A stretch of DNA of 64,000 nucleotides, taken from Allorhodopirellula heiligendammensis. Lineage in GTDB: Bacteria; Planctomycetota; Planctomycetia; Pirellulales; Pirellulaceae. Below are positions 1 to 64,000 of this stretch, piece by piece. Both the position numbers and the translations under genes were made by a program. The notes under the pieces were generated by a model. The model did not search any database. It had not been told where the DNA came from and saw only the letters and a list, made by a program, of their open reading frames with translations. Numbering within the stretch: position 1 is the stretch's first letter; the number at the start of each line of letters is the position of its first letter. The stretch covers positions 1,849,739 to 1,913,738 of the forward strand of contig NZ_SJPU01000002.1 in the NCBI RefSeq assembly GCF_007860105.1, written 5' to 3'.

Positions 1-357
1 GCTCCAAAACAGAGGCACGCTTTCACTGTAGACGGCGACACCGACGGCAAATGCCAGTAGAGGTGTGAGCGCGTACAGCCAAGGTCGGCGACGCAGCTCC
101 ACAGGGTCAAAGTAGACACGAAAGCCGGTCGCATAGACGTGTGCCACGTCGATTAGCAAGATGGCGGCAACCCAGGTCCAGCCGGAGGTCTCGTCATGAA
201 GTATCCCCAGTGCAGCGCCGATGGGCAGCATCATCAAGGCAAGCACCGCACTGCCGCCGAAAGTCAGTAGGTCGACTGTCGGCGAAAACAGAGTCGGGAA
301 TCGAACGCGAGCTCGTGGTGGATTGGCGGATCGCGGAAGGCTGTCAGAAAATGACAT
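1..357 (-). CDS. Integral membrane protein, N-terminal part (cut by window edge)
   Basis: An open frame of 119 codons starts at an ATG at 357 and runs off the left edge without a stop. After about 35 polar, Pro/Arg-rich residues, three hydrophobic stretches can be read at roughly residues 37-60, 64-85 and 98-115, so it is a multi-pass inner-membrane protein. Between them is a short motif DVAHVYATG, with a histidine near a membrane face. I do not recognise the family. The start lies only 12 bases after the stop of the kinase gene on the same strand, so the two are probably co-transcribed and perhaps translationally coupled. The start looks secure because the frame opens right behind the kinase stop. 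The function is unknown. Confidence 0.7.
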   Translation of the reverse strand, partial: MSFSDSLPRSANPPRARVRFPTLFSPTVDLLTFGGSAVLALMMLPIGAALGILHDETSGWTWVAAILLIDVAHVYATGFRVYFDPVELRRRPWLYALTPLLAFAVGVAVYSESVPLFWS

Positions 358-369
358 GGATGCTGATCG

Positions 370-3300
370 TTAGGGATCACAGGCGGGCCAGAGTACCACA
401 TTTCCATCCCTACCCGCCGTCATCATGAGTGATCCGTCTGAATTGAACTCAATGGAATTCACGCCGTCGCGGTGCCTCACTAAATCGAGCAACTCTCGTC
501 CAGTCGGGCCCATCGGATAAGTGTCGTCGGTGCCCGAGGACGCGACGCCAAATCGTGGATCCCATACTCGAATGCTGCGGTCGTGAGAGGCGGTGAATAA
601 GCGTAGCGTCGATGGACTCGAGGCCGCAAGAGTTTCGTCGTGTTCACCACGGGTGGAGCTGTCGTTCGAAACTCTGGCGAAACCATTGGGGCCGTCTGGG
701 TTGGACCGATTCGCACTCGGTTCCAATTCGTCGAGCTGCGGGCCAGCGACCGGAGCGGCACCGATGAGTGCCACACCATGAATGGCCTCGGCATGTCCCT
801 GAAAAATGGTATCCGGTGGATCAGCAGGAACGTGTTGTTTCGAAAGATCCCACATTCTCGCCAGTTGGTCGTCGCCTCCAGCGGCCACGAACCGTCCGTC
901 GGGTGAAAAGCATCCTGCAAAAATACTGCCAACGTCGGGATCCGCGAACAACACCTGTTGGGTTTGTTCGGTCAGATTATGCAAGATCACGTGACCACGA
1001 TCCGTTGTCGAGAGCAGCTGGCGGCCATCAGGCGAGATCGATAGTGACAGCGGAATTCCCATTTCTCCCACGCCTACTGACTCAACCGAGGAGAGTTTGC
1101 CGAGTTCAGTGAAGCTGGGCGTGTCGCGTTGGAAAGCCCATCGCCGGATCGAACCGTCGGCGCCGCCCGTAAAGAAATCATGCGGGGCTGTATCGCCGAC
1201 AAACTCGATGCACCGTACTGCTTTGCCATGCGGCGACTCCAGTTTACCGAGGGCAAGACCGGTATGCGCATCCCAGGCCTTCAAGCTTTGGCTTCCGGTC
1301 AGCACGATTTCTCCGTCAGGCGAAATTGCCGCGACGCTGATCGCTCCATGAATGCGGTAACTTACCTCCAGACCACGCGTGGCCGTGTTCCAACGATAAG
1401 CCGAGTGCCCATGCAGCGTGACTAATTGGTCGCTTCCGGCAGGGGCGGCGGCTGAGACATCGCCGAGACGCTTGGGCAAACCCATGGCAATTTCTTTGGT
1501 GGACTGACGAATGTCATCAGCGGCTCGCCAACGCTCGACACGTGCAGGGGCATCTCCGGGTGGGTTGACCGCGATGTATGCGTGCTCACCTGATTCATCG
1601 ATGGCGACCGACGCGATGCCAGGACTCCCTCCGGACCGAGTTCGGTCATCCGTTTTAACGTGTTGTGTAAAAATCGTCTGGAACGCCGCGGGTTTTGTTT
1701 CCAGTGGCAGTTGCCACAGCACCGCATGATGGATGGTGGAGTCAACTTTTTGCAGTTTGGAAGAGGTGACCGCACGGCGGCCATCGCCGGAGAGTTTCAC
1801 ACTCGTGACGATCCCATCGTGATCCAATCGATCAATCAATTCACGAGAATTCAGGTCCAGTTGGGAGAGCCGCTCGTCGTCCGCCGCGACCCATACAGTG
1901 TCTCCGTCTGGCGCCACCGCAATGTCGTTGATCCGCGTCCCTAGCAGCAGGTCGATGGGCTTTCCAATCGGCGTACCCGTTTGAACATCCCATAAGATGA
2001 TCCGCCCGGCGCGGTCCGCGGTCAACGCTCGCCGTCCGCCTGCGTCAACAGCAGCTGCGGTGACGGCCTCCTGATGTCCAGCGAGACGATGTTGGGCGAC
2101 GGCAATGGACGTTTGCGGATCAAAACGCCACAGGATCACCCGCGTTTCTGGATCGCTCGATCCCGTCAAGATCACACGGCTGTCGTCCGAGACTGCTAGG
2201 ACCTGGTTCAATCCTGTGCCCGAAATCGTACCCGATTCAGTTCCGCGTCCCAGATCCCAAATGCGGACGACCGCATCCGCCCCGCCAATGAAAAGTTTGT
2301 TCGCTGAACGATTGATATTCATCGACATCGCTCGGAAATCAGTGCCTTCGTCCAGTGAAATGATCGGCGACTCGGGAGCGTTCGATGACGTGCTGGCGCG
2401 AGTCGGAGCGTCAGCGGTCTCAATCTCGACCGCAGTTCTCAGCTGCAGTGTAGACGGATCAATCGTGAGCACTCGTGCGGTGCGATCACGACTCGCCGTG
2501 ACGACTTGCTGTCCATTCGCCGAGAGGATAGCAGAGGAAATCGAATCGTCATGGACGTGGGAGAGAATGGGGTCGTGCACGATGAGTGTCGCACAGAGGT
2601 CACTCAGTGCATCACTTGCTGTGATCCCCGGCGGAGCGTGTCCGGCGGCCTGTTGGCCAACTAGAACGCTGGCACTGCTCGGTGCCGAATCGACGCCGGA
2701 GCGCCAGAGGCGAATCGAATCGTCCTTGCCAACCGAGAGCAGCTGATCGCCATTGGGAGTCAGGAATCTGGCATCTGTCACCACACCGCCGTGTCCGCGT
2801 AGGGTCCGTTGGAGGCGAGCAGCGGGAGGCGTTGTCGGAAGTTCAATCGGTTCCATGCGCCATAGCTGAATCAAGTAATCATCACCGCAGGTGAGTAGCG
2901 ATTTTCCATCGGCAGAAAACTCAATATGACGTACACTCGAACGGTGCGCTGGTGCAGGCGGTGACGTTTCCTCGGACTCCGGCGTTTCGGTCTCCGGATT
3001 GTTGAGTTGGGTAAACGTCATCGACTCCGAATCGCTAGCAGTAGGACGAGTCGTTTCCAGCGGGCCGTTAGCAACGGCCTCGCTCACCGCGTCAACCGCC
3101 TGTTTGACGAGACGCTCGACATCTCGCTGTTGAAGTTGTGATACCGGCCACAACATCACACGACCGTCGACGTCTCCAGAAGCGGCGATCTGGCCGTCGG
3201 GAGAAACTGCGACACTGGTCACGGACTGGGGGTGTTCGGTGAAGACGCCACGCCGCTCGGACTGCAGTTTCTCTCCTGTCTGGATATCCCAAACCACTAC

Positions 3301-6078
3301 TCGGCCGAGAGCTTTGTCTGCCACACCGGCAACGATGCGGAAACCATCGGGGATGTTACTGCAGGCAATATCGACGACAGATGCGATGTGCCATAGGATT
3401 TCACGATCGGTAGGTTGATTGAGGTTCCAGATACGAACGGTGCGGTCATCCGATGCTGACACGAGGTAATCCTTGCCAATCATTTCGATGGTGGTCACGC
3501 GTCCGCGATGCCCTTGGAATCGACGGAATTGCAAATCGGCGGACAGGGTAGCCTCACCGAGTGCGCGGGGATCGAACAGCAAAATGTCGCCCTTCTCCGT
3601 GCCCGCTGCCGCGAGAGTTTCATCGTCGTTGATGGCGATGCAGGAAGCGTGCTCGCCGTCGGGCAAACGAACCGGACGCGGCGTGTCCACAACGATGGGC
3701 TGGTCAGCGTTTGCCACGACAGTAATCGCTGTCAGAGTTCCATCCTCCAGGCGAATGATTGCGGGAATGCCGGAGACAGGTCGACCGGGGTTGCCGGCAA
3801 CGGCCAGTCCGCCCACTCCCGTCGTTGTGCTCAGGGATCCAGTCGACTGATTGGCGAGCGATGAGAGATACCGCAACTCCCACGGGACCTTGCCGTCTCC
3901 CTGCTGGGCGATCAGTTCCTGGATCAGTCGCCGCGCTTCGGTAAACTCATTGCGATCAATGCGGGCCTTGGCAAGGCCGACCCCGGAAACATACGCTTCG
4001 TATTCGGCTTTCGCCTGAGCCAACTTTGCCCGCTCGGCATTTTGTTGTGCGGTAACTGCGTTGGACTCCGCAATGCGGGCATTATCCTCGGCGATATCAG
4101 CGTTCTCGTCCGCAGTGCGAGCATTGCTCATCGCGATGCGAGCGTTTTCGTCGGCACGCTGTTTCTGATCCATCGCCGCCGTCCGGGCTTGATTGATCAC
4201 CACGATCGCGACCGATCCACCGATCAAGATGAACGCCAGCAACGCGGCGGCAACTTTTTTGAGCACCGCAAATCGTGTTTCTCGCTGCCGTCGTTGCTGC
4301 AGTGATAACTTGAGGCTTTCAACCAATTCGGTGTGTTGTGGATTCTGCTCGTCGAGCAGTTTTAGGCCCAAGTCATAGTCTTCGTTTTGATGAGCCGCTT
4401 CGGCATGCGAAAATTTGGCTTGTTCAAGGCCACTTTGGGCGGCCTCGTTACCAGGCCACAACGCGAGAGCCTCCTCAAATCCGAATTGAGCGCGGGTATA
4501 ACTTGTATAGGACCGTTCCTTGCAGGCGATGCGCAGGTCGTCCTCCGCTCGTTTGACCAACGCGATGCTCTCGGCATGAGAGCGGTACTTCCGAATCGCG
4601 TTTTGAAATTCCGTGGTCTCAGCGTATCGGTCGGCAGGATCGAGGGACATCGCTTTGAGTGCGATGTTCATCAATTCGCCCTGATGTTTTGGATCGAACT
4701 CACAGATGTCGTTGTTGGCAACGGCCCGCAAGCACTGACTCACATTGGGTGCATGATGAGGCGGTTTGCCTGTGACGATCATGAACAGCGTCGCCCCGAG
4801 CAAATAAATGTCGGCAGCAGGTCCTACCTTTTCGAGCGGCCCCGTGGCCATTTCGGGCGCCATCATGGAGGGCGTGCCACCGAGACCTGTCGCGGGCGTG
4901 ATCGAATCAAGCTTCTCAAAGTTTGGCTTGGCAAGGGCGATGCCCCAGTCCATCACCATCACGACGCCGAAGTCGCCCAGCATCACGTTCTCAGGTTTGA
5001 TGTCGCGGTGGACGACACCTCGCGTATGGGCGAAACCAATCGCGTCGGCAACCTTGATGAGAATCTCCAGGTTCTCTTCCTGTGTTTTCTCTCCAATGAC
5101 GTCCGACCATGGCGTGCCGATCACGCGTTTCATGGAATAGAACAGCGTGCTGTCACCCGTTAACGCCACGTCGTGAATGGGCACGATATTGGGGTGGTCA
5201 AGATCTCCCGTGACGACCGCTTCCGTCAAGAATTGTTGACGTCGTCCCTGTTCGACGCTCTCAAGTTGGCCGTTCTCGGCGAGCTGTTTGCGTTTGGACT
5301 CGTCCAGCGGCCGGATCACCTTAACCGCGATCAGTCGATCCAGTGATCCTTGACGGGCGACGAAAACGTTACCCATCCCGCCGCGCCCGAGCAATCGCAC
5401 GAGCCGGTAGTCAGCAGCCTCGCCATCGCTATGGATTTGCGTGGCGACCGTTTGACTGCGAAGTTGTAGCTTCGTTTCAACAATCGTCCGGTCGACCACG
5501 CTGGGCTGAATGGTGGGATCGTTCGGCGAGGTGAACTCAGCCGACATTTCGGCCCAGTACTTTGCCTCGGCGGAGGAGAGGGCCCGAGGATTGATGGTCT
5601 GGTTGAGATTAGAATCATTTAAAACAGAGCCGCTACCCTCTTCGCCTGTACCAGGAGCTGCACCCAGATCGATTGAGAAATTGCCGGTGGCCTCTATCGT
5701 GGCATTCGCATCAAAAGTACCGGAGTGCTCGATCGTAGCGTTAGCGTCAAAGTGATCATCCACCTCCAGGGTGGCATCGGGGTCGAATTCATCGGCCTCC
5801 TCGATGGTCGCATTTGGATCAAATTCGACTGTTTTCTCGATGGTCGCATCGGCGTCGAAGTGGGCCGTCTTCTCGATGGTCGCCCCTGGATCTAACTCGG
5901 CGGCATCCTGCACGGTTGCATTGGGGTCGATGTTTGCTGTTTGCTCGATAGTTGCATTCGGATCGAACGCATTGGCATCCGAGATCGTGGCGTCCGCATC
6001 AAAACCAGTAATCTCGTTAATGGTGGCATCCGGGTCTTGATCGGGCACTTTTTTATCGCGATCCATCATCCAACTCAT
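370..6078 (-). CDS. Serine/threonine protein kinase with N-terminal repeats, one TM segment and WD40 repeats
   Basis: A 1902-aa membrane-anchored kinase. Residues 15-128 are ten copies of a 12-residue unit of the form [F/L/I]-D-x-x-A-T-[I/V/L]-E. The kinase domain spans about 224-500, with glycine loop GRGGMGNV, ATP-binding K253, catalytic HRDIKPEN (357-364) and DWG (377-379) in place of DFG. A single TM segment lies at about 606-628, followed by an Asn/Ala-rich coiled-coil-like stretch (about 640-690). The remaining 1200 residues are a series of WD40-type repeats with many SPDG and WD-like ends, probably forming one or two propellers. It should phosphorylate Ser/Thr on proteins, with the propellers as binding platform. 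Its start overlaps the stop of the upstream LEPR gene by 26 bases, which suggests coupled translation. ATGs at 6069 and 6066 are alternative starts. Kinase-WD40 fusions are common in planctomycetes; the substrate is unknown. Confidence 0.93.
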   Translation of the reverse strand: MSWMMDRDKKVPDQDPDATINEITGFDADATISDANAFDPNATIEQTANIDPNATVQDAAELDPGATIEKTAHFDADATIEKTVEFDPNATIEEADEFDPDATLEVDDHFDANATIEHSGTFDANATIEATGNFSIDLGAAPGTGEEGSGSVLNDSNLNQTINPRALSSAEAKYWAEMSAEFTSPNDPTIQPSVVDRTIVETKLQLRSQTVATQIHSDGEAADYRLVRLLGRGGMGNVFVARQGSLDRLIAVKVIRPLDESKRKQLAENGQLESVEQGRRQQFLTEAVVTGDLDHPNIVPIHDVALTGDSTLFYSMKRVIGTPWSDVIGEKTQEENLEILIKVADAIGFAHTRGVVHRDIKPENVMLGDFGVVMVMDWGIALAKPNFEKLDSITPATGLGGTPSMMAPEMATGPLEKVGPAADIYLLGATLFMIVTGKPPHHAPNVSQCLRAVANNDICEFDPKHQGELMNIALKAMSLDPADRYAETTEFQNAIRKYRSHAESIALVKRAEDDLRIACKERSYTSYTRAQFGFEEALALWPGNEAAQSGLEQAKFSHAEAAHQNEDYDLGLKLLDEQNPQHTELVESLKLSLQQRRQRETRFAVLKKVAAALLAFILIGGSVAIVVINQARTAAMDQKQRADENARIAMSNARTADENADIAEDNARIAESNAVTAQQNAERAKLAQAKAEYEAYVSGVGLAKARIDRNEFTEARRLIQELIAQQGDGKVPWELRYLSSLANQSTGSLSTTTGVGGLAVAGNPGRPVSGIPAIIRLEDGTLTAITVVANADQPIVVDTPRPVRLPDGEHASCIAINDDETLAAAGTEKGDILLFDPRALGEATLSADLQFRRFQGHRGRVTTIEMIGKDYLVSASDDRTVRIWNLNQPTDREILWHIASVVDIACSNIPDGFRIVAGVADKALGRVVVWDIQTGEKLQSERRGVFTEHPQSVTSVAVSPDGQIAASGDVDGRVMLWPVSQLQQRDVERLVKQAVDAVSEAVANGPLETTRPTASDSESMTFTQLNNPETETPESEETSPPAPAHRSSVRHIEFSADGKSLLTCGDDYLIQLWRMEPIELPTTPPAARLQRTLRGHGGVVTDARFLTPNGDQLLSVGKDDSIRLWRSGVDSAPSSASVLVGQQAAGHAPPGITASDALSDLCATLIVHDPILSHVHDDSISSAILSANGQQVVTASRDRTARVLTIDPSTLQLRTAVEIETADAPTRASTSSNAPESPIISLDEGTDFRAMSMNINRSANKLFIGGADAVVRIWDLGRGTESGTISGTGLNQVLAVSDDSRVILTGSSDPETRVILWRFDPQTSIAVAQHRLAGHQEAVTAAAVDAGGRRALTADRAGRIILWDVQTGTPIGKPIDLLLGTRINDIAVAPDGDTVWVAADDERLSQLDLNSRELIDRLDHDGIVTSVKLSGDGRRAVTSSKLQKVDSTIHHAVLWQLPLETKPAAFQTIFTQHVKTDDRTRSGGSPGIASVAIDESGEHAYIAVNPPGDAPARVERWRAADDIRQSTKEIAMGLPKRLGDVSAAAPAGSDQLVTLHGHSAYRWNTATRGLEVSYRIHGAISVAAISPDGEIVLTGSQSLKAWDAHTGLALGKLESPHGKAVRCIEFVGDTAPHDFFTGGADGSIRRWAFQRDTPSFTELGKLSSVESVGVGEMGIPLSLSISPDGRQLLSTTDRGHVILHNLTEQTQQVLFADPDVGSIFAGCFSPDGRFVAAGGDDQLARMWDLSKQHVPADPPDTIFQGHAEAIHGVALIGAAPVAGPQLDELEPSANRSNPDGPNGFARVSNDSSTRGEHDETLAASSPSTLRLFTASHDRSIRVWDPRFGVASSGTDDTYPMGPTGRELLDLVRHRDGVNSIEFNSDGSLMMTAGRDGNVVLWPACDP
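5692..6036 (-). repeat. Ten-copy 36-bp / 12-residue repeat in the kinase N-terminus
   Basis: The coding sequence carries ten consecutive 12-residue units, each centred on D-x-[N/D/A/G]-A-T-[I/V/L]. The threonines fall at residues 19, 31, 43, 55, 67, 79, 91, 103, 115 and 127, an exact period of 12 (36 bases). The DNA copies have diverged from one another while the Asp, Ala and Thr positions are kept, which points to selection on the protein rather than recent slippage. Confidence 0.95.
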
Positions 6079-9076
6079 TGGCAGGCACCGTATCTAACAT
6101 TTCGATCTGGCCCGGGAGATCGAGCACTTCAAGTTCGAGTGGGGCACCCTCAATCTCGTTCTCGACGATGATGGCTTTGCCGCCGCGGAGGTCGACCCGT
6201 AGGATCAGTCGCTCCTCGCTATTGCCAATCACATAATCGATTTCGTAGGCGCCATCAGGTAGTTCCGCGAATAGCTCATCCAAGCGATCTTCCGCGAGGA
6301 TACTGTCGGGCAGTCGTATCGGCTCGATTAAATCTTCGCCGTTTGGATCCGGCGACAGGGTGCGCAGTTGAAAATACTCGTCGCGGATTGACGGTGGCGA
6401 TGCGGATGATTCGACCGTATCGACTACGACGCTGCTGAGCTGAACAGAGGAAGTCAAAATCACCGGCGGCGTCGGCTCGATAGGTTCTGGCAGCACATCG
6501 CGGACGGGAAAAAATGCCATGGGCACATTCACACGGGGGATCACGAAGAAAGCTCGACCGCTCTCAAGTGGGGCCGTCAGAGGATTATCGGTCGACGATA
6601 TTAAGCGTCCGGGAACCGAATTCTGTAATGTCGGTCCGCCTGCGGTCGCAATCTGGTTGGCCGGCACGGTCTGCTCAACCGAGTCGCCGGTGACCACGAT
6701 GGACGCATGATGCGAGACGGCAAAACGGACGGCTAACGGATCGGTTGCACTGCCGCGACCGTTGAGTGTCGAGTTCAAAATATCGGACTCGAGATAGACG
6801 TGGGATACGTCGACTCGGGTATGGTCGCCCGGCAAGTTGTCGAGTTGCTCAAAGCGGTTGGAAATCCCGCCCCAATCAATAAAGAGCGAGAGACCATTTT
6901 CGCCGGCGGCGCCAATGTCAATCGAAAGCACCCCCGATGCATCGTTCTCATTCGCCTGAGTTAAAATATCCGTCTCGATCGATTCCACATCATAAAATGC
7001 GGTTTCAATTTTGACGTAGTTCGGATTGGTGGGGTCCGTGATCACTCCTGGATAAACAGGTTGGATCTGGCCGGGAGCGACGACAGTGAGTTCAGGCCGC
7101 GGCGCAAACCGGTGTGCGATACCGACCCCATTGCCGGTATTGATCTCAAAATCGTTGCCGATCACCACGCTCGGAGCATTGATGCGCACCGCTGCGTCGC
7201 TGACTTGGCTCGCGTAGATTTGAATTGAATCACCGGCGATCCATGCATTGCCCGCCGACATCATCAATCGCCCGTTGTCACCACCTGCAATGATTTCGCG
7301 ATCTCCTCCACTGCCATCATTGACGACGCCTTGGTCCAGGATGCGAATGTCGCCGCTGGCGACAATATTGATTTCTCCGTTTTCTGTATTCAGGACGTTG
7401 TCATTACCGATGGTCGTTGAGACCAGATCTAAAGAACCGGTGACGCTAATATTGATGTCGCCCCGCGCACCACCGCTGGCGGTTTCAATCTGGTGGACTG
7501 TCAGTGTCGCCCCTGGCAGTCCGTTGACGTTACTATGCACATCGACAGTTCCCCCACTGACGATTCGGTCGACAGTTCCGATCGAATTGCCGGTGCTGGA
7601 CAGATCCACGTCGCCGGCGGCGTAGATTGACACGAGATCCGCTGAGATGCCGGTGCCTGCCGCCTGGCTAATGGCGTCACTCACGGGTGCGCCGACGTCT
7701 CCGATCTGGAGTGAACCATCAACGACATCGATCTCACCGAGCCGGATCTGATTGGCGTTGTCGATCGTGATCAGTCCACCGGCGCCATCGGAGAGGAGCG
7801 TACTGGTGGCGAAATCAATGTCATCACCACCGCCGTCGACATGAATGGTGTTCGCGACCAGATGGATGTTGCCGTCTGCTACACCTGAGACACCGGCATC
7901 GAGAAAGAGGTCAATGGTGTCGATTGAATTGGCGGTGCTGGACAGATCCACGTCGCCGGCGGCGTAGATTGACACGAGATCCGCTGAGATGCCGGTGCCT
8001 GCCGCCTGGCTAATGGCGTCACTCACGGGTGCGCCGACGTCTCCGATCTGGAGTGAACCATCAACGACATCGATCTCACCGAGCCGGATCTGATTGGCGT
8101 TGTCGATCGTGATCAGTCCACCGGCGCCATCGGAGAGGAGCGTACTGGTGGCGAAATCAATGTCATCACCACCGCCGTCGACATGAATGGTGTTCGCGAC
8201 CAGATGGATGTTGCCGTCTGCTACACCTGAGACACCGGCATCGAGAAAGAGGTCAATGGTGTCGACTGAATTGGCAGTGCTGGACAGATCCACGTCGCCG
8301 GCGGCGTAGATTGACACGAGATCCGCTGAGATGCCGGTGCCTGCCGCCTGGCTAATGGCGTCAGTCACGGGTGCGCCGACGTCTCCGATCTGGAGTGAAC
8401 CATCAACGACATCGATCTCACCGAGCCGGATCTGATTGGCGTTGTCGATCGTGATCAGTCCACCGGCGCCATCGGAGAGGAGCGTACTGGTGGCGAAATC
8501 AATGTCATCACCACCGCCGTCGACACGAATGTCTTCTGCGGTGAGGATCAGGGTATTGCTGGATAGGTTGGATGCGTCCGCGTTGAGCGAGATGTCGAGC
8601 GAGTCGCTGCCAATTCCGCCATCGGCACTGACATTCAGACCGACGGGAACATCGATCCGCAGCGAGTCGTTGCCGGCACCCAGGTTTGCCGTCAGCCGGT
8701 TGGAAGTGATTTTGCTGGGGTCGAGCGAGTTGGTCGTAATCGGATTGCCCGCTCCGTCCGTGCCGATGCGGATCGGCACGAGGCCGTTGGCATCAAAAAT
8801 CTCAATTTCCCCGGCTGTGTTGAGCGTCACGTCCACGACATCGTCAGTCGCATCGCCCGAGATGAGCAAGTCACCTGTGCCCATCAATTCCGCCGTTGCG
8901 TTGAGCACGATCCGAGGTTCGAGCACCCTCACGCGTGGGATCCATGGCTCGTGGAGAGTCGAATGCGACTGGCGGTGGTGATCATGCTGCTGAGGGGATT
9001 CGAGCAAACCCCGACGCCAGTGACCGCGCACGGCATCAAAAATCGAGCGGAATCGGTATGGCGAGCGGAATTTCAT
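6053..9076 (-). CDS. LEPR-motif surface/adhesin-like protein with tandem repeats
   Basis: A 1007-aa protein. After a basic N-terminus comes the motif LEPRIVLNA (about residues 52-60), the mark of planctomycete LEPR-XLL proteins, thought to be large exported or surface proteins. The middle is rich in Gly, Asp, Asn and beta-branched residues, with short periodic strands like filamentous adhesins and autotransporter beta-helices. It includes almost three copies of a 114-residue unit. The C-terminal third has different, Pro-rich and acidic segments. No catalytic motif was seen. The gene is followed by the kinase gene with a 26-base overlap and preceded at 93 bases by the DUF3127 gene on the same strand. 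The LEPR assignment is firm by motif; a role in adhesion or envelope structure is inference. Confidence 0.85.
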   Translation of the reverse strand: MKFRSPYRFRSIFDAVRGHWRRGLLESPQQHDHHRQSHSTLHEPWIPRVRVLEPRIVLNATAELMGTGDLLISGDATDDVVDVTLNTAGEIEIFDANGLVPIRIGTDGAGNPITTNSLDPSKITSNRLTANLGAGNDSLRIDVPVGLNVSADGGIGSDSLDISLNADASNLSSNTLILTAEDIRVDGGGDDIDFATSTLLSDGAGGLITIDNANQIRLGEIDVVDGSLQIGDVGAPVTDAISQAAGTGISADLVSIYAAGDVDLSSTANSVDTIDLFLDAGVSGVADGNIHLVANTIHVDGGGDDIDFATSTLLSDGAGGLITIDNANQIRLGEIDVVDGSLQIGDVGAPVSDAISQAAGTGISADLVSIYAAGDVDLSSTANSIDTIDLFLDAGVSGVADGNIHLVANTIHVDGGGDDIDFATSTLLSDGAGGLITIDNANQIRLGEIDVVDGSLQIGDVGAPVSDAISQAAGTGISADLVSIYAAGDVDLSSTGNSIGTVDRIVSGGTVDVHSNVNGLPGATLTVHQIETASGGARGDINISVTGSLDLVSTTIGNDNVLNTENGEINIVASGDIRILDQGVVNDGSGGDREIIAGGDNGRLMMSAGNAWIAGDSIQIYASQVSDAAVRINAPSVVIGNDFEINTGNGVGIAHRFAPRPELTVVAPGQIQPVYPGVITDPTNPNYVKIETAFYDVESIETDILTQANENDASGVLSIDIGAAGENGLSLFIDWGGISNRFEQLDNLPGDHTRVDVSHVYLESDILNSTLNGRGSATDPLAVRFAVSHHASIVVTGDSVEQTVPANQIATAGGPTLQNSVPGRLISSTDNPLTAPLESGRAFFVIPRVNVPMAFFPVRDVLPEPIEPTPPVILTSSVQLSSVVVDTVESSASPPSIRDEYFQLRTLSPDPNGEDLIEPIRLPDSILAEDRLDELFAELPDGAYEIDYVIGNSEERLILRVDLRGGKAIIVENEIEGAPLELEVLDLPGQIEMLDTVPANELDDGSR
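7570..8524 (-). repeat. Near-identical 342-bp tandem repeats (2.8 copies) inside the LEPR gene
   Basis: The same landmark (the end of GTGCTGGA) recurs at 7600, 7942 and 8284, spacing exactly 342 bases. Copies lie at about 8183-8524, 7841-8182 and a partial one at 7570-7840. Only scattered single-base differences are visible, for example Thr versus Ser in the GAPV[T/S]DA segment. The unit encodes 114 residues from VDGGGDD to HLVANTI. The low divergence suggests recent duplication or gene conversion. This stretch is prone to assembly collapse. Confidence 0.95.
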
Positions 9077-9169
9077 ACAGCATCAGTGCGAACGGAGAGT
9101 GCATCTGCCCTGCAATTCTACTCAAATCGCGCCAAGTAAGCGATTGCGACCGCTCTTGTTCATCATTAT

Positions 9170-9538
9170 TTAGAACGGCGCGTCGTCATCTTCCCCACCC
9201 GCTTCGGCGAAGGCGTCGTTTGCTGAACCGCTTGATGTGGGGCCATCACCGACGACCTGGTAGGTCAACGCCTCGAGATTGACGAAGAATTTCACTTCGC
9301 TGTCGGCATCCTTCTGCCAGCGACGGCCATTCAGACGATAGGTAATCTCGACTTCATCACCTTTTTTCAATCCATCAACAGTATCGCACGCGTCACGAGT
9401 GAACTCGACGGGAACGTAATTCGTGAAGCTGCCTTTATCCTGCTCTAGCACGACCATGCGTTTACGAAACCCTTTCTGACCATAGGTCTTGGTCTCTTCA
9501 ATCATATGGACCACGCCACGTACTTTTGCGTCACTCAT
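9170..9538 (-). CDS. DUF3127 family protein with SSB-like acidic tail
   Basis: A 122-aa protein. Residues 1-95 resemble the DUF3127 domain, a short OB-fold-like domain (starting VRGVVHMIEETKTYGQKGFRKR, with a later VEITYRLNGRRW). The last ~25 residues are Gly/Ser/Ala-rich and end in DDDAPF. Single-stranded DNA-binding proteins end in a similar acidic tip (DDDIPF in E. coli SSB) that docks partner proteins. A role as an SSB-like nucleic-acid-binding protein is therefore plausible but inferred. It lies 29 bases downstream of the 79-aa gene on the same strand. The start ATG at 9538 is the only reasonable one. Confidence 0.82.
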   Translation of the reverse strand: MSDAKVRGVVHMIEETKTYGQKGFRKRMVVLEQDKGSFTNYVPVEFTRDACDTVDGLKKGDEVEITYRLNGRRWQKDADSEVKFFVNLEALTYQVVGDGPTSSGSANDAFAEAGGEDDDAPF

Positions 9539-9567
9539 TGTTTACTCGATCAGTTCGTCAGTCAGGA

Positions 9568-9807
9568 TTATTTCACGCTCGGCTCGCCGCCGCCGTTTGC
9601 ACCTCCAGAGTGTAAGCCTTTCGGCTGCGAGACTAAAGGGCGTCCCTGATCACTGATCGTCACAGTCAGTCCGATCGATTGATAGATTCGATTGAATTCC
9701 TCGACAAACGATTCGGTCTCGGTCATGGGCATGACGAGCGGTCCGACGGGACGCTGCCCGTGACGAACAACCGCGGGCGAGGCAATGGGCGGTCGGTGGC
9801 TGCTCAC
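9568..9807 (-). CDS. Small hypothetical protein (79 aa)
   Basis: The start ATG overlaps the stop of the dehydrogenase gene by four bases (ATGA type), a strong sign of translational coupling. The first ~27 residues are Pro/Arg-rich. A more ordered core follows (TETESFVEEFNRIYQSIGLT), which looks like one amphipathic helix, then a Gly-rich tail. An internal ATG at about residue 26 or 28 could be the real start. I recognise no family and see no TM segment or metal-binding motif. It may be a short accessory protein of the cluster. Confidence 0.55.
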   Translation of the reverse strand: MSSHRPPIASPAVVRHGQRPVGPLVMPMTETESFVEEFNRIYQSIGLTVTISDQGRPLVSQPKGLHSGGANGGGEPSVK

Positions 9808-10931
9808 GATTGATCTCGCGTATCGTTTTGCAGGCTGGGGTTGCTAACGGTGGCAGCTGAATTTGGCGAGACCTGAGCGGCAGCTCCCGCCACCCGGTAC
9901 GAGACACTGGGGTGCGGGAAACCGAGATTTTTGTCAACGCGATTAAACAGGGGATCGCCAGCAAAATAACGCCGCAGATTGATACAGACGAGGTCCGTCG
10001 TGTCGTCCACACGCCGGATGGATTGGGCACCAACGTGCGGCGTGATGAGGACATGAGGGTCCGTCCACAGCGGGCTGGTCGGCGGTAACGGTTCGGTTTC
10101 AGTCACGTCGACTCCCGCACCCGCCAAATGTCCCGACGCGAGTGCCGCAACGAGCGCCGCTTCGTCCACCACCGGTCCGCGTGCGACATTGATAAAATAT
10201 CCCCCGGGCTTCATCGCAGCGAATTGTTCGGCGCCGATACAGTGGTGTGTCAGTGCGTTCAGCGGCAGCGTCAAGATTACGATATCGGCCGCGGCAAACA
10301 GATCGTTGACCCGCGCCGCTGGCCACAGCTCAGCGACTTCTGGCGGTTGACTCTCGGGATAGAAATCTGTCGCCAGGACACGCACTTCCCAAGGCCGCAG
10401 CATTTTAGCGATCTCGCGGCCATTTCCCCCCAGGCCGACGATGCCCACCGTCTTGCCCCTCAAATCGTCGGTCGGACGCCGTATGAATTCTGGGATCTGG
10501 CGCGCCCGTTCGAATAACCCGATCCGCCGTAATAATCCCATCATCAGTGCGAAGGTTTGCTCGGCGACCTGGGGAGCAAACAACCCCGACGCGCTGCTGA
10601 CGACGATCTGCGGGTGGGCAATGACGCCGGGCACGAGGCAATGGTCCAGCCCAGCGGCAGACGACTGAATCCAACGCAGCCGATTGGCGGCGAGGGCTCG
10701 GTCCCAATCCACTGGAACCTTCGCATGGCCGATGAAAATATCCGCCGTCGGCAACAGTTCATCGATGCGCTCCTGCCCCGCATCAACAACTTCGATGCTG
10801 TGGTGCAGGGGAATCGAAGCATCGTCCGTCAATTCTGCGAGCGTTCGCTCGATCTGGTGTCGATGGTGTGCCTCTACCGGATAACACAACACGATGCGGC
10901 GAATCGATTCAAAGGGCTGCGGCTTGATCAT
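9804..10931 (-). CDS. D-2-hydroxyacid dehydrogenase
   Basis: A 375-aa NAD-dependent 2-hydroxyacid dehydrogenase, reducing a 2-keto acid or oxidising a D-2-hydroxy acid in the cytoplasm. The Rossmann motif GLGGNGREIA is at residues 167-176. The catalytic trio is visible as Arg251 in INVARG, Glu280 in DVTETEPLP and His299 in ITPHVG. SSAAGLD (90-96) is the usual substrate-loop region. The frame stays open upstream to 11039, but the extra 36 residues are Arg/Pro-rich and unlike the family, so I take the ATG at 10931 just before the first strand IRRIVLCYP. The tail after about residue 335 is longer than usual. The substrate cannot be told from sequence. Confidence 0.9.
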   Translation of the reverse strand: MIKPQPFESIRRIVLCYPVEAHHRHQIERTLAELTDDASIPLHHSIEVVDAGQERIDELLPTADIFIGHAKVPVDWDRALAANRLRWIQSSAAGLDHCLVPGVIAHPQIVVSSASGLFAPQVAEQTFALMMGLLRRIGLFERARQIPEFIRRPTDDLRGKTVGIVGLGGNGREIAKMLRPWEVRVLATDFYPESQPPEVAELWPAARVNDLFAAADIVILTLPLNALTHHCIGAEQFAAMKPGGYFINVARGPVVDEAALVAALASGHLAGAGVDVTETEPLPPTSPLWTDPHVLITPHVGAQSIRRVDDTTDLVCINLRRYFAGDPLFNRVDKNLGFPHPSVSYRVAGAAAQVSPNSAATVSNPSLQNDTRDQS

Positions 10932-11298
10932 GCCAATGAAGAGTTTTACTAGAAGGGGTTGGGGCCGCGGCAGACATCTCTTGCAGCGATGAAGAGACAG
11001 GAATGGACTCGGGATGTGGGACCGAGCCGGGACCTTCATCAGGTGTGTGCATGCAGGGATCTGGTCGCGGGTGACGGCTGCTACTCAGCCGGCAGCTTAG
11101 GACACACTCATCGATCGCTCAATCACAGGTGTATCACTTATCGCGCCATCACACATGGTTTGCCGGAGCTAGACCGCCTCTCGATGCACGGGGCCGATGC
11201 ACGGGGCCACAGCGATGCACGGGGCCACAGCACTCAGGCGATGGTTTTCGCGATAAAACTAGTCCGCTGGTGAAACGGACCCGCTCAATGTGGCCGCG
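10932..11298. other. Intergenic region with short tandem repeats
   Basis: About 370 bases without a convincing gene, lying between the start of the dehydrogenase gene and the stop of the anti-sigma-like gene (both minus strand), so it should hold the dehydrogenase promoter. The only structure I see is the short repeat at 11183-11231, annotated separately. Confidence 0.5.
11183..11231. repeat. 18-bp tandem repeat, 2.7 copies
   Basis: Two perfect copies of the 18-mer GATGCACGGGGCCACAGC lie at 11196-11213 and 11214-11231, preceded by a 13-base partial copy (GATGCACGGGGCC) at 11183-11195. The repeat is non-coding and its role is unknown; replication slippage is the simplest explanation. Confidence 0.85.
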
Positions 11299-12579
11299 TT
11301 ACCGGACCAAAATCAGGGCCCGCGTGATGACATCGTCACCGGCGCTCGACGACGACTCGGGTTGCTGCAGATCCTTACTCGATGGAATAGCCTCTAGCGG
11401 CAGAAATGTCTGTTCGCCCAGCAACTCGCGAAACGCCGCCAGCTCTTCACTGTCGTTGCTTTCCAGTTCGAAACTCAGCGGCTCGTCATGCTGAATTTTG
11501 GTGGCGTCGACACGAGTCAGCTTGCCGACCATTTGCAACATGGGAGCATCGGTGATCAGTGACAACCCAACCGCCTCTACCAATCGTGGTTCCTGCTGCA
11601 AACTCAAGAACAAGCGATCCACTTTCTTTGCGGAGGCCTGCAAGAAAATGACTTGAAATTTGGCCTCCTCATCAAAAGTATCCGCCCGCTTTGCCGCCGC
11701 GATCACGTCACGATTGATCGGTAGGCGAGGTGCGTCCTGCAAGCCGGCCTGACGCATCGCGTCACTGAGTACGTCCATCTGGCGACCCTGTGGACTCAGG
11801 CGTACCTCGTAGACCATCATCGCGCCCGTGAACGGCGAGTCGACTAGCAAGGAGGCGTCATCGCCGACGGACACCGTCGGTGAGCGATCCATTGCCTCGC
11901 TGGGAGTTGGTAAGGATACGATTGCATTCGGTGATGGACGGCTCGGTTCATCAATGCGGTTTGGTTCGCTCGGTAGTTCACCTACGGCCGCCTTGGGAGC
12001 ATCCGCCGATGCAATCATCGGTTCAGGCTGGGGGGCAATGGGTTCAGTGGGCCCATTGATCTGGGCGGTCTCAATGTCGACCAACGGCCGCTCTGGATCA
12101 GCAGCGGGCTGCGGCTCGGATGTGGCGGACGGTTCATGCTGTGCGATCACAGGAGCGTCCAGTTCATCTGGGGAGTTCAAAGAGGTGATCAGCAAGACTG
12201 CAGCGGCGGTAGCTACCAAGCCAAGAATCAGCGACACGCGACGCCGATTACGTGCATCGATTGGTTGCTCACAAGTTAGCGATGTATGCGTTTCACCGTT
12301 GTTGTCGGCCGTCTGATCGCCTTCCATAGCCAATCTTCGGCGACGACTCTCTGCAAGCACGCGAGCGGCAAAGTCCCTCTTCAAGTGAGGACCCGTCGAG
12401 TGCTGCGCAGCAAAGAGTGCACGTAGATCCTCGCGATCTGCACGCATCGCATCGAACTGCGATTGCAAGGCGGGGATCTCCTGCATGCTCTGTTGCAGCA
12501 TCTGCGTATCCGTCTCGTCCAGCTGGCCATCGAGATGGTCGCTGAGGAGTTGGTCGAAGTCGGGTTCGGGAGCTGACAT
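11299..12579 (-). CDS. Putative anti-sigma factor-like membrane protein
   Basis: 426 aa. The N-terminal ~75 residues (FDQLLSDHLDGQLDE, then helices with ALQSQFDAMRADREDLRALF) look like the cytoplasmic sigma-binding half of an anti-sigma factor, without the Cys/His zinc motif. A single TM segment lies at 115-133. A long Pro/Glu/Ala-rich linker (about 140-230) and a predicted folded C-terminal domain, probably periplasmic, follow. Planctomycetes often place such proteins behind ECF sigma genes, but none is seen upstream here: 12580-12864 holds no sigma gene. The assignment rests on architecture only. It could instead be an unrelated single-pass protein. Confidence 0.65.
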   Translation of the reverse strand: MSAPEPDFDQLLSDHLDGQLDETDTQMLQQSMQEIPALQSQFDAMRADREDLRALFAAQHSTGPHLKRDFAARVLAESRRRRLAMEGDQTADNNGETHTSLTCEQPIDARNRRRVSLILGLVATAAAVLLITSLNSPDELDAPVIAQHEPSATSEPQPAADPERPLVDIETAQINGPTEPIAPQPEPMIASADAPKAAVGELPSEPNRIDEPSRPSPNAIVSLPTPSEAMDRSPTVSVGDDASLLVDSPFTGAMMVYEVRLSPQGRQMDVLSDAMRQAGLQDAPRLPINRDVIAAAKRADTFDEEAKFQVIFLQASAKKVDRLFLSLQQEPRLVEAVGLSLITDAPMLQMVGKLTRVDATKIQHDEPLSFELESNDSEELAAFRELLGEQTFLPLEAIPSSKDLQQPESSSSAGDDVITRALILVR

Positions 12580-12864
12580 GCTGTCGGGATCTCAATAGAA
12601 TCAGGGTGCGGCGAGTTGTTGTAGAGCGAATCCGTTTGCTCAGACTCGTCGCGTGGCATCCGTGGGGAGAATAGGTCGTCCAGTTTGGTTGACAAAAGTG
12701 AGATGACTTGTACCCAGAAAAAGTTCCTAAATTAAGCGAAAACGACCCGAAACTTCTACAACACCGGTCCGTAGGGGTGAAAAAAGGCGGATTTTCGCCG
12801 TCCTACGCCCTCATTCGCCTTCCTATCTCACTCGCACTCCCCCCCCTCACCGACGCAGGTTCCC

Positions 12865-13710
12865 TTGACCGCCGACCGCGAAACACTCCTCCGGGCCAAT
12901 CGACAATGCTACCAACAATTGACGGCAGCCGACTCGCCGCTGTGCCGAATTGTGTCGGATGAAGAGCTGCAGGATCCACTGCACACCGTCGATGGCATCG
13001 GTTGGTTAGGCGGCAATATTCGCGGTTGGAACGTGCTTTGTCTGGCCGCGGGTGGGGGCCGGCAAAGTTGTCTTTACGCCGCCGCCGGAGCGCAGGTGAC
13101 GGTGGTCGATCTGAGCCCCGCGATGTTGGAATTGGACCGCCAAGCTGCTCAGCGACGCAGGTTCAACGTGCGCTTGATTGAAGGTTCGATGGACGATCTT
13201 TCCATGCTGCCGCGGGCCACATTTGATCTCGTTGTTCACCCCGTCAGCACCTGTTATCTACCCGATATCGGGGCCGTGTATGCGCAGGTCGCGGCGGTGA
13301 CACGACCGGGTGGATTGTACATCAGCCAGCATAAGTCGCCGATCAGCCTGCAGGCTTCGGCCCATCGCCGCGACGGACAGTTCGTCTTGTTGCATGATTA
13401 TTACCGAACCGATCCCGTACCAGCCCCTGAACCATCGACGGCCGTGTCGCGACGCTTGCGGGAACCGGGCGCAGTGGAATTCCTGCACCGTTGGGAGGAA
13501 CTTGTCGGCGGCATGTGTCGGGCTGGTTTTACAGTTGAGGACTTGATCGAGCCGAAACATGCCACCAAGGACGCGGCGCCCCATAGTTTCGCCGACCGAG
13601 GTGCTGTGATCGCGCCCTACGTCCGCATCAAGGCTCGCCGACGTGGCGGCAGTAGCGAATCACGACCATCGAAGCAATCCGAAAAATCCAACCTGTGGAT
13701 ACCCTCCTGA
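12865..13710 (+). CDS. Class I SAM-dependent methyltransferase
   Basis: 281 aa. The Rossmann-type SAM site is visible as VLCLAAGGGRQS (about residues 57-68), an acidic residue ending strand 2 (VTVVDLSP), then a motif-II-like IEGSMDDL and the post-motif FDLVVHPVSTCYLPD. The C-terminal part has helices and FADRGAVIAPYVRIKA. The substrate is unknown; similar proteins are annotated only as class I methyltransferases. The start is a TTG at 12865 after a C-rich leader, as no ATG precedes the SAM domain in frame, so the exact start is uncertain. The gene is divergent from the anti-sigma-like gene; the 285 bases between them should carry both promoters. Confidence 0.85.
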   Translation: MTADRETLLRANRQCYQQLTAADSPLCRIVSDEELQDPLHTVDGIGWLGGNIRGWNVLCLAAGGGRQSCLYAAAGAQVTVVDLSPAMLELDRQAAQRRRFNVRLIEGSMDDLSMLPRATFDLVVHPVSTCYLPDIGAVYAQVAAVTRPGGLYISQHKSPISLQASAHRRDGQFVLLHDYYRTDPVPAPEPSTAVSRRLREPGAVEFLHRWEELVGGMCRAGFTVEDLIEPKHATKDAAPHSFADRGAVIAPYVRIKARRRGGSSESRPSKQSEKSNLWIPS

Positions 13711-13782
13711 CCAAACGTGTCCACCCAGTGGCCAAGACTACTGATGTCGGTCATCGATTCGTTTACCTCCAGGGGGCTTTCC

Positions 13783-14106
13783 ATGAACAGGTCATTCATC
13801 ACCTATTACCGCGGCAATAAGCAACTCCACACCAGCAAACTCAATGGCTTCCCATTCGTTTCTTTCGGTGACCCGGTGGGCGAGGTCAATGGTGCGACCT
13901 GGTTCAATAGTGTCACGATCACGATTGGAGGCAACCGGGAGCGCGTGGTCACCAGCAAGGACTTCGATGGCCCAGTCGCGATCTGTTTTGAAACCTGTGG
14001 TCAACCCCCGCGATGGTTTGGCTTAGCCGATACAACGCCCACTCATCTCAGCACGAAAGAGACCGGCAGACGTCAGGAGACCTACGCCCAAGAGACGTCC
14101 GCTTGA
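13783..14106 (+). CDS. Small hypothetical protein
   Basis: A 107-aa frame from an ATG at 13783, preceded by a purine-rich AGGGGG about six bases upstream. Third codon positions are mostly G or C, as in neighbouring real genes, which favours this frame over the competing minus-strand frame. The core (FPFVSFGDPVGEVNGATWFN, then VTITIGGNRERVV) looks like a small beta-rich domain; the last ~25 residues are polar. No family was recognised. It follows the methyltransferase gene by 72 bases on the same strand and runs convergently toward pgsW. Confidence 0.45.
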   Translation: MNRSFITYYRGNKQLHTSKLNGFPFVSFGDPVGEVNGATWFNSVTITIGGNRERVVTSKDFDGPVAICFETCGQPPRWFGLADTTPTHLSTKETGRRQETYAQETSA

Positions 14107-14118
14107 GAGCGGCGTCTC
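14091..14118. terminator. Hairpin between convergent genes
   Basis: AGAGACGTCCGCT and AGCGGCGTCTCT form a 12-bp stem with one bulged base and a TGAG loop. It overlaps the stop codon of the small plus-strand frame and lies 27 bases beyond the pgsW stop. It has no T-run, so a role as a bidirectional terminator or mRNA end is only likely. Confidence 0.4.
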
Positions 14119-14144
14119 TCCGCGGCGCGGCCGCACTGCCATCG

Positions 14145-15428
14145 CTACACCATCCACTGCGGCTGTGACTTCGCGTCATCGCCGAACCATCCGCGACGCT
14201 TGCCCGCATCGACCAGTCGGGCCGGAGGGCGGACGACGAGAAGAGTGGATAGCATGATGAACACGATCCCAAGCACGGCGAGCGGACGGCGCAGATCCGC
14301 GATCGTGTACACGCCTCCCTCGCCAGGACGGATGGTTTCGGTCGAGCAGATCGGCAATCCGTACACATCTGCCATCTTCACCACGTTGATCATGTTGATC
14401 ACCGGCACACCCGAGGCCAGGAATCTGGTCGCGACACAATCGGTCGCTGTGCCTGCAGAGGATTCACCGGTCGGGTCGTCTTCAGTCGCCACTCGCGCTG
14501 TTGCTGCGGCTGTTTCGCGGCCGATGCCCAACAGTCGCCGAGGGCTGAGTTTCGACATGGGGCGGATCAAGCCTTCGCCGAGCACGTCATTGCCGATCGT
14601 GCCGCCGACTGACGCATCTCCACCGCCGACGTTGATGTAGACCGTATACGTTTCATCCTCCACGGCCTGAGCGTAGACCAGCATGCGGCGTTCAATCGCA
14701 TCGTCATCGCTAGTACTATCCATTAGCGGCAGGCCGCTGCGATGAATAGATGCGTCGAGCAGCTCCAGAGTGTCTTTGCTCATCCCCGCTGCGCGATCTT
14801 GGAATCCACCTCGCGAAATCATTTCACTGCGATGTTGAATGATGCCCTGCTCGTACAGCAATTTTTCCATGTCGGGCCACATCATGTCTGGTGAATTGGC
14901 ACCGAACTGGCTCGAGGCTGCACTGCTGATAATGACGGGCCGTAGGTCCATCGCTTCCGCTGCTGTATAGACCGCGATGTCCAGCGCGGGAAACGATCCG
15001 GTGCAGCCGATCGCGATCCGATCACCGGGGCGGACTCCAGCGTCTACCAGCAATCGTATTGCGACGGCAGCAAAGTTAGGGTTCACACTCGTGAGCTTGG
15101 CATCCAAGTGACCCGGCAAACTGGTCACCATCGACATGGAAGGACCAATCATGCCTGTGTTCGCCGGATCATGGACTTTAAGCATCTTGTGACCGAGCGA
15201 AACCCGCTGGCAGTGGATCGCCTCGAAAGCTTGTGCTGTCCGCTCAGAGGCTCGCAGCATGCGTTGCTCAAGGTCGGGGACATGCATCGCCTTGCCAGCT
15301 AATCGTTCGAGTCCCTGTGAACGACTGGGTGCATGCCGCAGTACGATCACCACGGCAATGGAGAGCGCCGCAAGAAATAGCAGGGATGCTGACGATATTT
15401 TTTGCGGCCGATAGTAAAGCTTTTTCAT
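14145..15428 (-). CDS. pgsW: Poly-gamma-glutamate system protein PgsW
   Basis: 427 aa, matching the poly-gamma-glutamate system protein family (TIGR04332-like). The N-terminal membrane segment is at about 13-30 and a C-terminal one at about 383-403, with a large domain between them. Conserved-looking segments include GMIGPSMSMVTSLPG, RPGDRIAIGCTGSFPALDIAVY and INVGGGDASVGG. It is third after pgsB and pgsC on the minus strand, with a 94-base gap to pgsC. Its biochemical role is not established; by context it belongs to synthesis, export or anchoring of poly-gamma-glutamate. The assignment rests on context plus recognisable sequence. Confidence 0.8.
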   Translation of the reverse strand: MKKLYYRPQKISSASLLFLAALSIAVVIVLRHAPSRSQGLERLAGKAMHVPDLEQRMLRASERTAQAFEAIHCQRVSLGHKMLKVHDPANTGMIGPSMSMVTSLPGHLDAKLTSVNPNFAAVAIRLLVDAGVRPGDRIAIGCTGSFPALDIAVYTAAEAMDLRPVIISSAASSQFGANSPDMMWPDMEKLLYEQGIIQHRSEMISRGGFQDRAAGMSKDTLELLDASIHRSGLPLMDSTSDDDAIERRMLVYAQAVEDETYTVYINVGGGDASVGGTIGNDVLGEGLIRPMSKLSPRRLLGIGRETAAATARVATEDDPTGESSAGTATDCVATRFLASGVPVINMINVVKMADVYGLPICSTETIRPGEGGVYTIADLRRPLAVLGIVFIMLSTLLVVRPPARLVDAGKRRGWFGDDAKSQPQWMV

Positions 15429-15522
15429 GGTTCGTTAGTGGGGAGCGGAGGCCGTTCGATGCGGTCAAGGTTGAATTGCGGACAGCGGAACACATGCCGA
15501 CGCATCAGACGCCGGACAATGC

Positions 15523-16029
15523 TCAGGCGAGGTGGGTGACTCCCATCGCTACCAATGTCAGATAGACGAGGGACGTTGCGATGATGAGTGGTGAGAGCGT
15601 TTGCACAACGCCGCTCCGGGCGATCCACAAGGCGACCAATCCAGGGATGACAAAGCCGATCACAGTCATGCTCTGCATCCACGCCAGTGAACTTGCTGGA
15701 TCAATGACCGCGCCACCGGCCATCGACGAGCTGACGCTGGGCCACACCATTTCCAGGGCGCCACGTAGCGTCGCTGCAACGGCAAATCCAAAGACCATCG
15801 TCAGAACCACTCGGCGACGACCGAACAAGATCGCGTACCGATCGACTTCATGAACTAACCAGGCCGTCAACAACGCAGCCAAAATTGTGGCAATAATGGT
15901 CAGGGGTTGATCGAACGAGAGGGCCAAATAGCCCGGCACAATCATCCCCCCGACGCTCAATCCAAACGCTTCGGTGAACAGCAAACTAACGACCAAACCA
16001 ATTCCAATCGACAGAGCGAGCCATTCCAT
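15523..16029 (-). CDS. pgsC: Poly-gamma-glutamate biosynthesis protein PgsC/CapC
   Basis: A 168-aa polytopic membrane protein of about five hydrophobic segments, starting MEWLALSIGIGLVVSLLFTE and with the family motif GLSVGGMIVPGYLAL. PgsC works with PgsB as the membrane part of poly-gamma-glutamate synthase. The frame is open upstream to 16149, but those residues overlap pgsB and look unlike the family. The ATG at 16029 starts one base after the pgsB stop, so translation is probably coupled. The length is close to the usual ~150 aa. Confidence 0.92.
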   Translation of the reverse strand: MEWLALSIGIGLVVSLLFTEAFGLSVGGMIVPGYLALSFDQPLTIIATILAALLTAWLVHEVDRYAILFGRRRVVLTMVFGFAVAATLRGALEMVWPSVSSSMAGGAVIDPASSLAWMQSMTVIGFVIPGLVALWIARSGVVQTLSPLIIATSLVYLTLVAMGVTHLA

Positions 16030-16030
16030 T

Positions 16031-17362
16031 TCAAACCATCTCCAGTACACGCGTGGGGGCTGATTGGGGAAGTGCGTATCGCTCCCAGCCTTCCTTCTGC
16101 TCGAAAAAGTCTGCCAACGCCATCCCCGGGCCAGCGATATTGCCGACACCCATTAGCAGCATGCCAGTATCTGAGTTTTCAGCGACGGCTGTCTTCTCAG
16201 CGACCGCCGTGGTCGCTCCTGCGCCGCTGTGCTTTTGCGTGCGTGCGGCCGCTTCAGCGGCGAACGACTCCAATAGCATTGTGACGACTTCGTCGCCGGA
16301 GGCATTGCCCAAGCAAAGTATGCGATTCTGGTCGATACCACCCTTGAGCAACCGACGCAGAAAGACGTCGGTGCCCGATCCGATAATGACGACGCGGTCG
16401 TAAGCTCGCCAGTTAACACAGGCATTCGCCATGGTCACTGAGCGGTCGATGCGGTCGACCCGGCAGTTCATGACCAGCACCCGGCGTGACACGCCGGGGA
16501 AATATTCGTAGGCAGCATCCCAAATACGAGTCGTTGACTCGGGGTCGTTCGCGGCGAAGGCGTTGACGAAGTGCCACGAGTCGCCTCGCACCGTTTGTTG
16601 GTGGACTCGCATCGCACCTGGATCTGGCTCAGCCGCCCACATCCCCTGGAGCGCAACATCTCGGGCCACGCCGAGTTGATCGCAAACCGCGAGCGACAAG
16701 GCTACGTTTTCAGCGTGCTCCAGGTAGGAAAACTGCGCGAGCTCTTCTGGCGTGATCATGGCCGAGTCAGCGGCGGTAATGTTTTTCAGCGACGAACCCC
16801 GGTCCGCACAAGCTGCGCCCATCACCTGCAATGAGTCAGCGCGGTCTTCGGCCGTCAATAGGGTGCCCCCGACTGGGACGGTTGCTGACAGGGCGCGGGC
16901 AACATCGAGCCGCGTCGGCCCCATCACATCGAGATGGTCGGCACGTGCATTGGTAATCACGCCGTGAGTTGAGCGGACTAGCTTCAATTCGCAAACCGAT
17001 TGCAACAAGGGCTGCAGGGCCATGCACTCGATTACGAGTGCTTCAGCACCCTCAGCAACCGCGGTTTTGACAATGCGTTTCTGCTCGATCACGTTCGCGC
17101 GATCGGGGCGGAAAATCGGCAACTCTCGGCCGTCATCGAAAATCATTCGCGCCAACGTCCCCGTGGTCTTGGCACAGGTGCGTATTCCACCAGCCCGTAA
17201 TCCTGCCGCGATCAACCGTGTCACCGAGGACTTGCCCCGTGTGCCGTTGACGTGAATCCGATAAGGGATTTTTTTGAGTTGACGGTGGTACCACCACGCT
17301 TCCAAAAGGGCAACCGAACCAACGATGGCGGCAACTGCCACCAATGCTACCAAGCCGTTCAC
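16031..17362 (-). CDS. pgsB: Poly-gamma-glutamate synthase PgsB/CapB
   Basis: 443 aa. An N-terminal TM segment (about 4-22) is followed by a Mur-ligase-like ATP-binding domain with P-loop GTRGKSS (40-46). Later conserved blocks are AEALVIECMALQP, GVITNARADHLDVMGPT and FVNAFAANDPEST. PgsB activates and ligates glutamate through its gamma-carboxyl to build the polymer. The family is about 390-400 residues; the extra length here is mainly an Ala/Thr-rich insert near residues 375-400 that contains AVAEKTAVAEN, a short duplicated motif. It is first in the operon pgsB-pgsC-pgsW. No pgsA/capA gene is visible in the window. Confidence 0.93.
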   Translation of the reverse strand: MNGLVALVAVAAIVGSVALLEAWWYHRQLKKIPYRIHVNGTRGKSSVTRLIAAGLRAGGIRTCAKTTGTLARMIFDDGRELPIFRPDRANVIEQKRIVKTAVAEGAEALVIECMALQPLLQSVCELKLVRSTHGVITNARADHLDVMGPTRLDVARALSATVPVGGTLLTAEDRADSLQVMGAACADRGSSLKNITAADSAMITPEELAQFSYLEHAENVALSLAVCDQLGVARDVALQGMWAAEPDPGAMRVHQQTVRGDSWHFVNAFAANDPESTTRIWDAAYEYFPGVSRRVLVMNCRVDRIDRSVTMANACVNWRAYDRVVIIGSGTDVFLRRLLKGGIDQNRILCLGNASGDEVVTMLLESFAAEAAARTQKHSGAGATTAVAEKTAVAENSDTGMLLMGVGNIAGPGMALADFFEQKEGWERYALPQSAPTRVLEMV

Positions 17363-17562
17363 TGACCGTTCTCTTTCAATTTGAGGAGAAACCTTGCCGC
17401 TCGATTCATGCCGGCATCGGCATATGGGGAAAGCGAACGACTATTTGCGCGACAGATCCGATGATCATGCTGCCATCCAACAGCTGATCCCTGAGTGGTT
17501 TGAATTAGCGCCGACCTTCGTCATCACAGCGCTGCTGGCCAATCTCGTCTGTCCATCACGCG

Positions 17563-17901
17563 ATGGATAAGACTTCGATCGACACGCAAAAACTGGGCCG
17601 ATTGGAAGGGGCGTCTTTTGATTGCTGGGAAAAGGTCGACGAACTGAGTCAGCAAGGCTCCAGCCATGTACGTCGATATCGTGAAGATTATTCCCTGTGT
17701 TCGGTTGAAGTAAAGAGTCATCCGCAAGAATTCTCTTTCAATCGAGCAAAGTTAATCTCTTTTCCGCTGCAGGCCCCCAATGGTGCTGGATGGGTCGCAA
17801 GTGCAGCGGTCTACTTTCAGGGACAGCCGTCCACTGATGTGAGTCTGATCACCTTGATGCCCCAAGGCAGCGATCGATCAATTGACAATCGGCGGAGCTA
17901 A
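17563..17901 (+). CDS. Possible small hypothetical protein
   Basis: A 112-aa frame from an ATG at 17563 that overlaps the end of the convergent diacylglycerol-kinase gene by 24 bases. The central part (HPQEFSFNRAKLISFPLQ, WVASAAVYFQG) reads like a small beta-rich domain, but G/C bias at third positions is weaker than in neighbours and no clear ribosome-binding site is seen. If it is not a gene, the 515 bases from 17363 to 17877 hold only the pgsB upstream region. Confidence 0.35.
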   Translation: MDKTSIDTQKLGRLEGASFDCWEKVDELSQQGSSHVRRYREDYSLCSVEVKSHPQEFSFNRAKLISFPLQAPNGAGWVASAAVYFQGQPSTDVSLITLMPQGSDRSIDNRRS

Positions 17902-18837
17902 AAGAGTCACCCGGCCCGGCAAAACCTCGATCTCGACCGGGAGGCGTCCGGCGTAGTCGCCGTCGAGCTGGTAGGGTACCCGCAGTGGGGATGACCAGAT
18001 TGCGGTTCGAAACCGGCGGCGATCGACGTCGCGGTGGCGCAAGTGCCAACCCAGCTTAATCCGCGTCAGGTAGTGCAGCCCATTCCAAAGCAAACCTTTA
18101 TGCAGTGAAATGCGGTCGAGCATGCCATCGGTGCCATTGGCACCGGGTTCGATGTTCAGCCCGCCACCATAGCAGGGGAGGTTGAATGCCATCATCCAGC
18201 ATGCCGAACGGGTGTATGTCTCTCCCTCTCCCGCCGTTTCGCGCGACGTGATCGTCGGGTACCCATACTTGGAGAGGGCTCTCAGAATGGGGCGAGCATA
18301 GCTCCAACGCGTGATGTGCCCGCGTCGAGTCAGGTGCATGCCGCGAACGACCTCTGCATCCATCCCCGCGGTGACCATCACTAGGAATAATCGCCCATTG
18401 GCTAACCCGGCGTCGATTACTAATGGTTTGTTCCGCTGGATGCTATTGCCGACCGCCTCAGCGCTACAGGTGTAACCGAAGTGACGGGCCAGTAAGTTTT
18501 CGGTTCCCATTGGCAACGGAACGATCGGGATTTCCCTCGGCAGATTTTGCGCCACCAGTGCTAAAGTGCCATCACCGCCCGCTGCTACAACCGCAAATCG
18601 TCGGGTCGACCGGGAGTGATCAGCGATGCGATCACGCAGGGCCCCCATGCTATGGGTGACATGCACGTCGATTGCATCGCCCCGCAAACGCTTGACGAGC
18701 AGGTCGATCTCCTGACGCCCCTGACCGCGGCCCGCCTTGGGGGATGCACAGATCCAGACTTCGTCAATGCGATTGTCCACCTCAGCAGATGTGGTGCGAG
18801 GTGGATGCGGTAGCGTCATGGTTGACATCATACACAT
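17878..18837 (-). CDS. Diacylglycerol kinase family lipid kinase
   Basis: A 319-aa member of the DAGK catalytic / YegS-BmrU family, which phosphorylates diacylglycerol or related lipids. The nucleotide-binding motif GGDGT is at residues 87-91 and the matching GTENLLA at 111-117, with SPKAGRGQG near the N-terminus (32-40). The C-terminal beta domain ends with DGDYAGRLPVEIEVLPGRVTLL in two readable halves, typical of the family. The frame opens at a TTG at 18891, but ATGs cluster at 18837, 18831, 18828 and 18819; I take the first ATG. The substrate lipid is not determinable. Confidence 0.88.
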   Translation of the reverse strand: MCMMSTMTLPHPPRTTSAEVDNRIDEVWICASPKAGRGQGRQEIDLLVKRLRGDAIDVHVTHSMGALRDRIADHSRSTRRFAVVAAGGDGTLALVAQNLPREIPIVPLPMGTENLLARHFGYTCSAEAVGNSIQRNKPLVIDAGLANGRLFLVMVTAGMDAEVVRGMHLTRRGHITRWSYARPILRALSKYGYPTITSRETAGEGETYTRSACWMMAFNLPCYGGGLNIEPGANGTDGMLDRISLHKGLLWNGLHYLTRIKLGWHLRHRDVDRRRFRTAIWSSPLRVPYQLDGDYAGRLPVEIEVLPGRVTLLAPPIVN

Positions 18838-18951
18838 GCTTAGCGATAGCGACGGAAAGAGGGCGTGCAGGTGCGTTCGCCAAAAGGCCAAGCTCCACTT
18901 TTCAGCGACGATAACTACATTCGAGGGGTATGGTTTTTGTCCTACTATCGC

Positions 18952-20256
18952 TTAGAACTGCAGCTGCATCCCCAGGCTGAGACCATGTGCATAATAATCG
19001 CTTTCGACGAATTTGAACTGGGGGCGGTGAGACCCTGTCAACGGGTCCACGGGCGGTGCGAGCAGATTAGGATTGACGTCCGTGTCGATTTGATCGCCTG
19101 CACGAACCACCCCGGGTAGGTAGACGACCGTGTACCCCGCCGTGGCGTGGAGACAATCGAAAATTCGTACGCCGAGCGTCAATCCGATCTCGGGAATCAT
19201 GGTGAATTGGTTGCGTTCAAAAGTTCCCGAGTTGAATCTTTGCGCCAGCAGTCCGCCGGGGTAGTTGGTCGTCGTGCCAAATTCTGTTAACGCCGTCGAT
19301 CCGGCGATCCCCACAGACTGCTTGTTTTGGCCAACGGCGACACGCAGCAGTGACTCTAGCCAGACGCGTTTCATGTTGGCTTGGTAGGCGACCCCCAGCT
19401 GCAAACCGTTGAATTCGTTTTTGGTGTTGAATTGATCGCTCAATTGAATCGTTCCCAGAGCACCGGGGACAAAGGATTCTGCTGATTCGGAAATCACCAG
19501 TTGATCCTCCAATCGCATGTTTCGATATCCGACAATCCAATCGACGCGATCAGAATTACGACACGAAACGCAGTTCCCGCCACAGGTCGGGCACAATGCG
19601 GCTCGACCTGCGAGCATCGCCGAACGCAGGCCGGTCGAGGACGTGATCGCAAGGTCACCTTCGAAAACGTTGGGATAGTTAATTAACTGAGCCGTTTCAC
19701 GGTCATTGGTGGTATCGAAGAATGGCCTCGCGAGAATGTCGTAATCGCTGCCACCGGAGAACCCATCGTTTTGGTCGGCCAGCGAGAAGTACTCGCCTTC
19801 GATGCCAAATGCTGCGGAGGGGGTGAAATAGAACCCGCCCTTGAGACGCAATCCGTTGGTCGCACTGCCATTGATGCTGCCACCGCCGAACAGCACGCTC
19901 GTCGAATCAAATCCGAGTATGCCCGCTTCGTCCTGAGGTGTCCCGGTGGGACTGGTCGTGGCGAGTGCCGGCGTGTCCATCCCCTTGGTTCGCCAGTACA
20001 GGTATTCACCGCGGAACCACAGACGGTCACTGGGGGGGCCACCGATCGCCGATCCGAAACTACTCGGATACCCGGCGCCGCTGGGGGAACCGATCCACAT
20101 TGGCGGTGCGGTGAAGACATTGGTCGTCCCGGCCGGGTAACCACCGGTCGAGTAGGGGTCTGTCGAGGGAGCTTGCGCCGCCGCGCCGGCATGCCACATA
20201 GTTGCAAACAAGCACACGGTGATAGACTTCACCAGCACTTGCAGCAGGCGGGACAT
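18952..20256 (-). CDS. BBP7 family outer-membrane beta-barrel protein
   Basis: 434 aa. A signal peptide of about 28 residues ends at GAAAQ. Family features then follow: RLWFRGEYLYWRTKGMDTPALATTSP near residue 80, the SVLFGGGSINGSATNGLRLKGGF strand region, and alternating polar/aromatic strands to a C-terminal LSLGMQLQF ending in Phe, as in outer-membrane barrels. BBP7 proteins are abundant in planctomycetes and of unknown function. The CPTCGGNCVSC cluster (about residue 223) contains four closely spaced cysteines, perhaps a disulfide-bonded loop. The frame extends to a TTG at 20316, but the ATG at 20256 sits directly before the signal peptide. Confidence 0.85.
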   Translation of the reverse strand: MSRLLQVLVKSITVCLFATMWHAGAAAQAPSTDPYSTGGYPAGTTNVFTAPPMWIGSPSGAGYPSSFGSAIGGPPSDRLWFRGEYLYWRTKGMDTPALATTSPTGTPQDEAGILGFDSTSVLFGGGSINGSATNGLRLKGGFYFTPSAAFGIEGEYFSLADQNDGFSGGSDYDILARPFFDTTNDRETAQLINYPNVFEGDLAITSSTGLRSAMLAGRAALCPTCGGNCVSCRNSDRVDWIVGYRNMRLEDQLVISESAESFVPGALGTIQLSDQFNTKNEFNGLQLGVAYQANMKRVWLESLLRVAVGQNKQSVGIAGSTALTEFGTTTNYPGGLLAQRFNSGTFERNQFTMIPEIGLTLGVRIFDCLHATAGYTVVYLPGVVRAGDQIDTDVNPNLLAPPVDPLTGSHRPQFKFVESDYYAHGLSLGMQLQF

Positions 20257-20705
20257 GGGGGGGCTGGAGTCGAGGATTGAATTTGGCACCGGATCAGACT
20301 TTGGAGTTTTTTTCAAGAATCACTCAAGATTTTCTTCGTAGCTTCCGCAGCATTCGTATTTTTGACGACCGGTGTCAAGATCATTTACCGCTGGCACGCC
20401 CGCAGGCGGGGGCCATGAATTCAGTCCCGAAAGAAAGTAGTGTGAAGGTGTCCGGGAATGATCCTCGCTGGACGGTCCGGTAACGCTCTCAGCGAGACCA
20501 GCGGGCTGCTCTGTCTGCGGAAGGGGGGGGCACCTTGCGAGCACGGGGCCGCCACCCGTATTGCGCTAGGTCGCGGGCTGACTCGAAGGCACCGGATCTT
20601 TTTCTGGCAAATCTGCCTAATGAACTCGCTGCTGAATCGTTATGTTGAAAGCACGTGTCCGTGTGCATCTTTTCCACTTCTCGTCTCCCCCACGAAAAAC
20701 CATCC
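20257..20705. other. Intergenic region between divergent genes
   Basis: About 450 bases between the BBP7 gene and the alpha-2-macroglobulin gene, which are transcribed away from each other. It should contain both promoters. I see only a G-run at 20523-20530 and no convincing gene, hairpin or repeat. Confidence 0.4.
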
Positions 20706-23700
20706 ATGAATGCTCGCTGTGGTCTGATCGGCACCTTCCTCTGCTTCGCTCTTCTACTCACCCTGCTCGCTCCCGCCCAGCTCATGACTACGAATGATGC
20801 CCAATCACCGGAGCCTGCAGCGTGGCAGGCGATCCAGGAAGCGATCAACCAGGGCCTGCCGAAAACGGCAATGGAGGAGATCGAAAAGCAACTTCCCGGA
20901 GCGATCCAGCGGCACGAGGACGGACTTATCGTTCGCCTGCTCGCCACCCGAGCGACCCTGGACGGACAACTCGAAGGCCGCGGGGAAGTTCACCGGATTG
21001 TGAAGTTGCAAGCAGATCTGGAAACCGCACCAGTGTCAACGCAGCCTATCCTCCGCGCCATTCTCGCTAACTGGTTTTGGAGCTACTACACGCAGAACCA
21101 GTGGCGGTTCCAGGATCGCACTGAAATTGATCCGCAAATCATCGACTCCACCGAACCGGTGGTGATCAAGTCATCTGAAGACATCACCACCTGGACTCGC
21201 AACCGCATCGTGAGGCAGTCCGCCGCCTTGTTCGAGGCGGCCTTGAGTGCCGAAGACGGCAGCGAAAAGACGCTTCAGCAAACTCCCATTGCCGACTACA
21301 ACGACTTGCTCGTCCAGGGCACCGCGCCCGATAACTACCGTCCGACACTCTACGATTTCGTAGTCGCCGAGGCGATCGAGTTCTATGCCGACGCCAATGG
21401 AACCTACGCCGGTCCCGCCGATCGTTTTGAGCTGACTGCTGATTCGCCCGTGTTTGGCGATGTCGATTCGTTCATCGCTTGGGAAGTGCCAGACTCCGAC
21501 GCAGGGTCACCGCTGCGGCGAGCGACCACTCTCTATCAGCATTGGCTCGAGTTTCATCGTGGCGACGATGATACGGCTGCGTTCATTGACACTGACCTCA
21601 CCCGTTTAGAGTTCGCTCACGAGCATGCTATTGGGGATGACGAAGGCAAAAAATTCGCGGCAGCACTGCAGGCATTTGTAAAGCGAAATGGTGGGAACCC
21701 CATTTCGACTCGAGCTCAATTTCAGCTTGCGACGCTCGTTCGGCAAGACAACGAGTTGGTTCGCGCTCACTTCATTGCGCAGGCCGCGATCGATGCCCAC
21801 CCCAAGAGTCTGGGCGCCTCGCAATGTCGCGATTTGATCGAGCAAATCGAAGCCCCTTCGATTCAAATCGCCACCGAACATGTTTGGAATTCTGAGCTGG
21901 ATGAATCTGCTCAACCCCAGATTGATGTGAAATATCGAAACACCACCAAAGTGTTCTTTCGCCTAGTCGCGTTGGATTACGAAACGGTGCAGAAATCAGG
22001 CCAGCAGCCCAATTACCTCGACCGCCGCCAACGAATTAACGTGCTGGGACGAAAACCGGTTGCCTCCTGGTCGGCTAATTTGGCACCGACAAACGACTAC
22101 CGTGATCGCACCGAGCATCTTCCTGCCAACACCCGCGTGCCCCGCGGTGCCTACTATCTGATCGCGAGCACCTCTCAGGATTTTCCTTTGGAAACGGAGT
22201 TCACGGCACTCACTGACGTGTGGGTCAGTGGCCTCTCGTTGGTAATGGAAACGCGATATGACGATCAGGCAATGGTTGGTTACCTCGTCGAGGGGCGCAG
22301 CGGCGAACCCGTCAGCGGTGCTTCGATCGATGTCTGGGCACGCAAGCAAACGAATCGCGGTCGCGAAGATTTAACGAACGTCGTCACATTGAGCACGAAT
22401 GCGACAGGACGTTTCGAATTCGACAGCGGCGAGCTGCGAGACATCAACTTTTTAGCCAAGCGAGGTGAAGATCGCCTATTGTCGCAGACGTACCGAAACT
22501 ACCGCTATCGACAAGCCGGCGACCATGACAACGATGTCACGCGGAGCCACTTTTTTACCGATCGATCGATTTATCGTCCCGGTCAAACCGTTCGCTACAA
22601 AGTGATCTGCACGCGATCCAACCAGACGACGAACGATTATCATGTTTCTGCTGATGAACAACTCACTGTCGAGCTACTCGACGCTAATGGCAAAGTCATC
22701 CAGGCCACCAAGCATCAATGCAATGAACTCGGCAGTTGCCATGGCAGTTTCAACTTGCCCAACGGTGGATTGACCGGCCAGATGACGCTCCGCACGATCG
22801 GCCCGTTTGGTGGTGCTGCATCGATTCGCGTCGAAGAGTACAAGCGTCCTAAATTCGAAGTCGAAATCGACGCGCCCGAAGAGTCGGTGCGATTGGGCGA
22901 GGCCGTGGTCGTTAGCGGGCACGCGACCGCCTACACCTCAGCGCCGATCGATGGTGGCAAGGTCAGCTACCGGGTGGTTCGTAAAACACAGTTCCCGCCG
23001 TGGTGGGGATATCGCTGTTGGTGGTTCCCGCCATCGCCCCTGCCCGCCCAAACAATCGCTGAAGGCACGACCACGACTGACGAAATGGGCGAGTTTTCCA
23101 TTGCGTTCGATGCGATTCCTGACGCATCGGTGGATCGCCAAAGTGAACCGAAATTTCGCTACGAAATCACTGCGGATGTCACTGACTCGACCGGCGAGAC
23201 ACGTGACGCTACCACCAGCGTGTTGATCGGCTACACGACGATGGAGGCCACTCTGAGTACTCCGTCCGTCAACTGGTTGACCGATGAAGATCCCATTGAG
23301 GTCAAGATCGCTACCAAAACCTTGCAGGGCGACCCCGTCTCAGCCAAGGTCAAGGTCGACATTTATTCGCTGAAGGCACCGGATGCGATCGGACGCAAAC
23401 GGCTGGACAATGCGATTACATGGGACCGCATCGATATCCAACCGGGACAGCTCAACGAGCAACAAGACGAAGTTCGGGCGGAAGAACCCAATTCATGGCC
23501 CCTCGACAAAGTCGTCAAGACCGTGGAACTGACCACAAACGAGTCCGGACATGCAAGTTTTGATGCCGAACTGGAGGCCGGGAACTTCCGGGCCGTCCTA
23601 GCGGCAGTGGATTCAGCCGGAAACGACGTTCAGGCGATCCTGCCACTGCAGGTAATCAACCCCGATGCCGATCATTGTGAACTGGCAATTGCGAATTTGT

Positions 23701-26700
23701 TTGCCACCGAAAAGCAATCGTACGAACCCGGCGAAACGTTTCGTGCAGTGTGGGGCAGCGGGTACGACTCCGCCCACGCACTCGTCGAAGTCACCCATCG
23801 TGGCAAAATGTTGCAGCGATTTTGGACACCCAAGAACCGCACTCAGGTCGAGATCAAACAGGAGATCGATGAGTCGATGCGAGGTGGGTTCAACGTGCGG
23901 GTTTGGATGGTGCGTGAAAACCGCCTGTACTTAAATGAAACCTACGTCGACGTGCCCTGGTCGAACAAGGAACTCAAGATTCGCTGGGAGCATTTTGTTT
24001 CCAAACTCAAGCCAGGTCAGCAGGAAACTTGGACCGCCGTCATCGAAAACCCATCGGAGCATGCATCCGATAAAGGCGAAGCTGCGATGCGGCAGGCTGC
24101 AGAAATGGTCGCAACACTGTATGACGCATCGTTAGACGCCTTCGCTCCCCATGGATTTCCAAGTGGTTTTGGTTTGTTTTATCAGGATCGTACGCACACC
24201 TCCGTTGATGACCAAAACCGCTGGGTTCACCTCCAGCAGATCTCGACAGGACGGTCGCATGGATCGGGAGGTGGGGTGCTGACATATCGCCAGTACCCAC
24301 CGGAACTGCAGGGGCAGATGGCCTTTCGAGGTCGCATGATGCAAAAGGGCGGCCGCGCGATGCCGATGATGATGATGGCAGATGGAGCGATGCCTGCTGC
24401 TGCACCTGAAATGGCCAGGAGCGCGGGGAACATCGCCATGGAATCCGAGTCGTTGGCACTCGGTGAACCGGGGGCTGCTGCCGACGATGCGGTCGGTGAA
24501 CCGCCGGCGGACAAGAATGACGTCGATCTATCCAACGTCTCGCCGCGGAAAAATCTCAATGAGACCGCGTTCTTCTTCCCTGAATTAACCGCCGACGACC
24601 AAGGCGTGGTGAAGATGAACTTCACCATGCCTGAGGCGCTGACTCGGTGGCAGTTCATTGGGTTCGCACACACTGCAGACCTCGCGGGCGGGCTGCTCCG
24701 CGATACCACCGTGACCAGCAAAGAGTTGATGGTCCAGCCCAATCCACCTCGTGTGCTGCGCGAAGGTGACGAAATCGAGATTACGGTGAAGGTTACCAAT
24801 CAATCGGCGACGGTGCAGAGTGGCTCCGTCGCGTTGCAGTTCGCCAGTGCTCGCACCGGGGATAGTGTCGATGAGCGGCTCGACAACATTAACGTACGGC
24901 AGTCCTTCGAGATTCCCGCTGGTCGCTCGCAGTCGTTCTCGTGGCCGATCCGCGTTCCCGACGGAATTGGTTACCTGACCTACAAAGCGGTGGGCTCGAC
25001 GGGCCGACTGTCCGATGGTGAGGAAGGTTATCTGCCTGTGCTGTCCAGGAAAATCCTCGTTCATGAGTCAATCGCACTGCCGATCGATGGTGCGGAGACG
25101 AAGACGTTCACGCTCGACAAACTCGCCGAGCTAGATCCTAGCTCCAGTTCAATCCGCAGCGAGTCGCTGACGATTCAGATGACGTCGAATCCTGCTTGGT
25201 ACGCCGTGATGGCTCTGCCGTACCTAATGGACTATCCCTACGAATGCAGCGAGCAGACCTTCAATCGCTTGTACGCCAATTTGTTGGCAAGACACATCGC
25301 GACCTCCGATCCCAAGATTGAGCGGGTCTTCAATACCTGGCGCAATCAACCCCTGCCGTCCAAGGGTGCGTCCGGCGGACGCGATGCCTTGGCCTCGCCA
25401 CTGCAGCAGAACGAAGAGCTCGCCTCGATCGCTCTGACGGAAACGCCATGGGTGCTCCAAGCGGAATCGGAAGCTGAGGCTCGCCGCAATGTCGGAATTC
25501 TGTTCGATCAAAACCGGGTCAACGATCAAGTCGAGCGATTAACGCAACGACTGACCGACGTACAGGCCGATGATGGCAGTTGGCCATGGTTTCCTGGTGG
25601 CCGATCCAATTCGTTCATCACGCTCTACATTGCCACCGGTTACGGTCGACTGCGGCATCTTGGCGCCGAGGTCGATCCATCACCGGCGATCCGTGCATTG
25701 GGGCATCTGGATGCATTTTCCAAAGAGATGTACGAAGACATCAAACCGGGTGATCGCGAGCAAAATCATCTGTCCAGCACGATCGCACTCTACCTCTATG
25801 GCCGGAGCTTCTTCCTGCAAGACTCGGATATTGCGGCTGATGCAAAGCCCGCACTTGACTACTGGCTCGACCAAGCCGCTGAGCATTGGTTGAAGCTCCC
25901 CCGCATGAGCCAAGCACACCTCGCGGTGGCACTGAAGCGGTTCGGTCGTGCCTCGGATGCCTCGTCGATCGTCCGATCGCTGAGAGAACGCAGCGTGACG
26001 GATGAAACCGGCATGCACTGGAACGATGATGTCCGGGGTTGGTTCTGGTTCCAGGCCGATATCGAGACGCAGGCGATGATGATCGAGGTGTTTGACGAAG
26101 TTGCCTCCGATCAGACTTCCGTGGAGTCGTGCAAAGCTTGGTTACTTCGCCAGAAAGAAACTCGCTCGTGGGAAACGACCAAAGCAACCGCTGATGCCGT
26201 CTACGCACTGCTACTGCGGGGCGTGGATCTGCTTGCCGATCAAACGCTTGTCGATGTGACAGTTGGCGAACAGGCTGTCGAGCAGCAGAACGTTGAAGCG
26301 GGAACGGGGTTCTACGAGCAGCGATTTGCCGCCGCCGAGATCACTCCAGCGATGGGGTCAATCACGGTAACCAAAACGACCCCTGGAATCGCATGGGGTG
26401 GTGTGCATTGGTCGTTCTTTCAGAACGTCGACGAGGTCACCCCGCATGACGGTACGCCGCTGGAGATTGAAAAACAGCTCTTCGTTGTCCGCAGCACTCC
26501 GAGTGGCGAAGTCTTGCGTCCGGTGGTCAACGGACTCGTCGCGGGCGACGGTGCTGACGCAAAATCAGGGGGAAGCGTGGACGCTGATGGTACTCCCATC
26601 GACGTCGGTGACGAGATTGTCTCGCGACTGATCGTTCGCACTTCACGGGAAATGGAGTTTATCCATCTAAAGGATTCACGCGGTAGCGGTACCGAACCGA

Positions 26701-26948
26701 CTAACGTGTTGTCCGGCTACCGATGGCAAGACGGGATGGGCTACTATCAGAGTACCCGTGACGCTGCCGAGCACTTCTTCATTGATACCTTGCCCACAGG
26801 CACCTACGTGCTCGAATCACGTAGCCGTGTGCAGTTGAGAGGACAGTATCAGAGCGGTCTGGCGACAATCGAATCAATGTACGCCCCCCAGTACAACAGT
26901 CACAGCGAAAGCCATCTGATGAAGGTGGGCCAGCGGCAACGTGACTAG
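20706..26948 (+). CDS. Alpha-2-macroglobulin family protein
   Basis: A 2080-aa secreted or periplasmic protease-trap homologue. A signal peptide covers about residues 1-30, and the ATG at 20706 is chosen for it. An N-terminal helical region precedes macroglobulin-type beta domains (GQTVRYKVICTR and DRSIYRPGQ are typical MG2 motifs). The A2M core NLNETAFFFPELTAD is followed by RWQFIGFAHT. The thioester motif reads CSEQ (Cys1514, Gln1517) within YPYECSEQTFNRLYANL, then the helical thioester domain (ADDGSWPWFPGG) and a C-terminal beta domain. Bacterial A2Ms are thought to trap attacking proteases. The region before the A2M core (about 1190-1290) is Met/Gly/Ala-rich and could be the bait region. 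No penicillin-binding partner (PbpC) gene is adjacent. Confidence 0.93.
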   Translation: MNARCGLIGTFLCFALLLTLLAPAQLMTTNDAQSPEPAAWQAIQEAINQGLPKTAMEEIEKQLPGAIQRHEDGLIVRLLATRATLDGQLEGRGEVHRIVKLQADLETAPVSTQPILRAILANWFWSYYTQNQWRFQDRTEIDPQIIDSTEPVVIKSSEDITTWTRNRIVRQSAALFEAALSAEDGSEKTLQQTPIADYNDLLVQGTAPDNYRPTLYDFVVAEAIEFYADANGTYAGPADRFELTADSPVFGDVDSFIAWEVPDSDAGSPLRRATTLYQHWLEFHRGDDDTAAFIDTDLTRLEFAHEHAIGDDEGKKFAAALQAFVKRNGGNPISTRAQFQLATLVRQDNELVRAHFIAQAAIDAHPKSLGASQCRDLIEQIEAPSIQIATEHVWNSELDESAQPQIDVKYRNTTKVFFRLVALDYETVQKSGQQPNYLDRRQRINVLGRKPVASWSANLAPTNDYRDRTEHLPANTRVPRGAYYLIASTSQDFPLETEFTALTDVWVSGLSLVMETRYDDQAMVGYLVEGRSGEPVSGASIDVWARKQTNRGREDLTNVVTLSTNATGRFEFDSGELRDINFLAKRGEDRLLSQTYRNYRYRQAGDHDNDVTRSHFFTDRSIYRPGQTVRYKVICTRSNQTTNDYHVSADEQLTVELLDANGKVIQATKHQCNELGSCHGSFNLPNGGLTGQMTLRTIGPFGGAASIRVEEYKRPKFEVEIDAPEESVRLGEAVVVSGHATAYTSAPIDGGKVSYRVVRKTQFPPWWGYRCWWFPPSPLPAQTIAEGTTTTDEMGEFSIAFDAIPDASVDRQSEPKFRYEITADVTDSTGETRDATTSVLIGYTTMEATLSTPSVNWLTDEDPIEVKIATKTLQGDPVSAKVKVDIYSLKAPDAIGRKRLDNAITWDRIDIQPGQLNEQQDEVRAEEPNSWPLDKVVKTVELTTNESGHASFDAELEAGNFRAVLAAVDSAGNDVQAILPLQVINPDADHCELAIANLFATEKQSYEPGETFRAVWGSGYDSAHALVEVTHRGKMLQRFWTPKNRTQVEIKQEIDESMRGGFNVRVWMVRENRLYLNETYVDVPWSNKELKIRWEHFVSKLKPGQQETWTAVIENPSEHASDKGEAAMRQAAEMVATLYDASLDAFAPHGFPSGFGLFYQDRTHTSVDDQNRWVHLQQISTGRSHGSGGGVLTYRQYPPELQGQMAFRGRMMQKGGRAMPMMMMADGAMPAAAPEMARSAGNIAMESESLALGEPGAAADDAVGEPPADKNDVDLSNVSPRKNLNETAFFFPELTADDQGVVKMNFTMPEALTRWQFIGFAHTADLAGGLLRDTTVTSKELMVQPNPPRVLREGDEIEITVKVTNQSATVQSGSVALQFASARTGDSVDERLDNINVRQSFEIPAGRSQSFSWPIRVPDGIGYLTYKAVGSTGRLSDGEEGYLPVLSRKILVHESIALPIDGAETKTFTLDKLAELDPSSSSIRSESLTIQMTSNPAWYAVMALPYLMDYPYECSEQTFNRLYANLLARHIATSDPKIERVFNTWRNQPLPSKGASGGRDALASPLQQNEELASIALTETPWVLQAESEAEARRNVGILFDQNRVNDQVERLTQRLTDVQADDGSWPWFPGGRSNSFITLYIATGYGRLRHLGAEVDPSPAIRALGHLDAFSKEMYEDIKPGDREQNHLSSTIALYLYGRSFFLQDSDIAADAKPALDYWLDQAAEHWLKLPRMSQAHLAVALKRFGRASDASSIVRSLRERSVTDETGMHWNDDVRGWFWFQADIETQAMMIEVFDEVASDQTSVESCKAWLLRQKETRSWETTKATADAVYALLLRGVDLLADQTLVDVTVGEQAVEQQNVEAGTGFYEQRFAAAEITPAMGSITVTKTTPGIAWGGVHWSFFQNVDEVTPHDGTPLEIEKQLFVVRSTPSGEVLRPVVNGLVAGDGADAKSGGSVDADGTPIDVGDEIVSRLIVRTSREMEFIHLKDSRGSGTEPTNVLSGYRWQDGMGYYQSTRDAAEHFFIDTLPTGTYVLESRSRVQLRGQYQSGLATIESMYAPQYNSHSESHLMKVGQRQRD

Positions 26949-26952
26949 ACGT

Positions 26953-26986
26953 CGGTAGAGGGGCGACATCTGCTGTCGCTCTACCG
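26953..26986 (+). terminator. Long hairpin downstream of the alpha-2-macroglobulin gene
   Basis: CGGTAGAG+CGACA pairs with TGTCG+CTCTACCG: a 13-bp stem with a 3-G bulge on the 5-prime arm and loop TCTGC. It starts five bases after the stop codon. No strong T-run follows, so it may be a factor-dependent terminator or an mRNA-stabilising end. Confidence 0.45.
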
Positions 26987-27133
26987 AAGTTGTTGGCTTC
27001 ATGTCATCCATGAGGCCGTGGCGAATACGATCACGCGGGACGATGGTCCCGCGGTGGAGTTGGCCCCGCGATTGAGCTGGCGACATGGTTCAACGAGTGG
27101 GAATGCTGACGGTCGCGCTCGAGACGCCGCAAC

Positions 27134-28645
27134 CTAAGGCAACCACGCGACCTCGCGATCGTTACTCAGCTTTTTGCCAGGAGTGCAGCGTCCATTCGTT
27201 ACTTGTTCTTCGAGCAGGGCGAGCAGCTCAGTTGCTTTTTCGGGATGTTCGGCGATCAAGTTTTTTTCTTCGGCGGGATCATCAGCGAGATTGAAGAGTT
27301 GCATTTCGGGGAGGTTGCGCTGCTTGGCAAGCGGCTCTCGAGGTTCGCTCCAACCGCCACTGCCGGCGCACAAACAGAGTTTCCAAGGGCCTTGGCGAAT
27401 GGCGAAGGAGCCCCCAATGGAATGGCTGATCAACGTGTCGCGAGCCGAAGTTTGGGCGCCCGCGAATACGGGCGAGAGGTCGAAGCCGTCTTCTCCTCCG
27501 CGGTCCTGGCGAGGTACTTCGGCAATCGCTTCCAGAGTTGAGTAAATATCAGTCAGGCAGACGAGTGCGTCAGAATTGGTACCCGGTGCGATGTGACCGG
27601 GCCAACGGGCGATCAAGGGCACACGGTGGCCGCCCTCGTAGATGTCGGCTTTGTAACCACGGAAGCCGCGACTGGGATCGTGATCATGTTTCGCGAGGAC
27701 CTTGAAATTCGCCTGTGGAGAGCAACCGTTATCACTCGTGAAAATAAACAACGTGTCTTTGTCGGCGCCCGCTGCTTGGAGAGCTGCCATCAGTTCGCCG
27801 ACGTGATGATCGACCTGCATGACAAAATCGGCATACGGATTCATCCCACTGGCATCTTTGAACGGCGGTACTGGCACGATCGGTGTGTGAGGAGCGGGAA
27901 GCGCCAAGTAGAGAAAGAAAGGTTTTTCGGACGCCGCGGGGCCTGTCTGCGTTTGAACGTGCGAGATGGCCTTGTTGAATAGATGTGGCAGAACGTCATC
28001 AATCACAAAGTCGGGCGCAATGGGGCCCTTGCGATACCAGCCGTACGGATCTTGTTTCGCGGTGACGCCTTCTTCACGGGTGGGAATGGCCGTCGCGTGT
28101 CCGGTGTTGACCCACACATAGGGCGGCATGTCGAGGGACCCGCAGTGAGCGTAGTATTGGTCGAAACCATTGATGTCCGGTCCGTTTAGCACAGGCTCGG
28201 AAAAGTCAATGTTCCCATCGGTCATCTCCCAGTCCCAGCCAAGATGCCATTTACCGATCATGGCAGTGTGGTAGCCCGCCTCACGCATCAAGTGTGCAAT
28301 GGTCGGTCGATCTGCAGGAATTAAGTGTTTACTGGTACCACTGAGCACGCCCTTGGCCAGAATCGATCGCCAGTTGTACCGTCCCGTCAACAGGCCGTAT
28401 CGTGTCGGCGTGCAAACCGCGCTGGGTGTATGGGCATCGTGGAAAGTGATCCCCTCGTCAGCAAGTTGTTGTAGGTGAGGCGTGCGAATTTTGCACTGTG
28501 AATTGGTGGGAGAGATATCACCAATTCCCAGATCATCGGCGAGTATCACGATCACATTGGGAGACGCCGCCATCGCCGCGGGAGAAAAACCGGCGAGCGT
28601 GGCAACGCAGCTGATTGTCAAGAGGCGAATGAATCTGAGGTGCAT
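27134..28645 (-). CDS. Sulfatase (arylsulfatase family)
   Basis: 503 aa, exported. A signal peptide (about 1-26) ends at AMAA. The sulfatase metal site begins with ADDLG (Asp37, Asp38). The formylglycine motif C-x-P-x-R is intact as CTPTR with Cys78. Downstream are GKWHLGW, FLYLALPAPHTPI, FTSDNG and the C-terminal PGHIAPGT and GPWKL blocks. It hydrolyses sulfate esters, probably of algal polysaccharides as in other marine planctomycetes; activity needs the formylglycine-generating enzyme, not seen here. The frame extends to 28702, but the ATG at 28645 directly precedes the signal peptide. It is convergent with the alpha-2-macroglobulin gene and apparently transcribed alone. Confidence 0.93.
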   Translation of the reverse strand: MHLRFIRLLTISCVATLAGFSPAAMAASPNVIVILADDLGIGDISPTNSQCKIRTPHLQQLADEGITFHDAHTPSAVCTPTRYGLLTGRYNWRSILAKGVLSGTSKHLIPADRPTIAHLMREAGYHTAMIGKWHLGWDWEMTDGNIDFSEPVLNGPDINGFDQYYAHCGSLDMPPYVWVNTGHATAIPTREEGVTAKQDPYGWYRKGPIAPDFVIDDVLPHLFNKAISHVQTQTGPAASEKPFFLYLALPAPHTPIVPVPPFKDASGMNPYADFVMQVDHHVGELMAALQAAGADKDTLFIFTSDNGCSPQANFKVLAKHDHDPSRGFRGYKADIYEGGHRVPLIARWPGHIAPGTNSDALVCLTDIYSTLEAIAEVPRQDRGGEDGFDLSPVFAGAQTSARDTLISHSIGGSFAIRQGPWKLCLCAGSGGWSEPREPLAKQRNLPEMQLFNLADDPAEEKNLIAEHPEKATELLALLEEQVTNGRCTPGKKLSNDREVAWLP

Positions 28646-29092
28646 TGTGTTTCCATTTCCATCATGAGTGGGGAGGTTCAATTCGAGTCCCGAATATAGC
28701 ACGAGGCGTGCGCTTCCGTCGCAGGGACGTTGGCTTCAGTCGGCCACTTCTCTTGCTGATTTGCTGTCATTTGCTAGCAAACCCGTGTCGTCCCGGCAGG
28801 GAGGATCGTCCTCTGCCGAGGTGCAAGGGCCGGTTGAGCTGATCGACAGCGTGACGCCCTATGCGTCTCGGCTCCGTGAATCAACAGCCCGTCACGTTGC
28901 CCCTCAAGTCGCTTGATGGCTACGCGTTTGTTGGACTTAGCCTCGTAGGTCGTGGCAATCGGGCGGAGCCGCACGCTAGATTTAAATAGATTGCACGTGA
29001 GTAAAATACGGTACATTGAATGGGAATGATCGCCGTGGGAACGATTGTGGGCACCGTCACCGTTTGGAAATTGGCCTGGGAGGATCGAATTT
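28646..29092. other. Intergenic region between divergent genes
   Basis: About 450 bases separating the sulfatase gene (minus) from the DUF2306 gene (plus), so both promoters should lie here. A hairpin can form at 28794-28818 (CGGCAGGGAGGA with TCCTCTGCCG, two bulged bases). The stretch 28980-29010 is locally AT-rich and could hold a promoter. No gene is supported. Confidence 0.4.
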
Positions 29093-29851
29093 GTGAGTGA
29101 TTCTGCCCCCGACCTTTCACGGCAGCATCCCGCAATGACTTGGGTGCGATTTCCTCGAGCCAACGCTCTTTTCGTCTTTGCGATTAGTCTCTTGGCGACA
29201 AAGATTTTTGCCCTGATCTTGGCTGAGTACCGGTTCTACTTTCCCGCCAATTTTGAGGCGACTTTTTTGCTGGGCCGCGAAAACTCGTTTCACGGGGTCT
29301 ACGCAGTGGCGTTTTATACGCATTTGATCGTGGCTCCACTGACGCTGTTGCTCGCTTTGTTCCTAGTCTCGACGGGGCTGCGATCGATGGCCACACGGCG
29401 GCGTGGGCACCGGCTGGCGGGGCGAGTGCAAGCAGGATTGGTTATCGGCTTTCTTGTGCCGAGCGGTCTGGTGATGGCGACGCAGGCACTTGCTGGTCCG
29501 ATAGCGGGCGTTGGTTTTATGTGCCTATCTCTCGCGACTGGTTTGAGCGTCACCGCAACGGCGGTGACGGCGATTCGATGCCAATTGAAATTGCACCGTC
29601 GGTGGGCGATTCGCTCCGCTATTTTGCTCGCCTCCCCCCTGCTGTTGCGATTCCTCGCCGGAGCTGCGTTCATGTTGCAGGTAGATTCACCGGAGTTTTA
29701 TCGGGTCAATGCGTGGGTGAGTTGGTTATTGCCACTGGCCGCTTATCAAGTGTTTTGTGTTTTTGTCAGCGAGACTCCGCATCGCTGGCGAAGGTTCCTA
29801 AATCCTTTCGCTGAATCGAGGAGTCGTGATGAGTCGCTGCAAGTGGACTGA
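29093..29851 (+). CDS. DUF2306-like multi-pass membrane protein
   Basis: 252 aa with about seven hydrophobic segments. Histidines sit at membrane faces (FYTHLIVAPLTLLLAL, RGHRLAGRVQA, LHRRWAIRSA), a pattern of the DUF2306 family, whose function is unknown. The start is set by a strong ribosome-binding site, GGGAGGA at 29078-29084, eight bases before a GTG at 29093; the longer TTG start at 29045 would place this site inside the gene. Its end overlaps the start of the DUF1559 gene, suggesting coupling. Confidence 0.78.
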   Translation: MSDSAPDLSRQHPAMTWVRFPRANALFVFAISLLATKIFALILAEYRFYFPANFEATFLLGRENSFHGVYAVAFYTHLIVAPLTLLLALFLVSTGLRSMATRRRGHRLAGRVQAGLVIGFLVPSGLVMATQALAGPIAGVGFMCLSLATGLSVTATAVTAIRCQLKLHRRWAIRSAILLASPLLLRFLAGAAFMLQVDSPEFYRVNAWVSWLLPLAAYQVFCVFVSETPHRWRRFLNPFAESRSRDESLQVD

Positions 29852-30992
29852 TAGGCGTCGATTGCGATACGGTTTCACGTTGATCGAGTTGTTGGTCGTG
29901 GTTGCTGCGATCGCAATCCTAATTGGACTGCTGATGCCCTCGCTCAGGATGTCGCGCGAGCCCGCCCGCCGCATGTCCTGCTCCAATAATTTCAAGCAGC
30001 TTGGCTTGTCGATGCACAATTATCATGCCGCATACAATCAATTACCGCCCGCCATGGGCGGAACAGGACGTTTCAGGCACGCCGATTCACAAGCCCAGCA
30101 TGGGCTCGACAATGCGGGACGCCTGAGCGGATTGGTGGCGATGTTACCGTTCTTTGAGGAGCAGGCTCTGTGGGAACAAATTGCGGCGCCGCAGCAGAAT
30201 GCAGACGTATCCTATCCGGCGTTCGGGCCTGCTCCCACGGTGCCGCGTTATGATCCCTGGGCAACGCAAGTGCGTTCGCTGCGCTGCCCGAGTGACCCAG
30301 CGGAGAAGTTACCGTTCGGTCTGACCAACTATACGTTTTGCATCGGCGACGCTGCACGCGACTTGTATCACGAGAAAACGTCCGCGAGTGGTGACTCACT
30401 GCCGCCTCGTGGTGTTTTTGCGGCAGCAAGTCAGCGGGTGACGCGTTTTCGAGATGTGGTCGATGGACTGACCAACACAGTCGCCATGATGGAGATCGCG
30501 AATAACATGGATCGGCTGGTGAGCGGCCAATACGCCGTTGGGCAACCGGCAAGTTTTCTTGCTGCACCGGCGACCGGACAAGAATTGCTGGATCCACAAC
30601 GTCCCGCATTTTACCAAGACAGCACAGCGTTGAGCGCGGCTGGAAGGGGTGGCCGTTGGGCGGACGGTGCCGCTGGGGTCGCTTTGGCCAACACGATTTT
30701 GCCACCCAATAGTATCAGTTTCGCGGTTGGCGGCGAGGACGCCGTTGACGGAATCTACTCCGGTGGGAGCTACCACCAGGGCGGAATCCACTCGCTGATG
30801 GCCGATGGAGCCGTCAAGTTCATCGCCAACAGCATCGAAGCGGGCGACGCGACGTCAGCCGTTCGAAGTGCTTGGTATCAATCGGTCGAACCAACCGGGG
30901 ATCACACGGATCGAGCGAGTCCCCACGGATTGTGGGGAGCATTAGGATCCGCCGCAGGCCAGGATCAGGATCAGATTGGCAACTTTGAGTAG
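29829..30992 (+). CDS. DUF1559 protein with prepilin-type N-terminus
   Basis: 387 aa. The N-terminal type IV prepilin signal is clear: basic residues, then GFTLIELLVVVAAIAILIGL, cut before Phe with the usual Glu at +5. Next is the planctomycete DUF1559 block SCSNNFKQLGLSMHNYHAAYNQLPP. The family tail motif is present as HQGGIHSLMADGAVKFI (the H-x9-DG element). These pseudopilin-like proteins occur in dozens of copies per planctomycete genome and are thought to be secretion-system or envelope fibres. A GTG at 29826 and an ATG at 29829 compete; GAGGAG just upstream serves either. It overlaps the DUF2306 gene by about 23 bases. Confidence 0.92.
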   Translation: MSRCKWTDRRRLRYGFTLIELLVVVAAIAILIGLLMPSLRMSREPARRMSCSNNFKQLGLSMHNYHAAYNQLPPAMGGTGRFRHADSQAQHGLDNAGRLSGLVAMLPFFEEQALWEQIAAPQQNADVSYPAFGPAPTVPRYDPWATQVRSLRCPSDPAEKLPFGLTNYTFCIGDAARDLYHEKTSASGDSLPPRGVFAAASQRVTRFRDVVDGLTNTVAMMEIANNMDRLVSGQYAVGQPASFLAAPATGQELLDPQRPAFYQDSTALSAAGRGGRWADGAAGVALANTILPPNSISFAVGGEDAVDGIYSGGSYHQGGIHSLMADGAVKFIANSIEAGDATSAVRSAWYQSVEPTGDHTDRASPHGLWGALGSAAGQDQDQIGNFE

Positions 30993-31071
30993 CGGCGTTC
31001 ATCCGCATCGGCAGCCCGCCACCTTCCGGCGGTGGGCCGCGCTGAGGCGGGGCCGTCTCGACCACGGCTCC

Positions 31072-33879
31072 TTACCGATCGGCATACACCATCGTACTTT
31101 CTTCCTTGGTTACCGGCACGCGGGACTGATCGCTGGTGACGACAGCTTTGATCACGTGGGTATCGGGCTGTACACCGCGAACGCGGATGCGATACGTCAA
31201 ATCACCGCCAGCGGGCAGATTTGCGTGTGGGGCGAATACCACTCCGCCACGTCCGTCCGTGCCTGCATCGGAGTCGCTCTCGAGCATTTCGATGCCGGCC
31301 GGCAACAACAATCGAACCTGCACGTTCGTGTCATTACGTGAGCCCGCGTTTCGGACCTTGATTTCGTAGGTCGTCTCGCTTCCCAGTTCGATCGGGTCGG
31401 CGGTGTCGGCGATGCTGAAGGTTAACTCGGCTTGGGACTCGACCGTCACCGTGTGTTCACTTTCGCTACGGGTATCCAGATCCGCAGTGGCTTCCATGCG
31501 GATAACTTGATCTCCCGCTTCGACGGGTAGAATGGTCACGGGTACGGATGCCGATTCGCCTGCCGGCAATTCAACGATTGACCAGCGGACGGCGTGCCGA
31601 TTGGGATCGTACTGGCCGTTGTTCTCGGTGCTGACAAAGGTGAAACCGCGATCGAGTCGAGCAATCACTTCCACGTTGCGTGCTGCAGCGGTGCCCGGAT
31701 TGTCGATCTTGACTGTGTAATTGGCTTGGCGTTCGAGGAATCGGCGGTTCGGGCCTGAGATGGCGACCTTCAGACTCGGCGCGACGACTTCCACGCTCAC
31801 CGAGTGGTTGGCTGGTTGCGCGTCATCGGCGGTCAGGTGGACGACGTTCTCGATCATGCCGGGCTCGACGGCACGCATTCGCAATACTTCGCGGCGAACC
31901 TCCCCGGGACGTAAAACGCCTAACGCATTGTCCAGTTGTCGGCCGTTGGGGTGATCCAATCCGGGAGGCACGTCGGCCTGGAGAATCACTCCGGTTGCGG
32001 CACCGGTGCCCACGTTGGCGACTTCCAATTCGACTTCGAGCTGTTGGCCAATCAGTACCTTCTGCGGGGCTCGTTGGGTGATCTTAAGTTCGGGGCGAGT
32101 ACTGCGGGTGCGGACTGAAGCAGCGGCTTCGAAGGTGACACGGGCCACACTGCCGAGCTCTCCCTCTTCTTGGGGAACCAATTGCAGCGTGATCGAACGC
32201 TCGTCGCCTGCAGGCATGGCGCCGAGTTGCCACACGAGGAGATCACCCTGCATGGTGGGTGCTGGTGTGGCGTCGACAAGCTGCATGCCCGCAGGCACGC
32301 GGTCGTGGACGAGCACGCCGAGCGCCTCTGCCGTACCGGCATTGCGAACTTGAATGACGAAAGTCGCAGGTTGGCCAACTTTCACTTCCGCCGGAGCGCG
32401 TTTATGGATGACCACGCTCGGCGTTTGAGCGCCCTCGAGCCTGCGGTCGCCAGGCAGGTTGATGGAGATCGGGTCGCTCTGAGCGGCGAGATAGGCATCT
32501 TGACCGGAGCGATTTCCGGCTCCGCCCTGCCCTGGCATTCCGAGCGCAGGATTGGCGTCGCGTTGGTGACCAGCGTACTGGGCGGGGGTCTGACCAGGGG
32601 AACGCTCGTTATCATACATGTTTCGGCCACCGGCAGCTTCTTGAGGTGCAAAACCACCCTGGCCGAAACCGCTCGGTGCTGCATTTTCCGCAACGGCGTT
32701 GTGTTGTTCTGGCATGCCGGCGCCGGCACTGTTCTGATAAAGCGTGGGCTGGGGGAGCTCCGGTAGCGGGGACTGATACGGATTGTTGGGAGCCATCGCG
32801 GCGTCGTCGGCTGCAGAACGCAATTGATTTTCCATCCCCATGGGGTGTCGCAGCGAATTGCCACCAAACGATTCACCGGGGCCACTGGGCTGCTCACCAA
32901 CGAATCCCTGCATCGCAGGTGCCTGCTGCACCGGCGCCGCGTCGTACATCGGTGCGCCCCTACCCATCGATGATGGATTGTCCAGTGCAGCAGAGTCGTT
33001 CATGGCTGCCGTCGATTGCATGGGCGCAGACTCGTGCATGGGCACAGGCTCGGACAGGGGCGCGAGCTCGTGCATGGGCGAGGGCTCGTGCATGGGCGAG
33101 GGCTCGTGCATTGGTGCAGATTCGGGCATCGAGGCGGACTCGGGCATCGAGGCGGACTCGGGCATCGGCCCGCTGTCGGTCATGCCCCCGTAGGCCTGAG
33201 GCGGCAGGCCCGGTGCGTCGTCCAGAGGTGGCGTAGCGCCCATCATCATGGGGCCTTGGTCAAACTGAATCTCCGGCATCGTGCCCGTTTCGGGCATCTC
33301 CGGGTCGAGGCCCGCTTGATCGAACTGGGGAGGAGCCGACTGCTGTGGTTCTTGCCGTTGAGACGCGTGTTCTTGCGGAAGTCCCATGAACGACATCGCC
33401 ATGGCAGGACCCTCGTTGGCTCCTTGGCCCGGATCGGCGGCAGCGTCGCCGTCGGGCTCGTCCATTTCGCTGGGCAGGCCCATCATGCCCGCCGGATTGA
33501 ACGCCGCTGCCGGCAGTGACATGGGGCCGTCGTCGGCAGACTCAACGCCGACGGGTTCCTCGTGGGCGACTTGGGCGATCAACGTTGTCGGGGGAGCGTC
33601 ATCGAAAGGTGGCTCGGACTCCGAGCCCGCCTCGCTGGCGGGAACCGTTGATGGCATGGCGGCCATAAACGCCGCTTGCTTGATGGGCGAAGATGCTCCG
33701 TCGTCGGCAGCGATGGGTTGCAGAGACGCATCGACGGGCGCGGGCTGATGGAGCTGGGGCACGTCTGTCTCTTGCGGCAATTCCTGACGCTGAACTTGAG
33801 CCGCAGCCAATGCTCCCATTGCCACGGTAGCGACGCCGCCGGTGAGACGCCACGAAAGTAGTTTTCCGAATTCCATCAT
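31072..33879 (-). CDS. Secreted DUF11-repeat protein with low-complexity N-terminal half
   Basis: 935 aa. The signal peptide (FGKLLSWRLTGGVATVAMGALAAAQ) is followed by ~500 residues rich in Pro, Met, Glu, Ser, Gln and Gly, including a hexapeptide repeat (MPESAS/MHEPSP type). The C-terminal ~430 residues hold about four Ig-like DUF11 modules, recognisable by V-x-N-x-G-[T/S]-A-x-A-x-x-V at the start and LPAGE/MPAGD-x-x-x-[L/V] later. DUF11 modules occur in large surface proteins. The frame continues upstream to 34332 over a 15-bp tandem repeat, but the ATG at 33879 has AAGGA nine bases upstream and sits by the signal peptide, so the extension is rejected. A role as envelope or extracellular structural protein is inferred. 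Confidence 0.85.
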   Translation of the reverse strand: MMEFGKLLSWRLTGGVATVAMGALAAAQVQRQELPQETDVPQLHQPAPVDASLQPIAADDGASSPIKQAAFMAAMPSTVPASEAGSESEPPFDDAPPTTLIAQVAHEEPVGVESADDGPMSLPAAAFNPAGMMGLPSEMDEPDGDAAADPGQGANEGPAMAMSFMGLPQEHASQRQEPQQSAPPQFDQAGLDPEMPETGTMPEIQFDQGPMMMGATPPLDDAPGLPPQAYGGMTDSGPMPESASMPESASMPESAPMHEPSPMHEPSPMHELAPLSEPVPMHESAPMQSTAAMNDSAALDNPSSMGRGAPMYDAAPVQQAPAMQGFVGEQPSGPGESFGGNSLRHPMGMENQLRSAADDAAMAPNNPYQSPLPELPQPTLYQNSAGAGMPEQHNAVAENAAPSGFGQGGFAPQEAAGGRNMYDNERSPGQTPAQYAGHQRDANPALGMPGQGGAGNRSGQDAYLAAQSDPISINLPGDRRLEGAQTPSVVIHKRAPAEVKVGQPATFVIQVRNAGTAEALGVLVHDRVPAGMQLVDATPAPTMQGDLLVWQLGAMPAGDERSITLQLVPQEEGELGSVARVTFEAAASVRTRSTRPELKITQRAPQKVLIGQQLEVELEVANVGTGAATGVILQADVPPGLDHPNGRQLDNALGVLRPGEVRREVLRMRAVEPGMIENVVHLTADDAQPANHSVSVEVVAPSLKVAISGPNRRFLERQANYTVKIDNPGTAAARNVEVIARLDRGFTFVSTENNGQYDPNRHAVRWSIVELPAGESASVPVTILPVEAGDQVIRMEATADLDTRSESEHTVTVESQAELTFSIADTADPIELGSETTYEIKVRNAGSRNDTNVQVRLLLPAGIEMLESDSDAGTDGRGGVVFAPHANLPAGGDLTYRIRVRGVQPDTHVIKAVVTSDQSRVPVTKEESTMVYADR
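32990..33175 (-). repeat. 18-bp / 6-residue repeats inside the DUF11 gene
   Basis: About eight to ten hexapeptides in a row, variants of M-[P/H]-E-[S/P]-[A/S]-[S/P], for example MPESAS, MPESAP, MHEPSP, MHELAP, MHESAP. At DNA level neighbouring units are almost identical (such as GGGCGAGGGCTCGTGCAT on the plus strand), pointing to slippage expansion. Confidence 0.9.
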
Positions 33880-34462
33880 GGTTCGCATTCCTTTGCGTGT
33901 CCGCGCGGCCGATACCGCCCCGTATTGCCAATCCGTGGCCGAGAATTGTGGACGTATGTTCGGTGTTGTAAAATGGGCAATCATGGCATGGTGTATCCAA
34001 CGCAGATTGACCGTGCCTAAGCCTTTAGCAAAAATGGAACATTCCCGCCAAGAGCGAATCTCGACCAGGTAATGTGGTCGTGAAGTATTAAAATACGGTC
34101 TCTGCCTATAATCTCGAATTTCGCCCGGCCCAACTGCGGCAGCGACGAGCCGAGTGCCCAGTGGTGGAGTGCCCAGTGGTCGAGTGTCCGGTGGTGGAGT
34201 GCCCGGTGGTGGAGTGCCCGGTGGTACAGGGCGACACCGTGCGGAACGGTGTGTCGTGTCCCCTGCGGTTGCCTCCCGTGCGGTTGCCCCGGCGGCGGTG
34301 TTGTTGAGATCCCCGCATCGAGTCACTGACACGATTCGGCAGGTGAAAATGGGGGTTGGTTGTTTTTCGCTCTTTCATTGGCTGGCCAGCATTCGTTAGG
34401 CTCAGTAAAAATGGACGTTTCCGTCCTGCCCACCCCGACTCGATGCGTCAAGGATGATGCGA
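33880..34462. other. Intergenic region between divergent genes, with tandem repeats
   Basis: About 580 bases between the DUF11 gene (minus) and the TIGR03009-type gene (plus). It carries the 15-bp repeat annotated at 34152-34226 and, just after it, two imperfect copies of a GTGCGGTTGCC-type 11-mer (34263-34290). Promoters for both genes must lie here; none could be read with confidence. Confidence 0.5.
34152..34226. repeat. Five-copy 15-bp tandem repeat
   Basis: Five head-to-tail units of GAGTGCCCAGTGGTG and close variants (positions 34152, 34167, 34182, 34197, 34212), differing at one to three bases. It lies in the divergent intergenic region upstream of the signal-peptide start of the DUF11 gene. 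Confidence 0.93.
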
Positions 34463-35512
34463 ATGAATCTCTGTTGCCCCCCCACTGGCCTTGCGTGGTT
34501 CCCGATGGCCTCCCCTTCACGCGTAGTTGCTGAGCGAGGACGTCAATCGCGTTCGCGGATGAATTGCGTCATTGTGGCCGGATTCCTGTTTTCGGCCTTC
34601 ACGGTTAACCCTGTCTCAGCCCAGATTCAAGGCCGGCAACCTCAAGCGAGTAATCCCACGCAGGCGGCTGCTGGCACTGCCCAGGCGATCCCAGAAGCGT
34701 ATGCGGCCCCCTTTGAGCCCCTCGACGCGAAGGCGCAAGCTCAACTCAATGCGTTGCTACGCGCTTGGGAAACACAGAGCAAGGGCACGAAAACGCTCGA
34801 ATGCCGGTTCCAGCGTTGGCACTACGACCTCTTCGCGGCACCGGCAGGGGTGCACGCCACGAAATGCCAAGGTGAGATCAAGTACGCGGCACCCGACCGC
34901 GGCCTGTTCAAAGTGGATCAAAAGTTGTCTTTCGATGGCATGAAAGATGAAAAACCGCAGTACAGTGAGAAACCAGGTCAATTTGGTGAGCACTGGGTTT
35001 GCAATGGTCAAGAATTGCTTGAGTTCGACCACAGCAAGAAAGAGTGCCGCGTGCAGCAGTTGCCGCCTGAAATGCAAGGCCAGAAAATCTTTGAGAGCCC
35101 ATTGCCATTCGTCTTCAATCTCGACGCCAAGCAAATTGTCGAGCGGTATTGGGTCCGGCAGGTCCAAGCCCCCAAGGAGGGCATGATTCTGATCGAGGCC
35201 TATCCCAAACGCCAGGAAGACCGGTCGCAATACAAGCTCGTGCAAATCGCCTTGAATGAGAAGACCTACATGCCCGAAGCATTGTTGATGTACGCACCCA
35301 ACTTCAACATCAAAACGGCACCCCGGTGGGATCACTACGAATTCATCAATGTGCAGCGAAACTCGATCTCGCAAGGTTTGTTCGATCGTTTCATGAAGAA
35401 GTTTATTGATGAGAAGCCACCTGGAGATTGGAAGGTTTTCCATAACTCTTACCAACCGCAAGAGCCTCCCCAAATGGCCACCCCTGGCGAGTCCGCCCAT
35501 ACGCTGCGATAA
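34463..35512 (+). CDS. TIGR03009 family (planctomycete) secreted protein
   Basis: About 349 aa. A hydrophobic signal segment (VIVAGFLFSAFTVNPVSAQ) is followed by the domain known only in planctomycetes as TIGR03009: QLNALLRAWETQSKGTKTLECRFQRWHYD, then KCQGEIKYAAPDRGLFKVDQ, WVCNGQELLEFDHSKKE and a late APRWDHYEFINVQRN. The layout resembles LolA-like folds (an outer-membrane lipoprotein carrier type), but function is unknown. The start is uncertain: ATGs at 34454, 34457 and 34463 share an AAGGA, and an ATG at 34559 lies right before the signal segment. Confidence 0.85.
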   Translation: MNLCCPPTGLAWFPMASPSRVVAERGRQSRSRMNCVIVAGFLFSAFTVNPVSAQIQGRQPQASNPTQAAAGTAQAIPEAYAAPFEPLDAKAQAQLNALLRAWETQSKGTKTLECRFQRWHYDLFAAPAGVHATKCQGEIKYAAPDRGLFKVDQKLSFDGMKDEKPQYSEKPGQFGEHWVCNGQELLEFDHSKKECRVQQLPPEMQGQKIFESPLPFVFNLDAKQIVERYWVRQVQAPKEGMILIEAYPKRQEDRSQYKLVQIALNEKTYMPEALLMYAPNFNIKTAPRWDHYEFINVQRNSISQGLFDRFMKKFIDEKPPGDWKVFHNSYQPQEPPQMATPGESAHTLR

Positions 35513-35738
35513 GTCGGCGTATGCATCGCTCTGGTTGCTATCATCGCCGCAGCAAAGCAGCACCTCTTCGATGTGTTCGCAAGCTTGGGATCGCCACTTT
35601 CTGGCGATGGTAGCCGCCTTCGATATCAAGGGTTTATGGTTTCGCTGTGCGGTAGAATGAGTGGGCCACAAAGTCATTGTTCCGAGTTTCGGAGAGACTC
35701 GACTTCACAATTTGCCCCGCACTCTGCGGCCCCACGAC

Positions 35739-36926
35739 ATGATTTATTTGGATTACCACGCCACGACACCCTGCGATCCCCGGGTAGTCGAGGCCATGCT
35801 GCCGTGGCTGACCGAGCGTTTTGCGAATCCACATAGTGATTCGCACGCCGCAGGCCGCCAGGCCGGTGAAGCGATGGCGCAGGCGATTGATTCAATCGCC
35901 GCCACGATCCATGCGCCCGCGAGTTCCTTGTTGGTCACATCCGGCGCGACCGAGAGTATCAATCTGGCGATGCGAGGCGTGTTGACTCATCCACGCAACC
36001 GTCGCAACCACATGGTTGTCTGCAGTACAGAGCATCCTGCCGTCCTCGATGTCGCCGCCGATTTACAGCGATCTGGAGTGGACGTGACTCACGTCGGCGT
36101 ACATCCACAGGGCGACGGTGACAATCCGCTGGCGGGAACCATTGATTTGGATGTGCTCGCCAACGCGATCACGCCGGACACCGCGTTGGTCAACGTGATG
36201 CTAGTCAATAACGAAACGGGAGTCATCCAACCCATCGCAGAGGTAGCCCGGATCGCGCATGCCCATGACGCCTTGGTGCATTGTGACATCACCCAGGCCA
36301 TCGGGAGGATTCCGATAAATGTCTCGGAGCTTGGCATCGATTTAGTCAGCGCCTCGGCGCATAAGTTTTACGGTCCCAAGGGAATCGGCTTTCTCGTCGC
36401 CGGGGGCGGCGAACGGCGCGTTCGAGTGCGACCGCAGATCGTGGGTGGTGGGCAACAACAAGGACTTCGCAGCGGGACGATGAACCCCGCTGCGATAATC
36501 GCCATGGAAACCGCGATCCGGCTGGCGGCTGCTGCTGCAGAGCCTCAGAGTGAAGAATCGACTCGCATCGCTGGTCTGCGGGACCACTTCTGGCAGATCC
36601 TGAATGGCTCGATCGAGGGGTTGAGGTTAAACGGTCCGCCGCTTTCGGAGGGGGTTTGGCGCGTGCCTGGAAATCTGAATTTGCATCTGCGTGAAATTGA
36701 AGGGGAAACGTGGATGGCTGCCACGCCCGGCGTCGCTTTTAGCAGCGGATCGGCTTGTAGCAGCGTGAACCCATCGGCCAGCCATGTGCTGCGAGCGATG
36801 GGGCTCAGCGAATCTCAGGCCCGCCGCAGCGTACGGTTTGGCATGGGACGATTCACCACCATCCAGGAAATAGAGACCGCTGGGGACGAACTTATTGCCG
36901 CCTGGAAGCGATTTCAGTTGTCTTGA
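35739..36926 (+). CDS. Cysteine desulfurase (IscS/NifS type)
   Basis: 395-aa PLP enzyme that removes sulfur from cysteine to supply Fe-S cluster or thiolation pathways. It starts at MIYLDYHATTPCDP, the standard N-terminus, so the ATG at 35739 is preferred over upstream GTGs. PLP lysine is Lys209 in SASAHKFYGPKG; the PLP-binding TSGATESIN is at 68-75 and EHPAV at 98-102. The nucleophile is Cys340 in FSSGSACSS. The short loop around Cys340 suggests either class; the enzyme lacks the extra His-rich motif of other PLP families. No iscU, iscR or mnmA gene is adjacent. Confidence 0.95.
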   Translation: MIYLDYHATTPCDPRVVEAMLPWLTERFANPHSDSHAAGRQAGEAMAQAIDSIAATIHAPASSLLVTSGATESINLAMRGVLTHPRNRRNHMVVCSTEHPAVLDVAADLQRSGVDVTHVGVHPQGDGDNPLAGTIDLDVLANAITPDTALVNVMLVNNETGVIQPIAEVARIAHAHDALVHCDITQAIGRIPINVSELGIDLVSASAHKFYGPKGIGFLVAGGGERRVRVRPQIVGGGQQQGLRSGTMNPAAIIAMETAIRLAAAAAEPQSEESTRIAGLRDHFWQILNGSIEGLRLNGPPLSEGVWRVPGNLNLHLREIEGETWMAATPGVAFSSGSACSSVNPSASHVLRAMGLSESQARRSVRFGMGRFTTIQEIETAGDELIAAWKRFQLS

Positions 36927-37013
36927 GACGATTAGCGACGTTCCTTCGGACGGCGGGATTTGCTATCTTCCCAGCGTTGTGACTTCAGCCTCTTTCGTCC
37001 GCGTCGATCGTCC

Positions 37014-38387
37014 ATGCCCGCAACCACCTCCCCAAACGCCCCTGCCGTCGCCCCTGCTGCCGCCGCCACCCCAGCGAGAAAACCGGCTACCAGCGTCGTC
37101 ATTACTGGATTGGGGGTCATCAGTCCACTCGGCAACACTCCCGATGCGCTGCTCGACGGGCTTCGCAGCGGTCGTTCAGGGATCGCTGAGTTCACGCAGA
37201 TCCCCACCGGCGCGTATTGTGTCAGCCATGGAGCGGAGGCTCGTCAGTTCACCGGCGATATCCAGGATTATGGGCCGCTCGAAAAATCGATGCAACGAAC
37301 GATCAAGAAAGGCAGCAAAGTCATGTGCCGGGAGATCGAAATGGGCGTTGCCTCGGCGCAACTGGCACTGCATCATGCCGGTTTCAGTCCCGACCAATTT
37401 GACCGTGATCGTACCGGCGTGCTCTTTGGCAGCGATTACATCATGTCGCTGCCCGAGGAATACGCCGAGGGCATTGCCGCCTGTATCGAAGACGGGAAAT
37501 TTCAGTTCTCCAAGTGGGGCCAACAGGGCCTGCCCGAGGTCAATCCGCTGTGGCTGCTGAAGTACCTGCCCAATATGCCCGCCTCCCACATCGCGATTTA
37601 CAACGATCTGCGTGGTCCCAATAACTCATTGACGTTGCGGGAGGCATCGAGTTGTGCGGCAATCGCTGAGGCGACTTCCACGATCCTCCGTGGTCATGCC
37701 GATGCTCTGGTCGTCGGCGCGACCGGTTCACGTGTCCATCCGCTGCGAACGATGCATGCGTCGACCCAGGAAACATTGGCGGCTGACCGCGATGACCCGA
37801 CGGAGATGTCACGCCCGTTTGATGCAGCACGCGATGGCAGTGTGCTCGGTGAAGGAGCGGCGTCGATGCTGTTCGAATCACGCGAGCATGCTGAGGCCCG
37901 CGGAGCAGCCATCTTCGGCGAAGTGATTGGTTACGGTACCAGTGCGGCGGGTGAGTTCGCTGGCCCACGCCCCATCCAGATCGCCATTGCCAATGCCCTG
38001 CGTGCCGCTATCCGGTCCGCCCAGGCGGCTGGTCACGGTGACACCCCAGTCGGCCACGTGCATGCACATGGATTGGCCGATATCGATTTCGATCGGGACG
38101 AGGCCGCGGCGATTGTGGACGTATTCGGCGACGTCGAGTCTCAGCCGCCTGTCACGACGGCCAAGGGCCACTTTGGCAATCTCGGCGCAGGGGGTGGCAT
38201 GGTGGAAATTATCGGTAGCTTGATGTGCCTGGGCAGCAATTTGTTCGCGATTCGTAACCTCGATTCACTTGCCGCCGATTGTCCAATCCGCGCCGTCACC
38301 GACGCCAGCGTTGCTGCCGGCGATAGTTTCATTAGCGTGAACGTCACGCCTCAAGGCCAAGCTGCCGCCGTATGGATCCGTCGCTGA
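37014..38387 (+). CDS. Beta-ketoacyl synthase (KAS/FabF-like)
   Basis: 457-aa condensing enzyme of the thiolase fold, joining malonyl-ACP to an acyl chain. The catalytic set is complete: Cys214 in EASSCAAIAEAT, His352 in VHAHGLADIDFD and His386 in TAKGHFGNLGAG with Lys384. An Ala/Pro-rich tail of 25 residues precedes VVITGLGVISPLGNT. Two differences from FabF are visible: a glycine-poor HAHGLADIDFDRDE stretch replaces NAHGTSTxxND, and the sequence around Cys214 is ASSC rather than TACA. This puts it in a planctomycete-type subgroup, perhaps specialised. The ATG at 37014 was chosen over 36960 because the added residues are Arg-rich and unlike the family. No ACP gene is adjacent. Confidence 0.88.
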   Translation: MPATTSPNAPAVAPAAAATPARKPATSVVITGLGVISPLGNTPDALLDGLRSGRSGIAEFTQIPTGAYCVSHGAEARQFTGDIQDYGPLEKSMQRTIKKGSKVMCREIEMGVASAQLALHHAGFSPDQFDRDRTGVLFGSDYIMSLPEEYAEGIAACIEDGKFQFSKWGQQGLPEVNPLWLLKYLPNMPASHIAIYNDLRGPNNSLTLREASSCAAIAEATSTILRGHADALVVGATGSRVHPLRTMHASTQETLAADRDDPTEMSRPFDAARDGSVLGEGAASMLFESREHAEARGAAIFGEVIGYGTSAAGEFAGPRPIQIAIANALRAAIRSAQAAGHGDTPVGHVHAHGLADIDFDRDEAAAIVDVFGDVESQPPVTTAKGHFGNLGAGGGMVEIIGSLMCLGSNLFAIRNLDSLAADCPIRAVTDASVAAGDSFISVNVTPQGQAAAVWIRR

Positions 38388-38706
38388 GTTGACGGACCTC
38401 GCCAGTATCCGTTCCAGCCCTGTCGTTAATGTCTCTGTGAGAGTGCGTTGCCGAGGAGGCCTGCTTTCTCGACTTGCACCCCACCGGCGTTTCTTGATAA
38501 CGCTAAAGACGGAAGAGCCGCCGGGTTGCGATCCTCGTTGTACCCGCGGTTTCACGAGAAAGTTTCATGTTCGCCGAGTCCCACCGACAGGACTGGCGAG
38601 CGAAAATCTGCCTTGACTTTATGCCGTGTCGCGAAAAGGTTGCAGCACACGGAACTCATCAATGTGGTGAGCGGCAGAGGATGGAACTGCTAAGCAGGAG
38701 CAAACC
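38388..38706. other. Intergenic region
   Basis: About 320 bases between the ketoacyl synthase gene and the proline-rich protein gene. I see no gene, hairpin or repeat worth naming; it should hold the promoter of the downstream gene. Confidence 0.4.
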
Positions 38707-39783
38707 ATGCGACGGAAAAAGAACCCCAGAGCAAAAACCAAATCAAATTCAATCGGACTGTTTCAAGTCCTGTTGTTCACGACGTTTTTCTACGTTGTCA
38801 ATGGCGTCACATCGAGTCCATTGGAATCGCAATCGGTATTGGCTCAAACGACAGGCCTGCCATTTCAAGAAATTGGCAGCCCCAGCGCGGTCGATCGATA
38901 CTCCGAGCGGGGGCGGTACACTGCCACTGGATACCGCGCAGGAGCGGATGACGTTGATTTTCAGCGGCGGCCAGCGACGCCTGCGCCTGTCCGTCAGGTA
39001 TCGATGCAGTCCGGCGGGTTCAGTGCGCCTCCCCAGGGCGCTGCCGCTTCACCGCAGTTGAATCAAGTGCCGACGCAATTTGCGCCGCCGCCATTGGACA
39101 CCCCGCCTCAACTTTCTTCGCAGGGAATCGCTCTGCCTCCTGGTACGGTCCCGGCATCACCGCAGACGCTGTCACCGCCGCCGAGCGATTCCTCGCCACT
39201 GTCACCCCCAAGCCTCAGTTTCAGCGAGAGCACTCCGCCTCCCGCTTCGAGTCTGCCACCCCGGTCGCTGCCCAATCCAACACGTGATTTTACATCCGGC
39301 GAGCCGTCCTATGCGGCTCCACCGATCGCGGACTACGCGCCCGTGCCGCCCCCGCAACTGTCCAACGGCGGCTATGCCACGATGGCGGACTGTCGCTTGA
39401 TCACACCCCCAAGTTCCTACACGGCCATGAGTCCGTACGGTGGGACGTGTGGCAGTGTGGCACCGACCAACTACGCCAGCCCCTACACTCCGCCGCCTGC
39501 CCAAATCGCTGCTCCCGCTGCGATGCCGCCCATGACGGTTTCCCCGCCTGTGACGGTGTCCCCGCCTTCGACGGTGTCTTCAACGGTTACCATACCACCA
39601 CCGATGACTGTGCCACCGTCGGCAACCGTCGTCAGCCCTCCAGCTGCCGCGCCCGTGGGTAGTCTGGTCACGTTCGGCCAAGAAACACTACCCGTACAGG
39701 TTGGGCAAGGTCTGTGGGGGCAACCGGTCGCCTACGTGCCCGGCCAGCGATGTCGCAACTGGCTGAGATATCTATCGTTCTAA
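38707..39783 (+). CDS. Proline/serine-rich secreted protein
   Basis: 358 aa. After a basic start (MRRKKNPRAKTKS) comes a hydrophobic segment (about 17-34) likely to be a signal or anchor. Residues about 90-330 are low-complexity Pro/Ser/Thr/Ala, with short repeats of the form PP-x-T-V-S such as PPVTVSPPSTVS and PPMTVPPSATV near the end. The last ~35 residues are ordered and distinctive: TFGQETLPVQVGQGLWGQPV followed by a YVPGQRCRNWLRYLSF tail. GGAG lies nine bases before the ATG. Probably an envelope protein; the family was not recognised. Confidence 0.75.
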   Translation: MRRKKNPRAKTKSNSIGLFQVLLFTTFFYVVNGVTSSPLESQSVLAQTTGLPFQEIGSPSAVDRYSERGRYTATGYRAGADDVDFQRRPATPAPVRQVSMQSGGFSAPPQGAAASPQLNQVPTQFAPPPLDTPPQLSSQGIALPPGTVPASPQTLSPPPSDSSPLSPPSLSFSESTPPPASSLPPRSLPNPTRDFTSGEPSYAAPPIADYAPVPPPQLSNGGYATMADCRLITPPSSYTAMSPYGGTCGSVAPTNYASPYTPPPAQIAAPAAMPPMTVSPPVTVSPPSTVSSTVTIPPPMTVPPSATVVSPPAAAPVGSLVTFGQETLPVQVGQGLWGQPVAYVPGQRCRNWLRYLSF

Positions 39784-39938
39784 GTAAAGCGTGCGATTCA
39801 ACCCGAAATGCCGCGCTGATCCGAACCACTTTTGAGTTCAACACGACAGACACAGCATTTGCTGTGACGGTGCGCCCGCGGTATTTCCGAAATGATGAAC
39901 TGTCTCCCACCTCCCCAACTTCACGGATAGAAGATCCC

Positions 39939-40199
39939 ATGCGCACCACGTTTTCCCTGGGGATCGTTTCGTGCCTCCTGTTCTCGCTGGTCCTCACCGG
40001 ATGCCGTAGTGGATCCTGTCTGCCGCCAGCGGGATCCCTTAACCAGCAGCGAGCCGACGCAATCGTCCACGACCCGTTCCCGCTAGCAGATATCGGGCCC
40101 GATGACGACAGCGCCCGTCCATTAAGCTATCAAAAGTCTCTACCTGAGCCGGTCCGCGACCGCATCGTCGCGGATTCGATGCCGTGGCTAGGGCGATAA
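39939..40199 (+). CDS. Small lipoprotein
   Basis: 86 aa. The signal has the lipobox LTGC with Cys22 (after MRTTFSLGIVSCLLFSLV), so it should be exported and lipid-anchored. The mature part is 65 polar residues, rich in Asp, Pro and Ser (PLADIGPDDDSARPLSYQ). No known domain was recognised. The frame extends upstream to 39714 over the preceding gene's end, but the ATG at 39939 gives the lipobox signal. It is on the same strand as the proline-rich gene, 155 bases behind. Confidence 0.7.
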   Translation: MRTTFSLGIVSCLLFSLVLTGCRSGSCLPPAGSLNQQRADAIVHDPFPLADIGPDDDSARPLSYQKSLPEPVRDRIVADSMPWLGR

Positions 40200-40691
40200 C
40201 AACTGCTGGTTTGTCATCGGTTGAGATTAATCGATATCTTGAGAACCCGCCGCTGAAATCTGCTCGCCAGGCAACTGCCTGCGCGAACTGACGCCCCCGA
40301 AGTGATGGCTGGGGGATCGATTGGCGGTAGGGAAGTGGGCTGGGCTTCGCACCCCCCGTGCTTCAGCCGCCGTCCCGCGTGTAGCGTAGGGACGCCGACG
40401 GCCTCAGCGTTCGCTGAAACGGTCGTGCCAGCTGCACCGGTCGTGTCGGCGAACATCGTTCGTGCGTTATAGCGGCGCTCTGGAATCGACGCGATTCCGG
40501 GAGTGTGAACGAATTTACAGTCGCTCGAGAGCTGTTAATCTGTTTGCATTGGAGCGGTAATATCGGCTAAAACAAGTCAAATCGGCACCACATTGCGACC
40601 CAAATTACCAGGTCGTGACGTAGACTAGCGTATTGTCGCTCCTTCCTCTGCCGTTTCTGGCTCCCACCTCGGACCGATTGGAAATATTGGT
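40200..40691. other. Intergenic region
   Basis: About 490 bases with no supported gene. It contains a GC-rich stretch at 40290-40450 and a more AT-rich one at 40500-40640, the latter probably carrying the promoter of the metalloprotease gene. Confidence 0.4.
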
Positions 40692-43600
40692 ATGACCCGA
40701 ATTCGCCGGCGATTTACTCGTCTGTTCACCGCTCCCACCTTGGCCCTGATGACGGCAGTGCCTGTCATGGGGGTGCCGCTCGTTTTCTCTTCGACGGTAG
40801 CTGCCGCTGATTTGCCCGCATTTTCGAAGGTTTCTGAGGGGTTCGAGAAGGTCGAAGTGTCCGATCAACAGTCCGATAAGGGGCTGTTCACGATTTGGAA
40901 ACGCGATAAAGACTCTGCCGTCATTGGGGAATTACCCAAAAATTTCAAGGGGAAGAGCTATTTCGTCGCCCTCACGCTTAGCAGTGGCGACCGCTACGCC
41001 GGGCTACAGTCGGGCGACTGGGTGGTGCAGTGGCGACAGTACGACGACCGCATCGCGCTGATTGTGCCCAATCTCAATATTCGTGCTACCGGCGATGCAG
41101 AATCCAAGGCGTCGGTGAAGCGGCTGTTCACGGACACCGTCCTGTTAGACGTGCCGATTCTCGCCACTGGGCCTAGCGGGGGGCCCGTGATTGACATGGA
41201 CAGTTTGTTGATCGGCAATGCTACCAAATTTTTTGGCGGAGCGGTCCGGGTTTCGAACTCGCGACTTTACTCGATCGAATCCTGCAAGGTTTTTCCTGAA
41301 AACGTCGAACTCGCTTTCGAGGTCGTCGGCAATGGTGGTTTGTTGCAGACGCTGCATTACTCGTTCAGCGAAGTGCCCAACAGCTCGTCAGGATTCAAGT
41401 CGCGTAAGGCTGACGAGCGAGTTGGCTTCTTCACGACCTCGTTTTCGGACCTGAGCGTCTATGAGGATGAAGAGACTCGGGTGCGATATATCAACCGTTG
41501 GAACCTGGAAAAACGCGATCCGAAACTCAAGCTCAGCCCCCCCAAGGAACCGATTCGGTTCTACGTCGAATACACCACACCGGTCCGATATCGTCGCTGG
41601 ATCAAGGCGGGGATTGACTATTGGAATAAAGCGTTCGAGAAGGTGGGAATCGTGGACGCGATCGTGGTGGAGTACCAGGATGCGGTCAGCAAGATTCACA
41701 TGGAAAAGGACCCCGAAGACGTCCGCTACAACTTCGTTCGTTGGCTCAACAACGACGTTGGCACCGCCATCGGCCCTAGTCGGGTGCATCCCGAGACTGG
41801 GCAGATTCTTGATGCGGACATCATTCTTACCGATGGTTGGATTCGGCACTTTAATTTCAATTATGCCGATCTGATGCCCAACTTGGCGATGGAGGGCGTC
41901 AGCGCTGAAACGCTGGCGTGGCTCGGAACGCGGCCCAGCTGGGATCCACGGGTCCGCATGGGGGCTCCTGAAGACGTGCACTCGCTGCGGGCGAAGTATG
42001 CCCGTCAAGCCGCTGGTCCGATGGCAGGTTACAAAATGGCACAGGCCGATCCAGCGATGCTTGGCGATCAGGAGTACGATGGCCTGATCGGTCACGTCAG
42101 CCAGAAAAATGGGATGTGCATGGCCGCAACCGGTCGTAGCATGGATCTCGCGCTCGCCCGCATGGACTGGGCGTTGTCACTGCATGCCGATACCGAAGCG
42201 GAACAAGAAAAGAAGAAGGAAGAGGAGCAGAAGAAGCAGGAAGAGGAAGAAGCCGCCAAGAACGCAAAGGCTGACGATGGCGACGATGCTACCGACTCCG
42301 CCAAGTCCGATGACAAAGATGACACTGAGTCCGATGAGGATAAGGACGGCGAGAAATCACTCGATAAGAAATCTGTCGAAGAGACCGTCAAGAAAGACGA
42401 AGATGAAATGCTCGACGGTATGCCAGAATGGTTCGTCGGTCCGTTGCTGGCCGATCTTGTTGCTCACGAAGTGGGCCATACGCTCGGCCTGCGGCACAAC
42501 TTCAAAGCCTCTGCCTTGCGAACGTTGGAGGAAATCAATAGCCAAGAGGTCAAAGGCAATTTGCCGTTTGCCTCTTCGGTAATGGATTACAACCCTATCA
42601 ACTACCGATACGATGTGGGAGATGTCCAAGGCGACTACACCATGATCGACATTGGTCCTTACGACTATTGGGCGATCGAGTATGGCTACACGATGAAGGA
42701 GTCGGACCTAGAGAAGATTCTCAAACGCTGCTCCGAGCCCGAACTGCAGTACGCAACGGACGAGGACACCAGCGGCCCTGACCCCTACGCTCGCCGTTAT
42801 GACTTTGCCAAAGATCCACTGGCTCATGCCGATGAGCAGATGAAGCTCGTCAAATTGTATCGCGGTCGATTGCTCGATAAGTTCGTCAAAGATGGCGATA
42901 GTTGGGCCAAAGCTCGTCGAGGCTACGAACTAACGCTCGGACTGCAGATGCGTGCGGTCAGCATGATGGCCAATTGGGTCGGTGGCGCGTTCGTCAATCG
43001 TGACAAAAAGGGTGACCCGGGCAACCGAGTTCCCGTGGAAGTGGTTCCCGCCAAGGATCAGCGTGACGCGCTCAAGTTCGTGATCGAAACGACCTTCCGC
43101 GACGAGGCGTACGGTCTCACTCCCGAGATCCTCGAACGTCTTGGCGTGGATAAATGGATCGATGGAGGACGCAGCTCCGGAATGTCTGCGGAAGCCACCT
43201 GGCCGATCCATGATCGCGTGCTCGACATGCAGGCATCGGCTCTGACGCTATTGATGAATCCCACGACGCTACGCCGAGTCTATGATAACGAGATGCGTTT
43301 GCGATCGGAAACCGACGCGTTGACGTTGCCGGAATTACTCAGCAGTATCACTTCATCGGTGTGGACGGAGCTCGAACAACCCTGCCCAGAAGGTCGCAAT
43401 GACCGTAACCCAATGATCACGTCATTGCGGCGCAACTTGCAACGCGAGCACCTGCAGCGGCTGGTTGACCTCATCCTGGAGGACGCCCCCAGCACAGCGG
43501 CCTACAGCCCGATCACGAATCTTGCCCGCATGGAACTGCGTGCTCTGGCGGCGTCGATGGAATCGACGATGAAGAAATGTGAAGGCAAGATGGACGCCTA

Positions 43601-43736
43601 CACGCTCGCCCACCTGACCGAGAGCAAGGAGCGGATTACTCGGGCTCTTGAAGCTGGTTACACTTATGGTGGCAAACAGCAGGGAGCAGGAATGTTGATG
43701 CTCCTCATGGGGCGAGAAGCTGAAACGGGTAACTGA
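40692..43736 (+). CDS. Zinc-dependent metalloprotease (DUF5117/DUF4953, metzincin type)
   Basis: 1014 aa, exported (signal peptide up to about residue 38, VAAA). The N-terminal DUF5117/DUF5118-like region begins LPAFSKVSEGFEKVEV. The catalytic zinc motif is HEVGHTLGLRHN: His592, Glu593, His596 and His602, followed by SVMDYNP, a Met-turn-like element. Upstream lies WNKAFEKVGI, usual in this family. Directly before the zinc helix is a run of Lys, Glu and Asp (about residues 502-572) not expected in the family core. The C-terminal third is helical. It is likely a periplasmic or outer-surface peptidase. The substrate is unknown. A strong terminator lies 135 bases downstream. Confidence 0.9.
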   Translation: MTRIRRRFTRLFTAPTLALMTAVPVMGVPLVFSSTVAAADLPAFSKVSEGFEKVEVSDQQSDKGLFTIWKRDKDSAVIGELPKNFKGKSYFVALTLSSGDRYAGLQSGDWVVQWRQYDDRIALIVPNLNIRATGDAESKASVKRLFTDTVLLDVPILATGPSGGPVIDMDSLLIGNATKFFGGAVRVSNSRLYSIESCKVFPENVELAFEVVGNGGLLQTLHYSFSEVPNSSSGFKSRKADERVGFFTTSFSDLSVYEDEETRVRYINRWNLEKRDPKLKLSPPKEPIRFYVEYTTPVRYRRWIKAGIDYWNKAFEKVGIVDAIVVEYQDAVSKIHMEKDPEDVRYNFVRWLNNDVGTAIGPSRVHPETGQILDADIILTDGWIRHFNFNYADLMPNLAMEGVSAETLAWLGTRPSWDPRVRMGAPEDVHSLRAKYARQAAGPMAGYKMAQADPAMLGDQEYDGLIGHVSQKNGMCMAATGRSMDLALARMDWALSLHADTEAEQEKKKEEEQKKQEEEEAAKNAKADDGDDATDSAKSDDKDDTESDEDKDGEKSLDKKSVEETVKKDEDEMLDGMPEWFVGPLLADLVAHEVGHTLGLRHNFKASALRTLEEINSQEVKGNLPFASSVMDYNPINYRYDVGDVQGDYTMIDIGPYDYWAIEYGYTMKESDLEKILKRCSEPELQYATDEDTSGPDPYARRYDFAKDPLAHADEQMKLVKLYRGRLLDKFVKDGDSWAKARRGYELTLGLQMRAVSMMANWVGGAFVNRDKKGDPGNRVPVEVVPAKDQRDALKFVIETTFRDEAYGLTPEILERLGVDKWIDGGRSSGMSAEATWPIHDRVLDMQASALTLLMNPTTLRRVYDNEMRLRSETDALTLPELLSSITSSVWTELEQPCPEGRNDRNPMITSLRRNLQREHLQRLVDLILEDAPSTAAYSPITNLARMELRALAASMESTMKKCEGKMDAYTLAHLTESKERITRALEAGYTYGGKQQGAGMLMLLMGREAETGN

Positions 43737-44146
43737 TCCAGATTTTCCCCGATCAGGCTTGGCCGAGAGTGCTCAGGCATTTCGGCCCGATTCTGAACGT
43801 GCCTCTGTCGGTGGTATTATCCACCGCCGGAGGTGGAATCGATTCACAAACTCGTACCGACCGATCGCACGCACCGCTGGTTAAACAGCGGTGCTTTTTT
43901 GTTACTGCGTCCTGCGACGATTGACATTTGGTTGAGCACTTCCGTGCGTGAATCGCGGACCCCAGCGTAGCGAGTCATTCGTTGTTCTTGCTCATAAGTG
44001 GAGGGGACATGCCCAATCACTTCTGTAAACGCCCGCTCCGGCGGGTGCAAATATTCGTCTTGCCCCCCATCGTGGATTTCGCTAGTTTCCCTCCACCAAC
44101 TGCACCGAAGCCGTTGGTTTTGCCACTTTCGACAGGGATGGATTCC
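43737..44146. other. Intergenic region before the polysaccharide locus
   Basis: About 410 bases between the metalloprotease gene and rfbF. It contains the terminator at 43871-43900 and probably the promoter of the polysaccharide genes. A frame that extends the rfbF gene upstream to 43982 exists but its residues are Pro-rich and unlike the family. Confidence 0.5.
43871..43900 (+). terminator. Rho-independent terminator
   Basis: A perfect 9-bp stem GCACCGCTG / CAGCGGTGC with loop GTTAAA, followed by six T. It ends transcription from the metalloprotease gene and insulates the polysaccharide locus. It reads only on the plus strand, as no T-run lies on the other side. Confidence 0.93.
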
Positions 44147-44968
44147 ATGCAAGTTGTACTCCTTGCAGGCGGACTTGGGACTCGACTCCAAGAAGAGACG
44201 ACAGCGCGCCCTAAACCCATGGTTGAAATCGGCGGTCGGCCGATCCTCTGGCATATCATGAAAAGCTTTGCCCGCTATGGGCATGATGACTTTATCGTCG
44301 CATGTGGCTACATGGGCGACTTTATCAAGAAGTACTTTCTCGATCAGTACAACCTCAGTGGTGATTTGAAGATTGACTTCGGTCGCGACATGATGCAGCG
44401 ATCAGAAGCTGATGTGGAGTCGTGGTCTGTGAATTTGGTGGATACCGGGTTGCATACCATGACGGGGGGGCGGTTGCTGCGTTTGCAGGACAAGCTTCGC
44501 CGCGAGACCTTCATGCTGACCTACGGCGACGGGGTGAGTGATGTGAATATCAATGAATTGCTAGCATTTCATCGCCAGCAAGGCCGACTCGCGACAGTGA
44601 CCGCTGTACGGCCTCCTGCCCGCTTCGGCGGCCTGATCATGAATGGCGATATCGTGGAGCATTTCACCGAGAAACCCGTTGCCGGCGAGGGCTGGATCAA
44701 TGGCGGATTTCTGGTGTTTGAGCCTGAAATTTTCGACTACTTGAAAAGCGACCAATGCAGCCTCGAGGCGAATGGTCTCGAACAGGTTGCCGCTGCCGGA
44801 CAACTCGCTGCGTTCCGACACGACGGCTTTTGGCAATGCATGGACACCCTACGCGACAAGCATTATCTACAACGACTATGGGACTCCGGTGAAGCTCCCT
44901 GGATCAATGCAGCCGAAGAACATCACTCGCGTTTGCGAGTGATGCCGGTTCGTCGATCGGCCGCCTAA
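44147..44968 (+). CDS. rfbF: Glucose-1-phosphate cytidylyltransferase
   Basis: 273 aa. The nucleotidyltransferase signature is at the N-terminus: [14 protein letters not shown] then [19 protein letters not shown]. Family blocks follow: [46 protein letters not shown] and [11 protein letters not shown]. The enzyme makes CDP-glucose from glucose-1-phosphate and CTP, the entry to CDP-6-deoxysugars. It is followed by rfbG at 116 bases. The start is the ATG at 44147, with CAGGG ten bases upstream; an ATG at 44138 also fits. Confidence 0.93.
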
Positions 44969-45084
44969 CAGGTATCGGCGATATTTTCGATTGTTTCGCA
45001 TCATCTTCCCACCATTCCTCTCGTTGCCACTGGGGCTCTCGAAACCAGTGTCCGCGACACTCCTCCACTAACGAACTCTCCGCA

Positions 45085-46167
45085 ATGGACTGCAAACTCG
45101 AAGACACTAATTCGTTTGATTCCAATTTCTGGCAGGATCGTCGTGTGCTCGTCACCGGGGGCACGGGGTTGGTGGGTGGATGGCTGATCAAACGCCTGCT
45201 CGCGGCGCAGGCCGATGTCGTCTGCTTGATCCGCGACTGGACGCCACAAGCGGAGATCGTTCAAAACGGATCGCTTGATCAAGTGACAGTCGTTCGCGGA
45301 GATATCTGCGATCAACAGTGCCTCGAGCGAGTTTTGGGTGAGCACGAAATCGAAACCGTCATGCATTTGGCGGCACAAACGATCGTTGGTATCGCGAATC
45401 GTAACCCGGTCTCCACCTTCGAAGCTAACATTGGTGGCACGTGGAAACTGCTCGAAGCCTGTCGGCGATCGCCGTTAGTGAAGCAGATCGTGATGGCCTC
45501 GTCGGATAAAGCCTACGGGGACGCCAAGGTTCTACCTTACACCGAAGAAACGCCATTGGCGGGGATGCATCCCTACGACGTCAGCAAGTCTTGTGGCGAT
45601 CTGATCGCTCAAACTTACGCGAATACCTATGGCAGTTCGGTCTGCATCACCCGATGTGGCAACTTCTACGGCGGTGGTGACTTGAATTGGAATCGAATCA
45701 TCCCTGGCACGATTCGGAGTGCCCTGCGGGGTGAAGCCCCAGTCATTCGTTCAGATGGTTCGTTCGTACGGGACTATTTCTATGTCGAGGATGGCGCGGC
45801 CGCATACATGCATTTGGCCGAGCAGATGGCCATGCATCCCGAGCTCGCAGGTGAAGCATTCAATCTCTCGACTGAGATCCAAGTATCCGTACTTGATGTC
45901 GTGCAGAAGGTGCTCGACGGACTCGATAGTGATTTGCAACCCGTTGTGTTGGGGCAGGCCTCCCATGAGATCAAGCATCAATATCTCGACGCTGCCAAAG
46001 CACGCGACGTGCTGAACTGGCGACCGCTATTTACTTTTGAACAAGGTTTACAGAGAACGATCCAATGGTACTCCAACTTTTTCAACCAGAGCACAGCGAC
46101 GCCAATAGCAGCGACACCGAAAGCACCACCGCAACCTGCTGCCGCAGTTGTGGGCAAGGTCGCCTGA
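45085..46167 (+). CDS. rfbG: CDP-glucose 4,6-dehydratase
   Basis: 360-aa extended short-chain dehydrogenase. NAD motif GGTGLVGGW (25-33), SSDKAYG (139-145) with the family-specific Lys, and catalytic Tyr164/Lys168 in PYDVSKSC. It converts CDP-glucose to CDP-4-keto-6-deoxyglucose. It lies directly after rfbF, which supports the CDP assignment over an ordinary dTDP-glucose dehydratase. Its 3-prime end overlaps the next gene by 103 bases. Confidence 0.9.
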
Positions 46168-47351
46168 AACCCGTTCTTTCACTCGGAAGTACACCACTCG
46201 CCAACGCCTTGCTCGCGGAGGCAGACCTGTCGAAACCAGAGAAAAAGTGGCCCCTTGATCTGGTTCGCTGCGAGGATTGCTCGTTGGTTCAAATTACCGA
46301 GACGGTGCCTCCGGAGAGTCTATTCAGTGACTATGCCTATTTTTCGTCGTTCTCGGACACGATGGTCGCTCACGCTAAAACCGTCGCTATGCGGTTGATC
46401 GAGGAACGCGAGCTGGACCAGAACAGCCTGGCAATTGAGGTGGCTAGTAACGACGGATACCTCTTGCAGTGGTACCATCAAGCTGGCATTCCAGTGCTCG
46501 GAATTGAACCTGCCAAGAACATTGCAGAGGTCGCTATTCGGGATCGCGGCGTCGACACGATATCGGAGTTTTTTGGAAGCGAAATTGCCACCCGCCTGGC
46601 CGGTGAAGGTAAACAGGCAGATGTGATTCACGCCAATAATGTGCTCGCGCACGTGGCGGATCTCAATGGTGTCGTCGCTGGGTTCGCAACCCTGCTCAAA
46701 GAACATGGACGCGTTATTGTCGAAGCTCCCTACCTGGGGGCTCTCATTGATCACGCTGAATTCGACACCATCTACCATGAGCATCTCTGCTATTTCTCGC
46801 TGACCGCACTCACACAACTCTTCGCCAAACACGGTTTGGAGATTGTGAATGTTGAGCAACTCGCGATCCATGGCGGCTCGCTGCGTATCTTCGCCGCACA
46901 CGCTGGCACAGCCAAGGTCGAAACTGCTGTCAATGACCTGCTGGCGGAAGAGGCCGGCTGGGTATTTGATGAGTCCCACCACGTGCAATTCGCTCGACGT
47001 GTTGAAACCCTCCGGAAATCGTTGGTCGAGTGTCTGTCAACGCTCAAGAATGAGGGCAAACGCATCGTGGTGTACGGTGCTTCAGCAAAGGGCAGCACAC
47101 TCCTGAACTACTTCGGCATCGGTCGCGATTTGATCGACTACGTGGTCGATCGGAGCACCGTCAAGCAGGGCCGCTACACGCCAGGCACGCATCTGGCAAT
47201 CCACGCTCCCGAGCGATTGGTGGTCGACCAACCTGACTACTGCCTATTGCTGACATGGAACTTTTCAGAAGAAATCATGAAGCAACAGCAGCTCTATCGT
47301 GAACGTGGCGGAAAATTCATCATCCCCATTCCAGAAGTCCATGTTGCCTGA
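46065..47351 (+). CDS. Sugar C-methyltransferase (SAM-dependent, zinc-binding N-terminus)
   Basis: 428 aa. Three modules are readable: a zinc-binding N-terminus (C26xxC29 and C69xxC72, in CRSCGQG and CEDC), a central SAM domain with [12 protein letters not shown] (motif I) and [12 protein letters not shown], and a C-terminal C-methyltransferase domain with [14 protein letters not shown]. The family (TylCIII/TcaB9 type) adds a methyl carbon to 4-keto-sugars; the YHEHL motif provides the His/Glu dyad. The start lies 103 bases inside rfbG, because the first zinc cysteines must be included. By context it should act on a CDP-4-keto-6-deoxysugar to give a branched sugar. Confidence 0.9.
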
Positions 47352-47373
47352 TGGCCTCGCCTGAGTAACGATT

Positions 47374-48453
47374 ATGACAGATGACTTGACGCTCATTGTG
47401 CCGACTCACAATCGGTCTCGCTTCTTGCGACGGCTGTTGCACTTTCTTGAGGAAAGAAGGTTCGACGCCGATATGCTCATCGTTGATTCCAGCGATCCAG
47501 CCGATGCAGCGATCAATACGACGTTGATCCACTCATATAGTTCGCGACTGAACATTCAATATCAACATCGTGATTGCGGGTTTGCCCAGAAGTGTGGCGA
47601 TGCTGTGGCGAGTGTATCGACCCCATTCGCTGTATTCTGTGCAGATGATGATTTTTTGATGCCCGAATCGGTACGAAGCTGCGTTGATTACCTACAGCTC
47701 AATCAGGACTATAGCTGTGCCTCAGGCATTTGGGTTCAAGTCGAAGCGCACCGCAATAATCGTTGCTCCCAAATACGTTGTGACCAAATCAAGGAGAGTT
47801 CGGCGACACGCCGCTTTCAACGGCTTGCAGGTAATTGGTTTTCGAACTTCTACTCTGTCTATCGTATAGAGCCATTGAGGCGCGCATGGCAGGTGGCCGG
47901 AGGTGCGAGTGAGTATGAAGACGCGCGTATCTTCTTGGAGCTGATGTTATGCCATCTCGGAGCGATCTACGGTAAGACCGCGGTTCTGCCCGAAACCCAC
48001 TATCTGTTTGAACTCCATGGTCAGAACGAAAGTTCACAGCTCCCTCTGATCGCCAATGGCGATCGTGCAAATGAACTCTATGACCGATTTGAGAACGCAT
48101 TGGCACGGGAACTCGCTGCAATCGATGGCGTGCCGATTGAGCATGCAGCCCACACCGTCCGAAGCTGCTATGCCCACTGGCGCACTGGCGCGGCAATGCG
48201 ACGCGACTATCGGCCGACCGGAATCGCCAAATACAGGCGTAAGCTTCAGCAAAGCATTGCGAAGATTCGGGATGGTATTTCCAATCATCCCACCAAGGTG
48301 TGGACGAAACGGCGACTACGGGAAAACCACCGTTATTTCCAAACCGAAGCGTGGCGATCAGCAATCGATCTCACCGCACGGTTTCCCGACGGCATGAGTG
48401 CCGAGCAACTGGCCGCAGAGTCGCCCGCATCATCGCTGAAGGCTGTCGCGTAA
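47374..48453 (+). CDS. GT2-type glycosyltransferase
   Basis: 359 aa. GT-A fold motifs are at the N-terminus: LTLIVPTHNRSRFLRRLL, IVDSS and the metal-binding FCADDDF (Asp91-93). The second half is helical and basic, without obvious TM segments. It resembles the glycosyltransferase at 54452, sharing the THNR start, the IVDSSD and CADDDF blocks and a E-x-H-G-x-N-E-S motif near residue 205. The sugar donor is unknown. It begins 22 bases after the C-methyltransferase, in the same transcription unit. Confidence 0.88.
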   Translation: MTDDLTLIVPTHNRSRFLRRLLHFLEERRFDADMLIVDSSDPADAAINTTLIHSYSSRLNIQYQHRDCGFAQKCGDAVASVSTPFAVFCADDDFLMPESVRSCVDYLQLNQDYSCASGIWVQVEAHRNNRCSQIRCDQIKESSATRRFQRLAGNWFSNFYSVYRIEPLRRAWQVAGGASEYEDARIFLELMLCHLGAIYGKTAVLPETHYLFELHGQNESSQLPLIANGDRANELYDRFENALARELAAIDGVPIEHAAHTVRSCYAHWRTGAAMRRDYRPTGIAKYRRKLQQSIAKIRDGISNHPTKVWTKRRLRENHRYFQTEAWRSAIDLTARFPDGMSAEQLAAESPASSLKAVA

Positions 48454-48465
48454 TCGCATTCAATC

Positions 48466-49422
48466 ATGTCAGAACCGTTATTCTCAATTGTAATTACCAA
48501 CTTCAACAAGGCAGGCTTGATTGAGGCCTGCCTGCGTTCGGCGGTTGAGCAGACGATCGCCCGCGAACGATTCGAGGTTGTTGTGGTCGATGACATGTCA
48601 ACGGATCACTCGCTGAGCATTTTATCTCAGTTTAAGCCCGGTATTTCCGTAGTCGAGAATCAACGCAACTCAGGAGCACTTATCTCAACGCTCTCAGGAG
48701 TGGAAGCTGCCCGGGGCTCGTACATCGTCACGCTCGATGGTGATGATATACTCGCTAACAATTTGTTAGAGGTTTTGCAGGATTCGAATCTGCTACGTTC
48801 GGATCGCTTTTTACGCGGCGGCATCCATCAATGCGATCAGCAAGATGGGGCGGGGGCGGCTATCGAAGAGCTTGGTTTGCCAGTTCGATTCAAACCGGCC
48901 TGGAAGCTCGCCTTGGAAGCCAAGACAGGGGGCAGTTCCCTAGTCTTTCCACGCCAGGCCCTGCTCGACCTGCACGGGCGTTTTCCTCCCATTGCCGTCC
49001 AAGATCATGCGATACCTGAGATGCTGTCGTTGGTCCTCACGGATTACCTCCGGTTAGATTGCTACACGCACTTTGCCAATACCGGCTGCGCGGTGGAACA
49101 TCTCTCAGGAAACTCCGCACAGCTTCACCATGACCGACTGCTCTGTGGATTGGCAATTCTGCAGAACGCCATGGAGCTCAGGCCGTTGCCCTATCTCATC
49201 TCGAGACTTCGCCGGCGACTGTTCGGTCGCTGTCTGAGGTACGTTTGGAAGTATCAGTTGTGGGGCTCTGCGACCACGTGTCGCTTGCTAATCGGCTCAC
49301 CTTCTCTCGATCAACTCCAATCAGTGTGCCATCAGATCGCCAGTGAAATGCGATTGCGTCATCCAACCATCCGCTACTACGGGGGCGAGCCGATGCCGTC
49401 GGCAGCGCGAAGAGTCGCGTAA
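48466..49422 (+). CDS. GT2 glycosyltransferase
   Basis: 318 aa. Begins MSEPLFSIVITNFNKAGLIEACLRS, typical of GT2. DDMSTDHS (42-49) and DGDD (91-94) supply the nucleotide-sugar and metal-binding residues. The acceptor half carries a E-M-L-S-L-V-L-T and a cysteine-containing CYTHFANTGCAVEHLSG. It is 12 bases downstream of the previous glycosyltransferase, so the two are co-transcribed. The acceptor is unknown; probably a lipid-linked or growing glycan. Confidence 0.9.
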   Translation: MSEPLFSIVITNFNKAGLIEACLRSAVEQTIARERFEVVVVDDMSTDHSLSILSQFKPGISVVENQRNSGALISTLSGVEAARGSYIVTLDGDDILANNLLEVLQDSNLLRSDRFLRGGIHQCDQQDGAGAAIEELGLPVRFKPAWKLALEAKTGGSSLVFPRQALLDLHGRFPPIAVQDHAIPEMLSLVLTDYLRLDCYTHFANTGCAVEHLSGNSAQLHHDRLLCGLAILQNAMELRPLPYLISRLRRRLFGRCLRYVWKYQLWGSATTCRLLIGSPSLDQLQSVCHQIASEMRLRHPTIRYYGGEPMPSAARRVA

Positions 49423-50004
49423 AATAAACGACGGCGATTTGATCGTCCGAAAATGACTTTGAGCACTTTTTCATTTGTCTATGTTATTGTGTGACTGACA
49501 ACAGAGGCTGATTGAGGTTAAGCAGGTCGGGGGAAATGTTTCGGTATAACTCACGTAGGCGAGTCTCTCCGAGACTCGCAACTCTCAGCGTCTCGGAGAG
49601 ACGCTGCTACGTGGTTTCACCGAATTACTTGTGCGTACCTGCTTAGATGGCGAATGGCAACCCAGCGATACTAAGATGACCGATGCTTCGTTTTAGTAGA
49701 TTGATTTCGAAATCAGTCGTAGACATGCGACCTACAGTAACACCGTTGTGCGGAAATTTGACTAAAGGATTTCGTGACTGACATGCTATCTCTATTCCGT
49801 ACCAGATCGCACGTGGTATCCAGGCGCGCCAAGTTGACTAAGAGATCTTTGTAATATGATTAAGTTTTGCCAGCCTAGTCTAGCTAAGAGGTCCTGGTGT
49901 GTTGACACCGAGCTGTTCACTGAGTGGCCTCGCGCGGTTTGTGTCGTGCCACCAATTGGACAAAATCTGCCGCGGATTCATGCTGCCTCGATCCAGGAAG
50001 CCGC
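49423..50004. other. Intergenic region with an inverted-repeat element
   Basis: About 580 bases, visibly more AT-rich than the coding neighbours after 49620. Bases 49519-49645 are the inverted-repeat element annotated separately. The remainder (49646-50004) holds no supported gene and must contain the promoter of the NeuD-like gene. Confidence 0.6.
49519..49645. mobile_element. 127-bp inverted-repeat element (REPIN/MITE-like)
   Basis: Terminal inverted repeats TAAGCAGGT (49519-49527) and ACCTGCTTA (49637-49645) enclose partly conserved arms (TTCGGT kept on both sides) and an inner inverted pair CACGTAG (49552-49558) / CTACGTG (49607-49613). Between these lie two perfect 9-bp hairpins: GCGAGTCTC/GAGACTCGC (49559-49579, loop TCC) and CAGCGTCTC/GAGACGCTG (49586-49606, loop GGA). 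The whole can fold as a three-way junction. The two hairpins are also inverted copies of each other in their cores (GTCTCTCCGAGAC versus GTCTCGGAGAGAC), the arrangement of a REPIN. No transposase is present, so it would be a non-autonomous element. Confidence 0.8.
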
Positions 50005-50724
50005 GTGACAATTCAGCATTCAGACCAGTACGCTGCCAATGCCGTTGGTGACAGTCTTTGTCCAGCAATTATTTGGGGCGCTCGCGGACATGCAAAAGTC
50101 CTGCACGAATTCTTGGGACAGATAGGCTTTCGCGTAGAATCATTTTTTGACAACGACGACATCAGCCCATCGCCGGTGCCAAATATCCCAGTTCATCGCG
50201 GGATTGAAGGATTTGGGCGATGGTCAGAACAGAACCCAAGCCGAAAGCAACTGGCTGGGTTTATCGCGATTGGGGGTCCGCATGGTCGAGCCCGATTGGA
50301 GATTTTGGATTTACTGCAACAGCGAGGTGTTTGCTTTCCACCGGCAATTCATCCACGAGCGTTTTCTGCCAGCAACAGCCGGTTAGGATTTGGATGCCAG
50401 ATTCTCGCGATGGCTGCAGTTTGTGCAGACGTTCAGATGGGAAACGCTTGCATTATCAATACGGGGGCAAGTGTCGACCATGAATGCGAGCTTGGAAATG
50501 GCGTGCATGTCGGCCCTCACGGTACAATCGCTGGTTGCGTAAAAATTGATGACTGTGCCTTTATAGGTGCCGGTGCTGTCATTCTGCCGCGACTTCATGT
50601 CGGGCAGGATTCAATCGTCGGCGCTGGTTCGGTTGTGACTAAGAATGTACCCAGCGGCGTGGTAGTCTGCGGTAATCCCGCCAAGGTAATAAACACGGTA
50701 GCGACCAAACGGGATAAAACCTAG
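50005..50724 (+). CDS. NeuD-like sugar acyltransferase (left-handed beta-helix)
   Basis: About 239 aa. The N-terminal PglD/NeuD-type domain has WGARGHAKVLHEFL, followed by GFRVESFFDND. The second half is a hexapeptide-repeat beta-helix with NTGASVDHECELGNGVHVGP, where the His in VDHE is the usual catalytic base, then GAGAVILPRL and GAGSVVTKNVP. It should transfer an acyl (probably acetyl) group to an amino or hydroxyl group of a sugar nucleotide, in line with the aminotransferase nearby. The start is a GTG at 50005 with AGGAAG four bases upstream; the frame also opens at a GTG at 49924. Confidence 0.82.
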   Translation: MTIQHSDQYAANAVGDSLCPAIIWGARGHAKVLHEFLGQIGFRVESFFDNDDISPSPVPNIPVHRGIEGFGRWSEQNPSRKQLAGFIAIGGPHGRARLEILDLLQQRGVCFPPAIHPRAFSASNSRLGFGCQILAMAAVCADVQMGNACIINTGASVDHECELGNGVHVGPHGTIAGCVKIDDCAFIGAGAVILPRLHVGQDSIVGAGSVVTKNVPSGVVVCGNPAKVINTVATKRDKT

Positions 50725-50778
50725 GATCCACCGTAATCGTCAATTCACATATTATTCCATAACAAAATCACTGTAAGC

Positions 50779-51507
50779 ATGAATAATTACGATCCCAAAG
50801 ACCGTGCCAATATCGACGCAATGGCCAGCGATGCTGAGCTTACAACGCTAAAACGCAAAGTGTTTGATAAGGCTTGCCAGCATCGATACTCATATAACTT
50901 TCAATGGCTCGGACGTCCGATCATTCAGTTTCCTGAAGATATCGTGGCGATTCAAGAGATTATCTGGGACACGAAGCCCGAGCTGATTGTTGAAACAGGA
51001 ATCGCCCACGGTGGTTCGTTGGTTCTGTCGGCGTCGTTGCTGCAGTTAATTGGTAATGAGGGAAAGGTGTTGGGGATCGACATCGACATCCGCCCCCATA
51101 ATCGCGAGGCGATCGAGTCACATCCTCTCGCTCATCGCATTGAAATGATCGAGGGGTCGTCTATTGATCCATCCGTTGTCGAACAAGTCAAGCAATTCGC
51201 CCAAGGCAAGGCTCCGGTCATGGTGATCCTTGATTCAAATCACACTCACGAACATGTCCTAAGTGAACTACGCTATTATGCACCACTGGTACCGAAGGGA
51301 AGCTGGCTGCTGGTTTTTGATACAGTCGTCGAACATATGGATGAAGATGCGTTTCCTGACAGGCCTTGGGGTGTCGGAAATAACCCCATGACCGCCGTTG
51401 AAGAGTTCCTCGCTGAATCCGATCGGTTTGAATTGGATTCCGAGATTAACAACAAACTCCTGCTAAGCGTCGCCCCCGGTGGTTGGTTGCGATGCATTAA
51501 AGACTAG
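50779..51507 (+). CDS. CmcI/RMNT-type methyltransferase
   Basis: 242 aa, family of cephalosporin hydroxylase CmcI and rhamnosyl O-methyltransferases. It starts near NFQWLGRPIIQFPEDI, a conserved block, then the SAM motif ETGIAHGGSLVLSASLL, GIDIDIRPHN, IEGSSIDP and ILDSNHTHEHVLSEL with the family His/Asp metal site. In polysaccharide loci such proteins usually O-methylate a sugar. It begins 55 bases after the NeuD-like gene on the same strand. Despite the family's name, hydroxylase activity is unlikely. Confidence 0.88.
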   Translation: MNNYDPKDRANIDAMASDAELTTLKRKVFDKACQHRYSYNFQWLGRPIIQFPEDIVAIQEIIWDTKPELIVETGIAHGGSLVLSASLLQLIGNEGKVLGIDIDIRPHNREAIESHPLAHRIEMIEGSSIDPSVVEQVKQFAQGKAPVMVILDSNHTHEHVLSELRYYAPLVPKGSWLLVFDTVVEHMDEDAFPDRPWGVGNNPMTAVEEFLAESDRFELDSEINNKLLLSVAPGGWLRCIKD

Positions 51508-51900
51508 TGTAAAGATCGATTGCTGGGAATTTGCTCAGGCAACGAATTGTTGTCACGGACCTGTCAATTTACACTAGCGTTCGGGAAGGCGAACGCCCAG
51601 ACAAGCCTGAGTCTGCATCCTCAGCAGTCGCGATTTGCCGTGGCAGTAATCCTGGCGGAGAACAATGTCGCCAGCAGACTTGATATGCCTGCGGGTTTAC
51701 CACCGGCAACAAGAGAGTTACGCGTTCGAGGCGTCTCGGCCGCCCTGAGACACGTGAGCTTACCGGGTGTGCAATGAGGGTTGGGATCGCTCGTTTAGAT
51801 AGGGTAGACGCTCACCGTGGGTTCGGCGATCAGCCACTGTCAAGCATCATGCAGCTTCAGTCGCCACGAAGTGGGAGCTCCTCGGTTGCATCGAGAGACC
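51508..51900. other. Intergenic region between convergent genes
   Basis: About 390 bases between two convergent genes, CmcI-like (plus) and DegT (minus). A small hairpin GCGTTCG/CGAACGC lies at 51577-51596. Overlapping short frames exist but their residue composition is not gene-like. No other structure was seen. Confidence 0.4.
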
Positions 51901-53019
51901 TCAAGCGTGACTCGGTTCGATCTGAACTTGCTCCAGCACTTGACACACGCGGTCCAGTTCCTCTTCGGTCATGTCATGGTAGCTCGGTAAGTTCATAGCC
52001 CGATTCGGAATATCCCATGCGTGTGCATTCTCTGGGCAAGACTGGAACATTGGCAAGCTCGACAATGGATGAAAGAACGGACGGGCGTCAATGTCTGCAT
52101 TGGAGAATGCCGCTTCGAGACAGTCTTTGTCGATCCCACATCCTTTTTCAAACACGACCGTCGGCATCCACGCTCCGATCACGACGTCGTTTGGCTCAAA
52201 ATTGAGATGCACACCAGTTCGGCCACCAAGACGCTGTCGATAGAATGCCAAAATCTCCCGTTTACGATGAATTAGATCTTCGACTCGCTCGATCTGGGCA
52301 CATCCGATTGCAGCTTGGACATTGGACATTTTGTATTTATAGCCAACCACGTCTGGCCAAAACATTTTTGTCTGTGATCTAGAACGACCGTGGTTGCTCA
52401 GTGTTAGAACGCGCTCGTAGAGAGCATCATCATTGGTGACGAAGATACCACCTTCGCCTGTTGTTATTGTCTTTGTCCCGTGAAAGGAAAATGTGCCGAA
52501 TCTCCCCATGGAACCTGCACGACGTCCGTGGTACACCGAACCGATCGCCTCAGCAGAGTCCTCGATCACCGGCAGATCGTATCGATGTCCAATATCCAGT
52601 AGGGCTTCCATTTCACATAGATTGCCGTAAAGGTGGACAGCAATAATCGCCTTGGTCTTTGGCGTGATTGCCTCCTCGACCCGGGATGGGTCAATGCACC
52701 ACGTCGTTGGAAGAATATCAACAAAAACAGGTGTTGCGCCGAGATGAGTGACGGGTGCCACCGTTGCAATCCAGTTGCTGTCAGCCAAGATGACTTCGTC
52801 ACCTGGACCAATGCCGAGAGCGGCCAGTCCTAAGTGAATCGCGCCGGTACAGCTCGAGGTCGCGATTGCGTGTTTGACATCGAGATGCTTGCAAAACTGA
52901 TGCTCAAACTTCTCGATGTACTCGTAGCACCGCGTTCCCCATCCGTGTGTGGTCGCGTCGGTAGCGTACTCAATTTCGAGTGAAGTGATCGAGGGTTTGG
53001 TGTAATGAATGCGATTCAT
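51901..53019 (-). CDS. DegT/DnrJ/EryC1/StrS family aminotransferase
   Basis: 372-aa PLP sugar aminotransferase of the perosamine synthase type. PLP lysine is Lys183 in FSFHGTKTITTGEGG, and IEDSAEAIGSV (152-162) has the Asp that holds the pyridine N. SCTGAIHLGL (56-65) binds the phosphate. It aminates a keto group of a nucleotide sugar with glutamate. It is the only minus-strand gene of the polysaccharide locus and convergent with the CmcI-like gene. The amine it would create matches the acyltransferase upstream. Confidence 0.92.
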   Translation of the reverse strand: MNRIHYTKPSITSLEIEYATDATTHGWGTRCYEYIEKFEHQFCKHLDVKHAIATSSCTGAIHLGLAALGIGPGDEVILADSNWIATVAPVTHLGATPVFVDILPTTWCIDPSRVEEAITPKTKAIIAVHLYGNLCEMEALLDIGHRYDLPVIEDSAEAIGSVYHGRRAGSMGRFGTFSFHGTKTITTGEGGIFVTNDDALYERVLTLSNHGRSRSQTKMFWPDVVGYKYKMSNVQAAIGCAQIERVEDLIHRKREILAFYRQRLGGRTGVHLNFEPNDVVIGAWMPTVVFEKGCGIDKDCLEAAFSNADIDARPFFHPLSSLPMFQSCPENAHAWDIPNRAMNLPSYHDMTEEELDRVCQVLEQVQIEPSHA

Positions 53020-53501
53020 GCAGATCGTCTCAACTTGCGAATGCTGTTATTGGAGCTCCCGAAGTCGCAGCAGTTGCTCAGCATGCATCGATAGCAAATC
53101 CGCACCAGTGAAGCAATGTTACCTGAAGTTTTCTCGTCGCGCCGGCGAGTGGATCTGATGCGTGGGCATCGGCATCCATGCCCAAATTCAATGGACTCTG
53201 CGTGTTGCGGAATTCGCCTCTGATATGAGATGCATCTCGGTGATTTACGACGAGCCGCACTACTCGACCGCCTTCGTCAGTGCTTCGGTTTTCGTCGTGT
53301 GATTCTTTCAAGATCGTAACCTGTTCACGTTCAGCAGACTCCATGCGCCAAGACTGCATTTTCCTTCGTAGTCACCAACCTCCATCGCATGGGCCACGTC
53401 GCGAAATCCGTTGCCAGGTAGCGTCGTTCACGATATCCTGCGATCGGTTGTTACCAGTCAGAAATGATCGACTTTCACACGAAAAAGGATGCGTGAGGCT
53501 T
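53020..53501. other. Intergenic region between divergent genes
   Basis: About 480 bases that must hold the promoters of the DegT gene (minus) and the epimerase gene (plus). A 93-codon minus-strand frame (53078-53359) exists, just upstream of the DegT gene, but it has no supporting ribosome-binding site or family match, so it is not called. Confidence 0.4.
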
Positions 53502-54035
53502 ATGCGACAAATTGCGACGGAACTGCCAGGCGCGTGCTTGATCGAGCTTGAGCGGCATGAAGACGAGCGAGGTTTTTTTGCGAGAACTTGGTGCCAGCAC
53601 GAGTTTGAGGAGTTTGGCTTAGACAGTCATTTCGTCCAGTGCAGCGTCTCATTCAATCGAGTCGCGGGAACACTCCGCGGCATGCATTATCAACAGGCTC
53701 CCTACGAAGAGAGTAAATTGGTGCGCTGTGTACGCGGCAGTATCTTTGATGCGATTGTCGATATTCGCCCAGGGTCGCCCACATTCGGATCTTATGCCGC
53801 TTTTGAATTGAACGAAGAGAACCAGTTAGCGATCTACATTCCCAAGGGTTTCGCCCATGGATTTCAGACTCTGAGCCCGAATACGGAAGTGCTGTATCAG
53901 ATGAGTGAGTTCTTTCACAGTGACTCGGCGAGAGGCTTTCATCACAGTGACCCCAGCGTTGGGATCGCATGGCCGCTGCCGGTTGCGGCGATATCCGAAA
54001 AAGATGCCGAGCTGGAAAAGCTCGCGGTTGAATAG
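53502..54035 (+). CDS. dTDP-4-dehydrorhamnose 3,5-epimerase-like (RmlC)
   Basis: 177-aa cupin of the RmlC family. DERGFFARTW (21-30) is the family start; the catalytic His62 is in RGMHYQ and Tyr132 in EVLYQMSEF; IPKGFAHGFQ and GIAWPLP are conserved. It epimerises the keto-sugar at C3 and/or C5. With no rmlA, rmlB or rmlD here, the substrate is perhaps the CDP-4-keto-6-deoxysugar made by RfbG. The start is uncertain: ATG at 53502 or GTG at 53493, both behind AAGGA. Confidence 0.9.
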   Translation: MRQIATELPGACLIELERHEDERGFFARTWCQHEFEEFGLDSHFVQCSVSFNRVAGTLRGMHYQQAPYEESKLVRCVRGSIFDAIVDIRPGSPTFGSYAAFELNEENQLAIYIPKGFAHGFQTLSPNTEVLYQMSEFFHSDSARGFHHSDPSVGIAWPLPVAAISEKDAELEKLAVE

Positions 54036-54451
54036 AAAAACGACACTAGCTCAAATTGCTGGCTACAACCGCTATAAGCAGGTCGAGAAGCTTCACGTGG
54101 GTGCACTGTGAGTGAGGATAATCCCTGAAAGCAATGTGTAGTGAACAAGCTTGCGACACAGCACGTGTGAAGACTCTTTCGCGACCATTGAAGCGGCCGC
54201 CGACCGGCTGGGTTGGGCGAAAACCAAATCGGGGCTGACAACGGGTGCATCCATCATCGAGAGCGTGAGGGAGACAGGCCCAAAGGCCAGCGATGCATGC
54301 CGCGGTGACGGAACTCGATTGACTCCTTGACTAACGCTGAGCTACGACGAAAAATATGGGACCAACGTACACTGCGAACACGAATCGTGTGGTGCGGTAA
54401 TTCTGCGGTCGCGTCGGGCTCCTGTTCCTGCTCCCATTGGAAGCTGCCCGC
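54036..54451. other. Intergenic region
   Basis: About 415 bases between the epimerase gene and the next glycosyltransferase on the same strand. A minus-strand frame of 188 codons crosses it but mirrors the glycosyltransferase coding pattern. No repeat or hairpin stands out; a promoter for the downstream genes is likely here. Confidence 0.4.
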
Positions 54452-55513
54452 ATGACGCCAGGCACCTTGACCCTGCTGACGCCGACGCATAATCGTCCCC
54501 CTTTCTTGCGCCGGATGATTCGATTCTTTAGCCAGATCGAACTGGCATTTCCGATCGTGATCGTTGATTCGAGCGATTCGGAGCATGCGGCTCAGAATCG
54601 ACGGATCTGCGAGGATGCAGCTAATACCTTGAACGTGCTGTATCGACATCATGGTCTGCCGTTTGACTTGAAATGTTATCAAGGGCTCAGCGAAGTGGAG
54701 ACGCCTTATGTTTCCTTTTGTGCCGATGATGATTTTCAGTTTCCCGCCGTGGTGCAGCAATGCGTCGAGTTCCTCATCCAGAATGACGATTACTCCGTGG
54801 CTCAGGGCCGTGTGATCCACGCTAGCAACTCACGCACAGCACATGATTCAATCTTCGACTGTCATCTGCTCGATGCCTACGATATCCAGGATTCCGACGC
54901 CGCCGAGCGGTTTCGCCAGATCGCGACTCGCACATTTTCAACGTTCTACGGCGTCTATCGCACTCCGCAATTGACCAATTCGTTTGCCGAAGTGGTCGAG
55001 TACACCGATTACCAGCAGGGGCGCGTCTTTACCGAAGCATTTCTACTCGCCTTAAGCGTGATCTCCGGGAAAGTCAAAGTCCTCCCGGGAGTACAATATC
55101 TCCAGGAAACCCATGGGAACAACGAGAGTCGGGTCGTTCCACGCGTCGCTGACAAGCAGAGTACTAATGCACTTGCCCGTCGTTACGAAATTGGACTACA
55201 AAACCATCTGTTGGAATCGTCAGGCCAGCCTATCGACCACATCGAACGACTGATTGAGCAGCACGCCCGTTTCCTATCAGGTATGGGAAGTAGGAAGAGA
55301 AGTCAGGGGCCATGGAAAGAAAAATTGAAACGAGAGCTGCAACGTTCGCGACCCAAAGCGATCAAGTGGTGGCGAAACCTATTTAATCATTCAGACGCGG
55401 CCGCTCATAGGATCGACGCCGTGGTGCAAAATCCGCATGTTTTTCCAAATGGACAGGAATACGACGTGGCGAAAAGACTGCTTACGCAGCATCCGAGGGG
55501 CGTTGCGGAGTAG
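54452..55513 (+). CDS. GT2-type glycosyltransferase, paralogue of the one at 47374
   Basis: 353 aa. GTLTLLTPTHNRPPFLRRMI starts the GT-A domain, with VIVDSSDSE and the metal-binding FCADDDF (Asp92-94). The later E-T-H-G-N-N-E-S block aligns with E-L-H-G-Q-N-E-S of the gene at 47374. The C-terminus is basic and helical. The ATG at 54452 has GGAAG eight bases upstream; a TTG at 54437 would add five residues. The donor and acceptor are unknown. Confidence 0.88.
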   Translation: MTPGTLTLLTPTHNRPPFLRRMIRFFSQIELAFPIVIVDSSDSEHAAQNRRICEDAANTLNVLYRHHGLPFDLKCYQGLSEVETPYVSFCADDDFQFPAVVQQCVEFLIQNDDYSVAQGRVIHASNSRTAHDSIFDCHLLDAYDIQDSDAAERFRQIATRTFSTFYGVYRTPQLTNSFAEVVEYTDYQQGRVFTEAFLLALSVISGKVKVLPGVQYLQETHGNNESRVVPRVADKQSTNALARRYEIGLQNHLLESSGQPIDHIERLIEQHARFLSGMGSRKRSQGPWKEKLKRELQRSRPKAIKWWRNLFNHSDAAAHRIDAVVQNPHVFPNGQEYDVAKRLLTQHPRGVAE

Positions 55514-55754
55514 CGTTCGTTGGTATGCGCCAAGACTATTCTCAAGATCTTAACGAAAATAGCCGATGAAATCTAATAGAGGTGAGTTTCACGTCCACGG
55601 GCCACTCCGTCGCTAATTCAGCTGCACTGCCGCGTGAGAATGTCAAGTTGTTAGTGCGTCACAGCACATCGGAAAGCCATTGCAACTTAGTGCGTTCCCA
55701 TGATAGTTGGTTAAGAAAAATGCTCAGTCGCACGCATCTTTAGACGGCTTTCAC

Positions 55755-57344
55755 ATGTTATCATCGTCCCGAACTTATCGCCGCCTTCTTGCTGGGCTGA
55801 TATTGTTCTGGGCGATCGAGCTGTTGGTTCTGCAACAGTGGACCACGCTTTCGGATGCGTCGATTCCGATGCACGATGCAATCAAGGACGCTAGTCGGCG
55901 TTTCGTGCTGAATCTTGCCGGTTGCACCGCATTAGTTTGTTTGTTCGGCAGGTGGAGCCTGCGTGCGACGTTCGTCGTTGGGCTGGTCATGACCAATTTA
56001 CTGGTCGTGTATGCGAACTATTTTGGCTCACCGCTATCCTGGCCAGTACTATCGAGTCAATGGCGGGAAGGTCTTGCGGTTAGTGACCACGGTATGTCGC
56101 TGGTCGATTGGAGAATTGTCGCAATAAGCGCTATCGCTCTTGCGGTCAAAGTTGCGATCGCGAACGCGGTACCCAGCGGAACGATGTCGCGTCACGAGCG
56201 CCGCCGAGTTGTGGCGATTGCAGGCGGTGTCTATTTAGCGGTTGCGATTGGATTAGCAGGTTTTCACAAACCGCTTCGACGAATCAGTCTGGGAACTCCG
56301 GAATACGTCTACGGCTACGTCGTGGCTTGGGCGGCCGAAGCAATCAGCCTTGACAATGGCGTTCTGCTGGAAGTTGCACTCACCAAGGCGAGGGGGGCTA
56401 GCAATATTCTCTCAGAAACGGAGCGTACCTTGCTGCTGACAAATAATGTTGCAATCATTCAAGTTGAGAGCTTGGATTTTGACGTGATCGAGAGTGAAGT
56501 AGACGGCGAGGCTGTCATGCCTTTTCTACGTGGTATTCAGGGGCAAGCGATGCTCTACTGCGTTAAGCCCTATCATTTTACGGGTTCGTCCGAAGCGGAC
56601 TTCTCAATGTTGACTGCGGCAGCGCCGAATGGAAAAGTTAACCCGTTCCAAATTCAAGGATTTCCCTACGAGCAGGCGCTGCCTTGGCTGGCTCAGCAAC
56701 AAGGCTACCAAGCCGTCGCGTTCCACGGTAATACGGGTGAGTTTTTTCACCGACGCGACGCTTATGAGCAGATGGGCTTCTCGGATATCTATTTCACCGA
56801 GGAGCTGGAGCCACTCAAAGTATCAGGTCACTGGGATCGGGATTTGCTGGAGTTCTCCGCTGATCTAATGGAAGCCTCGACTGCGCCAACACTTCACTTT
56901 GTCATCACGATTACATCGCATGGCCCGTTTGATCGGCTACTCGAGTCGGATCGCGAACTCTTTGAGCAGCCGACGAATGTCCAACAGCGGTATTTGAATA
57001 GCATGCGATATGTTGATCGCGTCCTCGAGAACTATATTGAACAACTGCCGATGGATACTACCGTCGTGCTATACGGTGACCATGAATCTAATGTGCATGG
57101 GTATTGCGAAGACGAACGCCATCCAGATCGTGTTCCGTGGCTGATTCTTCAGAAGGGACGCGACTTGTCGACTCGGCAAGACTCACGAGAATCAGGACTG
57201 GCGTTGTCCGGGGAGCTTTCACAGCTGGACATGGCATGCTATTTCCGCAACCTCCTGGCTCGTACTCAAATCGCCGCATCCAAAGAGTTGAAACGCAGAA
57301 TCGCGAACAAGCCATTTTATGGTCAATCGACAACGAAGCTGTGA
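55755..57344 (+). CDS. LTA synthase-like phosphoglycerol transferase / sulfatase-fold membrane protein
   Basis: 529 aa. The N-terminal half has about four or five TM segments, then a soluble alkaline-phosphatase-fold domain outside the membrane. The nucleophile region is TGSSEADF (276-283): aligned with GKTSDSEF of LtaS it has Ser278 where LtaS has the catalytic Thr. Other family blocks are FHGNTGEFFHRRDAY, TITSHGPF and LYGDHES, giving metal-binding Asp/His residues. It would transfer phosphoglycerol (or phosphoethanolamine) from a lipid to a glycan, as MdoB/LtaS. A TTG at 55707 is an alternative start. Confidence 0.85.
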   Translation: MLSSSRTYRRLLAGLILFWAIELLVLQQWTTLSDASIPMHDAIKDASRRFVLNLAGCTALVCLFGRWSLRATFVVGLVMTNLLVVYANYFGSPLSWPVLSSQWREGLAVSDHGMSLVDWRIVAISAIALAVKVAIANAVPSGTMSRHERRRVVAIAGGVYLAVAIGLAGFHKPLRRISLGTPEYVYGYVVAWAAEAISLDNGVLLEVALTKARGASNILSETERTLLLTNNVAIIQVESLDFDVIESEVDGEAVMPFLRGIQGQAMLYCVKPYHFTGSSEADFSMLTAAAPNGKVNPFQIQGFPYEQALPWLAQQQGYQAVAFHGNTGEFFHRRDAYEQMGFSDIYFTEELEPLKVSGHWDRDLLEFSADLMEASTAPTLHFVITITSHGPFDRLLESDRELFEQPTNVQQRYLNSMRYVDRVLENYIEQLPMDTTVVLYGDHESNVHGYCEDERHPDRVPWLILQKGRDLSTRQDSRESGLALSGELSQLDMACYFRNLLARTQIAASKELKRRIANKPFYGQSTTKL

Positions 57345-57364
57345 AGGATGGTGCTGTGTACAAC

Positions 57365-58282
57365 ATGATTACATGGCTTTTTGGCGCCAGCTTTCGAGAG
57401 CGAATTGCGATCGCAATGAGCTACACTCTGGCAATCGTGACCATCGCACTAGGTCTCCAGCTCAAGCTGGCGTCGAAATCGCCCAATCCGGCTAAATGGA
57501 ATACGTATTCCCAGCAGGCGAACTCGCATTTATATGACGGCTTGAATCCGGCCAAACCGATTGCGATGCCGGTGATTTCGCACCGCGGCGGAGACGTCCC
57601 CGGCATTGACGAAGCCGGTACGCTGGCGCGACTTGATTACAATTATGCACGCGGGCAGCGCCTCTTTGAGCTGGATTTTAGTTGGACTGCGGATGATCAA
57701 ATTGTGGTCAAACATGATTGGAAGGAAAGATCGGAAATCCCCACACTTGAAGAATTTCTCAGCGAATCACCGACCGACCATACATCGTTATCAATGGTCT
57801 ACGATTGGTTGGTTGCGCATCCCGACGCATTTGTAGTTACCGACTGCAAGAAACGCAGCCTGGCCGCTGCCGCTCGAATCCGCATGGAACGCCCTGAGTT
57901 GGTGGCCCAGTTCATCCTGCAGATCTACCAGTACAAGGACTTCGAGTTGGTGCAGTCCCAGGGATATCAGAACGTCATTTTGACTCTCTATCGCTGTTTG
58001 GTATCTGAATCAGCCAACCGGATTGCTGACTTTGCTGCCGAGCACGACCTCTTCGCGATCACGGTTCCGCGGTCCAGGAGCAGTGACCCGGAATTGCCTC
58101 GGCGTCTCAACCAGCTTGGCGTCCCCATCTACGTCCATACAGTCAACGACAACGAGACCGCTCTGGACCTGCAGCGTCGCGGCTTTTACGGCGTGTACTC
58201 AGACAGTTTGACCACTGAGACGGTTGGTCGCATTGCTCAACGGAAGCCCGCTGAGTATCCCGACAAAACTGTCTTCCAGTAA
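57365..58282 (+). CDS. Glycerophosphodiester phosphodiesterase family protein
   Basis: About 305 aa. A signal anchor (about 15-35) is followed by a GDPD TIM-barrel. His73-Arg74 in ISHRGGD, Glu102 and Asp104 in FELDFSW and His117 in VVKHDW match the catalytic His/Glu/Asp/His set of the family; the usual PENT motif is absent. It probably acts outside the membrane on glycerophosphodiester bonds. A GTG at 57341 overlaps the upstream stop as GTGA and may be the real start, giving direct translational coupling to the LTA-synthase-like gene. Confidence 0.82.
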   Translation: MITWLFGASFRERIAIAMSYTLAIVTIALGLQLKLASKSPNPAKWNTYSQQANSHLYDGLNPAKPIAMPVISHRGGDVPGIDEAGTLARLDYNYARGQRLFELDFSWTADDQIVVKHDWKERSEIPTLEEFLSESPTDHTSLSMVYDWLVAHPDAFVVTDCKKRSLAAAARIRMERPELVAQFILQIYQYKDFELVQSQGYQNVILTLYRCLVSESANRIADFAAEHDLFAITVPRSRSSDPELPRRLNQLGVPIYVHTVNDNETALDLQRRGFYGVYSDSLTTETVGRIAQRKPAEYPDKTVFQ

Positions 58283-58415
58283 TCGGAGAAATACTGTATT
58301 TACAGGCTCCTACTCAACGACCTAGTCTATCCCTTGAGATATCTGGGGCGTTCGAAAACGGTGCTGGCTGCGCGGTGGTCGCGGCTCCGTAGATTGACTT
58401 CGATGAATCGAACGG

Positions 58416-59813
58416 ATGAAAATGAATAAGGTCGTCGTTCACATCGCCTATCCTTTGTGGCGAAAGAACATGCTGGTGGCGTTGGCGCGGGCCAAGGAAT
58501 TACAGGACAGCGGCGACGACGTCACGGTGACCTACTGCGCCGCAGGAAGCGGATCGTGCATCTGCAATCAATCGGGAAATCCGCTGGTATGCCGGTTATG
58601 CCAATCATGGGTGCAGAAGAACGCGTCCGAATTGCAACTCCATACGATTGGTGTTGGCAGCTCTGGAAACCGAGACAGCCCCATGGGGCCGCCGCTATCT
58701 GCGAAAGAGTTCCCGATCTCACTGCGCAAAGAGCTCGTCGAGGGCGTGCTTAGCGGTTTGATTTCGACCTACCGAATCTTGCCGCGGGATATCAAAAAAA
58801 TCGCGTCACTGCAACGAATCAAGCGACGAACGTACTACACCGCACTGCGACTGCATGCGGATCTGTTCCGCGTCGTGGCAGCGGTATCGCCAGACCGATT
58901 CGAAGTTTTCAATGGTCGTCACGCTTGCAGTAAAGCAGGGCTGTTGATCGCCAAATCACTGGGGATTCCGTTTTCGACAATGGAGGTTAACGCCAATAAG
59001 CGTCCCATCGTCTTTGTCGGGCATACACCCCATGATCGGCACGGTGTGCAAGCGCGCATTCGCTCCTTGCCAGTGGATATCGAGCTGGCGACGAAGTTTT
59101 ATGAGGGCCGGCGGAAGCCGCGACACAATCGCTTTGCCCGCGCCCAGAGTGAGGCATTCAAAATGCCGTCGCGAGACGGGTTTCAGCGAATCGTCAGTGT
59201 TTTCCTCAGCAGCCAAGATGAGTTCGAATCCCTCGGAAAGAGCTGGAAGTCTCCATTTCCTCCTGACCATGAGATCATGCGAGACACCTGTCAGCGTTTT
59301 CCCGAAACACTCTTCCTGATTCGTTTTCATCCCAATCAGGCTGGTATCAAGAGCGATATTCGCAGCGGATTTGCACCCTTAGAACAGCTTCCCAATGTGC
59401 GCGTCTATGGGCCGACGGATGTTGCCAACACTTATGAGATGATCGATCAATCCGAGATTGTTGTCGCGTTCAACTCGACGGTGGGCGTAGAGGCGTGCTG
59501 GGCGGGCAAGCCTTCGATCATGCTCGGGCCTTCGTTCTACGATGCACTCGGGGTGGCGTACACGCCACCGACAGTGGATGAATTCTGGGCGCTACTCGAA
59601 CGCGATCAACTGAAGCCAAAAGATCGCACCGGTGCCGCTCAATTAGCATACTACGTTCTGCGTGACGGCAACGATTTGAAATACATTCAGACCGAGGCGG
59701 GCAAGTTAACCCATCGTGGATTCTCACGCCGCCAAGCCTGGAAAGCTGTTGCCGCTCGCAACATCAATACAGTGTGCGTCAACGTGATGAGAAAATTCAT
59801 GCGGGCCGCGTAA
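58416..59813 (+). CDS. Capsule-type glycosyltransferase-like protein with cysteine cluster
   Basis: 465 aa. The layout fits GT-B / capsule-synthesis proteins: an N-terminal Rossmann half (VVVHIAYPLWRKNMLVALARAKEL) and a C-terminal half with FLIRFHPNQAG, NVRVYGPTDVANTY, QSEIVVAFNSTVGVEACWAGKPSIM and LGPSFYDAL, the usual sugar-nucleotide region of capsule polysaccharide proteins. A Cys cluster is at 41, 48, 50, 59 and 62 (CICNQSGNPLVCRLC), which could bind a metal or Fe-S cluster. It is the last gene of the locus, ending just before a convergent gene. The start may also be at 58422. Confidence 0.75.
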   Translation: MKMNKVVVHIAYPLWRKNMLVALARAKELQDSGDDVTVTYCAAGSGSCICNQSGNPLVCRLCQSWVQKNASELQLHTIGVGSSGNRDSPMGPPLSAKEFPISLRKELVEGVLSGLISTYRILPRDIKKIASLQRIKRRTYYTALRLHADLFRVVAAVSPDRFEVFNGRHACSKAGLLIAKSLGIPFSTMEVNANKRPIVFVGHTPHDRHGVQARIRSLPVDIELATKFYEGRRKPRHNRFARAQSEAFKMPSRDGFQRIVSVFLSSQDEFESLGKSWKSPFPPDHEIMRDTCQRFPETLFLIRFHPNQAGIKSDIRSGFAPLEQLPNVRVYGPTDVANTYEMIDQSEIVVAFNSTVGVEACWAGKPSIMLGPSFYDALGVAYTPPTVDEFWALLERDQLKPKDRTGAAQLAYYVLRDGNDLKYIQTEAGKLTHRGFSRRQAWKAVAARNINTVCVNVMRKFMRAA

Positions 59814-59853
59814 GCCAGTCTTAGTATCTCGTAGGCCAGTCTTAGTATCTCGT
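59814..59853. repeat. 19-bp direct repeat at a convergent gene junction
   Basis: GCCAGTCTTAGTATCTCGT occurs at 59814-59832 and again at 59835-59853, period 21. The second copy contains the stop codon of the minus-strand DUF1553 gene (59842-59844); the first begins directly after the stop of the plus-strand gene. It is a short tandem duplication. Confidence 0.93.
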
Positions 59854-62800
59854 GATAGTCTCGTGCAGATTCAGGATCACCCTGCATACCTGTGACCACG
59901 CTGCGAGTTTGGCGCCGTTGGCAAATTCATCATCACGAATACCAACTGCGTTGAACTTCGCTGCATCTTCTGGGTGAGCGGTGAAGTGGTCGAGCTGTCG
60001 CTGGTAGAACGCCTGCAGCGTCTGTGTTTCTTCGCTCATCGCTTCGCGAGCCAGTGCACGAATGAAGGCCGCGTCGAGTATCGATTCAAACGACGCATCG
60101 CTGTGCTCGCTCAAGAGGGAGTCAGCCATGGCGTGGGACGCCTCCACGAAGGTAGGGTCGTTCAGCAGCGTCAACGCTTGCTGGGGGCTATTTGACGGTG
60201 ACCGATCCGCGGTGCACTCGTCTCGAGACGGGGCATCAAAATTGACCAGCATCGGGTGCAGAAAGGTACGTTGCCAGTGTATGTAGACGCCCCGGCGATA
60301 TTGTCGATAGTCTTCCGATGGAGAGTATCGGCGATTCGGAAATTGTAGGTTGCCATAGTGTCCCGCAGGCTGGTAGGGGAAAATGCTCGGGCCGCCGAGG
60401 TAGTCTACGTTGAGCAGTCCCGCGATTGCGAGCGCGTTGTCGCGCACGAGCTCAGCTTCTAAACGTCGTGGTGCCGCTTGGGCAAGTAGGCGATTGTATG
60501 GGTCGGCTTCGGTGAGCTCGGGACGATTCGTAGCCGCTTGCCGATAGGTTCGGCTCATCACGATTCGGCGGATGAGATGTTTGATATCCCAGTTGCTCAC
60601 CACAAACTCGCTCGCCAATCGGTCCAGTAAGAGTGGATGGCTGGGCCATTCACCTTGGCTGCCAAGGTCATCGAGTTTCGCGGATAGTCCTGTACCAAAG
60701 AAGTGCTCCCACATACGGTTTGCAAAGTGCCGCGGGACCAGTGGATTCTCGGATGATGTCAGCCAGTTGGCGAGATCGGTGCGAGTCAATCGGGGGTCAC
60801 TGTCGACATCGGGCTGTGGTAAGAAATGCGGTACTGCCGGTGGCGCTAGCACGCCGGAATCGTCCTGCCAATCTCCACGCGGACGCACGCGGCTGACGGG
60901 GATGTTGTCGGCGGATACCGACTGAGTCACCACGGTGATTGCCATGGCGGAGTGCCGATCCAGAATCGCGTCCCGAAAGTAGATGGTGCGTGGATTTTGT
61001 TTGCTGACATCAGTTGTGGAAACATAGAATGCACCTACCAGCACGGCATGCTCTGCTTGCTCGCGTTTCTCGCTGGGTTTCTTCAACGCTGCCGCGAGCG
61101 TCTCGGACGCCGCCGGCCAGCCTGCGATGGCACCTCCGACAGGAGTAACTGCCAAACGCACTCGTCCGACGCTGCCACTCTTCAGCCGGACGATGAGCTG
61201 CTGATCAGGTGCCAGCTCAAGTGGTGACTCCAAATGGTAGACAGCGGTATGAACCAGCTGATTCTCGTTGGCCGGCAACTGCCATCGTGTTGGGCCACTG
61301 CGCCAAACTTGCCCCAGAGTCCGGGGCGGAGCACCGCTGCTGTAGCGCAGCGGATCCTCTCGGTCGGCTTCCCCCCAAGCAATCTTGACGGTGGACTCGG
61401 GCTCGATCAGCACCTCGTCAGCAATAGCCACCGTCGTGGACGGCATGGGGAGTTTAGGGGTCTCCCGCTGCAGTACATTTCGATCTTTATCCAGCAGGAT
61501 CAGGCGAAAGCCCTTCAATCGGCTCTCGTAGTTGGTATCGGTGCGGTTCCAAACCACGATGGAATCCACCGCTTGCTCGCTACCAAGGTCCACCTCCCAC
61601 CAAGGATTCTGGCCATCGATCGCCGTGTGAGTTACCGAGTTGGCTTTGTAGTAATCGCCTTCGGTGTTCCCATCAATGGCCAGCGACGCGTGCGCGGTTT
61701 TGTAGTTGGTAGACTGCGTCGCGGTGCCTTGGCGGGCCAAATTTATTAGCTTGTTTTCAGCATCCGGGTTTTTTGAAAACACCTCAACTTCGGCGAGTGA
61801 GAGGATCTGTTTTCCGCTCAGTTCGATGCGTACGTAGCGAGGACGATTGGGACGCATCTGGGGTTGGTCCGATTTTGTACGAACGACGCTCGCCGAAAAC
61901 TCCAGCTCAAATCGGCCATCGTCTTTACGCCCGACATTTCCTCCGTTGTGCTGATCGGGCAATACCTCGAGCCGAATCGCTTTGACACGCGTGGGGGTTT
62001 TCGGACGGGCGGTGATCTCAACCGTCTCGCCATCAACCGGTTTTCCGGTCAATAGAACGCTGTCATCGTCGAGTGTCTGATGTTGAGTTCGTGCTGATGT
62101 CTCGACTTGATTCACCTTCATTGGTACCCAGCCGTCGGGATATTGCGTGAGTAAATGCTCGATGTCGGTTTGCCAAGATGAGAATGGTTTTGATGTGAGT
62201 GTCTCGTCTCCCACAGATGCGAGCAGTCCGGCGTCGCGTTCACGGGTCAACGCGTGGATCTCCGCTCGTAGCGATGCGGAAGGGAAACGCATCTCGGTGG
62301 GGAACGGGTAATCGTTGTTGAATCCCAGCAGATCCTTGTTGGGAGTATAGGCATAGTTCGAGTAGACGCCCCACTGCCGAATGTCGTCAAAGAACGCCCC
62401 CATGGAATAGAAGTCTTTGGCGGAGAAAGGATCGAATTTATGGTCATGGCATTCACAACATGCCATCGTTGAACCGAGCCACGCGGTCCCAATCATCCGC
62501 ACCCGGTCCGCTTTGTATTTCGCCAGATACTCTCCGGGCTGCGCGCCTCCTTCCCGGGTCACCATGTTAAGTCGAAGCAGACCGGTGGCAATGAGATCCT
62601 CAGTAGTGGGGTTGGGTTTCAGGTCACCCGCGATCTGTTGCCGCGTAAATTCATCGAATGGCTTGTTTTGGTTGAAAGCATCGATGACATAATCGCGGTA
62701 AGCAAAGTCGCGCAGGTTCTGATCGCCGTGGAAGCCGACGGTATCTGCAAAGCGTACGATATCGAGCCAGGAACTCGCCATTCGCTCGCCGAAGTGAGGT

Positions 62801-63507
62801 GACGCGAGCAATCGTTCCACTTGTTTTTGATAAGCATCATCGGTCGAGTCGGCGATGAAAGATTGTAGCTCGGCGGGGGTGGGCGGCAGCCCGATGAGAT
62901 CGAGACTCAATCGTCGAAGTAAAGTAGATTTGCTCGCCAATGGTGCAGGTTCAAGGCCGGCTTGCTCCAGTCGCGACAATATGTAGGCATCGACCTCATT
63001 TGCGACCTGGGAACCATACCGTTTAAGCTGAGGGATTGCCGGACGCGTCACGGGTGCGTAGGCCCAATGTTGTTCGTACTGAGCACCCTGCTCAATCCAT
63101 TTCCCAAAGAGTGCTTTCTCATAGCTTGACAACTGATGACGAAACTCAGCGGGCGGCATCTGCTCCCCATACCCGGTCCCCATGATGCGTTGATAGACCT
63201 CTGAATTCTCAAGGTCACCCGGCACGATGCCGCGCAGTTCGTCGTCCGACGGTAGCGAGCCGGTGGCAGATTCGAATGAATCGATACGGAACTCGCTCTG
63301 GTTGTTCTCCACATCGGGTCCGTGGCAGGCGAAACAGGTGTTCGACATGATGGGTCGAATGTGAGCATTGAAGGTCACCTGCTCGGGAAGCTTGCTGGGC
63401 TTCGTCGTTGTCACCAATCGCGTCGCGGAGGAGGGGGCTGCCGGTTCGTCCGCTGGCAGAGCACTGGAGAGTGCCAATAGTGACGTGAGGATGAGATTGC
63501 GAAGCAT
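59842..63507 (-). CDS. PSCyt1-DUF1549-DUF1553 protein with discoidin-like domain
   Basis: 1221 aa, exported (signal peptide about 1-20). A planctomycete cytochrome-C-like PSCyt1 domain comes first, with the heme motif CFACHG (Cys58, Cys61, His62). DUF1549 follows (RRLSLDLIGLPPTPAEL, then the ACCECHDHKFDP block), then an inserted F5/8 type C-like (discoidin) region (about 615-700, NLARQGTATQSTNYK to WWEVDLGSEQAVDSIVVWNR), and DUF1553 (RFANRMWEHFFGTGLS, QALTLLNDPTFVE) at the C-terminus. Function is unknown; such proteins often sit beside DUF1501 genes, as here. A role in extracellular polysaccharide breakdown has been suggested for the family, and the discoidin domain fits carbohydrate binding (inference). 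Confidence 0.92.
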   Translation of the reverse strand: MLRNLILTSLLALSSALPADEPAAPSSATRLVTTTKPSKLPEQVTFNAHIRPIMSNTCFACHGPDVENNQSEFRIDSFESATGSLPSDDELRGIVPGDLENSEVYQRIMGTGYGEQMPPAEFRHQLSSYEKALFGKWIEQGAQYEQHWAYAPVTRPAIPQLKRYGSQVANEVDAYILSRLEQAGLEPAPLASKSTLLRRLSLDLIGLPPTPAELQSFIADSTDDAYQKQVERLLASPHFGERMASSWLDIVRFADTVGFHGDQNLRDFAYRDYVIDAFNQNKPFDEFTRQQIAGDLKPNPTTEDLIATGLLRLNMVTREGGAQPGEYLAKYKADRVRMIGTAWLGSTMACCECHDHKFDPFSAKDFYSMGAFFDDIRQWGVYSNYAYTPNKDLLGFNNDYPFPTEMRFPSASLRAEIHALTRERDAGLLASVGDETLTSKPFSSWQTDIEHLLTQYPDGWVPMKVNQVETSARTQHQTLDDDSVLLTGKPVDGETVEITARPKTPTRVKAIRLEVLPDQHNGGNVGRKDDGRFELEFSASVVRTKSDQPQMRPNRPRYVRIELSGKQILSLAEVEVFSKNPDAENKLINLARQGTATQSTNYKTAHASLAIDGNTEGDYYKANSVTHTAIDGQNPWWEVDLGSEQAVDSIVVWNRTDTNYESRLKGFRLILLDKDRNVLQRETPKLPMPSTTVAIADEVLIEPESTVKIAWGEADREDPLRYSSGAPPRTLGQVWRSGPTRWQLPANENQLVHTAVYHLESPLELAPDQQLIVRLKSGSVGRVRLAVTPVGGAIAGWPAASETLAAALKKPSEKREQAEHAVLVGAFYVSTTDVSKQNPRTIYFRDAILDRHSAMAITVVTQSVSADNIPVSRVRPRGDWQDDSGVLAPPAVPHFLPQPDVDSDPRLTRTDLANWLTSSENPLVPRHFANRMWEHFFGTGLSAKLDDLGSQGEWPSHPLLLDRLASEFVVSNWDIKHLIRRIVMSRTYRQAATNRPELTEADPYNRLLAQAAPRRLEAELVRDNALAIAGLLNVDYLGGPSIFPYQPAGHYGNLQFPNRRYSPSEDYRQYRRGVYIHWQRTFLHPMLVNFDAPSRDECTADRSPSNSPQQALTLLNDPTFVEASHAMADSLLSEHSDASFESILDAAFIRALAREAMSEETQTLQAFYQRQLDHFTAHPEDAAKFNAVGIRDDEFANGAKLAAWSQVCRVILNLHETITRY

Positions 63508-63735
63508 GGCGGTGGGGATCGGGTTGTCGAAGTATTGAGGAGATGACAGGTAACTATCGTCGCTAGACGGTAATGCTCACGTCTGGCTGAGCGTAGCTAC
63601 CGAGTTTGTTGTCGCTAACGAGCGGCTGTTCGAATCGACCTGGGGAACACGTTGGTGAGCCGCATATCCTACGGCACCGGATGATATCGCCCTGGCTCCC
63701 ACTGGCACGTCTCGGATCGCTCATTCTGCGGCTCG

Positions 63736-64000
63736 CTAAGCCACCACGTCGTTAATGACTCGGCACGGCTTGACACCCGTGAGCTTGAGATCGAGTCCCT
63801 GAAAGCGGGCCGTCAATCGTTCGTGATCGACGCCAAATAGGTGCAGCATGGTGGCATGCAAATCTCGCACGGGAACTTCATTTTCGACGACACCGTATCC
63901 AAGTTCGTCGCTGGTTCCGTAGGTCATCCCGCCTTTGATACCTCCGCCCGCCATCCACACGCTGAAGGCGTTGATATGGTGATCACGGCCCGAACCTTGC
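63736..64000 (-). CDS. DUF1501 family protein, C-terminal part (cut by window edge)
   Basis: The last 88 codons of a gene that begins beyond the right edge. The reading [21 protein letters not shown], then [32 protein letters not shown], is the C-terminal signature of DUF1501 (a sulfatase-fold family common in planctomycetes). It continues in frame to base 64000. The stop is 228 bases before the start of the PSCyt1/DUF1553 gene on the same strand, so the two are likely a pair. The enzymatic role is not established. Confidence 0.9.

Follow-up and report, generated by a model that had tools for sequence, protein, structure and literature searches.

A fast-evolving tail of repeated threonine motifs on a planctomycete transmembrane WD40 kinase is a candidate multi-site phosphoacceptor

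Introduction

Partner choice by bacterial Ser/Thr kinases is poorly known. In SQ/TQ cluster domains of the Rad53/Chk2 type, the N-terminal part of the kinase is disordered and has clustered threonines, and its T-Q sites, phosphorylated by another kinase, are read by FHA domains. The tail described below resembles these domains in its clustered N-terminal threonines on a kinase, and no homology is claimed. The closest bacterial systems are StkP of S. pneumoniae and PknB of M. tuberculosis, membrane Ser/Thr kinases whose disordered cytoplasmic linker contains many threonines, as described in passages of PMC12077195. According to the same passages, the disordered juxtamembrane region of StkP carries seven phosphothreonines, which depart from the StkP substrate motif, and its phosphomimetic form recruits division proteins, while an FHA reader (FhaA) is reported for PknB. 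In planctomycetes, passages of PMC11032199 describe WD40 Ser/Thr kinases with a cytoplasmic kinase domain, a membrane span and a C-terminal WD40 region mostly predicted to be periplasmic; those on N-terminal regions and repeats describe no Thr array, and the terms "disordered" and "phosphorylation sites" are absent from its text.

Here we describe a kinase from Allorhodopirellula heiligendammensis (GCF_007860105.1) encoded in a 64,000-nt stretch (the window; NZ_SJPU01000002.1:1,849,739-1,913,738, forward strand). It shares the layout of kinase, span and C-terminal WD40 given in the passages of PMC11032199 and bears a tail that may be likened to an amplified form of the phosphorylated juxtamembrane region of StkP and PknB. 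Unlike that region, the tail is N-terminal to the kinase domain, away from the membrane, and is built from a repeated fixed motif; the outer part of the protein consists of WD40 repeats, whereas that of StkP and PknB consists of PASTA domains.

A WD40 kinase with a threonine-motif array

The open reading frame at 370-6078 on the minus strand encodes 1902 residues with Pkinase and WD40 matches above the Pfam cut-offs. The kinase domain (residues 224-479; 4642-5409, minus strand) scores 99.1 bits against a Pkinase cut-off of 31.7 and contains K253, HRDIKPEN (357-364) and MDWG (376-379), in which DWG replaces DFG; its closest fold among solved structures is M. tuberculosis PknB. By these motifs and matches, the protein is a Hanks-type Ser/Thr kinase. 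Assignment to the PASTA kinases fails, since the PknB_PASTA model reached 185.9 bits against a cut-off of 450 (match over residues 224-688), and the Pfam listing, which showed 25 of 41 families, did not include PASTA. The residue after the DFG motif is a predictor of kinase Thr preference. It is Ile here, whereas Leu occupies the position in most of the class (44 of 60 members) and also in most of the other kinases read from the genome (35 of 46), and we set this residue aside as evidence on Thr preference.

A single transmembrane helix is probable at residues 610-628 (4195-4251, minus strand), where the 19-residue Kyte-Doolittle value is 2.75; the next-best segments (1.68 and 1.59) both fall within the kinase domain. 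It is followed by a heptad-like region (residues 630-690; 4009-4191, minus strand), a continuous helix in a low-quality model, and by WD40 repeats from approximately residue 812 to residue 1902 (373-3645, minus strand). With a kinase domain, one span and C-terminal WD40 repeats, the protein belongs to the planctomycete transmembrane WD40 kinases, its topology being predicted from hydrophobicity. Since the kinase and the tail precede the strongest hydrophobic segment and the WD40 repeats follow it, they should face opposite sides of the membrane. The WD40 region was rejected as a reader of the tail unless this topology is wrong.

The array comprises ten 12-residue units (residues 13-132) with the consensus [FIL]-D-[PA]-[ND]-A-T-[IVL]-E-x4, their threonines lying at residues 19, 31, 43, 55, 67, 79, 91, 103, 115 and 127. 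The initial annotation had reported this exact period and a D-x-x-A-T-[I/V/L] context usually followed by Glu, and both were reproduced: D at -4 and A at -1 are present in 10/10 units and E at +2 in 7/10, with I (8), V (1) or L (1) at +1. The longest run of T-[IVL] at equal period was 10, compared to at most 4 in 10,000 shuffles of residues 13-139 (periods 5-30), which is beyond chance. The array had been placed at 5692-6036; the location stands, and the full extent is slightly wider, 5683-6042 on the minus strand. The units do not share a residue at +3, a position to which FHA domains can be sensitive. Three looser T-I motifs precede the kinase domain at T161, T189 and T198, as had been claimed. 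The first lies in a constant element, QTINPRALS (residues 160-168; 5575-5601, minus strand), identified by orthologue alignment, in which QTINP and L167 are invariant in seven orthologues. It is the last strong Thr motif before a short helix that an AlphaFold2 model predicts at residues 169-183; the other two are PTIQP and RTIVE (5485-5514, minus strand).

At the DNA level the units are inexact, with a mean pairwise identity of 0.58 (0.42-0.72), and the array was not among the repeats reported by Tandem Repeats Finder. Synonymous differences separate 27 of 45 unit pairs at the Thr codon, 35 of 45 at the Ala codon and 25 of 45 at the Asp codon, with no replacements at these three positions. The median dS of 1.6, compared to a dN of 0.44, comes from the 20 of 45 pairs with a computable dS, the other 25 being left out. 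The suggestion that the DNA copies had drifted while the motif was kept by selection on the protein is borne out by these synonymous-only changes and by the enrichment and conservation in relatives presented below.

Tails of related kinases

We compared 60 N-terminal tails of the same kinase class from two planctomycete orders: 40 formed the first set, and 20 were unseen when the idea was formed. Tail starts, here and for the other kinases of the genome, are approximate, taken as the first Met of the stop-to-stop open reading frame. Five to 30 Thr-hydrophobic motifs were found in 59 of the 60 tails, while one member (L069) is almost without the motif. The first 40 tails contain 585 Thr-[IVLM] pairs against 191 expected from shuffled tails, and 164 Ser-[IVLM] pairs against 184 expected; one locus (L073), for which no open reading frame was found, is left out of these counts. 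The C-terminal part of these proteins showed no excess (679 against 645). The second 20 tails behaved alike, with 185 Thr-[IVLM] pairs against 71 and 98 Ser-[IVLM] pairs against 112. Enrichment is thus 2.6- to 3.1-fold for Thr-hydrophobic pairs and 0.9-fold for Ser-hydrophobic pairs. Over 833 sites, the consensus is D(-4), D/N(-2), A/Q/K/R(-1), T, I/V/L(+1), D/E(+2).

The search for the 12-residue pattern in other planctomycete kinases, proposed in the initial annotation, gave a divided answer: the Thr-hydrophobic motif is kept, but the exact period is not. Modal spacings across tails are 6, 7, 12, 14-18 or none; the R. europaea clade has a spacing of 7, and others have 14-18 or no regular one. 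As judged from these sequences, the 12-residue period is a local feature, and relatives in two orders keep the motif and not the spacing. In two groups of related species, the share of aligned cells with an identical tail motif Thr was 0.91 and 0.90; the figures were 0.67 and 0.27 for the remaining Thr of the tail and 0.72 and 0.47 for Thr-hydrophobic sites in the C-terminal part. In the last 60 alignment columns before the kinase domain, motif Thr had no such advantage: identity was 0.57 (35 cells) and 0.85 (40 cells), compared to 0.97 and 0.82 for other Thr. When the tail motif Thr did change, one group gave a Ser share not below that of the C-terminal part (10/52 versus 33/169), and the other gave a lower one (3/23 versus 62/209). 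Taken together, the enrichment and the alignments support a Thr-specific linear motif under protein-level selection, wider than one gene.

The 12-residue repeat was not found in unrelated non-kinase proteins of the A. heiligendammensis genome or of 100 Pirellulaceae genomes, an occurrence that had been named as counting against a phosphoacceptor array. In its own genome, the best other match to the array had an E value of only 0.88. Six of the 100 Pirellulaceae genomes gave matches: three correspond to the kinase described here, a kinase of R. solitaria and a contig-end fragment that resembles a third kinase's missing N-terminus, and the remaining three are weak and without a coding array. The A. 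heiligendammensis genome gave 63 kinase matches, or about 59 places, since four kinases are split in two. All 46 other kinases that were read lack the array; four of these have fewer than 16 residues before the kinase domain and were scored as zero, and 12 of 58 loci were left out as having no open reading frame with the catalytic pattern. Among the sequences searched, long arrays are confined to the WD40 kinase class. Strict confinement of the motif to one class is weakened by another kinase family in this genome, represented by L094, whose C-terminus (VTMDQTID...DQTMDE) ends in three such motifs. In its relatives, at least one Thr-hydrophobic motif occurs in the C-terminal tail at 20 of 25 loci, several having the form D-[AQ]-T-[ML]-[DE].

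Possible roles of the tail

We think it fairly probable that these units are the local version of a multi-site tail that accepts phosphate on Thr. The tail would be disordered and cytoplasmic, probably autophosphorylated, and would serve in docking or as a rheostat. The WD40 region, probably periplasmic beyond the single membrane segment, would sense something linked to the exported protein of the adjoining gene; the activated kinase would then phosphorylate many Thr-hydrophobic sites on its own tail or on that of a neighbouring molecule. Graded phosphorylation may turn the acidic tail into a multivalent docking surface or a rheostat for a partner that binds phosphothreonine. Phosphorylation of the motif Thr is plausible. 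Passages of PMC7164672 report that acidic residues N-terminal to the phosphothreonine, as in the tail motif, are favoured at PknA-dependent sites of M. tuberculosis. Against this, the M. tuberculosis motif has its hydrophobic residue at +3, whereas that of the tail is at +1. The StkP substrate motif, as given in passages of PMC12077195, differs from both. Among the matches listed, the literature search returned no phosphorylation data for planctomycete kinases.

The motifs could instead act unphosphorylated, as short docking sites for a partner or as pseudosubstrates for the kinase cleft, with Thr chosen for shape or hydrogen bonding. Many docking motifs have a similarly wide conserved context, which here runs from -4 to +2 and favours Ala or Gln at -1 and a hydrophobic residue at +1. 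Against this, the kinase to which the tail is fused has its catalytic motifs intact, and as many as 30 copies in one protein exceed the need of a simple pseudosubstrate. The preference for Thr over Ser fits phosphothreonine readers or Thr-preferring kinases, though a binding pocket could also want Thr. On balance, we regard this explanation as rather unlikely.

Somewhat less probable still is that other cellular kinases phosphorylate the tail, making the protein only a substrate or scaffold of a network, an explanation that overlaps with the phosphoacceptor tail proposed above. The genome offers about 59 candidates, the L094 family bears the same short motif, and passages of PMC9674922 report that one bacterial kinase can phosphorylate another. 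However, long arrays were found on the WD40 kinase class only, so that the fused kinase would be the simplest source of phosphate.

The array could also be a folded repeat, for example a left-handed beta-helix built of hexapeptides (12 = 2 x 6), as each unit divides into two hexads that start at a hydrophobic position. Residues 41-68 match Hexapep of Pfam (E 0.0016, 18.5 bits), and an LpxD-type NCBIfam model gives 25 bits, but the curated cut-offs are 27 for Hexapep and 161 to 243 for the listed NCBIfam acyltransferase models. Hexapep matched none of seven other tails tested, and the variable spacing among relatives does not fix a hexad register. In a 28-row AlphaFold2 model the array shows no secondary structure, and its pLDDT stays under 50 almost throughout; pLDDT is also under 50 over nearly the whole stretch 1-165, while the kinase domain, except residues 381-400, is at about 80-98. 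Among the distant rows, L151, L159, L160 and L163 were left out for an unclear frame or an X, and a 7-row, 700-residue model (mean pLDDT 47, kinase unfolded) was not used. The tail is thus predicted to be disordered, as in the StkP-type linker; a solenoid fold is disfavoured, and the beta-helix, which we judge highly improbable, was rejected. Near-neutral expansion of a low-complexity acidic linker is scarcely credible: repeat number, backbone and spacing do change fast between species, but motif Thr is kept at about 0.90, compared to 0.21-0.69 for other tail residue classes (the aligner may favour motif matches, and other tail Thr was scored alike), D, A and T are fixed in 10/10 units with synonymous sites near saturation, and the same core occurs on different backbones in two orders.

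For the phosphoacceptor tail, an FHA protein is a possible reader. The genome encodes eight FHA domains, the nearest on the contig of the kinase lying more than 200 kb away. One FHA protein (L134) has NATIVSD in its C-terminal part, and a Thr-hydrophobic pair occurs there in 7 of 27 aligned rows, its own included (L199, L222 and L226 left out); with so few rows, it was dropped as a linked substrate. With about 5 to 30 copies of a single Thr motif, such a tail would provide both a candidate consensus and a bait for phosphothreonine readers, and as a natural Thr-motif tail it allows multi-site rheostat models to be tested outside eukaryotes.

The adjoining gene

More tentatively, we propose a two-gene envelope-to-cytoplasm module, present in Pirellulales and a second planctomycete order, in which an exported repeat protein is paired with a periplasmic-WD40 kinase whose tail of about 5 to 30 Thr motifs would count kinase activity and assemble phosphothreonine readers. 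The number of motifs and not their place would be selected, thereby tuning the output, and the D-x-T-hydrophobic-D/E code would be common to another kinase family. The conserved upstream neighbour offers a concrete guess at the signal for the WD40 region. It encodes an exported-type protein of 1007 residues with LEPRIVLN near its N-terminus (6053-9076, minus strand), overlapping the kinase reading frame by 26 bases, and a homologue lies directly upstream of the kinase in relatives. The term LEPR-XLL was absent from the papers listed in a literature search, and NCBIfam gave no family for the protein. An SLBB assignment was not retained, as SLBB_2 reached 37 bits in Pfam with no stretch passing alone; the protein looks like an exported repeat protein. 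Its C-terminal domain is conserved (6122-6400, minus strand, limits approximate): a profile built from three relatives, with a threshold of E ≤ 0.01 and its three seeds counted, matched 39 of 58 upstream reading frames initially and 46 of 58 once iterated, in a set without L038, L042 and L073, where there was no upstream reading frame or none was found.

The kinase protein and its threonine array

The kinase-WD40 gene lies on the minus strand (370-6078) and encodes 1902 residues, in which Pfam places a protein kinase domain at residues 224-479 and WD40 repeats from about residue 812 on. The top hydrophobic stretch is residues 610-628 (score 2.75), the second and third (1.68 and 1.59) both lying within the kinase domain; the order along the protein is tail and kinase, then membrane segment, then WD40. 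A 42-base repeat (4067-4156, 2.1 copies) encodes a heptad-like ENARIA stretch directly after the membrane segment. Close relatives with orthologues include Rhodopirellula solitaria, R. sallentina, R. rubra, R. europaea, Aporhodopirellula aestuarii, and Neorhodopirellula pilleata. As listed, the reading frame shares 26 bases (6053-6078) with the end of the upstream gene; the true start may be Met4 or Met5 (MMDRDKK), since the R. solitaria protein begins MNRDKK.

Residues 13-132 form ten units of 12 residues, in which D, A, and T of D-x-x-A-T-[I/V/L] are invariant (10/10), I, V, or L follows the Thr in 10/10, and E comes next in 7/10. The longest equal-period run among 10,000 shuffles of residues 13-139 was 4. 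Mean DNA identity among units is 0.58, and at the fixed codons 25 to 35 of 45 unit pairs differ synonymously; the DNA has drifted and the protein motif has been kept. Both the ten exact repeats and the drift beneath a preserved motif, as proposed in the initial annotation, are thus confirmed.

In an AlphaFold2 model (28 rows), pLDDT was about 80-98 across the kinase except at 381-400, and the nearest solved folds to this domain are PknB kinase domains. Residues 1-165 scored under 50 almost throughout and lacked secondary structure except for a short helix at 155-159; another short helix (169-183) comes after the constant QTINPRALS. The 12-residue period, equal to two hexapeptides, and a Hexapep score of 18.5 bits raised the possibility of a hexapeptide beta-helix, which was rejected: that score is below the cut-off, none of seven other tails matched Hexapep, and the spacing is not conserved.

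Relatives conserve the motif and not the period

The whole protein as query found a match at E <= 1e-20 in 98/98 genomes searched, many of the matches covering the kinase domain only. From the best matches, 41 loci were picked, 40 of them readable, the window's included. These 40 tails contained 585 Thr-[IVLM] (Thr with I, V, L, or M at the next position) versus 191 in shuffled tails, counts which are not independent trials since the tails share kinship; every tail but L069 (39/40) exceeded the mean of its own shuffles. There was no enrichment of Ser-[IVLM] in the same tails (164 versus 184 shuffled) or of Thr-[IVLM] in the C-terminal part of these proteins (679 versus 645).

With the pre-kinase and kinase region as a class-wide query, 75/198 genomes matched at E <= 1e-70. 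Twenty further loci were picked from this list by score and family before their tails were seen, 19 of them from a family in another order (f22, at a guess Planctomycetales). Thr-[IVLM] was again in excess (185 versus 71 shuffled) and Ser-[IVLM] was not (98 versus 112); all 20 tails exceeded their own shuffled mean, L188 barely. The consensus over the 60 tails was D(-4), D/N(-2), A/Q/K/R(-1), T, I/V/L(+1), D/E(+2), and Ser sites in these tails lacked such a context.

Tails carry 5 to 30 Thr-hydrophobic sites (only 2 in L069), with backbones as varied as D-x-D-A-T-V-E, Q-T-V-D-A-S, Q-T-I-D-L-P, D-Q-T-L-D-S, and K-T-F-V-S-D-D. Sites recur most often every 12 residues in the window's close relatives, every 7 in the R. 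europaea clade (runs of 6 to 8 sites), every 6 in L040 and L071, and every 14-18 in several others; in many the spacing is irregular. Judged from these sequences, relatives conserve the motif and not the 12-residue period: the Thr pattern first described extends to relatives' tails as an enriched Thr-hydrophobic motif, its period of 12 being confined to close relatives.

Many distant class members (several of L023-L034 and L052-L074) begin with a CPxC...CPxCG segment resembling a zinc ribbon, followed by the Thr tail. This segment is absent from the Rhodopirellula tails read; of three tails with it that were scanned, one matched zinc-ribbon models, below the cut-off.

Motif threonines are selectively retained

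Two alignments were compared, one of six R. europaea-type sequences and one of five window-type sequences (values in that order). Identity across aligned cells was 0.91 and 0.90 for motif Thr in the tail, versus 0.67 and 0.27 for other tail Thr, 0.39 and 0.21 for Ser, 0.69 and 0.51 for D/E, 0.56 and 0.43 for remaining tail residues, and 0.72 and 0.47 for Thr of Thr-hydrophobic sites in the C-terminal part; the aligner may favor repeated motifs, and other tail Thr were scored alike. Two results count against such retention. In the 60 columns directly before the kinase, motif Thr was not specially conserved (0.57 of 35 cells and 0.85 of 40). Changed tail motif Thr became Ser less often than in the C-terminal part in one group (3/23 versus 62/209) and not in the other (10/52 versus 33/169). 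The feature is real, selected, and broader than first described: a tail of Thr motifs found across a kinase class, not one protein's 12-residue repeat.

Distribution of arrays and of the core motif

The window's genome gave 63 kinase matches at 59 places, four kinases being split between two matches each. Among the 58 loci besides the window's, 46 had a readable frame; their N-terminal parts held 70 Thr-[IVLM] versus 57 expected, and their C-terminal parts 244 versus 240. The window's kinase reached z = 6.3, and the highest of the 46 was 2.9 (L080 and L111). None of the 46 thus reaches the value of the window's kinase; the N-terminal motif is shared by other planctomycete kinases of the WD40 class, in two orders.

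The exception is L094, a different kinase (2455-3495), whose C-terminus is VTMDQTIDRNAFDQTMDE. Its C-terminal half served as query for 25 loci of this second membrane kinase family, itself included (L229-L253); at least one Thr-hydrophobic motif follows the kinase in 20/25, a raw count on short tails. The motifs include MDATMD, FDQTLE, EATMDS, DATIEQTV, and DVTIDA in otherwise different tails. These short C-terminal tails bear one to three D-x-T-hydrophobic-D/E motifs in divergent surroundings. Long arrays thus appear to belong to the WD40 class, and the core motif, since L094 and its relatives carry it, seems to mark this second kinase family too.

The array as query found no other match better than E 0.88 in its own genome. 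A relative's array matched 6/100 Pirellulaceae genomes. The stronger matches were the window's kinase, the R. solitaria kinase, and a 212-aa contig-end fragment, apparently the N-terminus that the R. sallentina kinase lacks; of three weak ones (E 1e-5 to 1e-4), two lack such an array and one sits in a tandem DNA repeat, its matching frame having seven stops.

Farther afield, a Myxococcales MAG kinase (L147, 7524-12266) has repeated TDETYVA/TDETFA motifs before the kinase domain, and T-[IL]-L-P in this position is common to Myxococcota, deltaproteobacterial, and Aminicenantes kinases (L159-L161, L165, L167, and L169).

A possible phosphorylation-dependent output

From the order of parts, tail and kinase would be cytoplasmic, opposite the WD40 repeats, as for planctomycete kinases generally, in which the kinase is reported to lie before and WD40 after the membrane segment (PMC11032199). 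An outside signal received through WD40 could activate the kinase, which might phosphorylate the tail at multiple sites; the phosphorylated tail would provide a docking or charge-based output. StkP offers a precedent: its disordered juxtamembrane region bears seven pThr, and the phosphomimetic form recruits division proteins, the PknB-FhaA case being mentioned alongside (PMC12077195). The phosphosite motifs quoted for StkP and Mycobacterium tuberculosis PknA have acidic residues before the Thr, as here, but, unlike the array motif, no hydrophobic residue at +1 (PMC12077195, PMC7164672). FHA domains recognize pThr exclusively, with debate over their +3 rule (PMC4037201). Among the top-ranked matches listed from the open-licence literature, none described an array of this kind or phosphosites in a planctomycete kinase. 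The genome encodes 8 FHA domains, including those of FHA-GAF-sigma54 activators and an FHA-GAF-phosphatase (named by eye).

The upstream gene and neighborhood

The product of the upstream gene (6053-9076, minus strand) has 1007 residues and, close to its N-terminus, LEPRIVLN (by eye), a planctomycete export motif. At 7579-8531 a 342-base unit (114 residues) is repeated in tandem 2.8 times at 99% identity, a very recent expansion within this exported-type protein. A C-terminal-domain profile from three relatives matched 39/58 frames upstream of class kinases in the first round and 46/58 when iterated, the three seeds included; 5/58 have fewer than 150 residues and are possibly not the actual neighbor. 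From these matches, the pairing of kinase and upstream gene is old and common to both orders. In 29 of the 58 upstream proteins (L053-L072 and L172-L191) the C-terminus is strongly basic (at least 7 K/R among the final 30 residues); a hydrophobic stretch often precedes it, which would suit membrane anchoring.

Near the kinase pair is a protein (11299-12579) with a weak TRADD-like_N match (17.9 bits versus a cut-off of 23.7), whose place near the pair is conserved in R. solitaria. At 15523-17362, a CapC-like protein adjoins a Mur ligase middle-domain protein (Pfam names), a pair resembling poly-gamma-glutamate capsule genes.
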